Assembly (NCBI GenBank): GCA_019637265.1
Contig: JAHBVY010000001.1
Coordinates: forward strand, 1,798,001-1,862,000
Length of the DNA stretch: 64,000 bases
Source of the DNA: Polyangiaceae bacterium
Lineage (GTDB): Bacteria; Myxococcota_A; Polyangia; Polyangiales; Polyangiaceae
Direction of reading: 5' to 3'
The notes under the pieces are model-generated. The model saw nothing but the letters and a program-made list of their open reading frames with translations. It had not been told where the DNA came from and searched no databases. Of the stretch, positions 1-64,000 are shown piece by piece (position 1 is the stretch's first letter; each line of letters starts with the position of its first letter). A program made the translations under genes and the position numbers.

Positions 1-1388
1 TCCGCGCCGCGGCTCAAGTGCGCCACCAGCGCGTGCCCCGACTCGTGGATCGCCACGCGACGCTTCTCGTCAGGGAGCAAGACCGCCTCGCTCGGGTTGC
101 CGAGGATGATCTTGTCGAAGGCCTGGTTGAAGTCGTCCATGGTGAGCTCATTGCCACCACGACGCGCCGCCATCAGCGCAGCTTCGTTGCACAGGTTCGC
201 GAGATCCGCCCCGGAGAAGCCAGGCGTGTTCTGCGCCACCAGGTTGAGGTCCACGTCGCTCGCCAGCGGCTTGGTGCGGGTGTGCACCCCCAGGATGGCA
301 GCGCGCGCGCGGAGCTCCGGGCGATCCACCACCACGCGCCGATCGAAGCGCCCGGGGCGTAAGAGCGCCGGGTCCAAGACGTCCGGGCGGTTGGTGGCGG
401 CGATCACGATCGTGAGGTCGTTACGCGAGAAGCCGTCCATCTCGCTGAGCATCTGGTTCAGGGTCTGCTCGCGCTCGTCGTGCCCACCCCCGAGCCCCGC
501 GCCACGCGCGCGGCCCACCGCGTCGATCTCGTCGATGAACACGATCGCCGGGGCGACCTTCTTCGCCTCCTCGAACAGCTCGCGGACCCGCGCCGCGCCG
601 ACGCCGACGAACATCTCGATGAACTCGGAGCCGTTGATGGAGAAGAACGGCACCCCCGCCTCCCCCGCCACCGCGCGCGCGATCAGCGTCTTCCCGGTGC
701 CGGGCGGCCCCACCAGGAGCACGCCGCGCGGGATCTTGCCGCCCAAGCGCTGGTAACGCTCCGGCTCCTTGAGGAAGGAGACGACCTCTTGCAAGTCCGT
801 CTTGGCGCCGGTGGCGCCGGCCACGTCAGCGAAGGTGACCTTGAGATCTGTTTCCTGGTTGAAACGCTTGCTGCGGCCCTTGACCAGCCCGCCGAAGGGC
901 CCGCCCTGCGACAGCATGCGCGACGTGCGGCGCCCCATCCACACGAAGATCCCGATGATGATGGCGATGGGGAGCAGCTGCAGCACGAGCTGCATCAGCA
1001 TGTTCGGGTCGGCGGAGACCACCTCCACCTCCACCTTCTGACGCCGCAGCTCCGGCAGCAGCTCCTGATCTTCCTGCGTCGGTAGGATGGTGGTGAACAC
1101 CTTCCCCGACTCCCCGTCGGCCCCCGCCTTGAAGCGGCCCTTCACGCGGTCCCCCTGGAGGGTGACCTGCTCCACCTTGCCCTGCGTCAACTGCTCATAA
1201 AACTGGGTGTAGGGGATGGCCGGCCCCTTGCTGCCCATGTTCGAGAGGTTGTTGTAACCCCAGAACACCGCGAACAGCACGGTGAGCAGAATCATCAAGC
1301 CCCACGGCTGAGGCTTCTGAGGAGCCCCTGGCGGAGCCGGCGGCCCGCCAGGGACGCTGGGGCGGGGCTGTGTCTGGGGTTGGGACAT
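1..1388 (-). CDS. ftsH: ATP-dependent zinc metalloprotease FtsH (N-terminal 462 residues; cut by window edge)
   Basis: This is the membrane-anchored AAA+ protease that degrades misfolded membrane proteins and regulatory proteins. Read from an ATG at 1386-1388, the protein has a Pro/Gln-rich N-terminus, a first membrane helix ([15 protein letters not shown]), a periplasmic region, and a second helix ([15 protein letters not shown]). The AAA+ module follows with Walker A GPPGTGKT (about 681-704), Walker B FIDEID, and the second region of homology near RPGRFDRR. The zinc-binding HESGH lies at 33-47. The frame stays open to base 1, so the C-terminal part of the protease domain is outside the window. 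The identification is very secure. The Pro-rich cytoplasmic tail before the first helix is longer than in E. coli FtsH. Confidence 0.97.
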
Positions 1389-1856
1389 GAGGTTCTGCGA
1401 ATGTGGGCCGCGGACAGAGGTTGGCAAGCTGGCGATGGGGTTTGGCGAGCGGCGACGCCAGCGCGCCGCTCATACTACCTAGCCGGTTTCACCGGGGTGG
1501 CAACGCCCATGAGCACCGCGAGCACCACCTGAGGTTTGGAGACGACAGGCCCTGTCGCTGGTGTCCTCCAGGCGGGGACCACGAAGCCGGGCGGGCGCCG
1601 TCACACTCCGCGAATTCGCCTGAATTTTGGCTCGCTCTGCGATCGTCAGGGCCCCCTTCCGCAGTTGGGGCCGCTTCTTGCAGTGCTCGCGAGCGTCGCC
1701 CAGCGAAGCCGCGGGCGCCCACATCCATAAGCAACCTCCCCCCAGCTTCGAGCGACCGCGAGCAAGCGAGCCGAGGGCACCCTGCTGATTGCAGCGCCCT
1801 ACCCTCGGCCACGCCTCGCGCCGCTCCCAGTCAGAACCTTGGAGTCCATCAAAATC
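1389..1856. other. Intergenic region between divergent genes
   Basis: This 468-bp spacer lies between ftsH (reverse) and a small lipoprotein (forward). Open frames on both strands overlap each other and lack protein-like composition, so none is called. It holds one copy of the dispersed G-rich element at 1436-1449 (TGGGGTTTGGCGAG). Promoters for both genes should lie here, but I see no strong sigma-70 boxes. Confidence 0.5.
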
Positions 1857-2285
1857 ATGCTGAACCTGCTTCGTAAAACCTCCGTCGCCGTCATCCTCTC
1901 GGTCGCCACCCTCGCCGCTGGCTGTGGTGGGCTCTCGTACGAGGTGAAGGGCAAACCACCGGCGACCGGCGCCATCGCGCGCATCGACGGCAAGACTCAG
2001 GAAGACACCAAGACCACTCGCCTGACCATCGAGGTCGAGTTCCTCCAGCCGCCCGCCGACCTCGACCCGAAGGGCACCGGCTTCGTGGTGTGGTTCCGCA
2101 AGAACAACGCCTCGCAGTGGAGCCGCCTCGGCAACCTCGACTACAACGAGAGCAGCCGCAAGGGCACCCTGAAGGACTTCTCGGTCCCCGAGCTGAAGTT
2201 CGAGCTGGCGATCAGCGTGGAAGGTGGCGACTCAGCCGCGAGCCCCACCACCATCGTCTTCACGCAGCTCGTCTCCGACGACTGA
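1857..2285 (+). CDS. Small hypothetical lipoprotein
   Basis: A 142-residue secreted lipoprotein of unknown role. The ATG at 1857 gives a compact signal peptide (MLNLLRKTSVAVILSVATLAAGC) with lipobox LAAGC and the acylated Cys at about residue 23. An upstream in-frame TTG at 1839 would add six residues and looks less natural. The mature part is rich in beta-prone and charged stretches (RLTIEVEFLQPP, GFVVWFRKNN, FELAISVEGGD). It could form a small beta-sandwich, but I recognise no family. It is probably monocistronic, because a repeat-rich hairpin region follows the stop. Confidence 0.75.
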   Translation: MLNLLRKTSVAVILSVATLAAGCGGLSYEVKGKPPATGAIARIDGKTQEDTKTTRLTIEVEFLQPPADLDPKGTGFVVWFRKNNASQWSRLGNLDYNESSRKGTLKDFSVPELKFELAISVEGGDSAASPTTIVFTQLVSDD

Positions 2286-2292
2286 GCAAGCC

Positions 2293-2372
2293 CGAGCACG
2301 ACGAACCGAGCACGACGAAACCGAGCACGACGAAACCGGGCCCAACTGACGGTGCCCCGTTCGTCGTGCTCG
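2293..2372. repeat. Three tandem 14-15 bp repeats plus a fourth inverted copy
   Basis: CGAGCACGACGAAC occurs at 2293-2306, with one-base-longer copies at 2307-2321 and 2322-2336. Its exact reverse complement GTTCGTCGTGCTCG is at 2359-2372. Any tandem copy can pair with the inverted one to form a 14-bp stem just after the preceding lipoprotein gene. It may act as a terminator or mRNA-stabilising structure, although no U-tract is present. Confidence 0.8.
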
Positions 2373-2483
2373 AATCGGCGGCGCGCTGCCTTGGCGCACG
2401 AGGCGGAGGCGCGGCGGGAGCCGTGGAGCGCCCTTTCAGGGTGACGCATGGCTCCCGCGGTGCGCTTCAGGTAGGCTGAGCCC

Positions 2484-3380
2484 GTGCGTCCTAGGATCAC
2501 TCGTCACACCCTGACCTTCATCCCACTGCTGCTGCCGCTAGCTGGCGTGGGTTGCGCCACCGACGTGGGCTTCGGTGAGATCCCGCTGAGCCCCGACGCC
2601 TCGGGAGCGAGCGGCGGCGACGCCGGTTCCGCGGGGAATAGCGGCGGCTCAGGCGGGGAGGCGGCGAGCGGTGGTGCCGGCGGTGTGGGTGGCAGCGCCG
2701 GAGCGGGTGGCAGCGGCGGAAGCGGTGCGACCGGCGGCGCGGGTGGCAGCGGCGCAACGGGCGGCAGCGGCGCTGGGGGCAGCGGCGCGGCGGGTGGCTC
2801 GGGCGGAAGCAGCGCGGCGGGCGGCTCGGGCGGCAATGGCGCTGGGGGCAGCGGCGCGGCGGGTGGCTCGGGCGGCAGCGGCGCAACCGGCGGCTCAGGC
2901 GGCAGCGCAGGCTCGGGTGGTAGCTCGGGCTCAGGGGGTAGCTCAGGCTCAGGGGGCTCGGGAGGTGGTTCGGGTGGCTGCCTGACGGTGACGTCGACGT
3001 CCACCGCCGACACGTGCAGCGGCCAGGCTTTACCCAGCGGCACCGAGTGCTGGACCATCAAGGGCTCGAACGGCTCCGCGCGGGATCACTACAACCCGCG
3101 CTGTGGCGGCGGCTCCCAGGGGGGTGGGGATCTGGTGTTCGCGCTCACCGCGCCACGAAGCGGTGAGGTGCTGCTCTACGCGACCGGCCCGTTCGAGAAG
3201 AGCGTCTACGTGTCGGAGGGCACCTGTGGCCCGTCGCCCATCGCCTGCGCCTCGGACCCCAACTTCGCCCCGGTGAGCCTGCTGTTCAACGCGACCGAAG
3301 GACAGGTTTACTACCTGTTCCTCGACACCTCGAACGACGACGAGTGGGGCGGCTTCGAGCTCCAGGTGAGCTACCGCTAG
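2484..3380 (+). CDS. Gly/Ser/Ala-rich surface lipoprotein
   Basis: A 298-residue lipoprotein starting with GTG (an SD-like AGGTAGG is about 14 bases upstream). Residues 1-24 form a signal peptide ending in lipobox AGVGC. Residues about 38-165 are a low-complexity Gly/Ser/Ala linker (repeats of GGSGG, AAGGSGG), a type common in myxobacterial envelope proteins. The last 130 residues form a folded domain with six or so cysteines and short beta motifs (GDLVFALTAPRSGEVLLYATG, GQVYYLFLDTSNDDEWGGFEL). That layout resembles bacterial pre-peptidase C-terminal-like beta-sandwich domains. It is probably a cell-surface protein whose globular end is held off the outer membrane by the flexible linker. The ligand is unknown. 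Confidence 0.8.
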   Translation: MRPRITRHTLTFIPLLLPLAGVGCATDVGFGEIPLSPDASGASGGDAGSAGNSGGSGGEAASGGAGGVGGSAGAGGSGGSGATGGAGGSGATGGSGAGGSGAAGGSGGSSAAGGSGGNGAGGSGAAGGSGGSGATGGSGGSAGSGGSSGSGGSSGSGGSGGGSGGCLTVTSTSTADTCSGQALPSGTECWTIKGSNGSARDHYNPRCGGGSQGGGDLVFALTAPRSGEVLLYATGPFEKSVYVSEGTCGPSPIACASDPNFAPVSLLFNATEGQVYYLFLDTSNDDEWGGFELQVSYR

Positions 3381-3510
3381 CGACGCGAATCGTGGTGGCG
3401 CCCGCAGCGCGCCCTACGCCTCTGAGCGAGCGCGCTGACTCCTATTCCTCGCGGCCGGACTGTCACCGTTAGCTCCGCTGACCCCTGCGCGGCGCACCGA
3501 CGCGGGGAGC

Positions 3511-5274
3511 TCACATCTGCTCGACGACTTGGATCCCCAGCAGATCGAGGCCTTCGCGCAGCACGCGCGCGGTGAGCGCGCACAGCACCAGGCGACTGCT
3601 GCGCGCCTGCTCGGGGACGTCCGAGCGGAGGATGGGGCAGCGCTCGTAGAAGGGGTGGAAGGCCGAGGCCACGTCGTACAGGTAGCCGCACAGGCGGTGG
3701 GGCTCGAGGCTCTCCGCCACCGCCTGAACGGCGGCGCCGTAGCGCGTGAGCGTGAGCAGCAGCGCGCGCTCAGCAGGATCTCCGGGCAGCAGCGCGCGCC
3801 CATCGAGCGCCTCCGGGCTGACATTTGCTTTACGGAAAATCGACTGGATGCGCACGTACGCGTTCACCAGGTAGGGCGCGGTGTTGCCGTCGAAGGCCAA
3901 CATGCGCTCCCAGTCGAACACGTAGTCCTTGATGCGGTCGCTCGACAGGTCTGCGTACTTTAGCGCGCCCACGCCGACGGCGCGCGCGATGGTCTCCACC
4001 TGTTCCGAGCTGAGCTCCGGGTTCTTCCCGCGGACGATGGCGCTGGCGCGTGCCTCCGCCTCATCCAACAGATCTTTCAGGCGGATGTTCTCCCCGGCGC
4101 GGGTCTTCAGCATCTTCCGGTCGGGGCCGAGCACCGACCCGAAGCCGACATGCTGCAAGCGAACCCCCTCCCCCACCCAACCAAAGTCCCGCACCACCTG
4201 GAACAGCATCTCGAGGTGCGTGCGTTGGGGCAGGCCCACCACGTACAAGAGGTGGGTGCCGCCGAGGTCCTGGCTGCGATAGAGCACCGCCGCCAGGTCC
4301 GTGGTGGCGTAGAGGTAACCGCCGTCAGCCTTCCGCACGATCATCGGCAGCGGGTCCCCCTCCTTGTTCTTGTATCCTCGAGGAAACACGCACAGCGCGC
4401 CGTCGCTCTCCTGGAGGTGCCCCTCCGCCTGGAGGCGCTCCACCACCCCCTGGAGCCGCGAGTTGTAGTGGCTCTCCCCGCACACGTCGCCGGGCTCGAG
4501 CTTCACCCCCAGCCGCCGGTACATGACGTCCAGGTAGGCCACCGTGGAGTCCACCAGCTGGCGCCACAGCGCGCGCGTCTCGGCGTCCCCCGACTGCAGC
4601 GCCACCACCCGCTGCCGCGCCCGCTCCTGAAACTCAGGCTCACTGTCGAAGCGCTGCTTTGCCTCACGGTAAACCGGGTTCAGGTCGCAGGCCGCGCTGA
4701 GATCCACCGGGTCGCCCGCCGCGCGGCGATCCATCAGGTTCTCGATCAGCATGCCGAACTGGGTGCCCCAGTCGCCCAGGTGGTTCTGGCGCAGCACGCG
4801 GTGCCCCACTCGCTCGAGCACCCGCACGATGGCGTCGCCGATCACGGTGGAGCGGATGTGCCCCACGTGCATCTCCTTGGCCACGTTGGGGCTCGAGTAG
4901 TCGATCACCACCACGTCGGGCGCCGTCGTCTTGGGGACGTGCAGCTCGGGGTCGGCGAGCATGGCCGCGCCCTCCTCCGCCAGCGCTTGGTCAGTCAGGC
5001 TGAGGTTGATGAAGCCGGGCCCGGCGACGCTCACCTCCTTGAACAGCGGCTCCTGCGGCAGCGCCTGGACGATGCGAAGGGCGAGCTCCCGCGGCGACAC
5101 GCCGAGCTGCTTGCCCAGGCTCATCGCGAGGTTCGCCTGGTAGTCACCGAAGCGCGGGTTCTGCGCCGGACGCAGCATCAGGTCCGCCTCTCGGTGCTCC
5201 GGGCCGAGCGCCTGAGTGACCGCGTCACGGAGGGCTGCTTCGATGCGAAGGGCGAGCGTGCTCATGCGGCGCAT
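3511..5274 (-). CDS. argS: Arginyl-tRNA synthetase
   Basis: A class I aminoacyl-tRNA synthetase that charges tRNA-Arg in the cytoplasm. At 587 residues it is of typical ArgS length. The N-terminal tRNA-recognition domain (residues about 1-115) contains FGDYQANLAM. The HIGH-equivalent HVGH is at 136-139 after DYSSPNVAKEM. DRKMLKTRAGE is the KMSKS-equivalent loop. The helical anticodon-binding domain ends in LGIQVVEQM, close to the conserved ArgS ending LLGI..ERM. Two starts are possible, ATG 5272-5274 and ATG 5263-5265 (MSTLALR). Neither has a clear SD. It is convergent with the upstream lipoprotein and divergent from the ThDP enzyme. Confidence 0.97.
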   Translation of the reverse strand: MRRMSTLALRIEAALRDAVTQALGPEHREADLMLRPAQNPRFGDYQANLAMSLGKQLGVSPRELALRIVQALPQEPLFKEVSVAGPGFINLSLTDQALAEEGAAMLADPELHVPKTTAPDVVVIDYSSPNVAKEMHVGHIRSTVIGDAIVRVLERVGHRVLRQNHLGDWGTQFGMLIENLMDRRAAGDPVDLSAACDLNPVYREAKQRFDSEPEFQERARQRVVALQSGDAETRALWRQLVDSTVAYLDVMYRRLGVKLEPGDVCGESHYNSRLQGVVERLQAEGHLQESDGALCVFPRGYKNKEGDPLPMIVRKADGGYLYATTDLAAVLYRSQDLGGTHLLYVVGLPQRTHLEMLFQVVRDFGWVGEGVRLQHVGFGSVLGPDRKMLKTRAGENIRLKDLLDEAEARASAIVRGKNPELSSEQVETIARAVGVGALKYADLSSDRIKDYVFDWERMLAFDGNTAPYLVNAYVRIQSIFRKANVSPEALDGRALLPGDPAERALLLTLTRYGAAVQAVAESLEPHRLCGYLYDVASAFHPFYERCPILRSDVPEQARSSRLVLCALTARVLREGLDLLGIQVVEQM

Positions 5275-5432
5275 GATGTGCGAGCGCCCCTGAAGATCAA
5301 CCGAAACCGCGCGCTGGCACGCCGCTACGCGCTGCGGTAGAGGCGAGCCGAGGTTGACGCCCCCGGGCGACCATGTTGCTTCGAGACCCCATTGCTTCCA
5401 GGGGCGAGCCCCGAAGCGGAGAGAGCAGAGCC

Positions 5433-7184
5433 ATGACGGACCGAAACGGTGGAGCGATCATTGGCGAGGTCTTGGCCTCGCGCGGCGTGGAGACCTTGTT
5501 CACCCTGTGCGGCGGGCACATCTCACCCATCTTGGTGGGCGCCAAGGCGCGCGGGATCCAGGTGGTGGACGTGCGCGACGAGAAGCACGCGGTGTTCGCG
5601 GCGGACGCCGTGGCGCGGATGACGGGGGTGCCGGGCGTCGCGGCGGTCACGGCGGGGCCGGGCGTCACCAACACCGTCACCGCGGTGAAGAACGCGCAGA
5701 TGGCGCAGACGCCGCTGGTGCTCTTCGGCGGCGCCACCGCCACCCTGCTCAAGGGCCGCGGCTCGCTGCAAGACATCGATCAGCTGAGCCTGATGCAGCC
5801 CATCACCAAGTGGGCCACCAGCTGTAAGACGGTGGCGGCGCTGCGGCCCACGGTGGAGCGCGCCTTCGACCTCGCTTCGAGCGGCGTGCCGGGCCCGGTG
5901 TTCGTCGAGGTGCCGGTGGATCTGCTCTACCCGGAGGCGATGGTGCGGGAGATCTTCCTGAAGGAGGCCGGCCTGAAGGACGCCAAGAACCTCGGCGGCA
6001 AGGCGCTGGAGCTCTTGATCAAGGGCTACCTGTTCCGCCAGTTCCATCAGCCCCACGTGGAGCTGCCGTTCGGCAACCACGGCGAGACGACGCCCGCCCT
6101 CGACATGGATCAGCTCTCGCGCGTGGCGGAGCTGCTGGAGAAGGCGGAGCGCCCGGTGCTCGTGATCGGCAGCCAGACGCTGGTCGGTGTGCGCGACGCG
6201 CCGGCGCTCGCCCGCGCCGTGAAGAAGATCGGGATCCCGACCTTCCTCGGCGGCATGGCGCGCGGCCTGCTCGGGCGGCGGAGCGACATCCAGTTCCGCC
6301 ACAAGCGCGGCGGCGCGCTGAAAGAGGCCGATTTGGTGATCGTGGCGGGCTTCCCGTTCGACTTCCGGCTGAGCTACGGGCGCGCCATCGGGAGCAAGGC
6401 GACGGTGGTCGCCGTCAACCTGAGCCAAGCGGAGCTGAAGCAGAACCGCAAGCCGGAGGTGGCGGTGCAGTACCACGCCGGGCAGTTCCTCGAGCTGCTC
6501 TCGGAGCGCGTGAGCCCGCCGGGGGAGCGCCTGGCCGGCTGGTTCAGCACCCTGCGCGCCCGGGAGGACGCCCGCGACGCGCAGATCGCCGATCAGGGCG
6601 CGAGCGCTTCCGCGGGGAAATACGTCAACCCGCTGCACTTCTTCTTGCGGCTCGAGGAGAAGCTCAGCGACGACGCGGTGCTGGTGGTGGACGGCGGCGA
6701 TTTCGTCGCGACCGCGAGCTACATCGTGCGGCCCCGGGCACCGCTGTCCTGGCTCGACCCCGGCGCGTTCGGCACCTTGGGCGTGGGCGGTGGCTTCACG
6801 CTGGGCGCCACCTTGGTCCGCCCGAAGTCCGAGGTGTGGCTCATCTATGGGGACGGCTCCTCCGCCTACTCGCTCTCGGAGTTCGACAGCTACTTGCGCC
6901 ACGGCGTGGCGCCCATCGCGGTGATCGGCACGGACGCGCTGTGGGCGCAGATCGCCCGCGAGCAAGGGGAGATGTTGGGGGACGACGTCGGCACCCAGCT
7001 CCGCCGCACCGACTACCACCGAGTGGCGGAGGGCTACGGTGGGGTGGGGCTGCTCCTGGATGATCCCTCGAGGGTGGACGAGGTGCTGGACGAAGCGAAG
7101 GCGCTCAGCAAGAGCGGCAAGCCGGTGTGCATCAACGTGCAGATCGCCGCCAGCGACTTCCGCAAGGGCAGCATCTCGATGTAA
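5433..7184 (+). CDS. Thiamine-diphosphate-dependent enzyme, ILVBL/2-hydroxyacyl-CoA lyase-like
   Basis: A 583-residue ThDP enzyme of the acetolactate synthase superfamily. The ATG at 5433 follows a good SD (GGAGAGAG). A longer frame from 5373 is less likely. The pyrimidine-binding domain is N-terminal, with catalytic Glu50 in [21 protein letters not shown] central Rossmann-like domain follows. The ThDP-binding domain has [19 protein letters not shown] from about residue 473, then [15 protein letters not shown] and [12 protein letters not shown]. The normal GDG..NN motif ends in TD here, and the run to SDFRKGSIS at the C-terminus is that of ILVBL/HACL2-type proteins, not of biosynthetic IlvB. 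It is therefore probably a 2-hydroxyacyl-CoA or related alpha-oxidation lyase. No small regulatory subunit is nearby. Confidence 0.85.
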
Positions 7185-7250
7185 CGGCAGGCGACGCGCC
7201 CAGTTGTCAATCAGACTGTCTAGTCATCGCTACTACCCATTCGTCAGTCG

Positions 7251-7269
7251 AGGTGACTGAGAGTCACCT
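7251..7269. terminator. Perfect 8-bp hairpin after the ThDP gene
   Basis: AGGTGACT (7251-7258), a GAG loop, then AGTCACCT (7262-7269). It lies 66 bases after the stop of the ThDP gene. There is no T-tract, so it may be a weak terminator or a dyad operator for the next gene. Confidence 0.4.
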
Positions 7270-7452
7270 GAGGTGAGTTCGAACCCGACACGGCGCGCTC
7301 GACAGCGCGACCAGCGACCTGCCAAACCCCCAACCCCTCGTGATCCGGAGTGAGCGCACCCGGCGCTTGGTGGCGGAGCGCGCTCTGTCACATTCGTGTC
7401 AGGGCGCCGCGCGTCGATTGACGAAGGGAGGCCGCTCGGGCACGGCCTAGGT

Positions 7453-8070
7453 ATGACGCGCCCTCCCGTAACCCACACTCTGGGTCAGCAGTACCTGAAG
7501 CGCGCCGGCTGGACGGTGTCCGGCGAGCTGCCGGATAGCCCCAAGGCCGTGGTGATCGCCGCGCCCCACTCGAGCAACTGGGACCTGCCCTTCATGCTCG
7601 CGGTGGCTTGGACGTTCCGCATGCAGCTCAATTGGCTCGGCAAGCACACCCTGTTCGAGGGGCCGGGCGGCGGGCTGATGCGACGCTTGGGCGGCATCCC
7701 GGTGGATCGGCGCGCGCGCCACGGCTTGGTGGAGCAGGTGGCCACGCGCATCCGCGAGGCGGACTCGATGTACCTCGCGGTGGCGCCCAGCGGCACCCGC
7801 ACCGGAAATACCCGGTGGAAATCCGGATTTTACCACATCGCGCGGGAGGCGGGCGTCCCCATCGTGCTCGGCTTCCTCGACTACGGCCGGCGCGTGGGCG
7901 GTGTGGGGCCGAGCCTCATGCCGAGCGGCGACGTGCGCGCGGACATGGACCGCATCCGCGCGTTCTACGCCGACATCCGCGGCCACGACGGCAAGCTGGC
8001 GACGGGCATCGAGCTGGCCGAAGAACGAGACTCCCCGCCGAACAGCGAAGCGAGCGGCCCTGTTACCTGA
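7453..8070 (+). CDS. 1-acyl-sn-glycerol-3-phosphate acyltransferase-like (PlsC family)
   Basis: A 205-residue acyltransferase of the PlsC/LPLAT family, which transfers acyl chains to lysophospholipids or related acceptors at the inner membrane. The HX4D catalytic motif is HSSNWD (His39, Asp44). The following block LGKHTLFEGPGGGLMRRLGGIPVDRR contains the substrate Arg region, and VAPSGTR occupies the place of the usual EGTR motif. The protein is short, like the YihG/phage-type members, and has no strong membrane helix. The frame extends upstream to a GTG at 7396, but the ATG at 7453 gives the normal family start. It sits between the ThDP enzyme and the aldo/keto reductase, with about 200-270-bp gaps, so an operon is uncertain. 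Confidence 0.8.
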   Translation: MTRPPVTHTLGQQYLKRAGWTVSGELPDSPKAVVIAAPHSSNWDLPFMLAVAWTFRMQLNWLGKHTLFEGPGGGLMRRLGGIPVDRRARHGLVEQVATRIREADSMYLAVAPSGTRTGNTRWKSGFYHIAREAGVPIVLGFLDYGRRVGGVGPSLMPSGDVRADMDRIRAFYADIRGHDGKLATGIELAEERDSPPNSEASGPVT

Positions 8071-8265
8071 GTGACCCGCAACCCAAGCGCCCTGCAACCT
8101 CAGCGCCCTGCGACCCGAACGACTGCCCGGTATCGCCACCTGCCACGACGCCGTGAAACCCTGTTGGAACCTCGGAACGCGGGTTTGGGGGTTAGACGGC
8201 ACCGCAGCGTGATAGTGAATGGGAGGGCTGCGATGCACGCGGCCCGTGGCTTCAGGGAGAGAGCG

Positions 8266-9312
8266 ATGCTGGGATATCGACTGCTAGGGCGTTCTGGGTT
8301 GCGCGTGTCGGAGCTGTGCCTCGGCACCATGAGCTTCGGAGATGAGTGGGGGTTCGGCGCGGACGAGGCGACGAGCCACGCCGTGCTCAGCGCTTACGAG
8401 GCGGCGGGGGGCAACTTCATCGACACCGCCAACAAGTATCACAACGGGCAAACCGAGCAGATCTGCGGGCGCTGGCTGGTGGGGCGCCGCGACAAGACCG
8501 TGCTCGCGACCAAATACTCCCTCACCATGGATCACGACGATCCGAACGCGGGCGGCGGCCACAAGAAGAACCTGGTGCGCTCGGTGGAGGCGAGCCTCTC
8601 GCGCCTGGGTACGGACTACATCGATCTGTTGTGGGTGCACGCTTGGGATCACCACACGCCCTACCAAGAGACGATGCGCGCGCTGGACGACCTGGTGCGC
8701 GCTGGTAAGGTGCTCTACCTGGGCGTGAGCGACACCCCAGCCTGGGTGGCCTCCGCGGCGAACGTGCTGGCGGAGCTGAAGGGCTGGACGCCGTTCGTGG
8801 GCCTTCAGATCGAGTACAGCTTGCTCGAGCGCACGGTGGAGCACGAGCTGCTCCCCATGGCTGAGGAGTTCGAGCTCTCGGTGCTCGCCTGGGCGCCGCT
8901 CGGCGGCGGGGTGCTGAGCGGCAAGTACACCCGCGGCGGGGAGATCGACTCGCTGCGCAAGAAGGGCAATGAGGCGGGCGGGCGCACCTCGGATCACAAC
9001 CTCGCCATCGCGCGCGCGGTGGACTCAGTGGCTGACGAGCTGGGTGTCAGCTCCGCCCAGGTGGCGCTGGCGTGGGTCGCCGCGCGCGGCCTACGCTTCA
9101 TCCCGATCGTGGGAATGCGAAAGGTGGAGCAGCTCGAGGACGCGGTGGGCGCCGCCCAGGTGACGCTCTCGGAGGCGCAGCTCGCGCGGCTGAACGAGAT
9201 CAGCAGCAGCGCGCCCGGCTTCCCTCAGCGCTTCCTCGAGCGCGACAGCACCCAAAACATCATCCACGGCGAGCAGGTGCGCCCGCGCCTGCGCGGACGG
9301 GCGGCGCGCTGA
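8266..9312 (+). CDS. Aldo/keto reductase
   Basis: A 348-residue NADPH-dependent oxidoreductase with the (beta/alpha)8 AKR fold. The start at ATG 8266 follows a strong SD (AGGGAGAGAGCG) and gives MLGYRLLGRSGLRVSELCLG, the usual beginning of the YajO/voltage-channel-beta-like AKRs. A longer frame back to 8071 has arginine-rich, non-coding-looking sequence. The catalytic tetrad can be placed as Asp53 and Tyr58 (FIDTANKYHNG), Lys83 (VLATKYS) and His125 (LLWVHAWD). The cofactor-binding C-terminus is VALAWVAARGLRFIPIVGMRKVEQL. The substrate is unknown. Confidence 0.92.
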   Translation: MLGYRLLGRSGLRVSELCLGTMSFGDEWGFGADEATSHAVLSAYEAAGGNFIDTANKYHNGQTEQICGRWLVGRRDKTVLATKYSLTMDHDDPNAGGGHKKNLVRSVEASLSRLGTDYIDLLWVHAWDHHTPYQETMRALDDLVRAGKVLYLGVSDTPAWVASAANVLAELKGWTPFVGLQIEYSLLERTVEHELLPMAEEFELSVLAWAPLGGGVLSGKYTRGGEIDSLRKKGNEAGGRTSDHNLAIARAVDSVADELGVSSAQVALAWVAARGLRFIPIVGMRKVEQLEDAVGAAQVTLSEAQLARLNEISSSAPGFPQRFLERDSTQNIIHGEQVRPRLRGRAAR

Positions 9313-9425
9313 GTCCATCAGGGGCGCTGCTGAGCAGCGGGGCGTCATCGTCAGACCAACGACTGCACGCGGCGCCCGAGCTTCGACCGTCTGCCTGACT
9401 GTCGAAGCGCGGCGCAGCGGAGCGT

Positions 9426-9447
9426 TGCGCCCGCTAACGCGGGCGCA
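9426..9447. terminator. GC hairpin at the end of the methyltransferase gene
   Basis: TGCGCCCGC (9426-9434), a TAAC loop, then GCGGGCGCA (9439-9447). The 9-bp stem overlaps the stop codon of the reverse-strand methyltransferase and lies between convergent genes. It may work as a bidirectional terminator, but it has no U-tract. Confidence 0.45.
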
Positions 9448-10297
9448 GCACCGCGAGCAGCGAGGTGCCGAGCGGCAGGCTGCGACTCCGTAGCCAGCGC
9501 CGCTCCGGCTGCAGCACGCGCAGGGCCAGCTGGTTCACGAGCGGGAGATCGCGCGCCTCGAGCAGCTCGGGCATTTTAGCTGGCGGTGGCGCGCCCAGGA
9601 GCGCAGCGCGCGCCGCGCGCAGCCCCTTCACGCTGAGCGCGGCGAAGAACAGCGGCGCGAAGAAGTACGTGGCGCGCTCGAGCTCGAAGCCCGCCGCGCG
9701 CGCGACGGACGTGAGCTGGGCGCGGGTGTAGCGCCGCTGATGGTGCTCCACCTCGTCCCACGGCGACCAGAGCAGCTGGAAGGCAGGCACCGTCAGTAAT
9801 ACGAACGAACTGCGCCGAGCGCGCGAAGAGTGAGCGCCGGTGAGCCCCGCGCGGAGGTGGGACAGGGCGCGCACGTCGTCAGGCAGGTGCTCCAGCACGT
9901 CGAACATCAGCGCGCCGTCGTAGCCACTCGGCAGCTCCGCTGACTGGATGTCGAGCTCGAAGAACCGCCGCGCCTTCGCCGCGGCGCCGAGCTGCGCCTC
10001 CGCCTCCGCCTGGGCCAGCTCGAGGCCCTCTCGGTGGAGCTCGGCGTAGTCCACCTGGTACCCCGCCAGGTTCAGGTGGGTCGCCACCGTCCCAATCCCG
10101 CAGCCCACCTCCACCAGGCGCGCCGCACCGCGGGGATCCGCCGCCGAGCGCGCGCCGCTCACCCGCTGAAGTGCCTCGAGCAACACCTGCTTGCGGTGCC
10201 GATGCCAGTAGTGGCGCCGCTCGAGCGCGACGCGATGCTCGAACTCCGAGGGGTCGAAGGTGAGCGGCTCCTCCTGCGCCAGCTCATCGGCGCTCAC
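9434..10297 (-). CDS. Class I SAM-dependent methyltransferase
   Basis: A 287-residue methyltransferase. The GTG start at 10295-10297 overlaps the stop of the upstream fusion gene as GTGA, so the two are translationally coupled. Motif I is VEVGCGIGTVATHLN. An acidic loop contains ELHREGLELA, and motif IV is ALMFDVLEHLPDDVRAL, as in UbiG/UbiE-like enzymes. Toward the C-terminus, PWDEVEHHQRRYTRAQL is a pattern seen in methyltransferases of glycan and lipid clusters. An open frame continues upstream to 10759, but that part is a shadow of the fusion gene. The substrate is probably a product of the coupled glycosyltransferase/adenylate-forming protein. This is inference from context. Confidence 0.88.
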   Translation of the reverse strand: MSADELAQEEPLTFDPSEFEHRVALERRHYWHRHRKQVLLEALQRVSGARSAADPRGAARLVEVGCGIGTVATHLNLAGYQVDYAELHREGLELAQAEAEAQLGAAAKARRFFELDIQSAELPSGYDGALMFDVLEHLPDDVRALSHLRAGLTGAHSSRARRSSFVLLTVPAFQLLWSPWDEVEHHQRRYTRAQLTSVARAAGFELERATYFFAPLFFAALSVKGLRAARAALLGAPPPAKMPELLEARDLPLVNQLALRVLQPERRWLRSRSLPLGTSLLAVLRPR

Positions 10298-12522
10298 GAG
10301 GCCGCCACCGGGCGGCGGCCATCGAGGTGGGGCGCGTGGCGCTGGAAGTCCACGTCGAGCTTGGACACCGCGGCCAGGTGCTTCCCGGTGCGAATCAGCT
10401 CGATGGCGTCGGTGAACTCCACGTCGATCACCAAATCCTCCCCCAAGTAACGGCGGAAGGTGCTGAGCACCTCCTCGAGCACGCTGTCTGAGTAGCGCCC
10501 CGCCTTCACGAGCCTGAGCGTGATGGCGCGCGGCCGCTCCTGCACCACCTGGAAGCGCTGGATCGCGTGATCGAACTCCTTCAGGTAGTGCGCGAAGAAC
10601 GTACCGGGGAGGTAGCGGCCGTCCGTGCCCTGGATGATCGACTGCACGCGCCCCTCGATCCGGCCGATCCGCGGCAGGCCCCGGCCACAGCTGCACGCCG
10701 CGCTGGGGTCCATCGCCTCCGCCAAGTCGCCGATGCGGTAGCGGATGAAGGGGAGGCACCGGTTGTTGAGATCGGTGATCACCACCTCACCCACCTCCCC
10801 TGGGCGCGCGGGCTCGCCCTCCCGCAAGATCTCCACCAGGTACCCCTCCCCCACCACGTGGTGCCCCGCGTGCGCCTCACACTCGTAGGCCACGCCGGAG
10901 AACTCGCGCGAGCCATACTTATCGAACACGCGACACCCAAAAGCCGACTCGATCAGCTGGCGGCTCTTGTCCGGCAGCGTCTGCGCGCTGCTCATCACCG
11001 CCTGGGGCCGGAGCCCCAGCTCCCCACGCCCCCCGAGGTAGCGCGCCAAGAAGTCGAGCGCCTCGGCGTAGCCATCGATCAGCACCGGCTGCCACGCGAT
11101 CATCTCCTTCACCAGCGCCTCGAGCCGCGCCTCGGACATCTCGAACACCGGGATGAACTTCCGCCGTGAGAGCAGGGCGTCCAGCCGCTCCCGCGCCGCC
11201 TGCGCCGGGCTCATGCCGAGCGTCTGATGCCAGAGGCGAACGGAGGGATCACCGAAGCGATACCCCGTCCACTCCTGCGCGCGCAGCGTGGCCGCCCAGC
11301 GGAACTCGAGCTGCGCCCGGTCAGCATAACAGACGAACGGCTCCCCGGTGGAGCCGCTGGTGGTCACCCGCAGCACCTGACCCTTGTCGTGGTTCTCGCT
11401 CAGGATGTCGAAGTACAGGTGATCGCGCACCGCCTGCTTGGTGAGGTAGGGCAGCTTGTACAAGTCGGCCTGGCCCCGGATGTCCTGCGGCGTGAGCCCG
11501 CGCTCGCGCATCCGCTCACGATAGTAGGGCACGTTACGGTAAGCGTGCCTCACCAGGCGCCGCAGCTTCTCGTCTTGGAGCTCACGCAGCGCGGACGGGC
11601 TCAGCCACTCGGTCTCGCGGAGCGACTCGTAGTAGCGCTCCACGTCGCGCGTGATCATCCAATGGGTGGCGTCGAACGACGCCATGTAGGCGCGCCAGCG
11701 CGCCGCCTCCGCGGGCGTGCGCTTCGAGCGCGCCTTCGCCGCTTGCTCGCTCGGGGCGCGCTCGCTGACCACGCGCTCACCGTGGCGACGCCCCGCGCCC
11801 GCAGGCTGCCTCACCACGCGGTACTCCCAGGCGGCGCTCCCGAGGTCCACCAAGCTCTTCGCGGCCGCGCGGTACGCGTAGCCATCGAGGAAGCTCTGCC
11901 CCGCGCGGCGGTTCTCGAACAAAGTCTCGATCTGCTTGTAGGAGTAACCCTTGGCGTGCGCCGCCACCATGATGAAGCTCTGCCAGTAGTGGTAGCGCCC
12001 TTGGTAGCTGAGCAGGTCCTCCAAGATCTCCCGCTGGGTGATCAGGAAGCCGCTCTTGTTGTCCTGCAGCTTCATCCCGAAGGTCACGTTGAGCAGCGTG
12101 TTGAAGCCGCGGCTCAGGTGGTAGCGCGCGCCGCGCTCACGCCCGACCTGACTGCGCCAGCCCTGGACGATGTCCACGTGGTGCTCGTTCAGCTCGCGAT
12201 AGAGCCGGAGCAAGTCCTCCGGTTGGTACTGGAGGTCGGCGTCGATGATCGCCACCACCGGAGCGCGCGCCGCGCTGACCCCGGTGCGCCACGCCTCGGT
12301 GATGCCGCGGTTGGTCAGGTGCTCGCATGGGATCACGACCCCGGGGTGCGCCTCGGCGGCCGCGCGGATCGCCGCGGCGGTGCCATCCTGGCTCCCGTCG
12401 TCCACCAAGAGCAGCTCGCCGCGGAGCTGACCCCGCTCGAACACCTGAACCACGCGCCGCGCCAGCTCCGGGACGTTGAGCTCCTCGTTGTAACAAGGAG
12501 CGATGACCGACAGCTCCGGCAT
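10294..12522 (-). CDS. Bifunctional glycosyltransferase family 2 - CapK/PaaK-like adenylate-forming fusion
   Basis: A 742-residue two-domain protein. Residues 1-235 are a GT2 glycosyltransferase of the dolichol-phosphate-mannose synthase type. It starts LSVIAPCYNEE, with DDGSQDGT at 41-48, the metal-binding DAD at 94-96, and DNKSGFLITQREIL. A basic linker (about 236-275) leads to a phenylacetate-CoA-ligase-like adenylating domain. That domain carries the ATP P-loop TTSGSTGEPF (387-396), DKYGSREFSG (about 534-543) and CLPFIRYRIGD. Stand-alone CapK-type proteins of the second class occur in capsule and O-antigen loci. The fusion suggests one protein both transfers a sugar and activates an acyl or amino-acyl group for the same glycan. 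No membrane helix is evident. ATG 12520-12522 opens directly with the GT2 fold. Confidence 0.88.
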   Translation of the reverse strand: MPELSVIAPCYNEELNVPELARRVVQVFERGQLRGELLLVDDGSQDGTAAAIRAAAEAHPGVVIPCEHLTNRGITEAWRTGVSAARAPVVAIIDADLQYQPEDLLRLYRELNEHHVDIVQGWRSQVGRERGARYHLSRGFNTLLNVTFGMKLQDNKSGFLITQREILEDLLSYQGRYHYWQSFIMVAAHAKGYSYKQIETLFENRRAGQSFLDGYAYRAAAKSLVDLGSAAWEYRVVRQPAGAGRRHGERVVSERAPSEQAAKARSKRTPAEAARWRAYMASFDATHWMITRDVERYYESLRETEWLSPSALRELQDEKLRRLVRHAYRNVPYYRERMRERGLTPQDIRGQADLYKLPYLTKQAVRDHLYFDILSENHDKGQVLRVTTSGSTGEPFVCYADRAQLEFRWAATLRAQEWTGYRFGDPSVRLWHQTLGMSPAQAARERLDALLSRRKFIPVFEMSEARLEALVKEMIAWQPVLIDGYAEALDFLARYLGGRGELGLRPQAVMSSAQTLPDKSRQLIESAFGCRVFDKYGSREFSGVAYECEAHAGHHVVGEGYLVEILREGEPARPGEVGEVVITDLNNRCLPFIRYRIGDLAEAMDPSAACSCGRGLPRIGRIEGRVQSIIQGTDGRYLPGTFFAHYLKEFDHAIQRFQVVQERPRAITLRLVKAGRYSDSVLEEVLSTFRRYLGEDLVIDVEFTDAIELIRTGKHLAAVSKLDVDFQRHAPHLDGRRPVAAS

Positions 12523-12620
12523 AGGCGCGCGAGCATAGCGCGCGAACGCGCGCCATCCATGGATTGGTGACGAGGACCCGTGACTTGGCGGTCAGGACCG
12601 AAGGTCGTAGGCTTCTACCT

Positions 12621-12833
12621 ATGGCTCAAAGTAGCGATCACGTGGAGCGTCTGGTGCGCGAGCTTGCACAGCTGGATCCGAAGGACCAGGCGCGTGTCGT
12701 TGCCGAAGCTGCCCAACTGCGACGGAAGACATCAGCTAGACCCAAGTTGGTGCTCCCGACCTTGCGCGGAGGGAGTCAGTGGATCGGCGGAGCCCTCGCT
12801 CGCGAAGAACTCTACGAAGACGACGGCCGGTGA
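12621..12833 (+). CDS. Putative antitoxin of a PIN-toxin module
   Basis: A 70-residue acidic/basic helical protein (MAQSSDHVERLVRELAQLDPKDQARVVAEAAQLR) followed by an extended tail ending EELYEDDGR. Small size, a helical N-terminus and a toxin-binding-like acidic tail fit an antitoxin encoded just before a PIN toxin, with only three bases between stop and start. The ATG at 12621 is preferred over an upstream in-frame codon at 12564. I recognise no specific DNA-binding fold, so the role rests mainly on gene position. Confidence 0.65.
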   Translation: MAQSSDHVERLVRELAQLDPKDQARVVAEAAQLRRKTSARPKLVLPTLRGGSQWIGGALAREELYEDDGR

Positions 12834-12836
12834 AGG

Positions 12837-13274
12837 GTGACAAACTCAGCGCTCTTTCTCGACACGAGCCTCATCGTCGCTGCAACTGTGGCGGTACATC
12901 CGGCCCACGATGCGGCGACAGCGTTCATCGACGAAGCGATAGCTCAGGAGCATGACCTGTGCATCAGCAACCAAGTCTGTCGCGAGTTCCTGGCCGTGTT
13001 GACCCGACAACCCGTGAGTGATCGGGTCTTCGAATTGGATGAAGCGCTGGGTGCGCTGGAGGTGTGGACGATGGGCGCCCGCGTGCTCGAGGAGACGGAG
13101 GCCGTGCTCGGAAACCTGCTTGTCTTGATCCAAGAGTTTGGGGTTCGAGGCAAGCAAGTGCACGACTGCAACATCATCGCGACCATGCTCGCGCATGGGA
13201 TCCCTCGGCTGGCCACGCGCAACGCGCGAGACTTTCAGCGCTATTCGACGCTTGTCCAGGTCGACGCGGTTTGA
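12837..13274 (+). CDS. PIN-domain ribonuclease toxin (VapC-like)
   Basis: A 145-residue PIN-domain protein, GTG start with AGG just upstream. The acidic residues expected for Mg-dependent RNase activity are present: Asp9 in LFLDTSLIV, Glu in NQVCREFLAVL, Asp in VHDCNIIATML, and Asp in ATRNARDFQR. This is the typical VapC order D-E-D-D. With the preceding small gene it forms a type II toxin-antitoxin module inserted between the glycan genes and an epimerase. Both genes show somewhat lower GC and more varied codons than their neighbours, which fits horizontal gain. Confidence 0.88.
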   Translation: MTNSALFLDTSLIVAATVAVHPAHDAATAFIDEAIAQEHDLCISNQVCREFLAVLTRQPVSDRVFELDEALGALEVWTMGARVLEETEAVLGNLLVLIQEFGVRGKQVHDCNIIATMLAHGIPRLATRNARDFQRYSTLVQVDAV

Positions 13275-13378
13275 ACGGCCACATCCAGGTCACAGGCTGA
13301 GTTTCGCCAAGCAGCGCCACCGCGCCGCGGCGCATCGAGCGCCACCACGCGCCGCGCTGGCTGGTGTAGGAAGGCACC

Positions 13379-14332
13379 ATGTCGGGCTTCGACTTCTCGG
13401 GCAAGCGGGTGGTGGTGACGGGCGGAGCGGGGTTCATCGGCTCCCACGTGGTGCGAGCGCTCAGCGCGGCAGGCGCCGAGCGGATCACGGTGATCGACAG
13501 CCTACGTTATGGCGACCTGACCAATCTGGGGGCCGAAGCGGAGCGCGTCGCGCTCATCCGTCACACGCTGGGGACCGATCCGATCGAGGCGCTCGCGGCG
13601 CCGCTCGAGGCCGATCTGCTCATCCACCTCGCCGCCGAGAAGCACAACCAGTCGAAGGATGATCCGACGCGCGTCGTGCGCGCGAACATCGAGGGCACGC
13701 TCGCGCTCCTGTGTGAGGCGGCGCGGCGCGGCGTCAAACGAGTGGTGTTCGCGTCGTCGCTCTACGCCTACGGTAGGATGAGCGGCGCTGACTATCAGGA
13801 AGACGAGCTACCAGCGCCGAGCACGGTGTACGGCGTGAGCAAGCTCGCCGGTGAGCAGCTGCTCCGCTACGCCGCGGCGGAGTTTGGCATCAGCTGGCTC
13901 GCGCTGCGCTACCTGTTCGTCTACGGGCCGCGGCAGTTCGCGGGCATGGGCTATAAGTCAGTCATCCTGAAGACATTCGAGCACATCCAGCGCGGCGAGC
14001 AGCCCGTGGTGTACGGCGACGGCGAACAACGCCTGGACTACGTGTTCGTGGATGACGTCGTCACGGCGACGCTCCGCGCGGCCGAGGCCGAGCTGACGGG
14101 TGAGGTGCTGAACGTCGCCTCCGGGGAGGCCACGAGCGTGAATCAGCTCGTCGACCTGATGCTCGAGGTGAGCGGGAGCTCGCTCACCAAGCGTCACGAG
14201 CCGCCGGACTGGACGCAGGGGAGCCGGCGCGTGGGCGACCCAACCCGCATCGCCGAGCGCCTGGGGTGGCGCAAAGCGACGTCGCTCGGCGAGGGCCTCG
14301 AGGCCACTTGGCGGTGGTGCGCGCACCGGTGA
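13379..14332 (+). CDS. NAD-dependent epimerase/dehydratase (extended SDR)
   Basis: A 317-residue extended short-chain dehydrogenase/reductase acting on nucleotide sugars. The NAD-binding TGGAGFIGS is at residues 14-22, LIHLAAEKHNQ at about 81-91, and the catalytic Ser in FASSLYAYG. The YxxxK pair is Tyr151/Lys155 in TVYGVSKLAGE. RYLFVYGPRQ and QRLDYVFVDDVV are typical of UDP-glucose 4-epimerase or dTDP-glucose dehydratase relatives. Which sugar is used cannot be told from sequence. It lies near a glycosyltransferase and a second epimerase, suggesting supply of sugars for a surface glycan. Confidence 0.9.
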   Translation: MSGFDFSGKRVVVTGGAGFIGSHVVRALSAAGAERITVIDSLRYGDLTNLGAEAERVALIRHTLGTDPIEALAAPLEADLLIHLAAEKHNQSKDDPTRVVRANIEGTLALLCEAARRGVKRVVFASSLYAYGRMSGADYQEDELPAPSTVYGVSKLAGEQLLRYAAAEFGISWLALRYLFVYGPRQFAGMGYKSVILKTFEHIQRGEQPVVYGDGEQRLDYVFVDDVVTATLRAAEAELTGEVLNVASGEATSVNQLVDLMLEVSGSSLTKRHEPPDWTQGSRRVGDPTRIAERLGWRKATSLGEGLEATWRWCAHR

Positions 14333-14644
14333 CGCGCGCGTGACCCGCAGGTGGCGCGCGATAGGGCTCACCGACGTCGCGCCCGCGACTCCCTCTCGGC
14401 GGTGACGCGGCGCGTCCGCTGTGACTAGAAGCCGCGATCAGGATTGGGCGGCGAACGCCTCAAACTGGATCCAACTCGTCATGACATCGCACGGATGCGC
14501 TCCGTCGCGATGCTCGCGAGCGCACGCCACCAACATGGAGGCGGAGATGTAGAGCCGAGCAGGCGGTGGAGCCGAGCGCACATGCGAGCGAGCGAGGGTC
14601 CGGTTTCGGTAGACTCTCGCGAAAGCTCAGTTAGCCTGGGGACT
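14333..14644. other. Intergenic region upstream of the FG-GAP lipoprotein
   Basis: A 312-bp spacer. The reading frame of the next gene stays open through the last 200 bases but has no signal-peptide-like start there, so the gene is started at 14645. I see no repeat, RNA or clear promoter in it. Confidence 0.4.
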
Positions 14645-17038
14645 ATGAAGCCCTCGCCTCGCCTCCTTGGCTCATCCCTCGCATTGGTCGGCGCCGTCGC
14701 CCTCAGCGGCGCCTGTGGCTCCGATGGGTCCACCGTCGGCGGTGGCGGTATCAACGGTGGGTCAGGTGGCAGCACGACCGCGGGCACCGGCGGGACCAAC
14801 CCAGGTGGCAGCACGTTCGGCGGCACGGGCGGCTCGATCCACGTAGACAGTGGCCCTGGCTGTAGCGAGTGCGACGGTGGGGTGTGCATCCAAGGCGTCT
14901 GCTGTGACCCGGTGCAGGCCTGCGGCAACGTCTGCTGCGGCGGCGGCGAGGTCTGCTCGTTCCAGACCTGTGAGGTGCCCAAGGGCACCTGCGTGGACTC
15001 CGACGATTGCGGCGCGAACGAGTATTGCGAGTATTCCTTGGGCGAGCCCGCCAGCTCCCCTGACGCCGGCGCGACGCCCGACGGCGGCGCGCCCGCCTGT
15101 GTCGAGGGCGCGACGCCGGCCACCGGCCGCTGCCTCACCAGGCCGCCCACCTGCGCCAACGGTGAGGAGCCCGGGGACCCGATCCAATGCCTGCAAGCCT
15201 GCGAGTACCGCCCGCCCGTCGGCGAGTTCAATCCCACGCTGAAACACACCTGGGAGGGCACACATGAGGACGGCCAGATCATGATGGCGCCCATCGTGAT
15301 CCAGCTGGACGACGACAACTGCGACGGCAAGGTGGACGCGAAGGACATCCCCGAGATCCTGTTCACCACCTTCAAGACCACCCGCCCCGCCACCGGTGAC
15401 AACGGCGCCGCCATCTACAGCCAGAACGGCACGCTGCGCGCGATCAGCATCGTGAATGGGCAGGTCGTCGAGAAGTGGAGCTACTACCCTGACGAGCCGT
15501 TCGATGACCGGCTGCACCCAGGCGCCCACTTGGCGGCGGGCAACATCGACGGCCTCCCAGGCAACGAGATCATCGTGTGCACTCAGGACGGCCGCGCGCG
15601 CGCCGTGGCCGCCGACGGCACGCCGATGTGGGTCTCGACGGCCACGGGCTGCCACATGCCCGCCATCGCCGACATGGATCAAGACGGCATCGCCGAGGTG
15701 TTGATCGGAGGCGCGGTGCTCGACGGCGCGACCGGCAACACCAAGTTCCCCATCAGCGGCGGCAACGCCGGCACCTTCGCCGACGTGGACGGCGACGGCT
15801 ACCTGGAGGTGGTGGGGCTCACCGGGATCTACGACCGCCACGGCACTCAGATCGCCACCCAGCCGCTCGGCGGCTCATACCTCGCAGTGGGCGACTTCAA
15901 CCGCGACGGCACCCCGGAGATCGTCAGCGTGAACAGCAGCACGCATATGGTGCACGTCTGGGTCTACGACGCGGCCGAGCCGAACGGCGTGCGCACGGTG
16001 CGCCAAGACATCGACATCAACGGCACCTTCACCAACCACTGCGCCCCCGGCTCCGCGGGCGCCACGCGCGGCGGCGGGCCGCCCACCATCGCCGACTTCA
16101 ACAGCGACGGCACCCCCGACGTCGCGATCGCGACCGGCATCGGCTACACGGTGCTCGACGGGCTGAAGCTGCTGGACCCCACCGTCCCCAACGACGCCAC
16201 CAACATGTGGCTCAAGGAGACGAAGGACTGCTCCTCCGCCGCGACGGGCAGCTCGGTGTTCGACTTCGACGGCGATGGCCAGGCGGAGGTGGTGTACGCG
16301 GACGAGCACACCCTGCGCATCTACAACGGAGCGAACGGTGACGAGCTGTGGAGCACCTGCAACACCAGCGGCACCCTGACGGAGTACCCGCTGGTGGCCG
16401 ACGTGGACAACGACGGTCACGCTGACTTGATCGTGATCGCCAATGACTACAGCGGGCTCACCTGCCTCGACGACACCACACGCAAGGTGCGCGGCCTGCG
16501 GGTGTTCGGTGACACCGCTGGCAAGTGGGTCCGCACTCGCCGGGTGTGGAACCAGCACACCTACCACGTCACCAACGTGAACGAGGATGGCTCCATCCCG
16601 CTCCAAGAGGAGCGCAACTGGAGCCACCCGCGGCTGAACAACTTCCGTCAGAACATCCAGCCCTCGGGTGAGTTCAGTGCACCTGACTTGGTGGTGGAGG
16701 TACGCCCGAGCTGCGACCGGGGTTACAGCTTGGTCGCGCGGGTCCGCAACATCGGGCTCGCCGCGGTGCCGCCCGGCGTGGTGGTGGGCTTCTACCTGGG
16801 GGACCCGGCCGCTGGCGGCACGCGCCTCGGCGAGGCGGTCACCACCCGCACCCTGGGCCCAGCGCAGGCCGAGGACGTCACCCTCGACATCGCCTCCCCG
16901 TCAACTGAGCTGACGAGCGGCGCGACCCCCGTGTACGCCGTGGTGGACGACGGGGGCCCCCCGCACGCTTGGGTCCAGTGCCGCACCGACAACGACCAAA
17001 GCCAGGCCGCCTCCGGCCGCTGCGACGGCATCCGCTAG
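14645..17038 (+). CDS. FG-GAP/VCBS-repeat lipoprotein with C-terminal CARDB-like domain
   Basis: A 797-residue cell-surface lipoprotein. The ATG at 14645 gives a signal peptide with lipobox LSGAC, then a Gly/Ser/Thr linker (to about residue 70). A Cys-rich region follows (CSECDGGVCIQGVCC, CGNVCCGGGEVC), then a beta-propeller-type array with calcium-loop FG-GAP motifs: DMDQDGIAEVLIGG, DVDGDGYLEVVG, DFNRDGTPEIVS, DFNSDGTPDVAIATG, DFDGDGQAEVVY and DVDNDGHADLIVI. After WNQHTYHVTNVNEDG comes a domain beginning APDLVVEVRPSCDRGYSLVARVRNIG, which looks like the CARDB adhesion fold. Integrin-like repeats plus a lipid anchor point to adhesion or surface binding. An upstream extension to 14444 lacks a signal sequence. 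Confidence 0.88.
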   Translation: MKPSPRLLGSSLALVGAVALSGACGSDGSTVGGGGINGGSGGSTTAGTGGTNPGGSTFGGTGGSIHVDSGPGCSECDGGVCIQGVCCDPVQACGNVCCGGGEVCSFQTCEVPKGTCVDSDDCGANEYCEYSLGEPASSPDAGATPDGGAPACVEGATPATGRCLTRPPTCANGEEPGDPIQCLQACEYRPPVGEFNPTLKHTWEGTHEDGQIMMAPIVIQLDDDNCDGKVDAKDIPEILFTTFKTTRPATGDNGAAIYSQNGTLRAISIVNGQVVEKWSYYPDEPFDDRLHPGAHLAAGNIDGLPGNEIIVCTQDGRARAVAADGTPMWVSTATGCHMPAIADMDQDGIAEVLIGGAVLDGATGNTKFPISGGNAGTFADVDGDGYLEVVGLTGIYDRHGTQIATQPLGGSYLAVGDFNRDGTPEIVSVNSSTHMVHVWVYDAAEPNGVRTVRQDIDINGTFTNHCAPGSAGATRGGGPPTIADFNSDGTPDVAIATGIGYTVLDGLKLLDPTVPNDATNMWLKETKDCSSAATGSSVFDFDGDGQAEVVYADEHTLRIYNGANGDELWSTCNTSGTLTEYPLVADVDNDGHADLIVIANDYSGLTCLDDTTRKVRGLRVFGDTAGKWVRTRRVWNQHTYHVTNVNEDGSIPLQEERNWSHPRLNNFRQNIQPSGEFSAPDLVVEVRPSCDRGYSLVARVRNIGLAAVPPGVVVGFYLGDPAAGGTRLGEAVTTRTLGPAQAEDVTLDIASPSTELTSGATPVYAVVDDGGPPHAWVQCRTDNDQSQAASGRCDGIR

Positions 17039-17123
17039 GACGACAAGCGGTTCATCACCGCTTCATCACCACGGGCGGCCAAGGGGGGGCCGCTCGGTGG
17101 CTCGCTCTCAGCGACGCTCGGGT

Positions 17124-17142
17124 GCGGTGCCGTCCAACCCCC
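17124..17142 (-). repeat. Dispersed G-rich element, GGCACCGC subtype
   Basis: Read on the reverse strand this is GGGGGTTGGACGGCACCGC. The same block recurs on either strand near 8191, 56469 and 61710 with zero to two changes. It lies between an FG-GAP lipoprotein gene and tRNA-Arg. See the findings for the whole family. Confidence 0.75.
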
Positions 17143-17244
17143 AATACCCGACGCCCATGATGGGCGAGCACCAACGGAACCCGCGGGCTCGAGCTCGGCG
17201 CCCTCCGGAGGTGCAGCGGACAACGTACGGCAGCCTGACTTCGC

Positions 17245-17320
17245 TGGCGCCCCCGGGAGGAGTCGAACCTCCGACCAACGGTTTAGGAAACCGCTGCTCT
17301 ATCCTCTGAGCTACGGGGGC
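17245..17320 (-). tRNA. tRNA-Arg (anticodon CCU)
   Basis: On the reverse strand the sequence begins GCCCCCGTAGCTCAGAGGAT. The acceptor stem GCCCCCG pairs with CGGGGGC. The D-stem is GCUC/GAGC. The anticodon stem GCGGU/ACCGU encloses loop UUCCUAA, anticodon CCU, and the T-arm is GGAGGTTCGACTCC. The discriminator base is G, and the 3' CCA is encoded at 17245-17247. It decodes AGG, a rare arginine codon in this GC-rich genome. Confidence 0.97.
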
Positions 17321-17328
17321 CTGGCCTC

Positions 17329-17357
17329 CTAAAACCTCGCCCTGGGCCTGAAGTCAA
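17329..17357 (-). promoter_or_regulatory. Putative sigma-70 promoter of tRNA-Arg
   Basis: On the reverse strand there is a -35 box TTGACT (17352-17357), a 17-base spacer and a -10 box TTTTAG (17329-17334). The -10 ends eight bases before the mature tRNA 5' end. Spacing is ideal, but the -10 box is a weak match. Confidence 0.5.
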
Positions 17358-17509
17358 GGCCGGATCGGCCACCCGGGGCTCATCTGGTTCGGGAGGGGGG
17401 GGTTGGTAGCGCCGCGCGGCGCTGGGCGGCACCGCAGGCGACGCAGACGCTGCCTCGATTTACCATGTGGTAATTCATAGCACCCAGCGACGTCACGCTG
17501 CGCCACGCC

Positions 17510-18730
17510 TCATGGCGCGTCGTAGCGCTCGCAGCTGCTGTCGGTGATCTCGTCGCGATTGAAGATGGAGTAGATCAGCACGGTGTCATCACCCACCGTC
17601 ACGTCGAGATCGTACACCAGGTCACCGCTCCCGCAGCTGCCCTCACCATCTGTGTCGATGAAGAAGGTGATGGTGTAGGTCTGCTCCTGCCACACGATCT
17701 CCCCGAAGTTCATGAAGAAGCCGCCGTCTTGGATCATCGCCTCGGGCCCCTCGGCGAGCAGGCGCCCCGCGCTGTTGCGCACCTTCGCGTAGACCGCCCG
17801 CCCGTTCTCGTCGGGGAACATCGCCTCACCGGTCCCGATGAGGAGCGTCACGTCCGGCGGCACGTAGCCCACCTCGCAGGCGCCGCCCGGCTGCTGGCAA
17901 GCCAGCGCCTGCTCCGCGCAGCTCCTGCCCGCCTGACAATCCAGGCAGTCCAACGTGGGCCGCGTTGGTTCCGCGCGGCACCACTCCACGCAGCCCGCGC
18001 CCGCCTCCGCGCTCCCACAGCGCGCGGCCTCGTCGCAGCGCGTCTCGCACAGCGCCTGCTTGGAGGGGAACTCGGCGCACAAATCTGCCTCGGGAGGCGC
18101 ACCCACCAAGGCGTAGATGAGCGACAACGGCTCCTGGATGAACACCTCGCCCTCCCCCGTGATGTCCACGCCCGGCTGACACACGCCGTCCCCATCCGCG
18201 TCGGTGAAGTAGCGCAGCCGGTAGCCGAGCCCAGGTTGCCCCGAGCGCCCCAGGCTGAGCACCGCCACCCCCTGTTCGCCGACCTCCTTGGAGCTGGTCG
18301 CCACCAGCGGCGCGCCGCCCCACAGCGTCATCCGCACCTGGGTGTCCGCGCCGGGCGGCAACGAGTCGATGGAGAGCATCACCTCCACGCTGGGCGCGCC
18401 GCAGCGCTGCTCGTCTTGAACACAGGTGCTGATTTGATCGCAGCGCCCGTCGATGCAGCTCCGACAGGACTCGGAGTAGACCGGCGCCTCCGGGAGGCCT
18501 CCCTCGCACAGCTCCGCGCAATCGGCGTCGCTCGGCATCGCCCCGCAGTTCCTGAGCAGCTCACAATGCGCGGGGCAAGGGTCCACCGCCGCGTCGACCG
18601 CCGCATCAGCGGCTGCATCGACCCCCGCGTCCGACGTGGGCTTCGCACCGCCACCCTCATCCCCCGAGCACGCCGCGCTCGAGAGCGCCGCCAAGAGACC
18701 CAACCAACCCACATAACCTAGCTGCTTCAT
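17510..18730 (-). CDS. Cysteine-rich hypothetical lipoprotein
   Basis: A 406-residue lipoprotein. ATG 18728-18730 gives a signal peptide MKQLGYVGWLGLLAALSSAAC with lipobox SAAC. A linker of Ala/Asp repeats (ADAAADAAVDAAVD) follows. The mature part holds two similar Cys-rich blocks (CPAHCELLRNCGAMPSDADC near the start and CETRCDEAARCGSAEAGAGC later), each followed by a beta-rich domain. The beta domains are SVEVMLSIDSLPPGADTQVRMTLW and VTLLIGTGEAMFPDENGRAVYAK. The arrangement suggests an internal duplication. Asp/Gly loops such as DADGDG and DTDGEGSC could bind calcium. I recognise no family, and it was probably exported and anchored to the outer membrane. Confidence 0.8.
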   Translation of the reverse strand: MKQLGYVGWLGLLAALSSAACSGDEGGGAKPTSDAGVDAAADAAVDAAVDPCPAHCELLRNCGAMPSDADCAELCEGGLPEAPVYSESCRSCIDGRCDQISTCVQDEQRCGAPSVEVMLSIDSLPPGADTQVRMTLWGGAPLVATSSKEVGEQGVAVLSLGRSGQPGLGYRLRYFTDADGDGVCQPGVDITGEGEVFIQEPLSLIYALVGAPPEADLCAEFPSKQALCETRCDEAARCGSAEAGAGCVEWCRAEPTRPTLDCLDCQAGRSCAEQALACQQPGGACEVGYVPPDVTLLIGTGEAMFPDENGRAVYAKVRNSAGRLLAEGPEAMIQDGGFFMNFGEIVWQEQTYTITFFIDTDGEGSCGSGDLVYDLDVTVGDDTVLIYSIFNRDEITDSSCERYDAP

Positions 18731-18882
18731 CGGAGCCCAAGCTAGCACACGCCGAGGTCGGCGCCGCCGCGCTTGAGTCAGTATACATGACGACCAGCGC
18801 CGTCCATCGGCCGAGGGGCCTAACGTCTGTTTATCTGACCGTGCAGCGCCGGCGCCTCAGCCTGTGAAGTCACCTTACGTGA

Positions 18883-19776
18883 CTAACTCAGCCCGCGCGG
18901 CTTCACCTCGAACTGCCACACGTCGACCGGCAGCTCGAGGCCGGCGAGGTGGCCTAGCTCAGGGACCTCGGACGCCGGGCAGACGTTCGCCTCATCGAAC
19001 CCAAAGCTCAGGAAGCGTTCGCGAATCACCTCGCGGCTCGGGAAGTCCTCGCGCGCGCCGCGCCCCCGGGTGACGACGCGGATGGCGGCCTTCAGCGCGG
19101 AGACGGCCACGCGCCCCGCGCGCTTCGAGGGGCGGCTACGCAAGTCGCACAGGAAGTGGCCGCCGCCGCTCTGGCGGAGCGCCGTCGCGATCGCGCGTGC
19201 CAAGCGCTCGCGCTCGTCGAAGTCGAAGTAACCGAGCAAGCCCTCGGCGATCACCACCGGGCGCTCGGCGCCACGGAGCGCTTCGGTGAGCTGGTTCACG
19301 AAGGTCGCCGCCAGCACGTCGGCCACCTCGAGCCTCAAGAGCCGCGTGAGGCGCAGGCGCACTGACTTATCGAGCTTGGCGAGGTGCCGCTCCTTGGCCG
19401 CGATCATCGGCGCCAAATCGAGCTCGACGTACGAAGCGCCATGATCGAGCGCCCAGGTCGTCCCGCGGCGACTGAGGCCCGCGCCGAGCTCCACCACGCG
19501 CCCTGGTCTCCGCGCCGTCAGCCGGTGATCGATCGCGCGGTGCCGATACTCCAGGTACTGCAGCAGGCTCGGCGTGCCCGAGACGCACGCGGCGAGCCAC
19601 TCCGTGCCGCGGAAGGCGAGGTGCATGCGTGCGCCGCGCGCCGTCTTGAACCACTCCGCGTAGGGCAAGCCCAGACGGAACCACGCGTACGCGGTGTAGT
19701 GCGCCGTCGGCGCGATGCGGTCGCCCTCAGTCGCGGTGGCGCTGCACGCCGGCCTTCGAGATCGCTCTTCACTCAT
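18883..19776 (-). CDS. SAM-dependent methyltransferase, leucine-carboxyl-methyltransferase (LCM) family
   Basis: A 297-residue methyltransferase of the LCM type, which in bacteria methylates small acids or polyketide-like substrates. Motif I is VVELGAGLSRRGTTW. The acidic residue after beta2 is in YVELDLAPMIAAKERHL, and the post-motif is PVVIAEGLLGYFDFDERERL. The C-terminal block YREVIRERF-like region (SREVIRERFLSFGFDEANV) also fits the family. It is transcribed divergently from the following epimerase. The N-terminal 20 residues are low-complexity, so the start could be slightly internal. Confidence 0.85.
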   Translation of the reverse strand: MSEERSRRPACSATATEGDRIAPTAHYTAYAWFRLGLPYAEWFKTARGARMHLAFRGTEWLAACVSGTPSLLQYLEYRHRAIDHRLTARRPGRVVELGAGLSRRGTTWALDHGASYVELDLAPMIAAKERHLAKLDKSVRLRLTRLLRLEVADVLAATFVNQLTEALRGAERPVVIAEGLLGYFDFDERERLARAIATALRQSGGGHFLCDLRSRPSKRAGRVAVSALKAAIRVVTRGRGAREDFPSREVIRERFLSFGFDEANVCPASEVPELGHLAGLELPVDVWQFEVKPRGLS

Positions 19777-19848
19777 CGCTTCTCCAGCGTCACTCGCTCT
19801 CGGGGTGCCCAGATTGCTAGAGCGCCGCCTTTACGGCAAGGTCACCCC

Positions 19849-20832
19849 ATGAACACAGTGCTCGTGACGGGCGGCGCGGGCTTCATCGCCTCGCACGTGG
19901 TGGACCGGCTGCTCGACCAAGGCGCGGCGGTGACGGCGCTCGACAACTTCGACCCCTACTACGACCCTGCCCAGAAGCGCCGGAACGTCCGCGCGGCCCA
20001 GCGCTCGGCGCGCTACCAGCTGGTGGAGGGCGACGTGTGCGACGCGGCGCTCGTCGAGCGCACCTTCGATGCCTGCCGCCCCGACCTGGTGGTGCACCTC
20101 GCGGCGCGCGCGGGGGTGCGCGCCAGCGTGGAAGATCCAGCGCGCTACCTGATGGTGAACGAGCTCGGCGCGCTCAACGTGCTCACGCAGGCGGTGCGTC
20201 GTGGTGGGGTGCCCATCTGCCTGGCGTCGACGTCCTCCGTGTACGGCAACTCGACGGCGGTGCCCTTCGATGAAGCGGCCGTCGCCGCCGAGCCGCTCTC
20301 CCCCTACGCCGCCACCAAGCGCGCGAGCGAGCTGATGGCCTACACCTACCATTACCTCTACCAGCTCCCGGTGGCGGTGCTGCGCTTCTTCACCGTGTAC
20401 GGGCCGCGCGGTCGCCCCGACATGGCGGTGGCGAAGTTCACCGAGTCGATCCTGAATGGCGCCCCCATCCGGCTCCACGGCGAGGACACGCAGCGCGACT
20501 TCACCTTCGTGGACGACATCGTGAACGGCGTGCTCGGCGCGGCGCGCTGGGTCTCGGAGGGTCGCGGGTTCGGCACCTTCAACCTCGGGCGCAGCCAGCC
20601 AGTGGTGGTGAGGCGCCTGATCGAGCTGCTCGCCGCCGAATTCGGCAAATCAGCTGACGTGGTGCTGGGGCAGCTCGAGCCCAGCGAGAGCCTGATCACC
20701 GCCGCGAGCACCGCGCGCGCCGAAGCGGCCTTCGGTTATCAGCCCAGCGTCCCGCTGGAAGAGGGCGTGAAGCGCTGGGCCACCTGGTACCGCGAGAGCG
20801 AGGAGTCCCCCGCGGCCGCCCTCGAAAAGTGA
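19849..20832 (+). CDS. NAD-dependent nucleotide-sugar epimerase (UDP-glucuronate 4-epimerase-like)
   Basis: A 327-residue extended SDR. The ATG at 19849 begins directly with the Rossmann strand MNTVLVTGGAGFIASHVVD (TGGAGFIAS at 7-15). The loop NFDPYYDPAQKRRNV is typical of UDP-glucuronate/UDP-galacturonate 4-epimerases. The active site has STSSVYGN and Tyr153/Lys157 in SPYAATKRASE. RFFTVYGPRGRPDMA and HGEDTQRDFTFVDDIV are conserved in the same subgroup. It probably supplies uronic acids for an extracellular polysaccharide. Open sequence upstream to 19384 is antisense to the LCM methyltransferase and is not part of the gene. Confidence 0.92.
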   Translation: MNTVLVTGGAGFIASHVVDRLLDQGAAVTALDNFDPYYDPAQKRRNVRAAQRSARYQLVEGDVCDAALVERTFDACRPDLVVHLAARAGVRASVEDPARYLMVNELGALNVLTQAVRRGGVPICLASTSSVYGNSTAVPFDEAAVAAEPLSPYAATKRASELMAYTYHYLYQLPVAVLRFFTVYGPRGRPDMAVAKFTESILNGAPIRLHGEDTQRDFTFVDDIVNGVLGAARWVSEGRGFGTFNLGRSQPVVVRRLIELLAAEFGKSADVVLGQLEPSESLITAASTARAEAAFGYQPSVPLEEGVKRWATWYRESEESPAAALEK

Positions 20833-20872
20833 CCACCCGCTCGGCCTCGGCGCTGGCTCATCGCCTACGTAG

Positions 20873-20945
20873 GGGCGACCCCCCGTGGTCGCCCGCTCGA
20901 GGACGATCATCGCGCATCGAATGGGGCAGGCGCGCAGCCCTGCCC
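20873..20945. repeat. Palindromic extragenic repeat pair
   Basis: Two hairpins lie between convergent genes: GGGCGACC/GGTCGCCC (20873-20894, 8-bp stem) and GGGCAGG/CCTGCCC (20924-20945). They are preceded by CCTACGTAGGGG. Similar TAGGGGC and GGCCTGCCCCTAC words recur at 57083-57236. The second stem abuts the stop of the reverse-strand gene and may double as a terminator. Confidence 0.7.
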
Positions 20946-23029
20946 TACAGGGGACACGGCGTGCCGAGCGGCGCCGGGGCGGGCACCACGGCGTGACCCG
21001 ACTTGAAGAAGCTCTCGAAGAAGCAGCCATACTGGTACTTCACGGCGTCGAGCTGCCCGTAGATGGCGTGCGGATCGTAGATGCCATCACCCTCGTACTG
21101 CACCACGACCCCGGTGTAGGCGGAGCCATCATGGCTCACGCGGTTGTCCGAGACCGGGTAGCTCGCGAGCCCGTCGAAGCCCTCCACCGCGAGCGAGATC
21201 TGCATCTCCGGCCACACCACCTCACCCGCTTGCTGGTTGCCGTAGGCCAGCGCGAACGCATCGTAAATCTTCGTGGAAAAATAGCTGTCCCCGGGCGCCA
21301 CCGGCTCATACACCGGGCGCGCCGGGTGCCCTGGGAGCGGCCGCCGCGCGAGGCGCGGGGTGTACACCATCGGATCAGCCGCCTCCCAGCCCGTCTGAAA
21401 CACCTGCATCGCTGGGTGCATGTGATCGAGCGACTGGCTCGAGCCCAGGATGATGCCCGCCAGCAGCGACAGGTTGCCGACGACCCGCGTCTCCTTGATG
21501 AAGTAGCTCCAGAAGCCCCCCGCGCCGGTGGGCGCCACCGCGCGGATCCGCGGCTCCACCGCGCCGATCATGTTGGTGTACATGCCGCCCATGGACTGGC
21601 CCATGGCGAGCACCGGTTCCGTACGGAAACGATAAGCCGCCTCCCCCGCGGGCAGGCTGAGGCCCTCACAGGCCGCCACCAGCTCGGGCGCGACGCGGAG
21701 CTCCGACAGCGCCGCGAGGTACAGCCGCTGCTCCACCACCCCCTGACGGAAGGTGTCGCGCGTGGCCGCCAGGTTCTCGAAGTTCAGGTAGGCGATCTCC
21801 CCCGCGCCCGGCAGGCGATCCGGGCTCACCGGGTGGGAGCTCCCCACCGCCGCGAAGCCGTGCGCCGCCAGCACGTGAGCGGGGCCCTCGCCGGGCGTCG
21901 GCTCACCCTCGGGCTCCGTCACGCGCCCACGATCGATCACCTGCGTCGCGATGCCACCGGAGCCGTGGTAGTACATCACGAGCGGGAAGCCGCCCGCCGG
22001 CATCTCCCCCTTGGGCAGCGAGATCACGACGCGAGCGGTCTCGCTCCGCTGCTGCACGGGCAGGCCGTCCTCACCGAACACGAAGCGCCCCCCCGTGTTG
22101 AACGGCGGCTCCCCCGTCTGAAACTGAGGGAAGCTGACGGTGCCGTGGAGCTCGCACATCCGGGGGTGATCCGCGCCGTCCGTCGGGTCCACGTGGAGAC
22201 CGTCGATCGTCACCTGGTGCTTCTCCAGCAGGCCCTGGCTCAAATCGTGAGTCTCTTGGACGACGTCGCCCGTGGTGAACACGGTGGCGGCGGCGACGTC
22301 CGAGAGCGACACCTTCAGCTCGCGGAGCGTCTCCCAGAGCGAGGCGTACTGCGCCGCGAGCCCGGCGCCGCGCGGCCCTGCTGGATCGACCCCGCGCTTC
22401 AGCTGCTCGAGCGCCTTGGGCGAGCCGAGCGGCGCGCCCGAAGCGTCCCCCAGCGAGCGCTGGATGACGAACGCATAGCGGCGGTTCGGGTGCAGCACGA
22501 GGCCGGGGAAGCTCGCCACCGCGAGCAGGCCCTCGGGCACGTAGATGTCAGGCGCGGGCTGCTTGGCGATGGTCGGGAAGAGCCGCCCGCGCTCGGGTGA
22601 GCTGGGGTCGACGTCCACCAGCAGGATGGAGGAGCTCGTCTCCGCGGGGATCACCTGCTCCAGGATCTGCTCCGCTACCGGCGCCTCGAACTGAAAGTAA
22701 GCCACCGGAACCACCGGGAAGCCGGGGTGCTCCCCGGCGATCTCCACGAGACCAGCGAACATCGGGTTGCTGCTCGGGTTGGGGAAGCCCGCCAGATCCG
22801 GCGTACCGCGCGGCGTGAGCCGCGTGTCCGACGGGTAGGGGAAGTCGTAAAAGCGACTGTCCGTCAGCTCAGCTTCCAACTCGAAGCGCAGCGCCACCCC
22901 CGGCAGCGGCTCCACCGGGGCCTGGGGCTCCTCCGAGTCGCTACCGCAGGAGAGGTTGAGACCCAGGCCGAGGCACAGGGCGAGCGACGAGCCCAAACGG
23001 GCGTGGAGACGAGGAGAAGCGAAGCGCAT
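20945..23029 (-). CDS. Lipoprotein with alpha/beta-hydrolase-like domain
   Basis: A 694-residue exported protein. The signal peptide ends LGLGLNLSC, a lipobox at about residue 28. An N-terminal beta-rich region (about 40-330) contains FYDFPYPSDTRLTP, a phrase seen in large secreted bacterial lipase/esterase-like proteins. The C-terminal part has the oxyanion-type strand PLVMYYHGSGGIATQ and the nucleophile elbow GQSMGG. Downstream Asp and His candidates (YEGDGIYDPHAIYGQLDA) are present. This fits a secreted serine hydrolase tethered to the envelope. The exact substrate is unknown, and the triad assignment is tentative. Confidence 0.8.
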   Translation of the reverse strand: MRFASPRLHARLGSSLALCLGLGLNLSCGSDSEEPQAPVEPLPGVALRFELEAELTDSRFYDFPYPSDTRLTPRGTPDLAGFPNPSSNPMFAGLVEIAGEHPGFPVVPVAYFQFEAPVAEQILEQVIPAETSSSILLVDVDPSSPERGRLFPTIAKQPAPDIYVPEGLLAVASFPGLVLHPNRRYAFVIQRSLGDASGAPLGSPKALEQLKRGVDPAGPRGAGLAAQYASLWETLRELKVSLSDVAAATVFTTGDVVQETHDLSQGLLEKHQVTIDGLHVDPTDGADHPRMCELHGTVSFPQFQTGEPPFNTGGRFVFGEDGLPVQQRSETARVVISLPKGEMPAGGFPLVMYYHGSGGIATQVIDRGRVTEPEGEPTPGEGPAHVLAAHGFAAVGSSHPVSPDRLPGAGEIAYLNFENLAATRDTFRQGVVEQRLYLAALSELRVAPELVAACEGLSLPAGEAAYRFRTEPVLAMGQSMGGMYTNMIGAVEPRIRAVAPTGAGGFWSYFIKETRVVGNLSLLAGIILGSSQSLDHMHPAMQVFQTGWEAADPMVYTPRLARRPLPGHPARPVYEPVAPGDSYFSTKIYDAFALAYGNQQAGEVVWPEMQISLAVEGFDGLASYPVSDNRVSHDGSAYTGVVVQYEGDGIYDPHAIYGQLDAVKYQYGCFFESFFKSGHAVVPAPAPLGTPCPL

Positions 23030-23094
23030 CGCACGGTTCTAGCGCAAACCACGCGCGCTGCCCTACCTGGTTCCAAGGTCTTACCTCCGCGCCT

Positions 23095-24069
23095 TCATGT
23101 CACGGCCGAGGCACAGGGCGCCTGCTCCGAGCGGCGAGCTGTCGCAGCCTGGATCGCCAAGAGCAACACCAGGGTGCACCAGAGCGCGGTGCCGACCGCG
23201 AGGTGCGTGACCTGCATGTACCCCGGCGCGGACAGCGCGACGTTCACCACCCCCACCACGAGCTGCAGCACCAACAAGGCGCGCCCCAAGCGAGCGACGC
23301 GAAGCGCCGGCCCAGAGCCACGCTCTTCGAAGCGCTGAAGGAGCCACCAGAGCCCCGCCGAGAGCGCCACGGCGGACACCGGGTGCGCCACCCGGAGCCG
23401 CTCCAGGAAGTGCGCCCCGGTGACTCGATCCGACAAGTTCGCGTCGGGAGCCAGGGGGTACAGCGTGTCTCCCAGCGCGGTGACCGCGCCGAGCATCGAC
23501 ACCAGGACGAAGCCGACGAGCAGCGCGCCGAGCCAGCGTCCGTCCCCCGCCCCCATGCGCAGCCGGAAGCCCTGCGACGCCTGACCCCGCCCCGCCGTCC
23601 AGGCCATCAGGGTGAACGCCCCCATCAGCAGGCTGGTGCTGATGAGGTGCAGCGCCATGAACACCGCGCGCGAGGCGGAGGCGTTGTCACCCACCAGATC
23701 CCAGAGCACGAGCCCCGCGCCGACCAGCGCCTCCACCACCATCAGCGCGGTGACCCACAGCGCGTAGCGCCGCGTCGCATGTCCACGCGGAAATATCCGC
23801 GCGGCGCGGTACCACAGGAAGAGCACCAGCGGCAGGCACACTCCCGAGGTGACGCGGTGCGTGAGCTCGATCAGCGTCTCCACCGAGCGCGGCATGTGCG
23901 CCACCTCGCCGTGGCAGGTGGGCCAGTGTTGACCACAGCCAGCGCCCGACCCGGTGATGCGCACCACCGCGCCGAACAGGATCACGAACAGCGTGTAACC
24001 GGCAGCCCACCAGACGACTCGCGCGAAGCGCCGGGCGGCCGCGTCCGCCGCCGGGGAGAGCTCACTCAT
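23095..24069 (-). CDS. ctaA: Heme A synthase (COX15/CtaA family)
   Basis: A 324-residue integral membrane protein that converts heme O to heme A for cytochrome c oxidase. It has about eight membrane helices in two four-helix bundles. The conserved His ligands can be seen in ETLIELTHRVTSG, MALHLISTSLL, RVAHPVSAVALS and VTHLAVGTALW. The extracellular Cys pair occurs in GSGAGCGQHWPTCHG, as in type 2 CtaA proteins. The family opening GAVVRITGSGAGC is clear. No ctaB or cox gene is adjacent in the window. ATG 24067-24069 is the only good start. Confidence 0.95.
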   Translation of the reverse strand: MSELSPAADAAARRFARVVWWAAGYTLFVILFGAVVRITGSGAGCGQHWPTCHGEVAHMPRSVETLIELTHRVTSGVCLPLVLFLWYRAARIFPRGHATRRYALWVTALMVVEALVGAGLVLWDLVGDNASASRAVFMALHLISTSLLMGAFTLMAWTAGRGQASQGFRLRMGAGDGRWLGALLVGFVLVSMLGAVTALGDTLYPLAPDANLSDRVTGAHFLERLRVAHPVSAVALSAGLWWLLQRFEERGSGPALRVARLGRALLVLQLVVGVVNVALSAPGYMQVTHLAVGTALWCTLVLLLAIQAATARRSEQAPCASAVT

Positions 24070-24376
24070 GCACGTCCCTTACCGCAGCCTCGCGCGAGCG
24101 GCGCGCGCATTGCGTCGCAGGCGCCCGGCGCTCCACCCTCGACGCCCAGGTGCTCCATGGCTCCTGAGGCACTTGACTCATAGCCTGGAGGCTCGGGGTT
24201 GGGGGGCTCGGTTGGAGCCCGTGGCTATCGGGTCAGCGTTCGGGGTTTCGAGTTTTGGTTTGGGGGTTTGGCAAGCCGCTCCACGTCCCCCGCCAAGGCT
24301 CGCGCGCGACTGACAGCCCCCGTGCACGGTGCTAGGACCGCGGCCCAACGTCCCCCCTCACCCGCTTGGAGATCTC
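24070..24376. other. Divergent intergenic region with G-rich elements
   Basis: This 307-bp spacer separates ctaA (reverse) from the lyase gene (forward). It has a G-rich stretch at about 24193-24220 (GGGGTTGGGGGGCTCGGTTGG core split by short loops). A copy of the dispersed element lies at 24253-24275, containing TTTGGGGGTTTGGCAAG. No RNA gene is evident. Confidence 0.5.
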
Positions 24377-25429
24377 ATGAGGAGCGCGAAAGACTTCTTC
24401 CAACCCCTGGCCGTGGGCGCCCCCGACCCGCTCCGCGAGATCCCGTTCCGCCCCTCGCGGATGATCCACTTCTTCGACCCGAGCAACCCGAAGATGGCGG
24501 CCAAGGTGCCGGAGATCGCCGCCAAGGTGGACATCCTGCTCGGCAACCTGGAGGACGCGATCCAGGCCGACCGCAAGCAGGCCGCGCGCGAGGGCCTGGT
24601 CTCGATAGGCAAGCAGGCTGACCTGGGCGAGACCCAGCTGTGGGCGCGCGTGAACAGCCTCGACAGCCCGTGGTTCCTGGACGACATGCTGCGGCTGGTG
24701 GGGGAGCTGGGTGACCGGTTGGACGTCATCATGCTCCCGAAGGTGCAGGGCCCCTGGGACATCTACTACGCCGATCAGCTGCTCGCGCAGCTCGAGGCGC
24801 GGCACGGCGTCACGCGGCCGATCTTGCTCCACGCCATCTTGGAGACCGCGACCGGGGTCAACCAGGTCGAGGCCATCGCCCACGCCAGCCCGCGCATGCA
24901 GGGCCTCAGCCTGGGCCCGGCGGATCTCGCCGCCTCACGGCGCATGAAGACGACGCGCGTGGGCGGCGGGCACCCGGGCTACGTGGTGCGCGCGGATCCG
25001 AACCCTGAGTCGCCGAGCGACGCGCGCCCGAGCGTGCAGCAAGACTTGTGGCACTACACCATCGCGCGCATGGTGGACGCCTGCGCCGCCGCGGGGATCT
25101 TGCCGTTTTACGGGCCCTTCGGGGACATCGCGGATCTCGTCGCGTGCGAAGACCAGTTCCGCAACGCGTTTCTGCTGGGGTGCGTCGGGGCGTGGTCGCT
25201 GCACCCGAATCAAATCGCGATCGCGCGCCGCGTGTTCAGCCCGCCTCCCGAGGAGGTGGCCTGGGCCAAGCGCGTGATCGAGGCGATGGGGGACGGCACC
25301 GGCGCGGTGATGATCGACGGCAAGATGCAGGATGACGCCACCGTGAAGCAGTGCCGCGTGATGGTGTCGCTCGCGGAGCTGATCGCGAGCCGTGATCCGG
25401 AGATGAGGGCCGCCTACGGCATGTCCTGA
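24377..25429 (+). CDS. HpcH/HpaI aldolase - CitE/malyl-CoA lyase-like enzyme
   Basis: A 350-residue TIM-barrel lyase related to L-malyl-CoA/beta-methylmalyl-CoA lyases and CitE. These enzymes split or form 3-hydroxyacyl-CoA from glyoxylate or acetyl-CoA. The ATG at 24377 follows GGAGATCTC. Motifs are [12 protein letters not shown], the acidic strand [39 protein letters not shown] with the metal Glu, and [14 protein letters not shown] with the second acidic ligand. The C-terminal lid contains [13 protein letters not shown]. An upstream extension to 24329 would lack a sensible N-terminus. It is not in an operon with its neighbours. Confidence 0.88.
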
Positions 25430-25454
25430 GAGGGCACCCGGTAGACAGGTGCAC

Positions 25455-25472
25455 TGCCAAACCCCCAAACCC
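25455..25472 (-). repeat. Dispersed G-rich element, GGGGGTTTGGC subtype
   Basis: On the reverse strand this reads GGGTTTGGGGGTTTGGCA. Nearly the same word occurs at 7320-7337 (reverse) and 24253-24275 (forward). It lies between convergent genes, 26 bases after the stop of the lyase gene. Confidence 0.75.
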
Positions 25473-25521
25473 GAATCCGCAGAGCGTGCTCCAACCGGCG
25501 AGCGGCTGACTGCCGGTGGAG

Positions 25522-26835
25522 CTACTCAGGCAGCATCACTGACGGGGGTGGGCGCGGCGCGAACCGCGGCTGCGTGTGCGCGCCGGGCGGCTCGTTCACG
25601 CGCCGCAAGATCTCTTGGATCTTGCGCTGCACGTGTAAATCGTCCTTCTCTGGCTTCTCGTAGGCCTTGGCCAGCGCCTGGAAGCGCGCCTCACTGGCCC
25701 CCAGGTCGCGCAGCACGTCCAGCGCCGCGGTGCGCGTCATCCAGTACGCCTCGCGATCGAGCGCGATGCTCTCCAGCGCCTTGAGCAGCCGCTCGGGCTT
25801 GTACCAGGGCTTCACCGCCTGAACCCACGCCTGCCCCGCATCGTCGCGCTCGGGATAATCCAGCTTGGCGGCGCGCAGGTTGCGAAAGCTGGTCCAAGGC
25901 GGGGAGGTGCGCGTCCGCGGCTTGCGCTCGAGCACCTTCAGCGTGAGCTCATAGGCAGCTTGACTGGGCTTCTTCGGCTTCGGGAACCCCGTCCAGGCGT
26001 TGATCACGCCCTGCCAACAGCCCTCGAACAGCTTGATGTCGACTTCCGGCTGATTCAGGTACTTCTCGAACACGGGGATCGCCCGCTCGTCCTCGCTCCC
26101 GTAGAGCCGGCCACAGAGGAAGCGCCGCACGTTGATCGAAGGGTCGTTTTCCACCCGATCGAGGACGCGCTCGAAGGTGCCCTCCACCCCCGTCCCGAAC
26201 GCGGTGAGGAACCAGCTCATCGCCTCCTGACGCACGTGCTCCGACTCGTGCTCGGAGAGCTTCATCAACAGATCCTTCACCTCGGGGCGCTCTTGGTGCT
26301 TGGCCCCCACCACGCGGGTGAGCGCGATCAGCACCGACGGCTCCTTCTCCTTGCGAGCCGCCTCGAGCACCAGCTTCTCAGTGTCCGGCTTGAGGCCGTA
26401 CACCGCCTTGAGCAGCTGCGTCGCCTGCCAGCGCACCGCAGCGTGCTCGTGGCCGATGAGCTCCTTGCTCAGCACCTCGTTCATCGCCACCAAGTCGGCG
26501 GGGTTCGTCGTGCGACCGCGCGCCTGCTTCAAGTCGCGGTAGGCCTGACAACGCGGGTCGATACCTCGTTCGTTCACCTGACAGGTGGTCAAGGCCAGGA
26601 TGAAGCGGCGGTACACGTCCTCGGTGAGCGGCGCGCTCTCATCGGCGAGCCACGCCTCCAAGCCCTGCGCCGAGGCGCTCGCGCTGGGCGCTGGCGCAGC
26701 GCCGCCCGACGGCTTCTGATCGCAGGCGCTGACCCCCAACGCGCCGAGCGCGAGCCAGGCCACCACGCCGCGCCCGAGCACACGCCGTGAGCCGCGCTGT
26801 TTCAAAGCACCCTGCCGTCCTCGTTCCGTCAGCAT
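25522..26835 (-). CDS. HEAT-repeat-like lipoprotein
   Basis: A 437-residue lipoprotein. The ATG at 26833-26835 is followed by a basic n-region and a hydrophobic stretch ending LGALGVSAC, a lipobox at about residue 37. A short Ala/Ser/Pro linker leads to an all-helical protein with repeated pairs of helices, for example HEHAAVRWQATQLLKAVYG, EPSVLIALTRVVGAKHQER, HESEHVRQEAMSWFLTAFG and DPSINVRRFLCGRLYG. These resemble HEAT/armadillo solenoids used for protein binding. The frame continues open to 26961, but that part looks non-coding. The binding partner is unknown. Confidence 0.78.
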   Translation of the reverse strand: MLTERGRQGALKQRGSRRVLGRGVVAWLALGALGVSACDQKPSGGAAPAPSASASAQGLEAWLADESAPLTEDVYRRFILALTTCQVNERGIDPRCQAYRDLKQARGRTTNPADLVAMNEVLSKELIGHEHAAVRWQATQLLKAVYGLKPDTEKLVLEAARKEKEPSVLIALTRVVGAKHQERPEVKDLLMKLSEHESEHVRQEAMSWFLTAFGTGVEGTFERVLDRVENDPSINVRRFLCGRLYGSEDERAIPVFEKYLNQPEVDIKLFEGCWQGVINAWTGFPKPKKPSQAAYELTLKVLERKPRTRTSPPWTSFRNLRAAKLDYPERDDAGQAWVQAVKPWYKPERLLKALESIALDREAYWMTRTAALDVLRDLGASEARFQALAKAYEKPEKDDLHVQRKIQEILRRVNEPPGAHTQPRFAPRPPPSVMLPE

Positions 26836-26981
26836 GGCGAGTTGGTAGCACAGCCGAGGATCCTCTGACCACGACCCGCCCGCTGCTCCCCACCCAAGCC
26901 GAGCATCGCCCTGGGCGAGCAGGCCGCGCCGGAAAGCGTTGTTCGGCCGAACCTCGGGCAAGCTATGCTGTCCTGGCTGGG

Positions 26982-27443
26982 ATGGAGCTCAAGACCGAGA
27001 TCGAGATCGACGCCCCTCCCAGTGAGGTGTGGGGGGCGCTCACCCACTTCGAGGCTTACCCCACTTGGAACCCGGTGCTCACCACCATCACCGGGCCGCT
27101 CGAGGTCGGCGCGCGGCTCAGCGTGACGGTGGCGCAGCCCGGTGGGCACGAGATGCGCTGGCGCCCGACCATCACCCGGCTGGAGCCCGAGCGTGAGCTA
27201 CGCTGGCTGGGGCGCCTCTTGTTTCGTGGGCTGTTCGACGGCGAGCAGTTCTTTCAGCTGACTCGCCTGGATGGCGAGCGGACGCGGCTGGTGCATGGGG
27301 AGCGGTTCAGTGGCCTGCTCGCGGCGCGCTACGCGTCGCGGATGGCGAGCACCGCGCGTGGGTTCGCGGTGATGAACGGGGCGCTGAAGCGCCGCGTGGA
27401 GCAGCCTGACGCACGGCGAGCTGGCAAGCCTGCGGTACGCTGA
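26982..27443 (+). CDS. SRPBCC (polyketide-cyclase/START-like) family protein
   Basis: A 153-residue protein with the helix-grip SRPBCC fold, which binds hydrophobic ligands in a deep cavity. The N-terminal pattern MELKTEIEIDAPPSEVWGALTHFEAYPTWNP is characteristic of the family. It is followed by the strand-rich core (RLSVTVAQPGG, ELRWLGRLLFRGLFDGEQFFQL, TRLVHGERFSGLL) and a long C-terminal helix (FAVMNGALKRRVEQ). Open frame upstream to 26787 is antisense to the lipoprotein gene. The ligand cannot be predicted. Confidence 0.88.
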   Translation: MELKTEIEIDAPPSEVWGALTHFEAYPTWNPVLTTITGPLEVGARLSVTVAQPGGHEMRWRPTITRLEPERELRWLGRLLFRGLFDGEQFFQLTRLDGERTRLVHGERFSGLLAARYASRMASTARGFAVMNGALKRRVEQPDARRAGKPAVR

Positions 27444-27629
27444 GGGTCGCTCGATGCATCGCGGCCAGGGCCGTGATGGCCTATCCGCGTGGTGACGCCT
27501 GCGGAGCCCGACTCCCAGCGCTCCCCCGGCGAGAACGAGGCTTCGCACCTCGCGCGCAGCCGCGCGCGCAGCGTGCAGCGGCGCTTGTGGTGGTGCCCCG
27601 ATCCGTGGTTGAGAGGCAGTGCACCACCC

Positions 27630-28634
27630 ATGCGCGTCGGCATCCTCCTGAACCCGAACTCTCGCAAGAACCGCCGTGAGGCGCGGTCAGGGCGCAAGGA
27701 GACGTTGGCGGCGCAGGTGGGCGCGCTGGGCGAGGTGATCGAGACGCACCACCCGGATGAGCTCCCGGCGGCGATCGAGCGACTCTTGAGCCAGGGCGTC
27801 GAGTACCTGGTGTGCGACGGCGGTGATGGCGCGCTGCACTGGACGCTGAACCTCTTGCGTGAGCTGCGCGGCGATCGAGGGCTCATCCCGCTCCTACCCA
27901 CCTCCGGCGGCACCATCGACTTCGTGGCGCACAAGGTGGGCAGCTTTGGGAACCAAGACACCATTCTAGACGCCTTCCTGACCAACATCCGTCGAGGTCG
28001 AGCGCCCCAGGTGGTGGAGATCGACAGCCTGCGCCTGACGGGCGAGACGGCGGCGGGAGCGCCCTTCGATCGCCTTGGCTTCGCGCTAGCCGCGGGGGGG
28101 GCCGGGCAACGCTTCTTCGATCAATACTACGCCGTCGAAGACCCGCGCGCGGCGACCATCGTGACCATCGTGGGTCGCACCGTGCTCGGCCACGCCGCCC
28201 AGCTCCTGAAGCTCGGGGTGCTGAAGCGCTATCAGGAGCACGCCCGCGCCCTCTTCGAGCCCACGGAGGCGCGCGTCACCCTCGATGGTGAAGAGCTGCC
28301 CACCACGCGCCACGGCGCGCTCCACGCGGGCGCCTTCGACATCTCCCTGGGCGGCGTGTTCCGCGTGTTCCCGCTCGCCGCGCCCGACGGCCGGCTGCAC
28401 TTCCAGGCAGGCGCCATTTCCCCACGGGAAATGATCCGCGCCATCCCCGCGCTGGTGCGCGGCGGCGCCATCCAGAGCGAGCAGCTGAGGGAGCGGTCAG
28501 GGACCGAGATGATCATCGAGGCGCTGGGCGACGAGCTGCTCGCCCCCATCATCGACGGCGAACAGTTCCAAGGCCTGAAGCGCCTCACGGTGACCCCCGG
28601 CCCCCGCGTCCCCATCGTCCGCGTCAGCCGCTGA
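27630..28634 (+). CDS. Diacylglycerol/sphingosine-kinase-like protein
   Basis: A 334-residue protein with the DAGK catalytic fold. The ATG at 27630 starts MRVGILLNPNSRKN, the family's first strand and nucleotide-binding loop. The GGDG signature is at residues 64-67 in VCDGGDGALHWTLN, then PLLPTSGGTIDFVAHKVG replaces the usual LPxGTxNDFA. The C-terminal part is the beta-sandwich domain of lipid kinases (TLDGEELPTTRHGALHAGAFD and PDGRLHFQAG). It probably phosphorylates a membrane lipid, but the altered second motif suggests an unusual acceptor. Frame upstream to 27489 is not needed. Confidence 0.82.
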   Translation: MRVGILLNPNSRKNRREARSGRKETLAAQVGALGEVIETHHPDELPAAIERLLSQGVEYLVCDGGDGALHWTLNLLRELRGDRGLIPLLPTSGGTIDFVAHKVGSFGNQDTILDAFLTNIRRGRAPQVVEIDSLRLTGETAAGAPFDRLGFALAAGGAGQRFFDQYYAVEDPRAATIVTIVGRTVLGHAAQLLKLGVLKRYQEHARALFEPTEARVTLDGEELPTTRHGALHAGAFDISLGGVFRVFPLAAPDGRLHFQAGAISPREMIRAIPALVRGGAIQSEQLRERSGTEMIIEALGDELLAPIIDGEQFQGLKRLTVTPGPRVPIVRVSR

Positions 28635-28640
28635 GAGGAC

Positions 28641-28943
28641 CTATCCAATGAGCGGGTCGGTCCCACGCGCCCCGTGCCAGAGCGCGCGAACGGTGACGAG
28701 ATCGCCCAATAGGGTGTAATAGAGAGCGTACCGCGTTCGTGGGAGACGCAGCTTGTAAACAGGCGTCCCATCGACATCGCCCCAAACCTGAGTCTTGAGC
28801 GGCATTGCCGTGAGCAGCTCGAGCGCGTCAGCGAGCTCATCGCCCAGGAGCTCCGGTGCTGCCGGCCTGTTCGCGAGCCACCACGTGTGAGCAGCATCGA
28901 CCTGGGCCGCCGCCGGGCCGGTGAACTCGACGCGAAAGCTCAA
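28641..28943 (-). CDS. ParE/RelE-superfamily toxin
   Basis: A 100-residue toxin of the ParE branch. It begins FRVEFTGPAAAQVDAAHTWWLANRP, the typical strand plus helical hairpin. It then has WGDVDGTPVYKLRLPRTRYALYYTLLGDLVTVRALWHGARG, matching the R..Y.L.Y......V.V..V.H pattern of ParE. The start is a TTG at 28941-28943 that overlaps the antitoxin stop by four bases (TTGA), so synthesis is coupled. ParE members poison gyrase, and RelE members cleave mRNA. The Trp-His-Gly-Ala-Arg-Gly end fits ParE better. Confidence 0.88.
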   Translation of the reverse strand: MSFRVEFTGPAAAQVDAAHTWWLANRPAAPELLGDELADALELLTAMPLKTQVWGDVDGTPVYKLRLPRTRYALYYTLLGDLVTVRALWHGARGTDPLIG

Positions 28944-29167
28944 TGCCTCGCTCGAACCCTTGCGATGATCTCGTCAGCAGGGATGCCCGTACCCGGAACG
29001 TGGTCACGGAGCGATTCGGAGAGGAAGCGGTGGAGCCGCACGCGACCCTCAGCACCGAGATCTTCGTCCACGGGGATGAGCTCGACCTCGGTACCATCAG
29101 GGAGCGAGCTTGGCTCGTCCAAGACCAACCGGCCGCCCTTCACCCGCGCACGTAGACCGCCCGACAT
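28940..29167 (-). CDS. Antitoxin of the ParE-like module
   Basis: A 75-residue protein that starts SGGLRARVKGGRLVLDEPSSLPDGTEVELIPVDED, a small beta-fold found in many antitoxins paired with ParE/RelE toxins. It ends with an amphipathic helix (RLHRFLSESLRDHV, IIARVRARH) that should bind the toxin. It is the first gene of the pair, as usual for type II modules. The pair lies just downstream of the tmRNA gene and close to a duplicated tmRNA end, which suggests it arrived with mobile DNA. Confidence 0.82.
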   Translation of the reverse strand: MSGGLRARVKGGRLVLDEPSSLPDGTEVELIPVDEDLGAEGRVRLHRFLSESLRDHVPGTGIPADEIIARVRARH

Positions 29168-29219
29168 GCCCCAAGGCTAGCACGGGCACCCCAAACTGGA
29201 CTCCTCGGAGGGAGTAAGT

Positions 29220-29239
29220 GGTGGAGGCGCCGGGAATCG
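29220..29239. repeat. 20-bp copy of the tmRNA 3' end (putative att-site remnant)
   Basis: GGTGGAGGCGCCGGGAATCG at 29220-29239 is identical to 29350-29369, the last bases of the tmRNA gene (T-arm and acceptor stem). The rest of the T-arm is not copied. Such a partial duplicate downstream of ssrA is the mark left by tyrosine-integrase insertion. Only 110 bp now separate the copies, so any element has been lost or lies elsewhere. Confidence 0.7.
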
Positions 29240-29324
29240 CTCGTTCCTGTACGCAGTCCAGCAAGCTGGACATGCAGCGACCCCGAGCGGAGTACAGGCT
29301 CGACAGATGACCGGCGGGCCGGGA

Positions 29325-29343
29325 GGAAACCCAACAGGTTTCC
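29325..29343 (-). terminator. Hairpin downstream of tmRNA
   Basis: GGAAACC (29325-29331), loop CAACA, GGTTTCC (29337-29343). This 7-bp perfect stem begins six bases after the tmRNA 3' end on the reverse strand and is followed by TCCC in the transcript. It is a likely terminator, although the U-tract is poor. Confidence 0.55.
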
Positions 29344-29348
29344 GAACA

Positions 29349-29692
<344 letters not shown>

Positions 29693-29720
29693 GTGGAGTC
29701 TCCTGCAAGCAGGAGCGCCC

Positions 29721-29748
29721 AAGGTAGACCTTACGAAGCACAAGTCAA
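29721..29748 (-). promoter_or_regulatory. Putative promoter of tmRNA
   Basis: On the reverse strand there is a -35 box TTGACT (29743-29748), a 16-base spacer and a -10 box TACCTT (29721-29726). The -10 lies about 28 bases before the mature 5' end, leaving a leader with a small TCCTGC/GCAGGA hairpin (29701-29714) that would be removed by RNase P. Confidence 0.55.
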
Positions 29749-29996
29749 GCAACGCCACGCCGAGCCCGCACCACGACGCGCCAGCACCTCGCATCATGAA
29801 GGTCGGCGCCGCGGGGGTTTCGCGCTGGCGCTGGCGCCAAGATCGCGGCGTGCTGAAGGTAGCCGCAGGGGGTTCGGGGGTTGGTAGCTCCGTCAGACGG
29901 CGCGAGGCGCCGCAATCGCTGGCACCCCTAGAGCCGCGGAAATTTCCTCTACCGACGTTTCAGCACCCTCAGTAGGATGACCGCCGAGGAGAGAGT
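29749..29996. other. Divergent intergenic region with G-rich element
   Basis: The spacer between the tmRNA promoter and the zinc-ribbon gene holds a GGGGGTTCGGGGGTTGGTAG block at 29868-29887. This is the GGGGGTTGGTAGC subtype also seen at 17391-17410. Nothing else is recognised. Confidence 0.5.
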
Positions 29997-30842
29997 ATGG
30001 CGAATTTTGGATACGTTCAGACGCCCTGCACCAAGTGCGGGGCAACCGTGTGGATCAGCCCAGCGGCTGGCATCGGCATGTGCCCGAGCTGCCACACCCA
30101 GGCCACGCTGCCGGGCGGGAGCCCGCACATGGCATCCGGGGGAGCCAACATCGCGGCCGCGATGTCAGCGGGGAGCGGCACCCCAGTGCTGCGTTACATC
30201 GGGATGATCGTGATGGTGGTGGTGGTCGGCGGCGGCGGCCTCGGCTTCGCGCTCTTGAAGGATCGCTTCATCGCGCCCAAGGGCAAGTCGACTTACGGCT
30301 CGCTCAGCCTCGACTCGAAGCGCCCCGATGGTGATCAGATGATGACCAGCGTCGCGAAGCCGGCGCAGAAGTGGAAGAAGGACGCCTACTGGTGGTCCAC
30401 CAACTTCCAGGCGGTGCGCGCGGACGGCACGGTGGACGTCTCCAAGGGCGCGAGCGTCGAGTACATCTCGCCGAGCCGGGTGACTCAGGCGTCGAAGTCG
30501 ATGCGCGAGGACAGCATCAAGAAGTTCGTGTTCACCTCGATCAACGTGGACCACTCCCAGAAGTGGAACGCGACCAATCAGTGGAAGAACGTGGCGCCCC
30601 CGGCGCTCCCGCAGTGCACCATCAAGAAGCTCGCGGCCGCGCTCGCGGCGGAGGGGCTCACGGGCGACAAAACCGTGCGGATCTCCTTCGACCCGCAGTT
30701 CGACTGGCGGCAAGAGCAGGTGTGGCGCGTGATCGGGACGGACCCGAAGATCGACGCGCGCTTCTCGATGACGACCTGTGAGAAGCTCACGGGGGAGCCC
30801 AAGGGCCAAGCGAAGGTCGAGGGCACCGGCGCGGGCGAGTAG
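29997..30842 (+). CDS. Zinc-ribbon single-pass membrane protein
   Basis: A 281-residue protein. The ATG follows GAGGAGAG. It opens with a zinc ribbon (CTKC at 11-14, CPSC at 28-31). A Gly/Ala segment follows and then one strong membrane helix at about residues 61-83 (VLRYIGMIVMVVVVGGGGLGFALL). The C-terminal 190 residues are mixed alpha/beta, with WNATNQWKNVAPPALPQCTIKKLAAALAAEGLTG, and face the periplasm if the ribbon is cytoplasmic. Two other zinc-ribbon/membrane genes lie near 60-61.6 kb, so this is a recurrent design in the organism. The function is unknown. Confidence 0.75.
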   Translation: MANFGYVQTPCTKCGATVWISPAAGIGMCPSCHTQATLPGGSPHMASGGANIAAAMSAGSGTPVLRYIGMIVMVVVVGGGGLGFALLKDRFIAPKGKSTYGSLSLDSKRPDGDQMMTSVAKPAQKWKKDAYWWSTNFQAVRADGTVDVSKGASVEYISPSRVTQASKSMREDSIKKFVFTSINVDHSQKWNATNQWKNVAPPALPQCTIKKLAAALAAEGLTGDKTVRISFDPQFDWRQEQVWRVIGTDPKIDARFSMTTCEKLTGEPKGQAKVEGTGAGE

Positions 30843-30860
30843 CCCGCGAGGGACATGAGC

Positions 30861-30932
30861 AGGCCCACTGACGGAGCCGCGCAGCGTGGCTGGGGGCCAC
30901 GTGCTCGTCGCGGCGCGAAAGTCAGTGGGCCT
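30861..30932. terminator. Long inverted repeat between convergent genes
   Basis: AGGCCCACTGAC (30861-30872) is exactly complementary to GTCAGTGGGCCT (30921-30932). The 12-bp stem encloses 48 bases that can form further GC hairpins. It lies 18 bases after the zinc-ribbon gene and 70 bases from the end of the reverse-strand lipoprotein, which fits a bidirectional terminator. Confidence 0.55.
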
Positions 30933-31003
30933 GTCAGGTGACGGGCAGTTGGGGCGGCACGTCGCCTGGGGCTGGACGCTGAGTGAGGGCCGCGGAGCGC
31001 GGC

Positions 31004-31990
31004 TCAGCCGAGCCCCAGCGCCAAGACGTCAGCCGTGGGGACGAGCTGGGCGTACTCGCCAGGCTCAGCCGAGGGGGGCGCCGCCGAGGGAGCCTCCGCT
31101 GGCGCCTCCGGGATCATCAGGTCCCGATCGCGCGGCAGCAGGTTCATCCCGGTGCAGCCTTGGCTGCTGTGGCAGCACTTACCGACGGAGGCATTGCAGG
31201 TGTAGTCCTGGGCACCGAAACAGGACACCGTCCACGACGAGAACCACATGCCGTTGGCCATGCAGGGGACCACTCCCGTGTCGCCATTGCCGAAGTCCAT
31301 GCACCTGAAGCTGCCGGGGGTACACTCCACGCAGTTGCCACCCAAGCACACCGGGAGGGTCCCGGTGCACGCCGAGCTAGCCCAGTGGCCCCCGGTGGAG
31401 CACACCTGCCGTACGTTGGCGCTACACTGGGTGGGCGCCGGGCTCGGCACCGTGCACGTCAGCGCGTTGGGGCCTGAGCACTCCCAGACGCCGCAGTCGT
31501 TGCAGGGCTGCCCTGGATCACCCGCCAGCACGTCACACCCCCCGCAGCCGTTCTGCTGAAACGCGGGGTCCGCGTCGTCGCAGTCCTCACCCGGCGCCAC
31601 CAAGCAGGCCATGGTCCCCGCGCCGTCGCCATCGGCGTCCACCGCGACGATGTCGATGCCCGAGCAACGACAGTTGGGGTCCGTATTGCCACACTGATCC
31701 CCTCCGGTGCCGCCGGTGCCCGCCACACCACCGGTGGTGCCGCCAACGCCGCCAGAGCCTGCCGAGGTACCCGCGGTGCCGCCACTGCCGGCGGTGCCAC
31801 CGCTACCGGCAGTGCCCGCGTTGCCGCCGGTACCACCCTGACCCCCTGGATCGCGCGGGCGCTCCTCGGCGCTGCACGCCCCGACCAGGAGCGCTAGCGC
31901 GCCCAGCACACACACCCCTGCGCCCTCCCGACCCAAGCCCCTCAGTCCCTTGGCCGGCTGCGAGTTCTTCGTCCAAAGTCGAGTGTCCAT
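31004..31990 (-). CDS. Gly-rich, Cys-rich surface lipoprotein (paralogue of the 33.2-34.3 kb gene)
   Basis: A 328-residue lipoprotein with a good SD (GAGGAGAC) before ATG. The signal peptide ends LGALALLVGAC. A Gly/Thr/Ser linker occupies about residues 50-95. The mature domain has about twenty cysteines and two recurring features: DADGDGAGTMACL with a downstream DCDD (calcium-loop-like), and RQVCSTGGHWASSACTG plus GNCVECTPGSFRCMDFGNGDTGVVPC. The tail is IPEAPAEAP...AEPGEYAQLVPTADVLAL. Start, core and tail match the paralogue at 33226-34347 closely. It is probably an outer-membrane surface protein of unknown ligand. Confidence 0.83.
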   Translation of the reverse strand: MDTRLWTKNSQPAKGLRGLGREGAGVCVLGALALLVGACSAEERPRDPGGQGGTGGNAGTAGSGGTAGSGGTAGTSAGSGGVGGTTGGVAGTGGTGGDQCGNTDPNCRCSGIDIVAVDADGDGAGTMACLVAPGEDCDDADPAFQQNGCGGCDVLAGDPGQPCNDCGVWECSGPNALTCTVPSPAPTQCSANVRQVCSTGGHWASSACTGTLPVCLGGNCVECTPGSFRCMDFGNGDTGVVPCMANGMWFSSWTVSCFGAQDYTCNASVGKCCHSSQGCTGMNLLPRDRDLMIPEAPAEAPSAAPPSAEPGEYAQLVPTADVLALGLG

Positions 31991-32168
31991 CAGTCTCCTC
32001 TAGGTGTGCCCAAGTGGGATCAGCGCCTGGCCGAAGGATATCACCCCCTGGCGTGACGTCACCTCGAAGCGCACCGAGCGGTCGCCATCGAGCGGGCCGG
32101 AAAACTGCCGCCACGCAGCGCGAGGGCGCGTTTCTCCGGGCTCGCGTGGCGGCAAACTGATCGGCGCT

Positions 32169-33218
32169 CTAGTGCGGCAAGGGCGCCATGGGCGCTAGCG
32201 CCGAGCACACCGCGTGCGGCGCGCTGCAACCGAGCGCGGCGCCCAGGATGGCGGGCTGACGTTCGGCGCCGCCCGCCGCGCTGTCCCCGCGCCCCGCGCG
32301 CGGCTGAAGCACAGGGATGCTGTCTACCCGTGCGGGGACGAACGGGAGCGCGTGGAGGCGCTGAGCCCAGCCCTGGGGGATGAGCTTGCGCACCTCCCGC
32401 AGGTGGTTCACGAGCAGGTAGCGCAGCGTCACCGGGAGGGTGCCGGTGCTGACGATTCGCAGCGCCCAGGTCGTGTACTCCGCCTCCGCTCGAGCGAAGT
32501 CGCGCCCCGCGCGGAGCAGCTCCTCCGCGGCGACCACCATCACCTCCTCCGCGAACAGCTGCCGCATCCGCTGCAGCCGCTCCTCCTCTGGCACCTCCGG
32601 GAAGCCCTGCCACGCCGCGCTGTCCTGCGCCCAGGGGCCCAGCTCAGGGCGCAGCGCGAGGTGCTGATGGAGCAGCTGATGGTTGTGGGGGCCATACGCC
32701 ACGCCACAGCTCGGGTGACACACCCGGTGCTCCAGCTGCTCGTGGAAGTTCTTGTACATCACCCTCGCGTGCTCGAGGGTGGCGGGCGCCAGCGCCGCGA
32801 CGTGCGCCGGCATCGCGGGGATCCTATCCCTAAGGAAATAGAAATCCTCGACGGCCTTGTGCCAGAAGTAAAGCGGGTAGGCGAGCGTGCAGTGTTTGGT
32901 CAGCAGCACGTACGCTGGGTGAGCGACGCGCAGCTCACCGAACAGGGGCTCGTTGATGCGCGGGCCCCCGGCGAGCGCCTGGGTCACCTCTTCCCAGTAC
33001 CAGTCATCGTCACTGATGATCGCCTCGACCAAGCGGCCGCCGTAGGTGAACAGCCGCTTCTGGTGGACATCAGCCGCCGACTTGGGCGCGCGCGGCAGCT
33101 CCTCGAGCGCGCCCGCGAGGCGCTCGACCTCCTCCGCCGTGCCGACCAAATCCCAGTCGAGCGGCTTACGAAACTCGGGGAAGTGGTGCCGCACGGCGCG
33201 GCTGCCGATCACCAGCAC
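32169..33218 (-). CDS. Nucleotidyltransferase-fold protein of unknown function
   Basis: A 349-residue protein. The GTG at 33216-33218 is seven bases after the stop of the lipoprotein gene, so the two are likely co-transcribed. It starts LVIGSRAVRHHFPEFRKPLDWDLVG, where the GS and the DxD pair (Asp21, Asp23) form a minimal nucleotidyltransferase signature. A third acidic position may lie in EAIISDDDWYWEEV. The middle is rich in His and aromatic residues (FHEQLEHRVCHPSCGVAYGPHNHQLLHQHLAL). The C-terminal 60 residues are low-complexity and may be frame noise. Similar GSRA...DWD proteins occur in phages and diverse bacteria. The substrate is unknown. Confidence 0.72.
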   Translation of the reverse strand: MLVIGSRAVRHHFPEFRKPLDWDLVGTAEEVERLAGALEELPRAPKSAADVHQKRLFTYGGRLVEAIISDDDWYWEEVTQALAGGPRINEPLFGELRVAHPAYVLLTKHCTLAYPLYFWHKAVEDFYFLRDRIPAMPAHVAALAPATLEHARVMYKNFHEQLEHRVCHPSCGVAYGPHNHQLLHQHLALRPELGPWAQDSAAWQGFPEVPEEERLQRMRQLFAEEVMVVAAEELLRAGRDFARAEAEYTTWALRIVSTGTLPVTLRYLLVNHLREVRKLIPQGWAQRLHALPFVPARVDSIPVLQPRAGRGDSAAGGAERQPAILGAALGCSAPHAVCSALAPMAPLPH

Positions 33219-33225
33219 GGGTGGC

Positions 33226-34347
33226 TCAGGCGAGGCCGAGCGCCAGGCTCAAGACGTCAGCCGTGGGGACCAGCTGCGCGTACTCACCCGGCGCCGCCGG
33301 CTGCTGCTCCCAGAGAAGAGGCGCCTCCGCGGGAGCCTCCGGGATCACCATGTCCCCATCGCGCGGGACCAGCGCGCTGGTACACGCCCCGCTGACGCTG
33401 TGGCAACACGCGCCCATGGTCGAGCTGCAGGCGTAACCCGCCGCGCCATTGCAAGACAGCGTCCATGACGAGTGCCACATGCCGTTGGCTAGACATGGGA
33501 CGACGCCCGTATCCCCATTGCCAAAGGAGATACACTGGTAGCTCCCCGGGGTGCACTGCACACAGTTGCCGTTCAGGCAAACCGCCGTGGCCCCGGAGCA
33601 CTGCGTCGCGTGGCTCGCCCAGTTGCCACCGGTGGAGCAGATCTGACGGGTGCCGCCGCTGCAGCGCAGGAGCGGTGTGCTCGGCGGGTTGCACGCCACC
33701 GCCTCCTGTCCGGAGCACGCCCAGGCCCCGCATTGACCGCAGGCCTGACCAGGGGTGCCTGCCAGCGACCTGCCACAGCCACCGCAAGCGTTCTGCTGGA
33801 AGCTGGCGTCGTCGTCGTCGCAGTCCGTACCCGGCGCAGCCAGACAGGCCCTGCTCCGGGCCCCATCGCCATCGGCGTCGCGACCGACGACCGTCGTGCC
33901 CGAGCACTCGCAGTTGGGGTCGACGTTGCCACAGGGATTGCTTCCGCCCGTGCCGCCGGCGCCACCCACAGAGCCACCAGCACCGGCCGCACCACCCACG
34001 GAGCCACCAGTGCCGCCCGTGGTACCACCAGTGCCTCCCGCCGTACCGCCGGTACCACCGACGCCTCCCGTGGTGCCTCCGATGCCGCCCACCCCGGCGG
34101 TGCCGCCCGATGCGCCCACGCCACCCGATGCGCCCACGCCACCCGAGCCCGCCGAGGTCCCGGCGGTGCCGCCGTTGCCCCCGTTGCCCGCAGCACCCGC
34201 GCTGCCGCTCGTGCCGCCGTCACCCCCCGTGTTGCGCGGGCGCTCCTCGGCGCTGCACGCGGCGACCAGCGCGACCAACGCGCACACCCCCGAGCCCCTC
34301 AGCCCCTTGGCGGGGAGTGAGTTCATCATCCAAAGCCGAGTGTCCAT
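33226..34347 (-). CDS. Gly-rich, Cys-rich surface lipoprotein (paralogue of the 31.0-32.0 kb gene)
   Basis: A 373-residue lipoprotein. ATG 34345-34347 has SD GAGGAGAC and begins MDTRLWMMNSLPAKGLRGSG, like its paralogue. The lipobox is ALVAAC. The Gly-rich linker is about 40 residues longer than in the paralogue (repeats of GGVGASGG, GGTGGTTGG). The Cys-rich core then aligns through DADGDGARSRACL, DCDDDDASFQQNACGGC, QICSTGGNWASHATQC, GNCVQCTPGSYQC and FGNGDTGVVPCLANGMWHSSW. The tail is MVIPEAPAEAP...APGEYAQLVPTADVLSL. It is the first gene of a probable operon with the NTase-fold gene. Confidence 0.83.
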   Translation of the reverse strand: MDTRLWMMNSLPAKGLRGSGVCALVALVAACSAEERPRNTGGDGGTSGSAGAAGNGGNGGTAGTSAGSGGVGASGGVGASGGTAGVGGIGGTTGGVGGTGGTAGGTGGTTGGTGGSVGGAAGAGGSVGGAGGTGGSNPCGNVDPNCECSGTTVVGRDADGDGARSRACLAAPGTDCDDDDASFQQNACGGCGRSLAGTPGQACGQCGAWACSGQEAVACNPPSTPLLRCSGGTRQICSTGGNWASHATQCSGATAVCLNGNCVQCTPGSYQCISFGNGDTGVVPCLANGMWHSSWTLSCNGAAGYACSSTMGACCHSVSGACTSALVPRDGDMVIPEAPAEAPLLWEQQPAAPGEYAQLVPTADVLSLALGLA

Positions 34348-34464
34348 AAGTCTCCTCATACCCTCTCTAAGTGGGAACAACCCCTGGAGCGGAGGGTACC
34401 ACCCCCTGCTCTCGCGTCATGCGACATCCGCCGCGCCACGCACGATTTGCGCCTGAATCGCACC

Positions 34465-35973
34465 TCAGTAGCCGAAATCGGGCTTCTTGCCCGGTGATGG
34501 CGCGGGTGCGGGGCGTGGGCCCGGTGCGGGGCCAGCGACTGGGCCCGGTGCCGGGCGCGGGCCAGGCGCGGGCCGCGGCGCTTGCGCCGCGGGGCTCGGT
34601 TTCGGCGCGGGCTCGCCTTGGGGATCTTCACCTTGGGGCTCGTCCACCGGATCGCCCGTGGGCTCACCCGCCACCTGAGCGTCAGCCTCCAGGTCGTCAG
34701 CGCCACTGTCCGCACTGAGCGTACCCCCGGCGTCGGCCTCCGCGCCCGCTGCGTCAGGTGCATTGTCTACCAGCAGGCCCGCGTCTGCCTCCACCTGACC
34801 CGCCACGTTACCTGACGATCGATTCACGAGGTACCAGCCGCCGAGGGCAGCCACGCTGAGCAGCAAGAAGGCGCTCGCGGCCGCGCCGATGAGCACCCCC
34901 AGGTTCGAGCGCTTGGGGGTGACGACGGGCTGCGACTGACTCCAGCTCGCCCGCGTGTCCGTCGGCAGGTTCGGGGCCTGAGCCGCCACGGGGGCCAGCT
35001 GGGCTGGCACCTGGCCCGTGGCCTCGGGTGTCGCTGGCATGGCCATGGTGCCACCCGATTGGGCGGTTGGCTGTGCTGCGCCCGGCGCGGTACCGACCAA
35101 CCCCCCAACGAAACCGAGCCCTTGGGACCAGGCGAGCAGCCCCTCGCGAAACTCTTTCGCCGACTGGAAGCGGTCGTGGAGCTCGCGCGCCATGGCCTTG
35201 TCGATGACCGCGCGGAAGTGAGGATCCAGGTGCGGCGCCACCTCCGCGATGGGCCGCGGCTGACTCAAAACGATGGCAAAAAGTAGCTCGTTCAGCGTCT
35301 CCGCGTCGAACGGCACCATCCCCGTGACGCACTGATACAGGATGACGCCGCAGGAGTAGACGTCGCTGCGCGGATCGGACCGCGCCGCGCCCCGCGCCTG
35401 CTCCGGCGAGAGGTAGTAAGGGGTGCCCATCAGCATCCCTGTCTTGGTCTTCTCGTGATCCGGATCGTTTAGCTGATTGAACTTCGAGATCCCGAAATCG
35501 ATGATCTTGACGAAGTCCTGGCGGCCCGCCTTCTCCCGCACGATGAAGATGTTGTCGGGCTTCAGGTCGCGGTGGACGATACCGGCCGCGTGCGCCGCCT
35601 CGAGCCCCTCCAGCAGCTGGAGAAACAGCGGCACGCACTCCTCGGGCTTCAGCACCCCGCGCTTGATGCGGCTCGAGAGCTCCTCACCGTCGAGGAACTC
35701 CATGACCATGAAGCGATCGCCGTTCGCGAGGTTCCCGAAATCCAAGATCTCGAGGATGTGATCGGACCCGATACGACCCGCCGCCTGCGCCTCCCGCTCG
35801 AAGCGCTGCACCACGTCCGGCCGCCCCGCGGCGTCGCCCAAGAGCACCTTGATGGCGACCTTCCGGGCGATCCTCGTGTTCTCCGCCTCATAGACGGCGC
35901 CCATCCCGCCCTCGCCGAGGAGCCTCAGGATGCGGTACTTCCCGTCGATGATCTCGCCCGGCTGTAGTCCCAT
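34465..35973 (-). CDS. Ser/Thr protein kinase with membrane helix and Pro/Asp-rich tail
   Basis: A 502-residue Hanks-type kinase. Starting at ATG 35971-35973, the kinase domain begins at once: GEGGMGAVY (20-28), catalytic Lys42, HRDLKPDN (134-141), DFG (159-161) and LSPE (188-191). After the kinase (to about residue 280) come a Pro/Ala/Gln linker, one membrane helix (VLIGAAASAFLLLSVAALGGWYLV), an acidic extracellular stretch (EADAGLLVDNAPDAAGAEADAGG) and a Pro/Ala-rich end. A longer start (36042 or 36135) is possible but would add low-complexity residues. It is divergent from the TPR/PEGA-like gene and upstream of the lipoprotein array. It probably senses an envelope signal. Confidence 0.93.
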   Translation of the reverse strand: MGLQPGEIIDGKYRILRLLGEGGMGAVYEAENTRIARKVAIKVLLGDAAGRPDVVQRFEREAQAAGRIGSDHILEILDFGNLANGDRFMVMEFLDGEELSSRIKRGVLKPEECVPLFLQLLEGLEAAHAAGIVHRDLKPDNIFIVREKAGRQDFVKIIDFGISKFNQLNDPDHEKTKTGMLMGTPYYLSPEQARGAARSDPRSDVYSCGVILYQCVTGMVPFDAETLNELLFAIVLSQPRPIAEVAPHLDPHFRAVIDKAMARELHDRFQSAKEFREGLLAWSQGLGFVGGLVGTAPGAAQPTAQSGGTMAMPATPEATGQVPAQLAPVAAQAPNLPTDTRASWSQSQPVVTPKRSNLGVLIGAAASAFLLLSVAALGGWYLVNRSSGNVAGQVEADAGLLVDNAPDAAGAEADAGGTLSADSGADDLEADAQVAGEPTGDPVDEPQGEDPQGEPAPKPSPAAQAPRPAPGPRPAPGPVAGPAPGPRPAPAPSPGKKPDFGY

Positions 35974-36216
35974 GATGACCGGTATGATCGCGCTTTTGCT
36001 TGGTGAAGCAAACCCATATGGACGGAAAATTCGTTTGGACATCCCACGCCGTGGGTAGGGGGACATCGAGACCGCCGCCGGCGGATGGCGCGATGCCAGC
36101 TCGCCGCGCCACCGCGCCGAGATCGCCGCCCTCACCCCATTTCGCCACGCCGAGCCAGCTCACCTCCGCTTGGCGCTAGGCAAAACCCAAGCCGTGGCGC
36201 TAGCATCCGCCCCATC

Positions 36217-37320
36217 ATGATCCGCCGCCGTTCCCAACTTGCTCCTTCGCTTGGCCCCCTCGCACCCTCACCGCGTGGCCGGGCCCCCGCGCGGATCGCG
36301 CTCCCGCTGATCGCCGCGCTCACCTTGGGTGCCTGGCCCGCCGCCGCTCAAACCGATGAGGAGCGCGCCGCCGCGCGGTCTTTGGCTGAGCAGGGCTTCA
36401 GCGCCTACAACGCCGAGAACTGGAGGGAGGCCCTCGATCGCTTCGAGCGCGCCGAGTCGCTGATGCACGCGCCGCCTCACCTGCTCTACGCGGCGCGCGC
36501 GAGCGCGAAGCTGGGGGGCTTCGTCAAGGCGCGCGAGCTCTACAACAAGATCTTACGTGAGGATCTGCCGGCCACGGCTCCCGCGGCCTTCAGGGACGCC
36601 AAGCGCGACGCCGCCGCCGAGCTCCCCGAGGTCGAGAAAAAGATCGCCTATTTGACGATTCAAATCGCCGGCGCGCCGGCTGGCAGCGCCGAGGTCAAGC
36701 TCGATGGAGCGCTCGTCCCCAGCGCGCTGATCGGCGTCGAGCGCCCGGTGGATCCTGGGACACGGCAGATCACGGTCAGCGCCGCTGGCTTCGAGCCGGC
36801 CACCCAGGAGATCACCCTCGAGGAGGCCGGGCGAGAGTCGATCGAGATCACGCTGACGCCCGCGGCGGGCGGCGACGTCACGCCTCCAGGTGGCGAGGAG
36901 CCGGGCGAGGGCTTCAGCGGCAGCACCGACGACATCGACACCTCCGGCATGTCCCCGATGCGCCTCGGCGCGTTCATCTCGCTCGGGGTGGGCGTGGTGG
37001 GGCTCGGCCTCGGCGCGCTGTTCATGATCCAAGCGGGTGGCACCCAGAGCGACTCGGACAAGCTGTTCGACGATCCCGCCAACGGCTGCAGCCGTCGCAC
37101 GCCGCTCAACCCCGCCGCCTGCAATGAATCCGACAGCTTGAATGACGACGCCGCCGGCCAGCGCAGCTTGGGCGCGGTGGGCCTCATCGTGGGCGGCGCC
37201 GCGGTGGCCACCGGCGTGGTGCTCTTCATCCTCTCCGGCAAAGAGAAGCAAGCCGCGAGCGGCCCGAGCGTCACCCCCTGGGTAGGGCTCAACTCCCTCG
37301 GGGTGAGCGGCACCTTCTGA
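36217..37320 (+). CDS. TPR/PEGA-like envelope protein
   Basis: A 367-residue exported protein. The ATG at 36217 gives an N-terminal basic stretch and a signal sequence ending in ALTLGAWPAAAQ. One or two TPR units follow (ARSLAEQGFSAYNAENWREALDRFERAESLMHAPPHLLYAARASAKLG). A PEGA-like beta domain (KKIAYLTIQIAGAP...VDPGTRQITVSAAGFEPATQEITL) comes next. Two C-terminal membrane helices are present (LGAFISLGVGVVGLGLGALFMI and LGAVGLIVGGAAVATGVVLFIL). This architecture is repeated many times in myxobacterial genomes. The role is unknown, perhaps envelope sensing or scaffolding beside the divergent kinase. Confidence 0.85.
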   Translation: MIRRRSQLAPSLGPLAPSPRGRAPARIALPLIAALTLGAWPAAAQTDEERAAARSLAEQGFSAYNAENWREALDRFERAESLMHAPPHLLYAARASAKLGGFVKARELYNKILREDLPATAPAAFRDAKRDAAAELPEVEKKIAYLTIQIAGAPAGSAEVKLDGALVPSALIGVERPVDPGTRQITVSAAGFEPATQEITLEEAGRESIEITLTPAAGGDVTPPGGEEPGEGFSGSTDDIDTSGMSPMRLGAFISLGVGVVGLGLGALFMIQAGGTQSDSDKLFDDPANGCSRRTPLNPAACNESDSLNDDAAGQRSLGAVGLIVGGAAVATGVVLFILSGKEKQAASGPSVTPWVGLNSLGVSGTF

Positions 37321-37421
37321 GCGCCTTCGTACGCTAGGCTGATGAGCGCGCCTGCGCGTCAATCCGCGCGCGGGGCGCCCAGTGTTCCCGTACGGAAAAC
37401 GCTGAGCCTGGGCGCGGCTGA

Positions 37422-37448
37422 GGGTTTGTTTTTTTGGGGGTTGGCCCC
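37422..37448 (+). repeat. Dispersed G-rich element between convergent genes
   Basis: GGGTTTG, then eight T in a row, then GGGGGTTGGCCCC. It combines the GGGGGTTGG core of the dispersed family with a T-run. The GGGG/CCCC ends can pair. It ends five bases before the stop of the SulP gene and may act as a terminator for the forward gene. Confidence 0.6.
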
Positions 37449-37452
37449 CGTT

Positions 37453-39243
37453 CTACGAGCCGTCCGTCGATCCGAGCCAAGCGGGGCGGCTCTTGAGCAC
37501 CGGCTCCCGCTCGAGCTCACCGCGCGCGATCTCGAGCGCCTCGGCCACGGTGTCGCTGAAGTAGACGCCGGGCTGCTCCTCTAGGTGCGCCTTCTTCAGC
37601 ACCAACAGCGGCTGCGGGCACACCCCGGTGAGCACCACCTTGCAGCGCTGCTCTCGCAGGTGACGGAGCACGCTCTCGAGCGCCACCTCCCCCGTGGCGT
37701 CCATCGCGTGCACCTCGTTCAAGATCAAGATCACGACGCGCGCCTGCTTCCCAATCGACTCGAGCGTCGCCATCGCCTTCTGCGCGGCGCCGAAGAAGAG
37801 CGGCCCCGAGATTTGATAGAAGAGCACGCCCTCCGGCGCCGGCTCGGGCGCCTCCGGCACGCGCTGACTCAGCTTGGTGTGCACCACCTCCGCCATGCGC
37901 CGCATGAAGAGCAGCGCCGCGAGCACCATCCCCACGGAGACGCCCACCACCATGTCGAAGCTGACGGTGAGCGCGTAGCAGGTGAGCAGCACCGTCACGT
38001 CGCTCTTCGGGGCGACCCGGAGCGTGTGCACGAAGTGACGCGCCTCCGACATATTCCAAGCCACCACGAGCAGCAGCGCCGCCAGCGCCGCCATCGGCAG
38101 GTACCCGAGCAGCGGCGCCAGCGCCAACACCGCGGCGAGCACCACCACCGCGTGCAGCGCCGCGGCGATCGGTGAGACGGCGCCCGCCCTCACGTTGGCG
38201 GCCGTGCGCGCGATGGCGCCCGTCGCCGGGATGCCGCCGAAGAACGGGAGCAGGAGGTTCCCAACCCCCTGAGCGAGCAGCTCAGAGTCTGGGTCGTGCT
38301 TGGTGTGCGCCATGCCGTCGGCGACCACCGCCGAGAGCAGCGACTCGATGGCGCCGAGGATCGCGATGGCGAAGCCGCCCGCCGCCAACGCCCGCAGTGT
38401 TTCAAAATTGAAACTCCATGTCTCGCTGGCCGGCGCAGCCCAAGGCGCGATGGGGAGCGGCGGCAGCTGCGGGATCCCCATCACCGTCTTACCGCCTATT
38501 TCTACTTGGAAACGATTGGCGATGGTGGCGAGCTCCACGCCGGGGACGAAGCGGCTGAGCAAGAAGGCGAGCAGCGCCGCGAGCGGCAGCGCGATGAGCG
38601 GCGCGGGCACGCGGCGCGTGATGCGCGGCGTCACCAAGAGCGCGGCGAGCGTGAAGGCGGCGACCAAGGCCTCCCAGGGCGACGCGGTGCCGAGGGAGCC
38701 CGCGAGGATGCCCACCTTCTCCAGGAAGTGCGGCGAGTCGCGCGGCACGCTCAGGCCGAGCACGTCCTTCAGCTGGAGCGTCGCGATCACGGTGGCGATC
38801 CCCGCGGTGAAGCCGGTGGTGACGGGGTGCGGGATGAACTGGATCAAGCGCCCGAAGCGGAGCACGCCCATCGCGACCAACATCGCGCCCCCCATGAGGC
38901 CCGACAGCAGCAAACCGCGGAGCCCGAAGCGGCTATAGATGGGCGCCAACACCACGATGAACGCGGCGGTGGGCCCGCTCACCTGCATCCGCGAGCCACC
39001 GAGCAGCGCGATCACGAGGCCCGCGACGATGGCGGTGTAGAGGCCATGCTGAGGTGGCACCCCAACACCGATCGCGAGCGCCATCGCGAGCGGGAGCGCG
39101 ATCACCCCCACGACCAAGCCGGCCATCAAATCTTGTTTGAGCTGGTCGCGCCCGTAGCCGTCTCTCAAGACGGCGCGCAGGGCGGAGGCCGGGAGGCTAC
39201 GGAGCGGAGCCAGGTGTGCGTCCTGGTGCTGCTTCCGGTTCAT
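37453..39243 (-). CDS. SulP-family anion transporter with STAS domain
   Basis: A 596-residue inner-membrane transporter of the SulP/SLC26 family (sulfate, bicarbonate or dicarboxylates). ATG 39241-39243 gives MNRKQHQDAHL; upstream frame is not needed. After a short N-terminus come about 14 helices, with signature QDLMAGLVVGVIALPLAMALAIG, PPQHGLYTAIVAGLVIALLGGSRMQVSGPTAAF and FFGGIPATGAIARTAANVRAGA. The STAS domain (about 455-570) contains VVILILNEVHAMDATGEVALE, where the Asp-Ala-Thr stands at the usual D-S/T site. Family members with this order often carry bicarbonate or C4-dicarboxylates. The substrate is not determined here. Confidence 0.93.
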   Translation of the reverse strand: MNRKQHQDAHLAPLRSLPASALRAVLRDGYGRDQLKQDLMAGLVVGVIALPLAMALAIGVGVPPQHGLYTAIVAGLVIALLGGSRMQVSGPTAAFIVVLAPIYSRFGLRGLLLSGLMGGAMLVAMGVLRFGRLIQFIPHPVTTGFTAGIATVIATLQLKDVLGLSVPRDSPHFLEKVGILAGSLGTASPWEALVAAFTLAALLVTPRITRRVPAPLIALPLAALLAFLLSRFVPGVELATIANRFQVEIGGKTVMGIPQLPPLPIAPWAAPASETWSFNFETLRALAAGGFAIAILGAIESLLSAVVADGMAHTKHDPDSELLAQGVGNLLLPFFGGIPATGAIARTAANVRAGAVSPIAAALHAVVVLAAVLALAPLLGYLPMAALAALLLVVAWNMSEARHFVHTLRVAPKSDVTVLLTCYALTVSFDMVVGVSVGMVLAALLFMRRMAEVVHTKLSQRVPEAPEPAPEGVLFYQISGPLFFGAAQKAMATLESIGKQARVVILILNEVHAMDATGEVALESVLRHLREQRCKVVLTGVCPQPLLVLKKAHLEEQPGVYFSDTVAEALEIARGELEREPVLKSRPAWLGSTDGS

Positions 39244-39373
39244 GGCGGGGCGCGCCTGTACCCCCCGAACGGAGAGAGTCAAGCTCGCGATCGCCGCCGC
39301 CAGGGCGCACCGGCGGACCACGCGCCGAAGGAGCAGCGCGCCCGTCAGGTGCCGCGCTCGCGAGCCGATGTGG

Positions 39374-39967
39374 CTAGTCCGTACCCGACTTGTCCGGCTT
39401 CGCGACCATCCCCTTCAAGCAGAAGTCCTGCCAACGGTGACGCAGGCTGGTGCTGGCCCGAAGCTCGGGGATCAAGGCGCCGGCCATCCCGATCCCCGAG
39501 AGGAAGACGGCGGCCTCGCGCTCGTCCGCGGGCAGGTGCTGCGTCTCCACGCCGGACGACAGCCGCTGCAAGGCCCCCATCAGCTCCGCTGCCTGACGCC
39601 GCACCTCCGCCAGGCCCTCGCTCATCAGCTGCGGCGGATCTGCCTCTTGTCGTGGGAACAACAGATTGAAGGCGGCCGTCGAGCGCTGCGCGAACCGCAC
39701 CGGCACATCGAGCGCCGCGCCCAGCGACTCGGCCGAACCGAGCGACACCGAGAGCTCACTGAGCGCCTCCTTCCCCAGCTCGAGCACGAGGGTCGCGAGG
39801 TCTGGGAAGTAGGTGTAGATGGTGCCTCGCGCCAGCTCGGCGCTGGCAGCCACCTTCTCCACGCTGAAGGCGCTCCACCCCACCTCACTCGCGACCTTCC
39901 ACGCGTTGTCCAAGATCTCCCGGCGCCGCCGCGCCCGCTCCCGCTCCCGTCGCTCCGTGATCCCCAT
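39374..39967 (-). CDS. TetR-family transcriptional regulator
   Basis: A 197-residue regulator. The excellent SD GGGAGGAGC precedes ATG 39965-39967. The N-terminal helix-turn-helix is RREILDNAWKVASEVGWSAFSVEKVAASAELARGTIYTYFPDLATLVLEL, a textbook TetR DNA-binding domain. The C-terminal ligand domain is not recognisable. The start codon lies 11 bases after the stop of a Ser/Thr kinase gene, so the kinase and regulator are almost certainly co-transcribed. Frame upstream to 40579 is antisense or out-of-frame to the kinase and is discarded. Confidence 0.93.
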   Translation of the reverse strand: MGITERRERERARRRREILDNAWKVASEVGWSAFSVEKVAASAELARGTIYTYFPDLATLVLELGKEALSELSVSLGSAESLGAALDVPVRFAQRSTAAFNLLFPRQEADPPQLMSEGLAEVRRQAAELMGALQRLSSGVETQHLPADEREAAVFLSGIGMAGALIPELRASTSLRHRWQDFCLKGMVAKPDKSGTD

Positions 39968-39978
39968 GGTGCTCCTCC

Positions 39979-41268
39979 CTAACGCTGGCCAGCGTGATCT
40001 CCCGCGGGCGGCGAGCTCGGCGCGGATGACTGCGACAAGCGCGCCGCGAGCAGCCAGATGAGCGCCGCCAGCGCGATCAGGAGCAGCGCGAGCGCGCCCA
40101 ACTTCAGCCCCCGACGCGCGCGAGCATCGCTCCCCTGACGAGGCAGCGCCCACCCCTCCGCCTTCGGCTCCTCCACGATGAGGGGCAGCCCCGCCTCGCT
40201 CGTGAAGCTCGGGTGCGACGAGCGCCACGGCTTGGGCTCCGGCGTGGGCTCCGAGAGGCGCTGTGCGACGCGCTGCCGGCGCATCGACAGGCGCGGACCG
40301 AAGCCGGCGCTCACCGCCGCCTCCACCTCTTCTCGAGAGGCGATCAGCCCTGGCTGCTCCTCCTTGAACCGCAAGATCGCCGCGAGCAGCTCCGCGCCAG
40401 AGGCGAAGCGCTCTGCGGGGTCCCTCGCGCAAGCGCGATCCACCAGCTCGATCCAAGCCGCGGGGAGCTCGGGCGCCACCGTCCCGAGGCTCGGCACGCC
40501 CACCTCGCAGATCGCCCACGAGAGCTGCACCTCCGAGCGGAACTCCCACGGCGCCCGCCCACCCGCCAGCGCCATCCACAGGCTCACCCCGAACGAGTAC
40601 ACGTCCAGCGCCTGCCCCGACGGCAGCTGCTTCAGGTATTCCGGAGGAAGGTAGAGCAGCTTACCAACCAGGTAGTTCCTGTCCGTCAGCACGGTGGTGA
40701 GCGCGCTCTTGGCGATGCCGAAATCCGCGATGCGCGTGACGCCGTCCAGCCCCACCAGGATGTTCTGCAGGCTCAGGTCCCGATGGACGATCTCGAGGGC
40801 GCGGCCGCGCGCGTCGCAAGCGCCGTGGATGGCGGCGAGCCCGCGCGCGATGTCGAGCGCGACGCGCGCGATCACCTTCGGCGCGAGGGGCCGCTGCACC
40901 ACTTTGTAGAAGTCCAACAGCTGCTCGAGCGTCGCGCCCTCCACGTAGTCGAGCACCAGGAAGGGACCCTGCTCATCGCGCCCCACCTGGTGCACCCCGA
41001 CGACGTTCGGGTGGATCACGCTGGCGGCGGTGCGCGCCTCGTCGATGAACCGACGCGCGGCGTCTGGGTCCGGCTTGTGCTTGGCGCGCAGCCGCTTCAG
41101 GACCACGACACGTTCGAACTGGTTCGGGTCCGTCGTGATCCCGAGCCAGGTGTCACCCATCCCACCCGCCCCCAGCTCGAGCAGCGCTCGATACCCGGCG
41201 ACCTCCGGGAAGTCAGGAGCGGAGACCTCAGCGTCTGAGCCCGCGGTGATGGGGGTAAGAGATCCCAT
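39979..41268 (-). CDS. Ser/Thr protein kinase with variant catalytic loop
   Basis: A 429-residue Hanks-type kinase. ATG 41266-41268 opens a 25-residue N-terminus, then GAGGMGDTW (33-41), Lys58 in VVVLKRL, HRDLSLQN (162-169) and DFG (182-184). The peptide after the activation loop is LPPE instead of APE. HRDLSxxN is seen in a subset of myxobacterial kinases. The kinase domain ends near 290, then a charged linker and one C-terminal membrane helix (LGALALLLIALAALIWLLAARL) leave only a short outside tail. It is the first gene of a pair with the TetR regulator, suggesting phosphorylation linked to transcription. That link is inference. Confidence 0.92.
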   Translation of the reverse strand: MGSLTPITAGSDAEVSAPDFPEVAGYRALLELGAGGMGDTWLGITTDPNQFERVVVLKRLRAKHKPDPDAARRFIDEARTAASVIHPNVVGVHQVGRDEQGPFLVLDYVEGATLEQLLDFYKVVQRPLAPKVIARVALDIARGLAAIHGACDARGRALEIVHRDLSLQNILVGLDGVTRIADFGIAKSALTTVLTDRNYLVGKLLYLPPEYLKQLPSGQALDVYSFGVSLWMALAGGRAPWEFRSEVQLSWAICEVGVPSLGTVAPELPAAWIELVDRACARDPAERFASGAELLAAILRFKEEQPGLIASREEVEAAVSAGFGPRLSMRRQRVAQRLSEPTPEPKPWRSSHPSFTSEAGLPLIVEEPKAEGWALPRQGSDARARRGLKLGALALLLIALAALIWLLAARLSQSSAPSSPPAGDHAGQR

Positions 41269-41455
41269 TCAGGCGCCATTATAGGATTAGCATGCGTGAT
41301 TGCATGTCCTTCCTGGCGCGATTCGTTCCAACCTGGGAAAACACCGCAGATCGTGGCCTCCCCAGGGGCGGGCTCGAGGCACCACGTGGCCCCGCGATCC
41401 CGTTGCCTGGCTCGTCAGCCCGGGCCGTTGGGCTGCCAGCCCCTGCCTGGCCGCG

Positions 41456-43405
41456 TCACTCGGGGAGCCACAGCGACACCGCGCGGCTCCGGTCGAGCCG
41501 CACGGAGTAGCTCTCACTGCGTCCGTCAGGATAGCGTATCTCCAGCGCGTGAGTGCCTTCCGGTAGCTTCACCGTGAGCGGCGTCACGCCAAGGTAGCGA
41601 CCGTCCTGATAGACCCACACCGGCGCTGGGCTCAGGACCTGGAGCGATCCCGATCTCTCCTCGATCCCGCTTGGCGCAGCTCGAGCCAGTAACGCGGAGG
41701 CGAGTGGAGCCGTCGGTGACTCGCCGCCCAACCGAGGCGAGCGGCGCGTACGCTCGAGCGTGGGCGGCTCGGCCGCCCCACGCGCGAAGGACATGACGGG
41801 TAGGAAGTGGACCGGGAGATCGGGGGGCTGGGCGCGGCGCTGCTCGAGCGTGGGCCCGAGCTGGGGCTTCGCCCCGAGCACGATGAGCGTCAGGGCTACT
41901 GCCGATGCCACGAGCACCAGCCAGGCGGCGCGCGACGCCGGCTTCCGCCGCGTGAGCAAGAGCGGCACCTCCACGGTGAGCTCCGGAGACGCTACGCTCG
42001 GTTGCGATGCGACGTCCGGGGCCCGATCCGCCAAGCCAGCCGCCACCGAAGGAGGAGGAGACGCCGCGCTCGGTCGCGACGCGAGGTCCGGGAGCGCCGC
42101 AGGCGGCACCAAGAGCGCCGCGGCCGGCACCACGGCCGTGGGCTCCAGCGGCGCCGCGGCGGGCACCAGGGCGGTGGGCTCCAGCTCGGGCCGATCCCCT
42201 CGCATCACCCGAGTCACGTCATCATCAGTTTCATTGTCTTTTAGTTGGTGCTCCAGCAGCTGGGGCGCGCAAGGCAGCTCGGCGCTGGGGATCGACGGCG
42301 CGGTCGCGCGGCCTTGCACGCTGAACACCCCCGAAGCCGCCACCCCCTTGAAGCGCGCCAAGAGTTCGAACTTCTCGCGCTCACCTCCCTCGAACAGCTC
42401 CCCCATCAGGCGCCGGAGCCCCGAGGCTCCAGCCGAGCACCCGCTCCCCGAGGCAAAGTGGTGGAGCGCCTCCGCCATCTCGGCTGCGTTCCGGTAGCGG
42501 TGCGCGGGGTTGCGCTGCAGCGCTCGCAGCGCGATCTGGCAAAGCTCCCCGGGCGCCTCCTCGTTGAGGTGGGCAGGGTGTGGGACGGGATAACCCACCA
42601 CCGCGCGCATCGACTCCACGTCGTTCGAGCGACGGAACAGGCGTGCCCCCGTGAGCACCTCCCACAGCACGACCCCCATCGACCACACGTCCGCCCTGGC
42701 GTCGGTGTCGCCGCCGGTGATGTGCTCCGGCGACATGTACGCCACCTTGCCGCGCAGCATCCGGGTGGTGGTCGGGTGCTCCCGCTGGTCGTAGCGCGCT
42801 ACCCCGAAGTCGACCACGCGCACGCTGCCATCGAAGAGCAACACCAGGTTGTGAGGGCTCACGTCGCGATGCACGACGTTCAGGCGCGCGCCGGTCGTAT
42901 CCACCGCCTGATGCGCGGCGTGGAGTCCCTCACAGCACCCCGCCAGCGCGCGAGCCATTTGCACATGGTAATCTTTGCGCTCGATCCACGCTCGATCCTT
43001 CCCGACCTGCGTGAGCACCCTCGAGAGCGGCTCCCCCACCAGGTACTCGAGGGCGATGTAGTGGACGCCGCCCGCCTCGCCGAAGTCGAGGACCCGACAC
43101 ACGTTGGGGTGATCGATCAGCGCGCCGAGCCGCGCCTCGTCGTGGAACATGCGGACGTAGCGCGGCTCCCCCTGCCGACTCGAAGGGAGCACCTTCAACG
43201 CGACGTTGCGCGCGAAGCCGTTCGCGCCCCACTGACGCGCGAGGTAGACGTTCGCCATCCCCCCCTGCCCGATGCGAGCGAGCACCGTGTAGTTGGCGAT
43301 CTCCTCCGGCGACTCCAGCCCCCCGTCGCTCGAGAGCTCGGCGGCGCGCCGCGCGCGCGCCGCCTCCTCCGATGCTCGCTGGGCTTCTTGCCGTGAGCGC
43401 GTCAC
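41456..43405 (-). CDS. Ser/Thr protein kinase with C-terminal PEGA-like domain
   Basis: A 649-residue kinase. GTG 43403-43405 overlaps the upstream stop as GTGA. After a 35-residue charged N-terminus come GQGGMANVY (46-54), Lys71, HRDVSPHN (179-186) and DFG (199-201) followed by MSPE. A long Ala/Pro/Val-rich linker includes repeats of the type VPAAAPLEPTAV. One membrane helix (AAWLVLVASAVALTLIVLGA) follows. The extracytoplasmic end is a PEGA-like motif: VLSPAPVWVYQDGRYLGVTPL and LPEGTHALEIRYPDG. PEGA domains are thought to bind surface layers or envelope components. Coupled translation with the Cys-rich lipoprotein suggests that protein is a partner or ligand. Confidence 0.92.
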   Translation of the reverse strand: MTRSRQEAQRASEEAARARRAAELSSDGGLESPEEIANYTVLARIGQGGMANVYLARQWGANGFARNVALKVLPSSRQGEPRYVRMFHDEARLGALIDHPNVCRVLDFGEAGGVHYIALEYLVGEPLSRVLTQVGKDRAWIERKDYHVQMARALAGCCEGLHAAHQAVDTTGARLNVVHRDVSPHNLVLLFDGSVRVVDFGVARYDQREHPTTTRMLRGKVAYMSPEHITGGDTDARADVWSMGVVLWEVLTGARLFRRSNDVESMRAVVGYPVPHPAHLNEEAPGELCQIALRALQRNPAHRYRNAAEMAEALHHFASGSGCSAGASGLRRLMGELFEGGEREKFELLARFKGVAASGVFSVQGRATAPSIPSAELPCAPQLLEHQLKDNETDDDVTRVMRGDRPELEPTALVPAAAPLEPTAVVPAAALLVPPAALPDLASRPSAASPPPSVAAGLADRAPDVASQPSVASPELTVEVPLLLTRRKPASRAAWLVLVASAVALTLIVLGAKPQLGPTLEQRRAQPPDLPVHFLPVMSFARGAAEPPTLERTRRSPRLGGESPTAPLASALLARAAPSGIEERSGSLQVLSPAPVWVYQDGRYLGVTPLTVKLPEGTHALEIRYPDGRSESYSVRLDRSRAVSLWLPE

Positions 43406-44772
43406 TGGCGTCCCCGCGCGCCACGGCGCCTCCCCAAGAGCCAGGCGAAGCCAGCGAGCAGCGTCACGTACGCGCCGCGCCCGCCGCCAGGCTCGGCGCT
43501 GAGATCGCAAGCGCAAGAGCCACCGCCGAGGGTCATCCCGTCATCCGCTGCTGGGCTCGCGCCCGCCGCGGAGCCACCGAAGCCCACCGCGCCGGCGACG
43601 CCCACACCCCCGACGCCATCACCGGAAATCCCCGCTGACGAGCCACCCGCGCCACCGCTGTCCGCTGTCCCGCCGCTGCCCGCAGCTGACGAGCCGCCCG
43701 CCGACGAACCGGCGGCACCGCCCGCCGATGAACCGCCAACCAAGCTGCCACCCGCACCCGCGTGCCCCGCCGCGCCGCCGCTACCCGCCACGGGCCCGGT
43801 GCCGCCGCTCGTGACGCCGCCGCCGACCCCCAGCGAGCTCCCACCGCTACCGCCCGAGCTGCTGGCACCCGCACCAGAGCCGCCGGCACTGCTACCGCCG
43901 GCACTGCTGCCACCCGAGCTGCTGCCGCCAGCGCCGGAGCCGCCGCACGAGATCCCGAGATCCACGTGGACGCACAGCATCACCGGCGCGACGCACAGGT
44001 CGAGGGTGCAAGGATCCCCGTCGAAGCAATCGAGCTCCGTGGTGCAGTCAGTCCCACCCGTAGACCCACCACTGCCGCCCGCACTGCTACCACCAGCGCT
44101 ACTGCCACCGGCGCTGCTACCACCAGCGCTGCTGCCACCGGCGCTGCTGCCACCGGCGCTGCTGCCACCAGCGCTGCTACCGCCGGCGCTGCTGCCACCC
44201 GCGCTACTACCGCCGGCACTGCTGCCACCCGATCCTTCTTGGCAACCGGTGATGGGCTCGAACAGGCACTGGCCCAAGACGCAGCTGCCGATGGTGCACA
44301 GCAGGCCATCATCGCAATCGGAGGCGCTGTCGCAGCACAGCGGGACCCGACCATGACCGCAGGTCCCGTCTGGACGGCACACGTCGATGGTGCAGCGGTC
44401 GCCATCACTGCAATCTGCGTTGGTGCCGCACGCGACCCCGCCGCCCGAACCGCCCGCTCCGCCGGAGCCAGGCGGCTCACACCCGAGGATCGGGTTGAAC
44501 AGGCAAGTGCCGAGCAAGCACTGACCCACGTTGCACACGATCCCATCGTTGCAGTCCGTGTTGTCCGAACAGCACACGCCCAGGTGAGTGCAGGCGCCGG
44601 TCAGCAGGTTGCACGTGTCCAGCGTGCAAGGGTTGCCGTCGTCGCAGTGCGAGCAAAGGAGCTCAGCGCTGGCGCGCCCCACCGGCTCACTCACACCTTC
44701 ATCACCCGCGGCGCAACCCACCACGCCCACCACCGCCAACAGCCACAGTCGCTTAGAATCGAGAAAAGTCAT
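43402..44772 (-). CDS. Cys-rich lipoprotein with SSAGG repeats and MYXO-CTERM-like anchor
   Basis: A 456-residue surface protein. ATG 44770-44772 has SD GGAGG. The signal peptide ends LAVVGVVGC, a lipobox at about residue 20. Three Cys-rich modules follow, each of the form CDDGNPCTLDTCN...GVCCSDNTDCNDGIVCNVGQCLLGTC, as in many myxobacterial surface proteins. A long Ser/Ala/Gly linker (about ten SSAGG units) separates them from a fourth module and a second Gly-rich linker. The end, GGSCACDLSAEPGGGRGAYVTLLAGFAWLLGRRR, is a Cys, helix and Arg cluster like the MYXO-CTERM sorting signal. Its stop overlaps the kinase start. Confidence 0.85.
   Translation of the reverse strand: MTFLDSKRLWLLAVVGVVGCAAGDEGVSEPVGRASAELLCSHCDDGNPCTLDTCNLLTGACTHLGVCCSDNTDCNDGIVCNVGQCLLGTCLFNPILGCEPPGSGGAGGSGGGVACGTNADCSDGDRCTIDVCRPDGTCGHGRVPLCCDSASDCDDGLLCTIGSCVLGQCLFEPITGCQEGSGGSSAGGSSAGGSSAGGSSAGGSSAGGSSAGGSSAGGSSAGGSSAGGSSAGGSGGSTGGTDCTTELDCFDGDPCTLDLCVAPVMLCVHVDLGISCGGSGAGGSSSGGSSAGGSSAGGSGAGASSSGGSGGSSLGVGGGVTSGGTGPVAGSGGAAGHAGAGGSLVGGSSAGGAAGSSAGGSSAAGSGGTADSGGAGGSSAGISGDGVGGVGVAGAVGFGGSAAGASPAADDGMTLGGGSCACDLSAEPGGGRGAYVTLLAGFAWLLGRRRGARGRQ
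44075..44235. repeat. 15-bp tandem repeat encoding SSAGG units
   Basis: About ten imperfect copies of a 15-bp unit (CCACCGGCGCTGCTG-like, read on the plus strand) encode a Ser-Ser-Ala-Gly-Gly linker inside the reverse-strand Cys-rich gene. Such coding minisatellites are prone to copy-number change. Confidence 0.85.
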
Positions 44773-45130
44773 CACGAACCTCCTTCCTGACCGCCATCCT
44801 GAAGGCACGTGATCGTCGGCGTTATCGTTATTTACTGAACACCCCTGTCAAGCGCTGGCGCCCATGGCCATTCGAAGGGAAGCCACGCTCACGGCGACGC
44901 GCCGAGGCAGCGCTCCTTTCATTCCTACGTAGGAATACTAGTCCGCGACGGACCCAGCCGACGCACTACCGTCAGCATGACAGCCCAGTCACGCTCGACG
45001 CGCTACCGTCAGCATGGAGGACCCATCACGGCCGACGCGCTGCCGCCAGCACCCCGTCAGCACGGCCAACCAGTCGCAGACGACGCACCGCCGTCAGCCA
45101 AACGTCCCGACGCTCGACGCCACTACGTCG
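44773..45130. other. Intergenic region with degenerate repeats and a palindrome
   Basis: The spacer between the Cys-rich gene and the pirin gene contains a perfect 16-bp palindrome ATTCCTACGTAGGAAT (44921-44936). It also holds about four degenerate copies of a 40-45 bp unit with the core GACGCGCTACCGTCAGCATG (44958-45105). No gene is called here. The last few bases enter the 3' end of the pirin gene. Confidence 0.6.
44846..44851 (-). promoter_or_regulatory. Perfect -35 box upstream of the Cys-rich lipoprotein gene
   Basis: TTGACA on the reverse strand lies 74-79 bases before the start of the gene at 43402-44772. The region where a -10 is expected reads AACGATAACG, a poor match, so only the -35 is convincing. 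The local sequence is unusually AT-rich for this genome. Confidence 0.4.
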
Positions 45131-46262
45131 GGCGATCCAGCCGCCCATCGACGTGACGCGCGAAGCGACCGTCCCCCGCGCCGTGCACCGGATCGTGACG
45201 CGACCAGGGCCAACCCCCGAAGCGGGTCGCCTGGTAGTCCAAGACGGCCTGCCGCAGCTCACGGTCAGTGTTCATGACGAATGGGCCGCGCTGCGCCACC
45301 GGCTCGCCGATCGGCCGCCCTTGCAGCATGAGCACCTCCGCCACCGAGTCGCCCGCGACCAGCGGCGTCTGTTCGGTGGCGATCACGCGCGCGCCCGTGC
45401 GCGGGCCGAGCACCCGCGCGCCCACCTCGAGCCGCGATCCCTTGAAGAAGTAGAGCATCCGGTTCGATCCAGGCTGCGCGGGAGGGATGGTGAAGCGCGC
45501 GCCCGGGGCGAGCCGCAAGGTCCAGATCGCGACGTCCGAGTCGGCGCGCGCAGCCCACGAGTGAGGCGGCGGCTTCGGGGCGCGCACGTCGCCGAGCCGA
45601 CCCGCGACCAGCGTCACCTCCGTCTGCCGCCCATCGGCGTCGAGCGTGACCACGCGCGGCACCGACTCCGACCACATCATGTGGAAGCTCGGCTCACACA
45701 TTTTGTCTGATGCGGGCAGGTTCAGCCACACCTGGAACATCTCCAGCGGGTTCGGCTCACTGATGGACGTGAGCGGGAACATCTCCGAGTGCACGATGCC
45801 GCGCCCAGCCGTCATCCATTGGACGTCACCCTGACCGTAGCGTGCCGTGGCGCCCAGCGAGTCGGCGTGGTCGACATAGCCTCGCCGCGCGAGGCTCACC
45901 GTCTCGAAGCCCCGGTGAGGGTGCTGAGGGAAGCCGGGCACCTCATGCCCGTGGTACATCCGAAAGCCGTCCTTCAGCGTGAAGTCACTCCCCAGCTGCC
46001 GCCCGGCGAGGTCGGCCACGGGGCCCAGGCGATCGTTTCCTCTCGGAAATGTGTCGTCGTGATAGGCGCAAAACAAGAAGGGATCCATCGCGCTGAAGTG
46101 CAGGCCAAGCGGCTCCGCTTGGAGCACCACGTCGCGCGGGGGCGCCTTCACGGGAGCGCTCGGCGCCGCCTCACACCCGAGCAGCACGCCCCCCGCCGTC
46201 ACCCCACCCGCCGAGAGCAACGCGCGCCGCGACCAGCCTGGTCCTTCACTTCGATTCGACAT
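45123..46262 (-). CDS. Exported pirin-family protein with Tat-like lipoprotein signal
   Basis: A 379-residue protein of the pirin/cupin superfamily. The bicupin core has the pirin signature FPQHPHRGFETVSL plus DVQWMTAGRGIVHSEMF, which holds the metal-binding His and Glu residues. A second cupin half follows, with LRLAPGARFTIPPA. Unlike most pirins it begins SEGPGWSRRALLSAGGVTAGG followed by VLLGC. This is a twin-arginine-like signal and a lipobox, so the enzyme should be folded in the cytoplasm, exported by Tat and anchored to a membrane. ATG 46260-46262 gives this signal directly, and an upstream extension to 46721 runs through the TPR gene. It may act as an extracytoplasmic quercetinase-like dioxygenase. 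Confidence 0.88.
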   Translation of the reverse strand: MSNRSEGPGWSRRALLSAGGVTAGGVLLGCEAAPSAPVKAPPRDVVLQAEPLGLHFSAMDPFLFCAYHDDTFPRGNDRLGPVADLAGRQLGSDFTLKDGFRMYHGHEVPGFPQHPHRGFETVSLARRGYVDHADSLGATARYGQGDVQWMTAGRGIVHSEMFPLTSISEPNPLEMFQVWLNLPASDKMCEPSFHMMWSESVPRVVTLDADGRQTEVTLVAGRLGDVRAPKPPPHSWAARADSDVAIWTLRLAPGARFTIPPAQPGSNRMLYFFKGSRLEVGARVLGPRTGARVIATEQTPLVAGDSVAEVLMLQGRPIGEPVAQRGPFVMNTDRELRQAVLDYQATRFGGWPWSRHDPVHGAGDGRFARHVDGRLDRPT

Positions 46263-46348
46263 GAAGCCAAAGCTAACACCCTCCCCACGCGACGGCAGGC
46301 CGTGCCCCTTGGCACGCTGTGTCCTACCCTGGAGGACAATCGCGCCCA

Positions 46349-49300
46349 CTAGTTCTCGATGATGAAGGCCAGCTCCTCCGCGAGCTGGGGGTCGAGCTCC
46401 TTCAGCGCCTCGAGCTGCTTCTGGGCGGCCGCCTCGTGCCCCAGGTTCGCGTAGCCAACCCCCAACCCGTAGCGGAGCTGAGCGTCGTTCGAGGCCAGCA
46501 AGAGCGCCTCCTGGTACGCCTCCACCGCGCCCTGATGATCGCCCAGCTCGGTCAATGCGGCGCCCAACTGACGATGCGCCTCCAGCTGGTCCGGATCCAG
46601 CTCCACCACCCGCCGGTACGCCACCACCGCGTCCTCGCTGCGCCTGAGCCGCTCGAACAGCCGCGCCAGCTGGAGCAGCGCGCTCACGTCCTTCAGCCCG
46701 AGCTCCACCGCGCGCAGGCAAGCCTTGGCGGCGTCTTCGGTGCGCCCCACCTTCAGGTAGCCAAAGCCGAGCGCGGCGAACAACGTGGGGTCCTCCGGCG
46801 AGAACTCGGTGGAGCGCTCCCAGGCCGTGAGCGCCTCCTCCGTGCGCCCGGTGTGCATCAGCGAGGCGCCCAGGGCGTACTGGGCGTGGGCATGGTCAGG
46901 ATCCATGCGTAAACAGCGCTTGAACGCGGCGGCGCTCTCGTCGTGGCGCCCCAGGCGCTGATACGCCACGCCCAGGCGGTGGTAGTCCTCCGCCTCTGGC
47001 TCCAGGCGCACGAGCGCGGTGAGCGCGCGCGCCGCCGCTTCGTGGTCCCCCGCCTTCTCGCTCACGTCGCGCTGAGCGCGCAGGATCTCGACGTCGTCCG
47101 GCGCCAGCTCGAGCGCGCGGCCCAGCGCGTGCAGCGCCGCCGCGGCGTGCCCGAGCCGAGCGCGGCACAGGCCCTCGCCTCGGTGCGCCGCGACGAGCGT
47201 CGGGTCCAGCTCGGCCGCCGCGGCGAAGGCTTCGATGGCCTCGATGTGCTCGCCCAGCTGAGCCCGGGCTTGGCCCAGCTCGAGGTGCGCCGTGGCGCTC
47301 TTCGGGGTGAGCAGGGTGAGGCGGTGGAAGGCCTCCGCGGCGTGACGGTGCTCGCCCAGCGAGACCAAGCTCTGGCCGACCGCTAGCCTGAGCGTGGCGT
47401 CATCCGGCGCCGCGGCGAGCGCGCGCTGAAACGCGGCGAGCGCCTCGCGCGCGCGTCCATCCGCTTGATAGCGCCGCGCGAGCTCGAGGCTCGCTTCGGC
47501 GGACGCGCCGCCGAGCGCGGCGATCCGTTCCAGCGCGCGCGTCTCGTCCTGGGCGCGCCCAGCGCGCGCGTAGAGCTCACTCAGCGCGCGCCAGGCTGTC
47601 AGGTCGTCTGCCTTCAGCTGCGTCCAGCCTTCGTAGGCTTGGATGGCGCGGGGCGCGTCTGAAGCGGCGTCAGCGCTCTGCGCGAGGAGCTGCCACGGCT
47701 CGAGCTCACCCAACTGGGCGGCGGCCTCAGCGAGCGGGCCGAGCGCCTCCGCGTGACGCCCCGCCTGAGCGAGCCAGCGCCCGAGCGCGAGCCGAGCGCC
47801 GCCGTCGCCTGGCGTCAGCTCAGCCACCCGCGAGAGCGCCGCCTCCGCGTCACGCTGGAGCTCGACCTCCAGCGCCGCGCGGCGCCGCCAAGCAGCGAGC
47901 TCGCTCGGCGCCGCCTGCGTGAGCCTCACCAGCGCCTCCAAGAGCTGCGCGCGATCGCCCTCTGCCTCGAGCGCTGAAACGAGCTGACGCAAGAGCTCGA
48001 CCTCCTCAGGGTGCGCCGCGCACAGGATAGTCAGCTCCCGTGCCTTGGCTGCGTGGTCCTGAAGGTGCCCCAACACCTCCACGTAGAGCCGCCGCAGCGC
48101 CTCGTCGTCGCGGTGGGCGAGCGCCGCCGAGAGCGCCTGCCGCGCGCGCTCGTGCTGCCCCAGCGCCGCCGCCAAGCGCCCGATGATGGCGTGCGCCTCG
48201 GCCAAGTTGGGATCGAGCGCGAGCGCCTCGGTGTAGGCAGCCAGCGCGAGCTCAGCCTCGCCCAGCTGATCGAGGGCGGCGGCGAGCAAGGCCTGCCCGC
48301 GCGGGTCGGGCTCCGCCGCCAGCGCCGGCGTGAGCACCCGGCGCACGTCCGCCGCCCGCCCGCTCACGCTGAGCGCGGCGCCGAGCGTGAGCACCAGCTC
48401 GCGATCCGTCACGCCGAGCTCATGAGCGCGCAGCAGCGCCTCGAGCGCGCGGGGATCGCCGAGCCCCGAGAGGATGAGCGCGTACTTGGCGCACAGCTCA
48501 CGATCATCAGGGGTGATGACGAGCGCGGCCTCGAAGGCGCGCGCGGCCTCGAAGGCGCGGCCCAAGCGGCGGAGCGCCTCACCCAAGCTCACCTGGAGCG
48601 GGGCCTGATCGGGCCGCGCGCGGGCCGCTGCCGCGAGGTGGGAGACGGCCTCCTCATCGTGGCCCGTCCTCACCAGCAGGCGCCCGAGCACCACGTGACC
48701 CCGCAGGTACTCCGGCTCGAGCTCCACGGCGCGGCGAAGCGCCGAGAGCGTGAGGTCGATGTCCTTCAGCTTGACGCCCACCTCACCCAAGAGCTTGAGC
48801 GGCTCGGCCTGATCGGGGTGGCGCTCGGCGAAGGCCGTGAGCGGCTCGCGCGCGGCCTCGAAGCGACCCAGGCCGACCAGCGCTCGCCCATAGCCGAGCT
48901 GGGCCTCGGGCTGCCCCGGCTCGATCGTCAGGGCCTCTGCATAATGCGCCGCCGCGGCCTCCAACTGCCCAGCCCGCTCCTCCTGCTGCGCCGAGCTGAG
49001 CGCTCCGGAGGTCAGCGCCAGCTGGGCGCGCGCGAGCAAGGCTTGGCCAGGCTCCGAGCCTGGCGCGAGCGCGCACAGCGCCTCGGCCGTCCTTCGCGCG
49101 GCGAGGTGCTCACCTCCCTGCAGCTCCAGCTCCCCCAGCTGCAGCAAGCTGGCCTCGCTCGGCGCCAGCGCCACGAGCTGCCGCAGCGCCGGTACCAGCT
49201 CCGCGCTCTTCAGCTGAGCGAGCAGCTCCACTCGGCGCTCGAGTAGGGAGATATCGTCAGGAGCACGCTGCAGTGCCTCCGCCAGCACCTGCTCCGCGCC

Positions 49301-52300
49301 GGTCAGGTTCCCGAGCCGTACCAGCGTCTCCGCGATCTTGAGCCGGAGCCGGCTTCGCTCTGCCTCCACCGGTGAGGCGCCCTCGAGCGCGCGCTGATAA
49401 GCGGCGAGCGACTCCTGAAGGCTCCCGAGGCTGCCCTCCACGTCCCCGAGCAGCTCATGGCTCGAAGCCAACGGAGCGATCCGAATCGCCTGCCGCAAGG
49501 CCTGACGCGCGGCCTGCGCGGCGCCGCCTGCTTGCTCCGCGCGCGCCAAGCCGACGAACAGCGCGGCGTCATCCGGCGCCAGCTCGAGCGCGCGCGTGAA
49601 GCGCTCACGCGCCTTCGCCGAGCGCCCCAAGCGGAGCTCCACCTCACCCAGGCTCTGGAGCAGCGACGCGCTGCTCGGCAGCGCCGCGAGCGCGCCTTCG
49701 AGCACCTGCGCCGCCTCTTCATCACGCTCGGTCGCCGCGTACAAGCGACCCAACGCGAGCTGGGCGTCCAGGTGCGAAGGCTGGCGTTGGATCACCGCCT
49801 GGTAGGCTTGAATCGCCGCGCCGAGCAGGTTCAGCGCCTCACGAGCGCGACCCAAGCCAGCGTGCGCCAAGACGTCCTCCGGCGCTTCGGCGAGCGCCGC
49901 CTCATAGGCGTCGCGCGCCCCGCTCGCGTCACCCAAGCGGTGCTTCGCTTCACCCAGCGCGCGCTGGATCTCGGCGCGCGGCGCCGCCGGCGAAGCGCCG
50001 GTTTGTGAGAGGCTCAGCGCCGCCTCGAGCTCACGCGCCGCCTCCTCGGCTCGATCCAACTCGAGCAAGCAGCGACCCAACGCGAGGTGCCGCGCGCTCG
50101 TCGCCTCACGTTCGAGCAAGCGCCTCCAGGTCGCAGCGCCGATCTCATGCTCGCCCAGCTCCATCGCGAGCCCAGCCACTCGCTCCTCAGCCTCACTGCA
50201 TCGCTCAGCTGCGCTGCGGCTCTCTGCTGTACTGCGGCTCTCTGCTGTACTGCGGCCCTCTGCTGCACTGCGGCCCTCTGCTGCACTGCGGCTCTCCGTC
50301 TCACCGCGCTCCACGGAGCGCGCTGGCGCAGCCACCGAGAGCGCCTGCGCGGTGCGCTGATACGCGCTGAGCGCGCCACGCAAGTCCCCGGCGGCGCGCA
50401 GGGTCTCCGCGAGGAGCTGGAGCGCGCGCGGATCGTCACCACCGCGGCGCAGGCTCTCCTCCAGCGCGCGCCGCGCCTCGTCCAGGCGCCCGCTCTCATA
50501 GTGACCGCGGCCCAACGCGAGCAAAATCGCCGGGTCACCACCGCCGAGTGACACCGCCCGCGCGAACCGAGCGGCGCTCTCCTCGAAGCGACCGAGCCGC
50601 TCGAGGGCGGCGCCCAAGCTGGCGTACAGGCTCGCCCGATCGGGCGCCAAGCTGACGGCACGCTCCAGCGCGAGCACCGCGCCCGCGTCATCCCCCCGCC
50701 GGGCGCGGAGCTCCCCCAAGGCCACGTAGCCGCTCAGGTAATCCGGGTCGAGCTCGGTCGCGACGCCGAGCGCCGCCTCCGCCCCCGCGTCATCGCCGAG
50801 CGCCGCGCAAGCCTCCCCGAGGAGCCGGTGGACGCTCAGGCGCTGCTCGACGCCGGCATCGTCAGCTAGCGTGTCTTTCGCGCGACTGAGCGCCTCCCGC
50901 GCCTGCGTCAGGTAATCAGCCTCGCTGCCTTCGTCCCGCGATGACCGGCTACCGTCAGTCCCACTGCCGTTGGCCTCCCGAGCGCCGAGCCAGGCCTGCC
51001 CCAGCGCCAGCCACAGCCCGCTGTCCCCGGGGCTCGCGTGGGTGGCCACGCTCAGGCTCCGGCTCGCCAGCTCGTGCTGCCCCAACGCGAGCCGAACCCG
51101 CCCGAGCGGCGCCTGGAGCGCGACCAGCTCTCGGTGCGCCTCCGCCGCCACCGCCTCATCCTCGCTGTCCACCCGCTGGCTCAGGCGTGTGTCCGCCTGC
51201 GCCAGCTGCTCCAGCGCCTTCGCGTGCTCGCCCTGCTCCGCGAGGAGCCGGCCCACTTGGGCGTAGCCAGGCACGTAGTCCGGATCGAGCTCCAAGGCGC
51301 GGGTGAGGGCGTCCATCGCCTCGTCTCGCTCCCCCAGCTCGAGCGCCGCGCGCCCGAGCGCCTTCAGCGCCTGCTCCATGTCCGGGCGCAGCCGCACGCA
51401 CTCCTTGAGCGCCGAGCGCGCCTCCGCGAAGCGCCCGAGCCGATTCAGCGAGTCACCCAAGGCGCCGAGGCTCTTGTAGTCGTCCTCCTCGGCGTCGAGC
51501 ACGCGCCGCAGCACCTGGACCGCTGCCTCGTGATCCCCCACCCCCGCGAGCGCTCTGCTCGCCACGCGCTGCAGCTCCAGGTCTTCCGGAAAAGCCGACG
51601 CCGCTGCCGAGAGCGCCTCGGCCGCGCCCGAGGCATCCCCCAACGCCTGCCGCAGCTCCCCCAACGGACGCCACAGATCGCGGTAGCTGGGCTCGCCCGC
51701 CAGCGCGCGTTCGTAGGCCGCCGCCGCCTCACGGGTGTCTCCCTGAGCGCTGCAGGCGCGCCCCAGCTCACGCTCGGCGCGAGCCGCCGAGAACGTCACG
51801 ACACCTGTCGATGCTTCCAGTCCGAGCGCGAGACTCCGCTCGAGCGCCTGCTTGGCGAGCTCCCACTTCTCGGTCTGGTTGTAGGCGACGCCGAGGCAGA
51901 GCCGCACCCCCGGATCCTTGGGCAACAGGCGCGAGGCTTGGAGCAGCAGCGGGTGCGCCTCCTCACCCTGCCCCAGCCGCACGAGCACCTCCCCCACTCG
52001 CGCGAGCAAGGCGGCGTCATCCGGGTTCAGGCGCAGCGCCTCCTTCAGCGCGCTCGCGGCCTCTTCATCGCGCCCCGCCACGAGCAAGAGCTCAGCCAGC
52101 GCGAGCTGCGCTCCGCCATCGTCAGGTTCACGCCGCACCACCTCCTGGTAGGCGGCGAGCGCCTCCTCCGAGAGCTCGAGCGAGGCGCACACCTCCGCCA
52201 ACCCACGCCACCCACGGGTCAGCTCAGCGTCCAAGCGGGTCGCCTCGCGGTACGCCTTCCGCGCCTCCCCGAGCTCCCCCTGAGCGCGCTGCGCGTCGCC

Positions 52301-53200
52301 CAGCATCAAGCAGGTGAGCGGCGCGTTCGGCGCGAGCCCCAGGCTCCGCTCGAAGCTCTCCACCGCCTCACCTGCCTTGTCCGAGGCGAGCAAGGAGCAC
52401 CCCAAATCGAAGTGGACGCTGGCGTCCTTCGGCAGGAAGCGCAGCGCCACCCGGAACGCGCTCACCGCCGCGGGGTGTTGATCGGCGGCCGCGTAGGTCC
52501 GCGCGATGGCGAGGTGCCCCTCCACGTACTCCGGGTCCAAGTCGAGCGCGCGCCGGTAGGCGTCGATGCCGTGGGTGAGCTCGCCCAGCGCCGCGCTCGC
52601 GCGCCCGAGCAGCTTGAACCCGTCTGCGGCGTCCGGCTCGAGCAGCGTGAGCTCCTTCAAGATCCGCTGCGCGGCCTCCCAGCGCTCTGTTTCCACATAG
52701 CAACGCCCCAAGCGGAGCATCAGGGAGGTGTCCTGGCCACGCGTCAGCGCGCGCTCATAGCAACCCGCCGCGTCCTCGTAGCGCTCAATCTGGAAGAAGG
52801 CGTCGCCACCCTGGCGCGCCGCCGTCTCGTGCTCCGGCGCGAGCTCCGAAGCCGCGCGAAACCGCACCCCCGCCAGCTCGAAGCGCTCGAGGCGCCAAGC
52901 CGTCTCGGCGCAGGCGAGCTGCACCTCCAGGTGCTCCGGTTTGAGCTCCGCCCCCCGCGCCAGCACCTCGAGCGCGGGCTCGGGCTCCCCCTGCTCGAGG
53001 CGCACCAAACCGAGGTTGTAGTGCGCCAGGAAATGGTCAGGCTGAAGTCCAATCGCCCGCTGGTACTGCTGGGCCGCCTTCTCCAGCTCGCCGTTCTTCT
53101 GGTACGCGTGACCGAGCCGGTAACGCTTGACGGGGTCCTTGGGGTTCATCATCAAGCTCGACTCGAGCAAGGTGATGAGCTGCTTTGCTTCCTCGTCCAT
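46349..53200 (-). CDS. Giant TPR-repeat protein (2283 residues)
   Basis: A 2283-residue protein made almost wholly of 34-residue TPR units, roughly sixty, from the N-terminal MDEEAKQLITLLESSLMMNP to the C-terminus. Typical units are GELEKAAQQYQRAIGLQPDHFLAHYNLGLV and GRTEDAAKACLRAVELGLKD. There is no signal peptide or membrane helix, so it is probably cytoplasmic. One low-complexity insert of six-residue units (RSTAES, GRSAAE) interrupts the array at about residues 968-998. Such solenoids act as scaffolds for protein complexes. It follows the DUF4139-like gene by 57 bases on the same strand, likely as one transcript. The repeats vary, so they are old rather than recently amplified, except for the insert. 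Confidence 0.93.
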   Translation of the reverse strand: MDEEAKQLITLLESSLMMNPKDPVKRYRLGHAYQKNGELEKAAQQYQRAIGLQPDHFLAHYNLGLVRLEQGEPEPALEVLARGAELKPEHLEVQLACAETAWRLERFELAGVRFRAASELAPEHETAARQGGDAFFQIERYEDAAGCYERALTRGQDTSLMLRLGRCYVETERWEAAQRILKELTLLEPDAADGFKLLGRASAALGELTHGIDAYRRALDLDPEYVEGHLAIARTYAAADQHPAAVSAFRVALRFLPKDASVHFDLGCSLLASDKAGEAVESFERSLGLAPNAPLTCLMLGDAQRAQGELGEARKAYREATRLDAELTRGWRGLAEVCASLELSEEALAAYQEVVRREPDDGGAQLALAELLLVAGRDEEAASALKEALRLNPDDAALLARVGEVLVRLGQGEEAHPLLLQASRLLPKDPGVRLCLGVAYNQTEKWELAKQALERSLALGLEASTGVVTFSAARAERELGRACSAQGDTREAAAAYERALAGEPSYRDLWRPLGELRQALGDASGAAEALSAAASAFPEDLELQRVASRALAGVGDHEAAVQVLRRVLDAEEDDYKSLGALGDSLNRLGRFAEARSALKECVRLRPDMEQALKALGRAALELGERDEAMDALTRALELDPDYVPGYAQVGRLLAEQGEHAKALEQLAQADTRLSQRVDSEDEAVAAEAHRELVALQAPLGRVRLALGQHELASRSLSVATHASPGDSGLWLALGQAWLGAREANGSGTDGSRSSRDEGSEADYLTQAREALSRAKDTLADDAGVEQRLSVHRLLGEACAALGDDAGAEAALGVATELDPDYLSGYVALGELRARRGDDAGAVLALERAVSLAPDRASLYASLGAALERLGRFEESAARFARAVSLGGGDPAILLALGRGHYESGRLDEARRALEESLRRGGDDPRALQLLAETLRAAGDLRGALSAYQRTAQALSVAAPARSVERGETESRSAAEGRSAAEGRSTAESRSTAESRSAAERCSEAEERVAGLAMELGEHEIGAATWRRLLEREATSARHLALGRCLLELDRAEEAARELEAALSLSQTGASPAAPRAEIQRALGEAKHRLGDASGARDAYEAALAEAPEDVLAHAGLGRAREALNLLGAAIQAYQAVIQRQPSHLDAQLALGRLYAATERDEEAAQVLEGALAALPSSASLLQSLGEVELRLGRSAKARERFTRALELAPDDAALFVGLARAEQAGGAAQAARQALRQAIRIAPLASSHELLGDVEGSLGSLQESLAAYQRALEGASPVEAERSRLRLKIAETLVRLGNLTGAEQVLAEALQRAPDDISLLERRVELLAQLKSAELVPALRQLVALAPSEASLLQLGELELQGGEHLAARRTAEALCALAPGSEPGQALLARAQLALTSGALSSAQQEERAGQLEAAAAHYAEALTIEPGQPEAQLGYGRALVGLGRFEAAREPLTAFAERHPDQAEPLKLLGEVGVKLKDIDLTLSALRRAVELEPEYLRGHVVLGRLLVRTGHDEEAVSHLAAAARARPDQAPLQVSLGEALRRLGRAFEAARAFEAALVITPDDRELCAKYALILSGLGDPRALEALLRAHELGVTDRELVLTLGAALSVSGRAADVRRVLTPALAAEPDPRGQALLAAALDQLGEAELALAAYTEALALDPNLAEAHAIIGRLAAALGQHERARQALSAALAHRDDEALRRLYVEVLGHLQDHAAKARELTILCAAHPEEVELLRQLVSALEAEGDRAQLLEALVRLTQAAPSELAAWRRRAALEVELQRDAEAALSRVAELTPGDGGARLALGRWLAQAGRHAEALGPLAEAAAQLGELEPWQLLAQSADAASDAPRAIQAYEGWTQLKADDLTAWRALSELYARAGRAQDETRALERIAALGGASAEASLELARRYQADGRAREALAAFQRALAAAPDDATLRLAVGQSLVSLGEHRHAAEAFHRLTLLTPKSATAHLELGQARAQLGEHIEAIEAFAAAAELDPTLVAAHRGEGLCRARLGHAAAALHALGRALELAPDDVEILRAQRDVSEKAGDHEAAARALTALVRLEPEAEDYHRLGVAYQRLGRHDESAAAFKRCLRMDPDHAHAQYALGASLMHTGRTEEALTAWERSTEFSPEDPTLFAALGFGYLKVGRTEDAAKACLRAVELGLKDVSALLQLARLFERLRRSEDAVVAYRRVVELDPDQLEAHRQLGAALTELGDHQGAVEAYQEALLLASNDAQLRYGLGVGYANLGHEAAAQKQLEALKELDPQLAEELAFIIEN
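50205..50294. repeat. 18-bp tandem repeat inside the giant TPR gene
   Basis: Five copies of an 18-bp unit (TCTGCTGTACTGCGGCTC and variants) at 50205-50294 encode the six-residue units of the low-complexity insert. Four of the copies differ at only one or two positions, pointing to recent expansion. Confidence 0.9.
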
Positions 53201-53257
53201 CTGCGAGTGCCTCTGCTGCGCCGGGCGCGCCGCTCGGCACGCCCGACGACGATGACG

Positions 53258-55549
53258 TCAGTTCGCCGGCTCGCCCGCCACGGGTACGTCCGCGCCGAGC
53301 GCCTTCAGGTGCTCTTTCACCACCTTGCCGCGATCGGTCACCTGGGTGGTCAGCGTCTCCACCTGCCGCTCGGCGCGCGAGAGCCGATCTTCGAGGTCCA
53401 GGATCCGCACCACCAGCGGGTTGGCCCCCGCGGGCGAGCCGCTCTTGTCACCGAGCGCCTTCAGGTGCTCCTGCATGCGCTCGAGCTCGCCGCTCAGGCG
53501 CGTGACCTCACGCTTGCCCTCGGCGAGCGCCTCCTCCGCCTGCTCCACGGCCTTGATGAGCGGCGCCGCCGCCGCGAGCGCCCGCCGCTCGGCCTCGGGG
53601 AGATCCGCCTCCTGGCTCAGCTCGGTGACGGCCTTGGAGGTGAGGCTCGCCACCGGGGTGGTGCGGCCGAGCGCCTCCTTCAGCTGCAGCCGCCGCTTCA
53701 CGGTGGCGCCGGGCGCCACCTTGAACACCGCGAGCGCCGTCTCGCTCTCGAGGTCGTAGTCGAGCTCGTCGGCGCCCTCCACCTTCGCGTTCTTCACCAC
53801 GTCGAGCGCCAAGAACACGTCGCGCGCCGCGCCGCTCCGGTTCCGCAGCTCATAGCCCACCTCACGATGCCTGACGAAGTGGACCACCAGCGCGTCGTTC
53901 TCGAACCGCACCTTCTGCGGCACCTCGCGCGGCTTCGTCTTCACCTCGCGATCGAGCTCGAGCTCCACGTCCAAGTCGACCCCGAAGCGCAAGAACGCGC
54001 GCTCCTTCGGCTTCAGGCGCGGCAGCCCCGTCTCCCCGCTGAACCCGCTCGAAGCGCCGGCGGCGCGCGCCTCGTAGACCGACACCGGGCCCGCTGGGAG
54101 CGTCTGACTCCCGGTGTTGCTGATGCGCGCCCCGCTGCGCCCCGCCTCCCCCGCCGACTCGAACCAGGTGAGGCGCCGCGCGGCGATCGTCTGGCTCGTG
54201 AACGGCACCAATGCCGAGCCATGCGCGCGTAAGTTGAGCTGACTTGGTAGCTCGTAGCTGAACAGGGCGCCCGCCTCGAGGCCCGCCGCTTGCGCGATCT
54301 CCGCGAGGTTGCCGATGCTGATCTCCCCGCTCTCCTTGGTGCCCGCCCTGACCTGTGGGACCCGCACCCCATGACTCCCCGAGAGCCGCCCGCCGCCCGA
54401 GCCGAAGCCCGACCCGTAGCCGGTGCCTCCCCCGCCGAGCTCGTCGTCCGCATGGTCACCCCAGATTTGATCGGGTGTCCTGTCTGCTAGCTGGGGCACC
54501 GTGGAGAGCGTCTCCGCGGGCGTCGCCAGGGGGCGCCGCGCGTAGCGAGGCGCGCTGAGCGGGAACAAGAAGGAATCCGGGCGGCCGTTGACCAGCTCCA
54601 CCCGCACCGAGCGCCACACCTCATCGGTGTCGTTGTGGATCAGCGCCCAGCCTTCGATTTTGGCGTTGCTCTGGCTCGCCAAGAGCAGCCGGTAGGTCGC
54701 GCGCCACACCGGCGTCTCCGCGATGTAGCCGAGGCGCACCCGCGCGCCGCCCGTCGCCAGCACCCGGAGCCCACGCTGGATCTGCGCGGCGCGACCCGAC
54801 AGCGCCGAGGCCGCCGCCGAGAGCCGGCTCTGCAGCGCGGGGTCTTGCGGGCGCAGCTGGCTCACCTGCGAAGCGCGGAAGCGCCGCACCCCGCCGTCCT
54901 CGGCCACCAAGGTGAGGTAGTGGTCCTCCTCGGTGTCGGCGGGAGGCTCCGGCGGGGTCCCTCGAGGGGGCGGGGTCGCCTCACGACCCAGCTCCTTCAC
55001 GACCGGTGTCGCGTCGCGGAGCGGTGGCGCGGTGCGGACCTCGATCAGCCGCCCTCGGAGCTGCTCACCGGAGACGATCACCTCCACGTCGATCCCCTTG
55101 AGGCTCGTGAGCACGTCGGTGAAGCTGACCTCTTGCTCCGCGTCCAGGGGCAGCGCCGCGAGGGAGCGCGCCAGGCCTCGGCTCATCACGCTGTCGAACT
55201 CCACCCCCGCGACCTGGACGTTCGATCCATCGGACAACACGACCAACGTCTTCAGCGCGTCGTCGACGTGGGACGCCGGCACCGGGAGCGTGTCGCTGCC
55301 CTCGCTGATGATGCCGGCCCGCTCGAAGTAGCCGACGCCCGTCTCGTAGAGCCGCACCGTACCGAGCGGCATCACCGACGGCTCCGGGGTCGTCGCCTGA
55401 CACCCGAGCGCTCCCCAGGCCACCACCGCGCTCAGCGCCGCGCTGCGCCATGGCCCCCGCGGACGCCCGCGCTGCACGTCAGCGCGCCAGACCGTACCCC
55501 GCGCCGCTCCCCGCCCCGCGAGCGGGCGCCCCAACAGTTGCCTGAGCAT
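53258..55549 (-). CDS. DUF4139-type lipoprotein with coiled-coil C-terminus
   Basis: A 763-residue protein. The first 50 residues include a basic stretch and a hydrophobic segment ending WGALGC, a lipobox. A GTG at 55475-55477 would give a more usual signal length. The mature part starts VRLYETGVGYFERAG, a beginning typical of the DUF4139/DUF4140 mucoidy-inhibitor-like family. It has DALKTLVVLSDGSNVQVAGVEFDS and, later, the family core GWALIHNDTDEVWRSVRVELVNGRP and RLTWFESAGEAG. The last 120 residues form a coiled coil (EQAEEALAEGKREVTRLSGELERMQEHLKAL). It is upstream of, and probably co-transcribed with, the giant TPR gene. Confidence 0.85.
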   Translation of the reverse strand: MLRQLLGRPLAGRGAARGTVWRADVQRGRPRGPWRSAALSAVVAWGALGCQATTPEPSVMPLGTVRLYETGVGYFERAGIISEGSDTLPVPASHVDDALKTLVVLSDGSNVQVAGVEFDSVMSRGLARSLAALPLDAEQEVSFTDVLTSLKGIDVEVIVSGEQLRGRLIEVRTAPPLRDATPVVKELGREATPPPRGTPPEPPADTEEDHYLTLVAEDGGVRRFRASQVSQLRPQDPALQSRLSAAASALSGRAAQIQRGLRVLATGGARVRLGYIAETPVWRATYRLLLASQSNAKIEGWALIHNDTDEVWRSVRVELVNGRPDSFLFPLSAPRYARRPLATPAETLSTVPQLADRTPDQIWGDHADDELGGGGTGYGSGFGSGGGRLSGSHGVRVPQVRAGTKESGEISIGNLAEIAQAAGLEAGALFSYELPSQLNLRAHGSALVPFTSQTIAARRLTWFESAGEAGRSGARISNTGSQTLPAGPVSVYEARAAGASSGFSGETGLPRLKPKERAFLRFGVDLDVELELDREVKTKPREVPQKVRFENDALVVHFVRHREVGYELRNRSGAARDVFLALDVVKNAKVEGADELDYDLESETALAVFKVAPGATVKRRLQLKEALGRTTPVASLTSKAVTELSQEADLPEAERRALAAAAPLIKAVEQAEEALAEGKREVTRLSGELERMQEHLKALGDKSGSPAGANPLVVRILDLEDRLSRAERQVETLTTQVTDRGKVVKEHLKALGADVPVAGEPAN

Positions 55550-55675
55550 GTCCCCGGTCTACCCCAAACCCACACGGTAGAGAACCAAGGACTCAGCCCC
55601 CGCTCAGCGCCGCTCGATCGACGCCGCCACGACGTAGCGCTGTCAGAACACGCCTCGCCGATCTACGCTCGGCCC

Positions 55676-56197
55676 ATGAGCGTCCCCGCCCCTGCCAAGC
55701 TCCGTGTCTCTGGCTTGCAAGAAGCCCACGTCGATTCAGTGCTCGCCATCGACACGGTGGTCAAAACCGAGCACCAGTCCCACGGGGCCGATGCCGCCCC
55801 GCTCACCCTGAAGGAGCTGGCGCAGCTCCCGCGCAAGCACAACGTCCGCGTCGCCGAGGCGGACGACGTCCCGGTCGGCTTCGGCGCCTGGCGCGATGAG
55901 GAGCCGGGCGTGGGCGTCGTGGAGGAGCTGTCGGTGCTCCCGCCCTACCGCGAGCACGGCGTCGCCGAGGCGCTACTCGACAAGTTCCGCGAGGAAGCGC
56001 GCGCCGCGGGCATCCAGCACTTGGTGGTGCGCGCTTGGGAGGCCTCCCCCAGCTCGAAGGACGCCTTCCTCGCCCTGCACTTCAGGCCGCTCCCCGCCGA
56101 GCTGCCGGACACCCTCGCGCGCTGGCTCGAGCTGACCGAGGCGGCGGGCCCCGTCACCCTCCCGGGGCAGGTGCTGCTTCACGCGCTCGTCAACTGA
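55676..56197 (+). CDS. GNAT-family N-acetyltransferase
   Basis: A 173-residue protein with the GNAT fold. The strand pair and acetyl-CoA loop are VPVGFGAWRDEEPGVGVVEELSVLPPYREHGVAEALLDKF, where YREHGVAEAL stands for the Q/RxxGxG/A motif. AGIQHLVVRAWEASPSSKDAFLALHF is the usual final segment. The ATG at 55676 opens MSVPAPAKLRVSGLQEAHVDSVLAID. The acceptor is unknown. Frame upstream to 54635 is antisense to the DUF4139-like gene. Confidence 0.88.
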   Translation: MSVPAPAKLRVSGLQEAHVDSVLAIDTVVKTEHQSHGADAAPLTLKELAQLPRKHNVRVAEADDVPVGFGAWRDEEPGVGVVEELSVLPPYREHGVAEALLDKFREEARAAGIQHLVVRAWEASPSSKDAFLALHFRPLPAELPDTLARWLELTEAAGPVTLPGQVLLHALVN

Positions 56198-56512
56198 GCT
56201 GCCTATTCGGCGAAGCCGTGGCTCGTGAGTCGAGTCCGCCACCTGCCTTGTCAGCATAGCTGTTCGGGGGATGGGGTTTGGCGAGGCGCTACTGGCTTGG
56301 TTCATGGCGCCCAAGTCCCTGATGCGCCGCGCCTGCCCCGTCAGCACCATGCTTCGTACCCTGGCCTCCGCCGCGCGACGCACCTCCCTCCTCCTGCCGG
56401 GCGGTTTCATCCGCTGACCTCACCCCAGTCACCCGCGCACCGTGCTCACCCGCCTCAGGGTCCGCGGCGCGGTGCCGTCCAACCCCCCAACGAAAACAGT
56501 CACCCGCGCACC
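56198..56512. other. Intergenic region with a 34-bp direct repeat and two G-rich elements
   Basis: The 34-bp sequence beginning CAGTCACCCGCGCACCGTGC occurs at 56426-56459 and again, exactly, at 56497-56530. The second copy runs into the start of the next gene. Between them is a GCGGTGCCGTCC element (56469-56488, dispersed family, reverse orientation). Another family copy is at 56263-56286 (GATGGGGTTTGGCGAGG). The layout suggests the element was inserted with, or caused, a local duplication. Confidence 0.75.
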
Positions 56513-57082
56513 GTGCTCACCCGCCTCAGGAGCTTCATCCACGCCTTGTACGAGGACGCCGTGGACTACGCCGAGGAGGGGCGGAGCCCTTGGGCGCGCG
56601 GGGCGCTCGCGCTGTACCTCGCGTATGCCGGCGTCCGTCACCTGGCCGATCCGCTGTACCGCAGTTGGTTCGCTGGGCTGACGCTCGGCTTGCACGAGCT
56701 CGGGCACATCGTGTTCGCGCCGTTCGGGCGCACCTGGATGCTGCTCGGCGGCAGCCTGATGCAGCTCATCGTCCCCGCCGTGGTAGCGGTCTACCTATTG
56801 GTTAGGCAACGTGACTGGTTTGGGATCTGGGTGGGGCAGGCGTGGCTCGCGTTCAGCGCCTGGGAGGTCGCCACCTACGTGGAGGACGCGAACAAGGAGC
56901 GGCTGCCGCTGGTGTCGTTCAGCGGGCGCTACGAGCACGATTGGTCCATGCTCCTAACTGACTGGCGGCTGCTGAACTCCTGCGACACGATCGCCACCGT
57001 GATCCGCGTGGGCGCCTTCCTCACCTGGGCCACGGCGATGGTCGCCGCGTGGCTCTTGCTCTACCGCATGGCGCAGCGCTGA
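56513..57082 (+). CDS. Small polytopic membrane protein with HELGH motif
   Basis: A 189-residue membrane protein with about four helices. A GTG at 56513 gives residues 1-20 TRLRSFIHALYEDAVDY, and the second 34-bp direct repeat includes this start. The HExxH zinc-protease signature occurs at residues 61-65 as GLHELGHIVFAPFG, at the beginning of a helix, as in site-2-protease-like and other membrane-embedded families. A later acidic stretch, EVATYVEDANKERLPL, could supply a third ligand. I see no NPDG motif, so membership in the M50 family is unproven. It may be a membrane metalloprotease or a related non-proteolytic protein. Confidence 0.75.
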   Translation: MLTRLRSFIHALYEDAVDYAEEGRSPWARGALALYLAYAGVRHLADPLYRSWFAGLTLGLHELGHIVFAPFGRTWMLLGGSLMQLIVPAVVAVYLLVRQRDWFGIWVGQAWLAFSAWEVATYVEDANKERLPLVSFSGRYEHDWSMLLTDWRLLNSCDTIATVIRVGAFLTWATAMVAAWLLLYRMAQR

Positions 57083-57236
57083 AGGGGGCAGGCACGGGGG
57101 CCTGCCCCTACGGGGGTGGGCATCGTGAATCCAGGGGCAGGTTCAGGGGCCTGCCCCTACGGGGGTGGGCATCGTGAACCCGGGGGCAGGCATCGTGAAC
57201 CCGGAGGCAGGTTCGGGGGCCTGCCCTCACGGGTGT
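57083..57236. repeat. Tandem palindromic repeats (about 48 bp unit)
   Basis: Two full and two partial copies of a unit containing GGGGCAGG, GGCCTGCCCCTACGGGGG and TGGGCATCGTGAA. Each full copy can fold into a GGGGCAGG/CCTGCCCC hairpin. The array lies between convergent genes. It shares words with the hairpins at 20873-20945, so it is likely a dispersed extragenic repeat family. Confidence 0.8.
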
Positions 57237-57270
57237 TGGTAGCTTGACGTGTGGACAGGCACCACCGCGC

Positions 57271-59883
57271 TCAGGGGCCGGCGTCGAGGTCCCTCGCGTC
57301 GCTGTCCTTCGTGGGGGCGCCGTGCTGGAGCCGCGCGCGGATGTCGGCCGCGGTGGCCATGAACGCCTTGGCGTGTTGACCACAAGGCGGGGGGCACGGC
57401 CGGCGCTTGCCCGCGCCGCAGCCGCGCTGCGTGCGGCTGCTCAGCATCTGCAGCGTGGCCAAGGCGCGCTCGTCACCCTCGAGCTTGGCGCGCTCGAGCA
57501 GCGGCAGCCGCGCCTGACAGCTCTCCGCCGAGCGGAGCTCGTAGGCGATGTTCAGCGCCGGCGTCGCGCGCTCGCGCACCTCGTCGCGCTCCAAGAGGCG
57601 CACCAGGCGCGGCCGGAGCGCGGTGCTGGTGAGGTACAAGTCGTACAAAAGGTCCGGGCCGGCGCTGCCCATGTGGCTGCTCATCAGCTCCAGCGCCGAC
57701 TCGGCGGAGCTGCCGGGGCTGGTGGCGATCTTGATCACCAAGGTCCGAAGCTGCCGATCCGTCGCGTCCTTCGGCGCCAGCTGGAACAGCTGCCGCAAGA
57801 CCACGGTGGACTCCGTGTAGGTGCGCGGGTCTTGCCCCAGCGCCATGGCCAGCGCGCGCAGCACGTCGGGATCTTCAGGGTAACGCTCCTTGAGCGGGAG
57901 CAGCCCCGCCAGGCCCTTGGCCTTGGCCGCGCCGAGCTCACTCGCCGGCGCGAAGCGGACCCCCGTGGCGTCCGCGGTGAGCTCCACCGGCTGAGCCGGG
58001 CCCGGACCGCCGCTCGCGCTCGGCGCGAGCGCCGGCTCGGCGGCGGCGATCGTCATTTCACCTGACTCCGACCCACCCAGTTGGCTCGCGGCGCTGGGCG
58101 CGTGCGCCGCGCCGCGCGCGTAGCCCAAGTAGAGCAGCGCCACGGAGAGGCTCAGCACCAACGCGCTGAGGCCTGGCCCGAGCAGGGCCCGGAGCAGCTT
58201 GCCGCGCGAGCGGGTCCACGACGTCGCCGCCACGGCGGCGAGCAGCGCGATCGTGAAGAACACGCTGTGCCACCCCGCCCAACCCCCAACCAAACCTCGT
58301 TCGGCCATGCTAGCGCCACGCCAGCTGAGGCCCACGTAGACGTGCACCGCGAGCGCCGCGAGCGAGTAAGCGACCGCCATCGCCACCAGCACCCGCTTGA
58401 GCTCACCGACCCAGCGCACCACCTCGGGGCTGTTGCCCCAAATCCTGCGCCGCACGCGCCCGAAGACCAAGAGCGAGGGCGTGGCCAGCGTGCCGAAGAT
58501 GGCGAGCCCGATCAGCGCCAGCTCCACGCCCGTCGCGGCGCGGTGGAACACCAGCACCTCGAGCGCGCCGCTCACCGCCACCACCAGCGCCACCATCAGC
58601 GCGATGAAGCCGCCCAGCGACCACATGACCAGCGACGCCCGCGCCGACTCCGCCTGGCTCGCCTCCTTGGCCAGCGCGAGCTGCGAGATGTGCGGCGCCC
58701 GGCCCGGCGCGAGCGCCGCTTGGCTCAGGGAGTCGAAACCCTCGAGCGCCAAGGAGAGATCGTCCGCGCTCGCGAAGCGGGCCTCCGGCTCGCGCGCCAT
58801 CGCGCGCTGAATCACCAGCTCGAGCGCCGTGGGGATGCTGGGGGTGATGCTCCGCGGGCGCGGCGGCTCGCTGGTCATCACCGCGAGCACCGTCTGTTGG
58901 AAGGTCTCGCGCTCGTACGGCGGGCGCCCCGTCAGCGCGGTGTACAACATCGCGCCCAGGCCATAAATATCCACACGGTAATCAACCTGCTCGCCGCGCG
59001 CTTGCTCCGGCGCCATGTAGCCCGGCGTGCCCATCACCACGCCGGTGCGCGTGAGCTCGCTGCCCTCCAGCTCGGTCAGCCGCGCCAGACCAAAATCCAG
59101 CACCTTGACCTTGGGGCGCGCTGGATCGCCCATCAAGAACACGTTGTCCGGCTTCAGGTCGCGGTGGATGATGCGCTGCTCGTGCGCCGCCGCCACCCCC
59201 GCCGAGGCCCCGCGGATGATGTACGCCGCGAGCTCCACCGGCAGCCTACCCTCGCGGTCGAGGCGGTCACCGAGGCTCTCGCCCTTCAGCATCTCCATCA
59301 CCAGGTAGGGCCGACCGTCAGGTGTCTCACCCAGATCGAGGATGTCGATCACGTTCGGGTGGCTGACGTTCACCATGGCGCGCGCCTCACGGCGGAAGCG
59401 CCGCGCGACGTCCGCGCGCCCAACCAAATCGACGCGCAGCACCTTGACGGCGAAGCGCTTGCCCTCCACGCGCACGTGCGAGGCCTCGTACACGCGGCTC
59501 ATGCCGCCCTCCCCCAGCACGCCGATCAGGTGGTACGTCTCACTGAGCACGGTGCCGAGCAGCTCGTCGAGCAGCTCCACCTCGTCGCTCTGATCGGGGT
59601 CGTAGCCCTCACGTGAATCGAGCCGGCCATGGGGTGCGCTGACGCCGGGCACATGGGCACCGGGCACATGGACACCGGGCACCTGGGGGCTGGGCACCTG
59701 GGGGCTAGGCACACTGAGTCGGTTCACCAACGCCGTCTCGGCCACCTCGGGGGAGGTGACGGCTCGGGCGCCGGGGGCACCTTCACCCGCGAACGCCGTC
59801 TGAGCCACCTCGGGGGCAGCTGGACCCCGATCGCCGGAGTCGGGCGCGGGGCGGGCGGGAGCGCGGCTGGTGGATTCCGGCAC
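57271..59883 (-). CDS. Ser/Thr protein kinase with polytopic membrane C-terminus
   Basis: An 870-residue kinase. GTG 59881-59883 starts a Pro/Ala-rich cytoplasmic N-terminus with VPSPQVPSPQVPGVHVPG repeats. The kinase domain follows: GEGGMSRVY (124-132), Lys147 in FAVKVL, HRDLKPDN (240-247), DFG (263-265) and MAPE. After residue about 390 the protein has six or so membrane helices (SLGGFIALMVALVVAVSGALE, GLAIFGTLATPSLLVFG, LVAMAVAYSLAALAVHVYVGL, VFFTIALLAAVAATSW, LGPGLSALVLSLSVALLYLGY). A C-terminal soluble helical domain of about 280 residues holds TPR-like pairs. Most bacterial kinases have a single helix, so this multi-pass form suggests a direct membrane sensor. It is not in an operon. 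Confidence 0.93.
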   Translation of the reverse strand: MPESTSRAPARPAPDSGDRGPAAPEVAQTAFAGEGAPGARAVTSPEVAETALVNRLSVPSPQVPSPQVPGVHVPGAHVPGVSAPHGRLDSREGYDPDQSDEVELLDELLGTVLSETYHLIGVLGEGGMSRVYEASHVRVEGKRFAVKVLRVDLVGRADVARRFRREARAMVNVSHPNVIDILDLGETPDGRPYLVMEMLKGESLGDRLDREGRLPVELAAYIIRGASAGVAAAHEQRIIHRDLKPDNVFLMGDPARPKVKVLDFGLARLTELEGSELTRTGVVMGTPGYMAPEQARGEQVDYRVDIYGLGAMLYTALTGRPPYERETFQQTVLAVMTSEPPRPRSITPSIPTALELVIQRAMAREPEARFASADDLSLALEGFDSLSQAALAPGRAPHISQLALAKEASQAESARASLVMWSLGGFIALMVALVVAVSGALEVLVFHRAATGVELALIGLAIFGTLATPSLLVFGRVRRRIWGNSPEVVRWVGELKRVLVAMAVAYSLAALAVHVYVGLSWRGASMAERGLVGGWAGWHSVFFTIALLAAVAATSWTRSRGKLLRALLGPGLSALVLSLSVALLYLGYARGAAHAPSAASQLGGSESGEMTIAAAEPALAPSASGGPGPAQPVELTADATGVRFAPASELGAAKAKGLAGLLPLKERYPEDPDVLRALAMALGQDPRTYTESTVVLRQLFQLAPKDATDRQLRTLVIKIATSPGSSAESALELMSSHMGSAGPDLLYDLYLTSTALRPRLVRLLERDEVRERATPALNIAYELRSAESCQARLPLLERAKLEGDERALATLQMLSSRTQRGCGAGKRRPCPPPCGQHAKAFMATAADIRARLQHGAPTKDSDARDLDAGP

Positions 59884-59998
59884 GAGAGGACCTGGTCGGG
59901 GACCCAGAGCCTACTCTAGCCGGGAGGTGTCCCCAAGGCTCCTACCGGCGACGCACGGAGCGCATCCGGTCAGCACCTCGCTGCGCGTGCGAGGTGGG

Positions 59999-61210
59999 CT
60001 AGCCGCCGAGGCTCCAGGCCACCTTGCCATTTACAGGATTGAACGCGTAGAGCCCGGTCCAGTAGGACGCGATCACGTACTGCCCGTTGAACTGCAGCAT
60101 CTCGACCTTCCAGGTGCTCACGCCCGAGAGCTCCACGGCGTAGCGCTCGGCTCCAGTCGCGGCGTCGAAGCCGATCAGCATGCCCTTCTTGTCGTCCGCC
60201 AGCCGCGCGCCGAACACCACCACGGTGCCGCCGGCCGGCGCGACGGCCGACGCGAACGTCGCCTTGCGGTAGCGCGTCTCCTGAGTCCAGAGCGTTTTTC
60301 CTCCCTCCGACGCGCTGAGGGTGAGGATGGGCGTCCCGCTCTCACGCTGCGTCAACGTGTAGCGGCGCTTGCCTGACGTGATCTCCGTCTGACGGTCCGT
60401 GAGCCCGATCATCCCAGGCTCCCGCCGCCAGGGGTTGTCCGCCACCTCGCACGCGCCAGTGGCGCCCGTCGCGAGCTGGATCCCCATCGAGCTGCCGTCA
60501 CTGGTCCGCACCGACACGCAGCCGTTACCCAGGGTGGCTGACTGTGCCTCGTCACGCAGCTGAACTACCCGCTCCTGGCTCGGCGAGCGCGCCGTGATGA
60601 GCCGCGCGCTGAAGTCCCCACCGGTCACCAGGAAGTGATTGCGCCCGGCGCACAGCACCTTCGTCTTGTCGTTCCCCGTTTGACCTCGCCAGCGCACCTC
60701 ACCCGTGGCGCCATTCACGATCGTCGGGGTGTGCCTGCCGGACACCCCCCCGCTGAGGCCCACGACGTCCAGCACCGCGTCGCCGTCGGCGTCCACCAGG
60801 CAACCCCCGCTACCCCAATGCTCGTTGGCCAGCGCTGCCTTCACCCCTCCCAGGCCCGTGCCACCACCCGCGACGGCCGAAGTGGTGCTCCGAAGCAGGC
60901 TCGCGAAGAGGCCCCCGCCCATCACGGCCACTACGGCGAACATCCCCATCACCAGCGCCAAGACGCGCCCCGCGCCGCCCGTCTTCACGACGGGCATCGG
61001 CTCCGGCGGGGGGACGAAGAGCTGCGGCCGCGGAGGGAGATTCAACCCTGGCGGCGGCCGTGGCGGTGCGAACCCCTTCGCCGGAGCGCGCGTGTCGTTC
61101 GACGTGTTGCAGTAGCGACACACGATGATCCCAGGGTTCGCGCCCAGGGGCAGCGGCGCGCCGCAGTTACGGCAAGCGTGAGGCGGCATACGCGGCGCAT
61201 TATGCGCCAC
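59999..61210 (-). CDS. Zinc-ribbon membrane protein with PQQ/FG-GAP-like beta-propeller
   Basis: A 403-residue protein. The zinc ribbon is HACRNCGAPLPLGANPGIIVCRYCN, with CxxC pairs as in the next gene upstream. A Pro-rich hinge follows, then one membrane helix (VLALVMGMFAVVAVMGGGLFASLL). The C-terminal 280 residues look like a PQQ-type propeller: WGSGGCLVDADGDAVLDVVG, TIVNGATGEVRWRG, LSASEGGKTLWTQETRY, IGFDAATGAERYAVE and YAFNPVNGKVAWSLGG. GTG 61208-61210 has an SD-like GAGG seven bases upstream. An ATG at 61187-61189 aligns with the paralogue. It follows the paralogue by seven bases, so the two form an operon from a local duplication. Confidence 0.85.
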   Translation of the reverse strand: MAHNAPRMPPHACRNCGAPLPLGANPGIIVCRYCNTSNDTRAPAKGFAPPRPPPGLNLPPRPQLFVPPPEPMPVVKTGGAGRVLALVMGMFAVVAVMGGGLFASLLRSTTSAVAGGGTGLGGVKAALANEHWGSGGCLVDADGDAVLDVVGLSGGVSGRHTPTIVNGATGEVRWRGQTGNDKTKVLCAGRNHFLVTGGDFSARLITARSPSQERVVQLRDEAQSATLGNGCVSVRTSDGSSMGIQLATGATGACEVADNPWRREPGMIGLTDRQTEITSGKRRYTLTQRESGTPILTLSASEGGKTLWTQETRYRKATFASAVAPAGGTVVVFGARLADDKKGMLIGFDAATGAERYAVELSGVSTWKVEMLQFNGQYVIASYWTGLYAFNPVNGKVAWSLGG

Positions 61211-61217
61211 TTCACCC

Positions 61218-61580
61218 TCAGTGCGCCATCACCGCGACCGCGATCGCCACGATCGTCCCGATGACGCTCCCGAGCACGCCCAGCAGAGCCCCCAAGAGCG
61301 GGACGCCCAAGATCGCGAACCAGAACAACCAGACCAGCCAGCCGCCCTTGCGCGCGGACTGCTGCTGCTGCGGCGCGCTCCACGTGGGCGGCGGGCTCGG
61401 CGGCGCGAACGGCTGCGGCGGTTGCGGCGGCGCGAACCCCTGCGCGGGGACACGCGTGTCGTTCGTGGTCTTGCAGTAGCGACACACGACGACCCCAGGG
61501 TTCGTACCGAGCTCGAGCGGCGCCCCACATTGGCGGCATGCGTGGGATGGCATACGGCGCCTAGTGTGCGGCACGTTCAC
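61218..61580 (-). CDS. Small zinc-ribbon membrane protein
   Basis: A 120-residue protein. GTG 61578-61580 or ATG 61551-61553 (MPSHACRQ) are both possible starts. The zinc ribbon HACRQCGAPLELGTNPGVVVCRYC matches the downstream gene nearly residue by residue. A Pro-rich hinge (FAPPQPPQPFAPPSPPPTW) follows, then two close hydrophobic helices (GWLVWLFWFAILGVPLLGALLGV and LGSVIGTIVAIAVAVMA). It is the first gene of a pair with the propeller protein. It is probably an inner-membrane protein with the ribbon in the cytoplasm. Confidence 0.8.
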   Translation of the reverse strand: MNVPHTRRRMPSHACRQCGAPLELGTNPGVVVCRYCKTTNDTRVPAQGFAPPQPPQPFAPPSPPPTWSAPQQQQSARKGGWLVWLFWFAILGVPLLGALLGVLGSVIGTIVAIAVAVMAH

Positions 61581-61689
61581 GCGCGGAACGAGAGCTGAAA
61601 CGGATCGACATCACGGCTCGAGCCGCTCAGCGAGCGGTGTCGTCCGCCAAATCCCTACTGGTCACGATACTCCCACCGCTCGAGTGATT

Positions 61690-61728
61690 GGGTTTTGGGG
61701 TTGGGGGTTGGGGGTTGGACGGCACCGC
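61690..61728 (+). repeat. G-quadruplex-like dispersed element
   Basis: Four G-runs separated by TT or TTTT (GGGTTTTGGGG, then TTGGGGGTTGGGGG), ending in TTGGACGGCACCGC. It is the longest copy of the dispersed G-rich family and meets the usual four-run G-quadruplex pattern. It lies 110 bases upstream of the zinc-ribbon pair on the opposite strand. Confidence 0.8.
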
Positions 61729-61831
61729 GACCGCACGGCGCTGCTCGTCTTCCCCCCCGTGAGCGGCGCGACTGGGAGCCAAACAGAGGAGCGGTCGAAC
61801 CCGCGCCCACCCACTTAGTCATTTAAGCGAG

Positions 61832-63592
61832 CTATCCCCGCAGCTCACTCACCCAGGCGCGGATCCCTTGGCGCCAGATGCGGCTCACCACGAGCAACAC
61901 CAGGACCCAGGTGGCCAGGCGGCTGATGAGGCCGTGTGAGTGAGGCGTCACCGCCGCGCGGGTGTGCTCACCGCCGAGCGGGAGCCAGGCGCTCAGCGCC
62001 CAGAGCGCCGCCGCCCCGAGGACCCAAAGCGCCACCACGCCCGCCGCGCGGGCGCCGGACCGCGCCGCGAGCTCACGCAACAGCCGCAAGCGCAGCGCGG
62101 CACCCAAGATCAACACCGCGAGCACCGCGCCCGGCGGGAGCCCCTTGGCGATCGACACCGCGGCGACCGGCACTGCGGCAGGTGCGCTGACTTGCGCCAA
62201 CATCAGCAAGATCCCAACCCACAGCACGAGCAGCCCGGGCGAGCCGCGAAGCGCACCAGGGGGCATCACCTGCTCCAGGCCCGCCGCGAGCGCCAAACCA
62301 AGCACCATCCACGCCCCCTGATGGTCCACCAAGAGCGCGAGCGCCCGTTGGCTACGCGCCGTGAGGCTCGAAGGCGTGGGGCCGTTCGGCGCGACGCGCG
62401 ACGGATCGAGCGCCACCTCACCCGCGGGGCGCTCATCCCTAGCGCCATGAGCCGCCACGCCGGCGCGCGATGCGTCACCCTCACGGGTGCCCTGACCGTC
62501 AGCATCACTCACCGGCGCGCTGCCCAGCAGCGCCCCGGAGACCCACGCGAGGAGCGCCGTCGTCACCAGCGCGGCGAAGGTCAGCGGAGCGCCTAAAAAG
62601 ACCAGCGAGAGCAGCGCGAACGGGAGGCTCGAGAGCGGCGCCGCGAAGGCCCACGCGCCGAGGTCCAAAGCGCCACCACCCCGCGCACCGGAGCTCCTGG
62701 CGCGAAGCGCCCCCGCACCGAGCGCCCACGCCGCGCGCGGCGCGCCACCTGCATCGCTACGCGAGGACCAAGCGGCGCTGAGCAGCGCGCCGAGCGTCCA
62801 CGCCAAGAGCAGCGCCGGCCCCGCATCGAAGGCGAAGTGAGCGAGCCGAGCGAGCAGTGCACCTGACGATGGCTCCGCGTGATGGTGCCCGTGGGAGCCG
62901 AAGGAGCCGAGCGCGCCCACCGCCGCCCCGAGCAGCGCCGCCCCCAGATCCAACGTGCGCTCGAGGGCGCCGCGCGGCGGGCTCTGGCGTAGGTCGTGCG
63001 CCACCACGTGGAGCACCAGGCCCGCCGTGAGCCCCGCCACCCACGCCACCACTTGGTCCACCCCCGCCGTCACCCAGTGCCCCAGCACCACGCCCAGCGC
63101 CGCGCTGAGCCCGAGCCCCACCGCGCGCGCCCCCGCTTGGTATTTCCGCGCGGCACCGCCGAACGCCAGCACCACCATCGCCGCCACCGGCACGGTGTGC
63201 GCCGCCAAGGCGAGCACCACGTCGTGGTGATCGTGCCCCACGTGATCGTGCTCCGAGAGCGCCCCCATGCTGAGGCCGTCACCCACTTGGTGCACCAAGA
63301 GGCCCACGTAACCGAGCTCGAGCCCCGCGCGCTCCCCCTGACCGCGGCGGAGACGGACGCTCAGCCCCTTCACGAGCGATGGCAACAGCAACCCGACGGC
63401 GAACACCACCAGCGCTCGCACGCCGAGCGCCCCGTACGCCTCCGGGAGCAAATGAGTGAGCACCACGGCGACGGACGCGGTCAGCGCGAAGCTACGGATC
63501 GGCCCCAGCCAGAGCCCTTTCGGACCCGGCAACAGGCCGAGCGCTGCCCCGAGCGAGACAGATCCCAGCGCGGCGGCCAGCGGCACCCACAC
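61832..63592 (-). CDS. ZIP-like metal transporter fused to a permease-like domain
   Basis: A 586-residue polytopic membrane protein. The N-terminal 215 residues resemble ZIP transporters: THLLPEAYG (His47, Glu51), HQVGDGLSMGAL (His101, Asp105) at the place of the TM4 HNxxDG motif, HTVPVAAMV (His132) for the TM5 HExxHE site, and HVVAHD (195-200). A His-rich loop EHDHVGHDHHD follows TM4. The C-terminal part (about 240-586) has eight or so helices with FAFDAGPALLLAWTLGALLSA, a long charged loop, and DHQGAWMVLGLALAAGLEQVMPP. This order resembles the YraQ/ArsP-type permeases. Start GTG 63590-63592 (MWVPLAAALGSV) is tentative. It may move a divalent metal or organometal. Confidence 0.82.
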   Translation of the reverse strand: MWVPLAAALGSVSLGAALGLLPGPKGLWLGPIRSFALTASVAVVLTHLLPEAYGALGVRALVVFAVGLLLPSLVKGLSVRLRRGQGERAGLELGYVGLLVHQVGDGLSMGALSEHDHVGHDHHDVVLALAAHTVPVAAMVVLAFGGAARKYQAGARAVGLGLSAALGVVLGHWVTAGVDQVVAWVAGLTAGLVLHVVAHDLRQSPPRGALERTLDLGAALLGAAVGALGSFGSHGHHHAEPSSGALLARLAHFAFDAGPALLLAWTLGALLSAAWSSRSDAGGAPRAAWALGAGALRARSSGARGGGALDLGAWAFAAPLSSLPFALLSLVFLGAPLTFAALVTTALLAWVSGALLGSAPVSDADGQGTREGDASRAGVAAHGARDERPAGEVALDPSRVAPNGPTPSSLTARSQRALALLVDHQGAWMVLGLALAAGLEQVMPPGALRGSPGLLVLWVGILLMLAQVSAPAAVPVAAVSIAKGLPPGAVLAVLILGAALRLRLLRELAARSGARAAGVVALWVLGAAALWALSAWLPLGGEHTRAAVTPHSHGLISRLATWVLVLLVVSRIWRQGIRAWVSELRG

Positions 63593-63774
63593 GCGGTCCG
63601 GCTATCGCAAATCAGCTACAGGTTCAACACGCTCGGCGTGAAGCGTGCGCTTACTATTGCACTACTGATGCAATTGCTCCAAGGCAGCGCGCGCCACCCG
63701 CGTGAGCCCAAGGCCTCGAGCACCTGCCCCGCATTTCGCCCCTCAGCGCGGCCAGGTGCTGGCAGAATGGGGCA

Positions 63775-64000
63775 TTGCCCAGCTCCTCCGATCCGGACGA
63801 TACCCAGCCCGACGTCAGCGCGCCGGCTGACCCCGGCGCGCCCGCCGACCGAAGCCCAGCGCCGCGTCCTGCGCCTGACAAGCCGCGCGGCGCCCGCCTG
63901 CGCCTACCCATGCTGGGCCGTCACCCGCGCGACCCACCGCCGCAGGACCGCATGAAGGGGATCTCCATCGCGGCGTTCGTCCAGTGGTACGCGACCTCGG
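63775..64000 (+). CDS. Partial gene of unknown function (N-terminus only)
   Basis: The open frame from TTG 63775 to the window end codes for a Ser/Asp/Pro-rich lead (SSSDPDDTQPDVSAPAD). It continues LRLPMLGRHPRDPPPQDR and MKGISIAAFVQWYATS at an ATG (63952-63954). The Asp/Pro-rich lead reads like a true cytoplasmic N-terminus and the last segment like the first helix of a folded domain. The start could also be ATG 63910 or 63952. There is no ATG start near 63775 and no SD, so the beginning is uncertain. The rest lies outside the window. Confidence 0.5.
   Translation, partial: MPSSSDPDDTQPDVSAPADPGAPADRSPAPRPAPDKPRGARLRLPMLGRHPRDPPPQDRMKGISIAAFVQWYATS

Follow-up and report, generated by a model that had tools for sequence, protein, structure and literature searches.

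A single reading frame joins GT2 and CapK-like domains

The window analyzed is a 64,000-nucleotide stretch of a Polyangiaceae genome. The gene of interest lies at 10294-12522 on the minus strand, where 742 codons without a stop are read from the window DNA from 12522 down to 10294, and it encodes a GT2-CapK fusion protein of 742 amino acids. The plus-strand reading of the same positions is interrupted by stops. All four of the motifs DDGSQDGT, DADLQ, TTSGSTGEPF and CLPFIRYRIGD are contained in the minus-strand frame. An earlier note on this DNA had described one continuous frame joining GT2 and CapK motifs; its coordinates are exact and the single frame is borne out, and the strand, which it did not give, is minus. 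A SAM methyltransferase gene (9434-10297, minus strand; Pfam Methyltransf_23) follows the fusion, and its GTG start codon (10297-10295) overlaps the TGA stop codon of the fusion (10296-10294) as GTGA. The divergent partner of the fusion is an SDR gene whose product is UDP-hexose 4-epimerase-like (13379-14332, plus strand; Pfam Epimerase, E = 1.3e-51).

The GT2 half comprises residues 1-237 (11812-12522, minus strand). Residues 5-170 match Pfam PF00535 with 97.7 bits against a curated cut-off of 23.3, and this match together with a DXD-type motif, the DAD at 12235-12243 (minus strand) with invariant D94 and D96, places the half in the GT2 superfamily. Foldseek hits of the N-terminal half include ArnC (9bhe, E = 3.6e-16) and GtrB (9nyc, E = 1.7e-13). 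The fusion has the GT2 fold, the DAD...PE motif region and the overall structure in common with ArnC, the undecaprenyl-phosphate L-Ara4FN transferase, and with GtrB. It differs from them in being joined to a CapK domain and in lacking the C-terminal membrane helices that ArnC and GtrB possess, and it scores 70.6 bits against the cut-off of 529 of the ArnC equivalog model PRK10714. Hydropathy detects no membrane helix anywhere in the window protein, in which the highest 19-residue Kyte-Doolittle mean is 0.89, and the fusion therefore would have to act at the membrane surface. By sequence and structure the N-terminal half resembles the polyprenyl-phosphate glycosyltransferases, and a polyprenyl-phosphate acceptor is a prediction from that likeness.

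The linker (residues 238-300; 11623-11811, minus strand) is longer and more diverged in the window protein than in its relatives in an alignment of 29 proteins, and model confidence falls below 50 at residues 251-256. The whole-protein structure model has a mean pLDDT of 80.6 and a pTM of 0.71.

The CapK/PaaK-like half spans residues 301-742 and the stop codon (10294-11622, minus strand). It matches NCBIfam PaaK-type models (best E = 8.5e-44) and solved PaaK structures (E = 9e-31), and the Foldseek matches include 4r1m (E = 1.2e-26) and 2y4o, which is PaaK2 with phenylacetyl adenylate. The minus strand encodes a P-loop, TSGSTGEP (residues 388-395; 11338-11361), the RYRIGD motif (residues 594-599; 10726-10743) and a TGK whose lysine, K714 (10381-10383), is the candidate adenylation lysine, a role carried over from the PaaK family. 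The fold, the P-loop, the RYRxGD motif and the C-terminal lysine make this half a PaaK/CapK-like adenylate-forming domain in the wide sense. These features are held in common with the phenylacetate-CoA ligase PaaK, from which the fusion differs in having GRVQS in place of GRSDD and in scoring 110.6 bits against the cut-off of 646.3 of the PaaK equivalog TIGR02155. The C-terminal half attains none of the curated equivalog cut-offs, and the Pfam AMP-binding model PF00501 (cut-off 29.9) gives 14.5 bits for the window protein and 24.4 bits for its Roseobacter relative.

The fusion occurs in three bacterial lineages

The earlier note had proposed a search for other GT2-CapK fusions and their neighbors. 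This search was run and found full-length fusions in Polyangia, Candidatus Peribacteria and Roseobacter. The fusion is uninterrupted in 18 of 59 related genomes at 54-76% identity. Full-length matches at E ≤ 1e-100 occur in 22 of 379 genomes drawn from the phylum, the window's own genome included, and one of these copies has an in-frame TAG. Two finished genomes, those of Sorangium cellulosum So ceGT47 and Minicystis rosea, carry the fusion. Outside the phylum, it is present in three Peribacteria genomes (48-49% identity) and on the Roseobacter litoralis plasmid pROLI127 (46% identity), where it is annotated merely as 'glycosyltransferase'. The Peribacteria genomes are reduced, with about 1.1-1.2 Mb of available sequence, and the presence of the fusion in them suggests that its product is worth retaining even there.

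None of the relatives compared is divided into two genes where the domains meet, so the two-gene arrangement that the earlier note had raised against a true fusion does not hold. The apparent exceptions were rejected. The G579 relative (L131/L133) lies in two overlapping frames, and the break, near profile positions 359-367, is inside the CapK half; sequencing error and decay are both possible. In G021 and G025 the GT2 genes in question stand alone, with no CapK attached. The Omnitrophota match L059 consists of two genes in the reverse order that adjoin a branched-chain amino-acid-type transporter. A frameshift at the linker was also discarded: inspection by eye of the alternative frames in the linker region of the window shows no kin of the conserved linker, and the relatives are open there. 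That a frameshift or misassembly welded two genes together has practically no probability left, since the same uninterrupted frame recurs in many independent assemblies, finished genomes among them, and the points on its side lie outside the window, namely the in-frame TAG in one MAG copy and the frame break of G579, a genome of the Peribacteria phylum, where the break is in the CapK half and not in the linker. The comparative data thus already refute an artefact, including the error between the domains that the earlier note had considered, and they rule out a chance open frame as well.

PADLOC returned no match to the fusion, no phage record spans it, and its matches among viral structures are to generic GT2 or ligase folds only. 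The sources searched, which on the literature side were open-license papers, yielded neither a publication on the fusion nor a family name for it.

Catalytic residues are conserved and the halves share a deep history

Residues D42, D94, D96, Q98, P101, E102 and R205 of the GT2 half are invariant in the 29 aligned proteins. The invariant residues of the CapK half are T388-P395 of the P-loop, Y536, G537, E540, R594-R596, G598, D599, T712, G713 and K714. Separate trees of the two halves have the same deepest split, which divides the Polyangia genome L106, Roseobacter and Peribacteria from the rest with an SH-aLRT of 99 in each tree. Roseobacter sits on a long branch and is placed with some uncertainty, and below the deepest split the branching order in the trees of the two halves is only partly resolved. 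Because the trees share their deepest split, they fit one fusion event followed by transfer as a single unit.

An NDP-sugar SDR is the most constant neighbor

The window SDR matches the UDP-glucose 4-epimerase structure 4zrm with E = 3.6e-49. One SDR type, closest to UDP-glucose 4-epimerases, is encoded close to the fusion in about 11 of the 30 loci, a lower bound, as are all neighbor counts here, with short flanks in several loci. This type adjoins the fusion in each of the three lineages, and the SDR of the window shares 44% identity with its Roseobacter counterpart. Its placement varies. The gene is divergent in the window and in L037; in Peribacteria and L106 it lies immediately upstream, and in Roseobacter it overlaps the fusion. 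A second SDR type lies 3' of the fusion in L050, L042, L104 and L107, and some loci have neither an SDR nor a methyltransferase nearby. The occurrence of the SDR-fusion pair in Polyangia, Peribacteria (L047-L049) and the Roseobacter plasmid (L139) marks an unusual path of horizontal transfer. The comparisons show the two domains to be fused and long conserved, with all key catalytic motifs kept, and to move together between phyla, frequently accompanied by an SDR of the epimerase-like kind.

The earlier note had seen the methyltransferase as coupled to the fusion through GTGA. The overlap itself was read directly; as a constant partner the methyltransferase fails, and one of the window type lies directly after the fusion in a single other locus, L052 (50% identity). 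SAM methyltransferases of several families are near the fusion in at least about 12 of 30 loci, and Roseobacter and L050 have one in common (39% identity) beside it. On gene-neighborhood evidence the NDP-sugar SDR is the most constant partner found, better supported than the methyltransferase.

Other neighbors differ between lineages. An LPG_synthase_TM protein is encoded beside the fusion in Roseobacter and L050, and in Peribacteria the genes close to it encode a PMT (GT39-type) protein along with further multi-pass proteins. No multi-pass, GT-C- or flippase-like gene lies within 6 kb of the fusion in the window. On pROLI127 the SDR-fusion pair stands alongside GtrA, the exosortase XrtD, VPLPA-CTERM proteins and many glycan genes. 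Eight loci of the Sorangium group have a DUF362 gene of unassigned function by the fusion, mostly right after it (12291-13706 in L040, with a like place in L044, L046, L098-L101 and L105). The earlier suggestion of a modified surface lipid or glycan gains support for its surface-glycan setting from the relatives, through the SDR, the LPG_synthase_TM, PMT/GT39-type and multi-pass proteins, and the plasmid with exosortase and polysaccharide genes.

A PIN-domain toxin-like gene (12837-13274, plus strand) and a small upstream open reading frame (12564-12833) separate the divergent SDR and fusion genes of the window. The same divergent pair is only about 240 bases apart in L037, and a VapBC-type pair may therefore have been inserted between the two genes in the window.

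The closest known systems keep the two families apart

CapK-type proteins encoded on Deinococcus and Methanosarcina plasmids are 35% and 32.5% identical to the C-terminal half. Like the fusion, they have polysaccharide, SDR or glycosyltransferase neighbors, but they are stand-alone genes. We know of no established biochemical function for the CapK-type proteins of polysaccharide clusters. Both families adjoin in a PaaK-GT2-GT39 row in Monoglobus and in a PaaK-GT2 pair in an Omnitrophota MAG; unlike the fusion, these are separate genes in reverse order, with 26-27% identity. Mycobacterial Ppm1 is akin to the fusion in that a polyprenyl-phosphate GT2 is fused to an acyl-transferring domain; it differs in that the partner is an Lnt-like acyltransferase and not an adenylating enzyme. 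Both domain families of the window protein are already known.

A proposed role in envelope-glycan assembly

The protein is probably an undescribed surface-glycan enzyme. The explanation we favor, at slightly less than an even chance, is a bifunctional enzyme of the envelope glycan, whose GT2 half loads a sugar made by the SDR onto a lipid carrier and whose CapK half adenylates an acid for that same sugar. The SDR would supply an NDP-sugar. On the inner side of the membrane, the GT2 half would move the sugar from it onto a lipid acceptor, either polyprenyl phosphate or a different one. With ATP, the CapK half would adenylate a carboxylic acid, which may be acyl, aryl or aminoacyl, and the activated acid would be joined to the sugar through an amide or ester bond, either directly or via CoA. 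The methyltransferase could add a further mark, and the decorated lipid-linked sugar would then be flipped to serve as a substrate of GT-C-type enzymes in the membrane. The idea in the earlier note that one transcript could add a sugar, activate an acyl or amino-acyl group and methylate the product stands as a hypothesis. The acceptor, the sugar, the acid and the coupling of the two reactions are proposed and not observed. In structure the GT2 half is close to ArnC/GtrB and the CapK half to adenylate-bound PaaK, which argues for this scheme, as does the row of separate PaaK, GT2 and GT39 genes in Monoglobus. The missing membrane helix, the lack of a nearby GT-C- or flippase-like gene in the window and the variation of partner genes between loci count against it.

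The missing helix would suit a different, rather improbable route in which an aryl or fatty acid, converted by the CapK half to its adenylate or CoA thioester, goes into a product resembling a lipid or pigment that GT2 glycosylates directly, leaving polyprenyl phosphate uninvolved. The C-terminal half has similarity to FlxY, a protein of flexirubin synthesis, at E = 2e-31 and with a score well short of the FlxY cut-off, and aromatic acids are the substrates of the solved PaaK relatives NatL2 and ClxA. The best likeness of the GT2 half is nevertheless to ArnC/GtrB, and no ketosynthase or acyl carrier gene is among the annotated neighbors, which are an incomplete survey. It is equally improbable that the halves are independent within one pathway and that their fusion merely sets dosage or location. 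GT2 relatives that stand alone without CapK (L096, L097) and the stand-alone CapK genes of polysaccharide clusters are consistent with such independence, whereas the fusion is intact across three phyla with both halves strongly conserved. Stand-alone CapK paralogues of Sorangium and its kin were considered as a clue to the substrate; they are mostly beside a similar ABC transporter and are uninformative for the fusion.

A bolder form of the envelope-glycan scheme, which we regard as doubtful, is that the fusion represents a new class of enzyme that couples sugar loading on a lipid carrier to ATP-driven acyl or aminoacyl attachment to the same sugar, and that Polyangia, the ultra-small Peribacteria and a Roseobacter plasmid have come to hold it through horizontal transfer with its SDR. 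The conserved fusion of CapK to a glycosyltransferase of ArnC/GtrB type, and the SDR that recurs with it, link the CapK family to a single step in the building of glycans, and the question of the CapK role becomes testable with one soluble protein.

Elsewhere in the window, a 2283-amino acid open reading frame at 46349-53200 (minus strand) consists almost wholly of TPR repeats.
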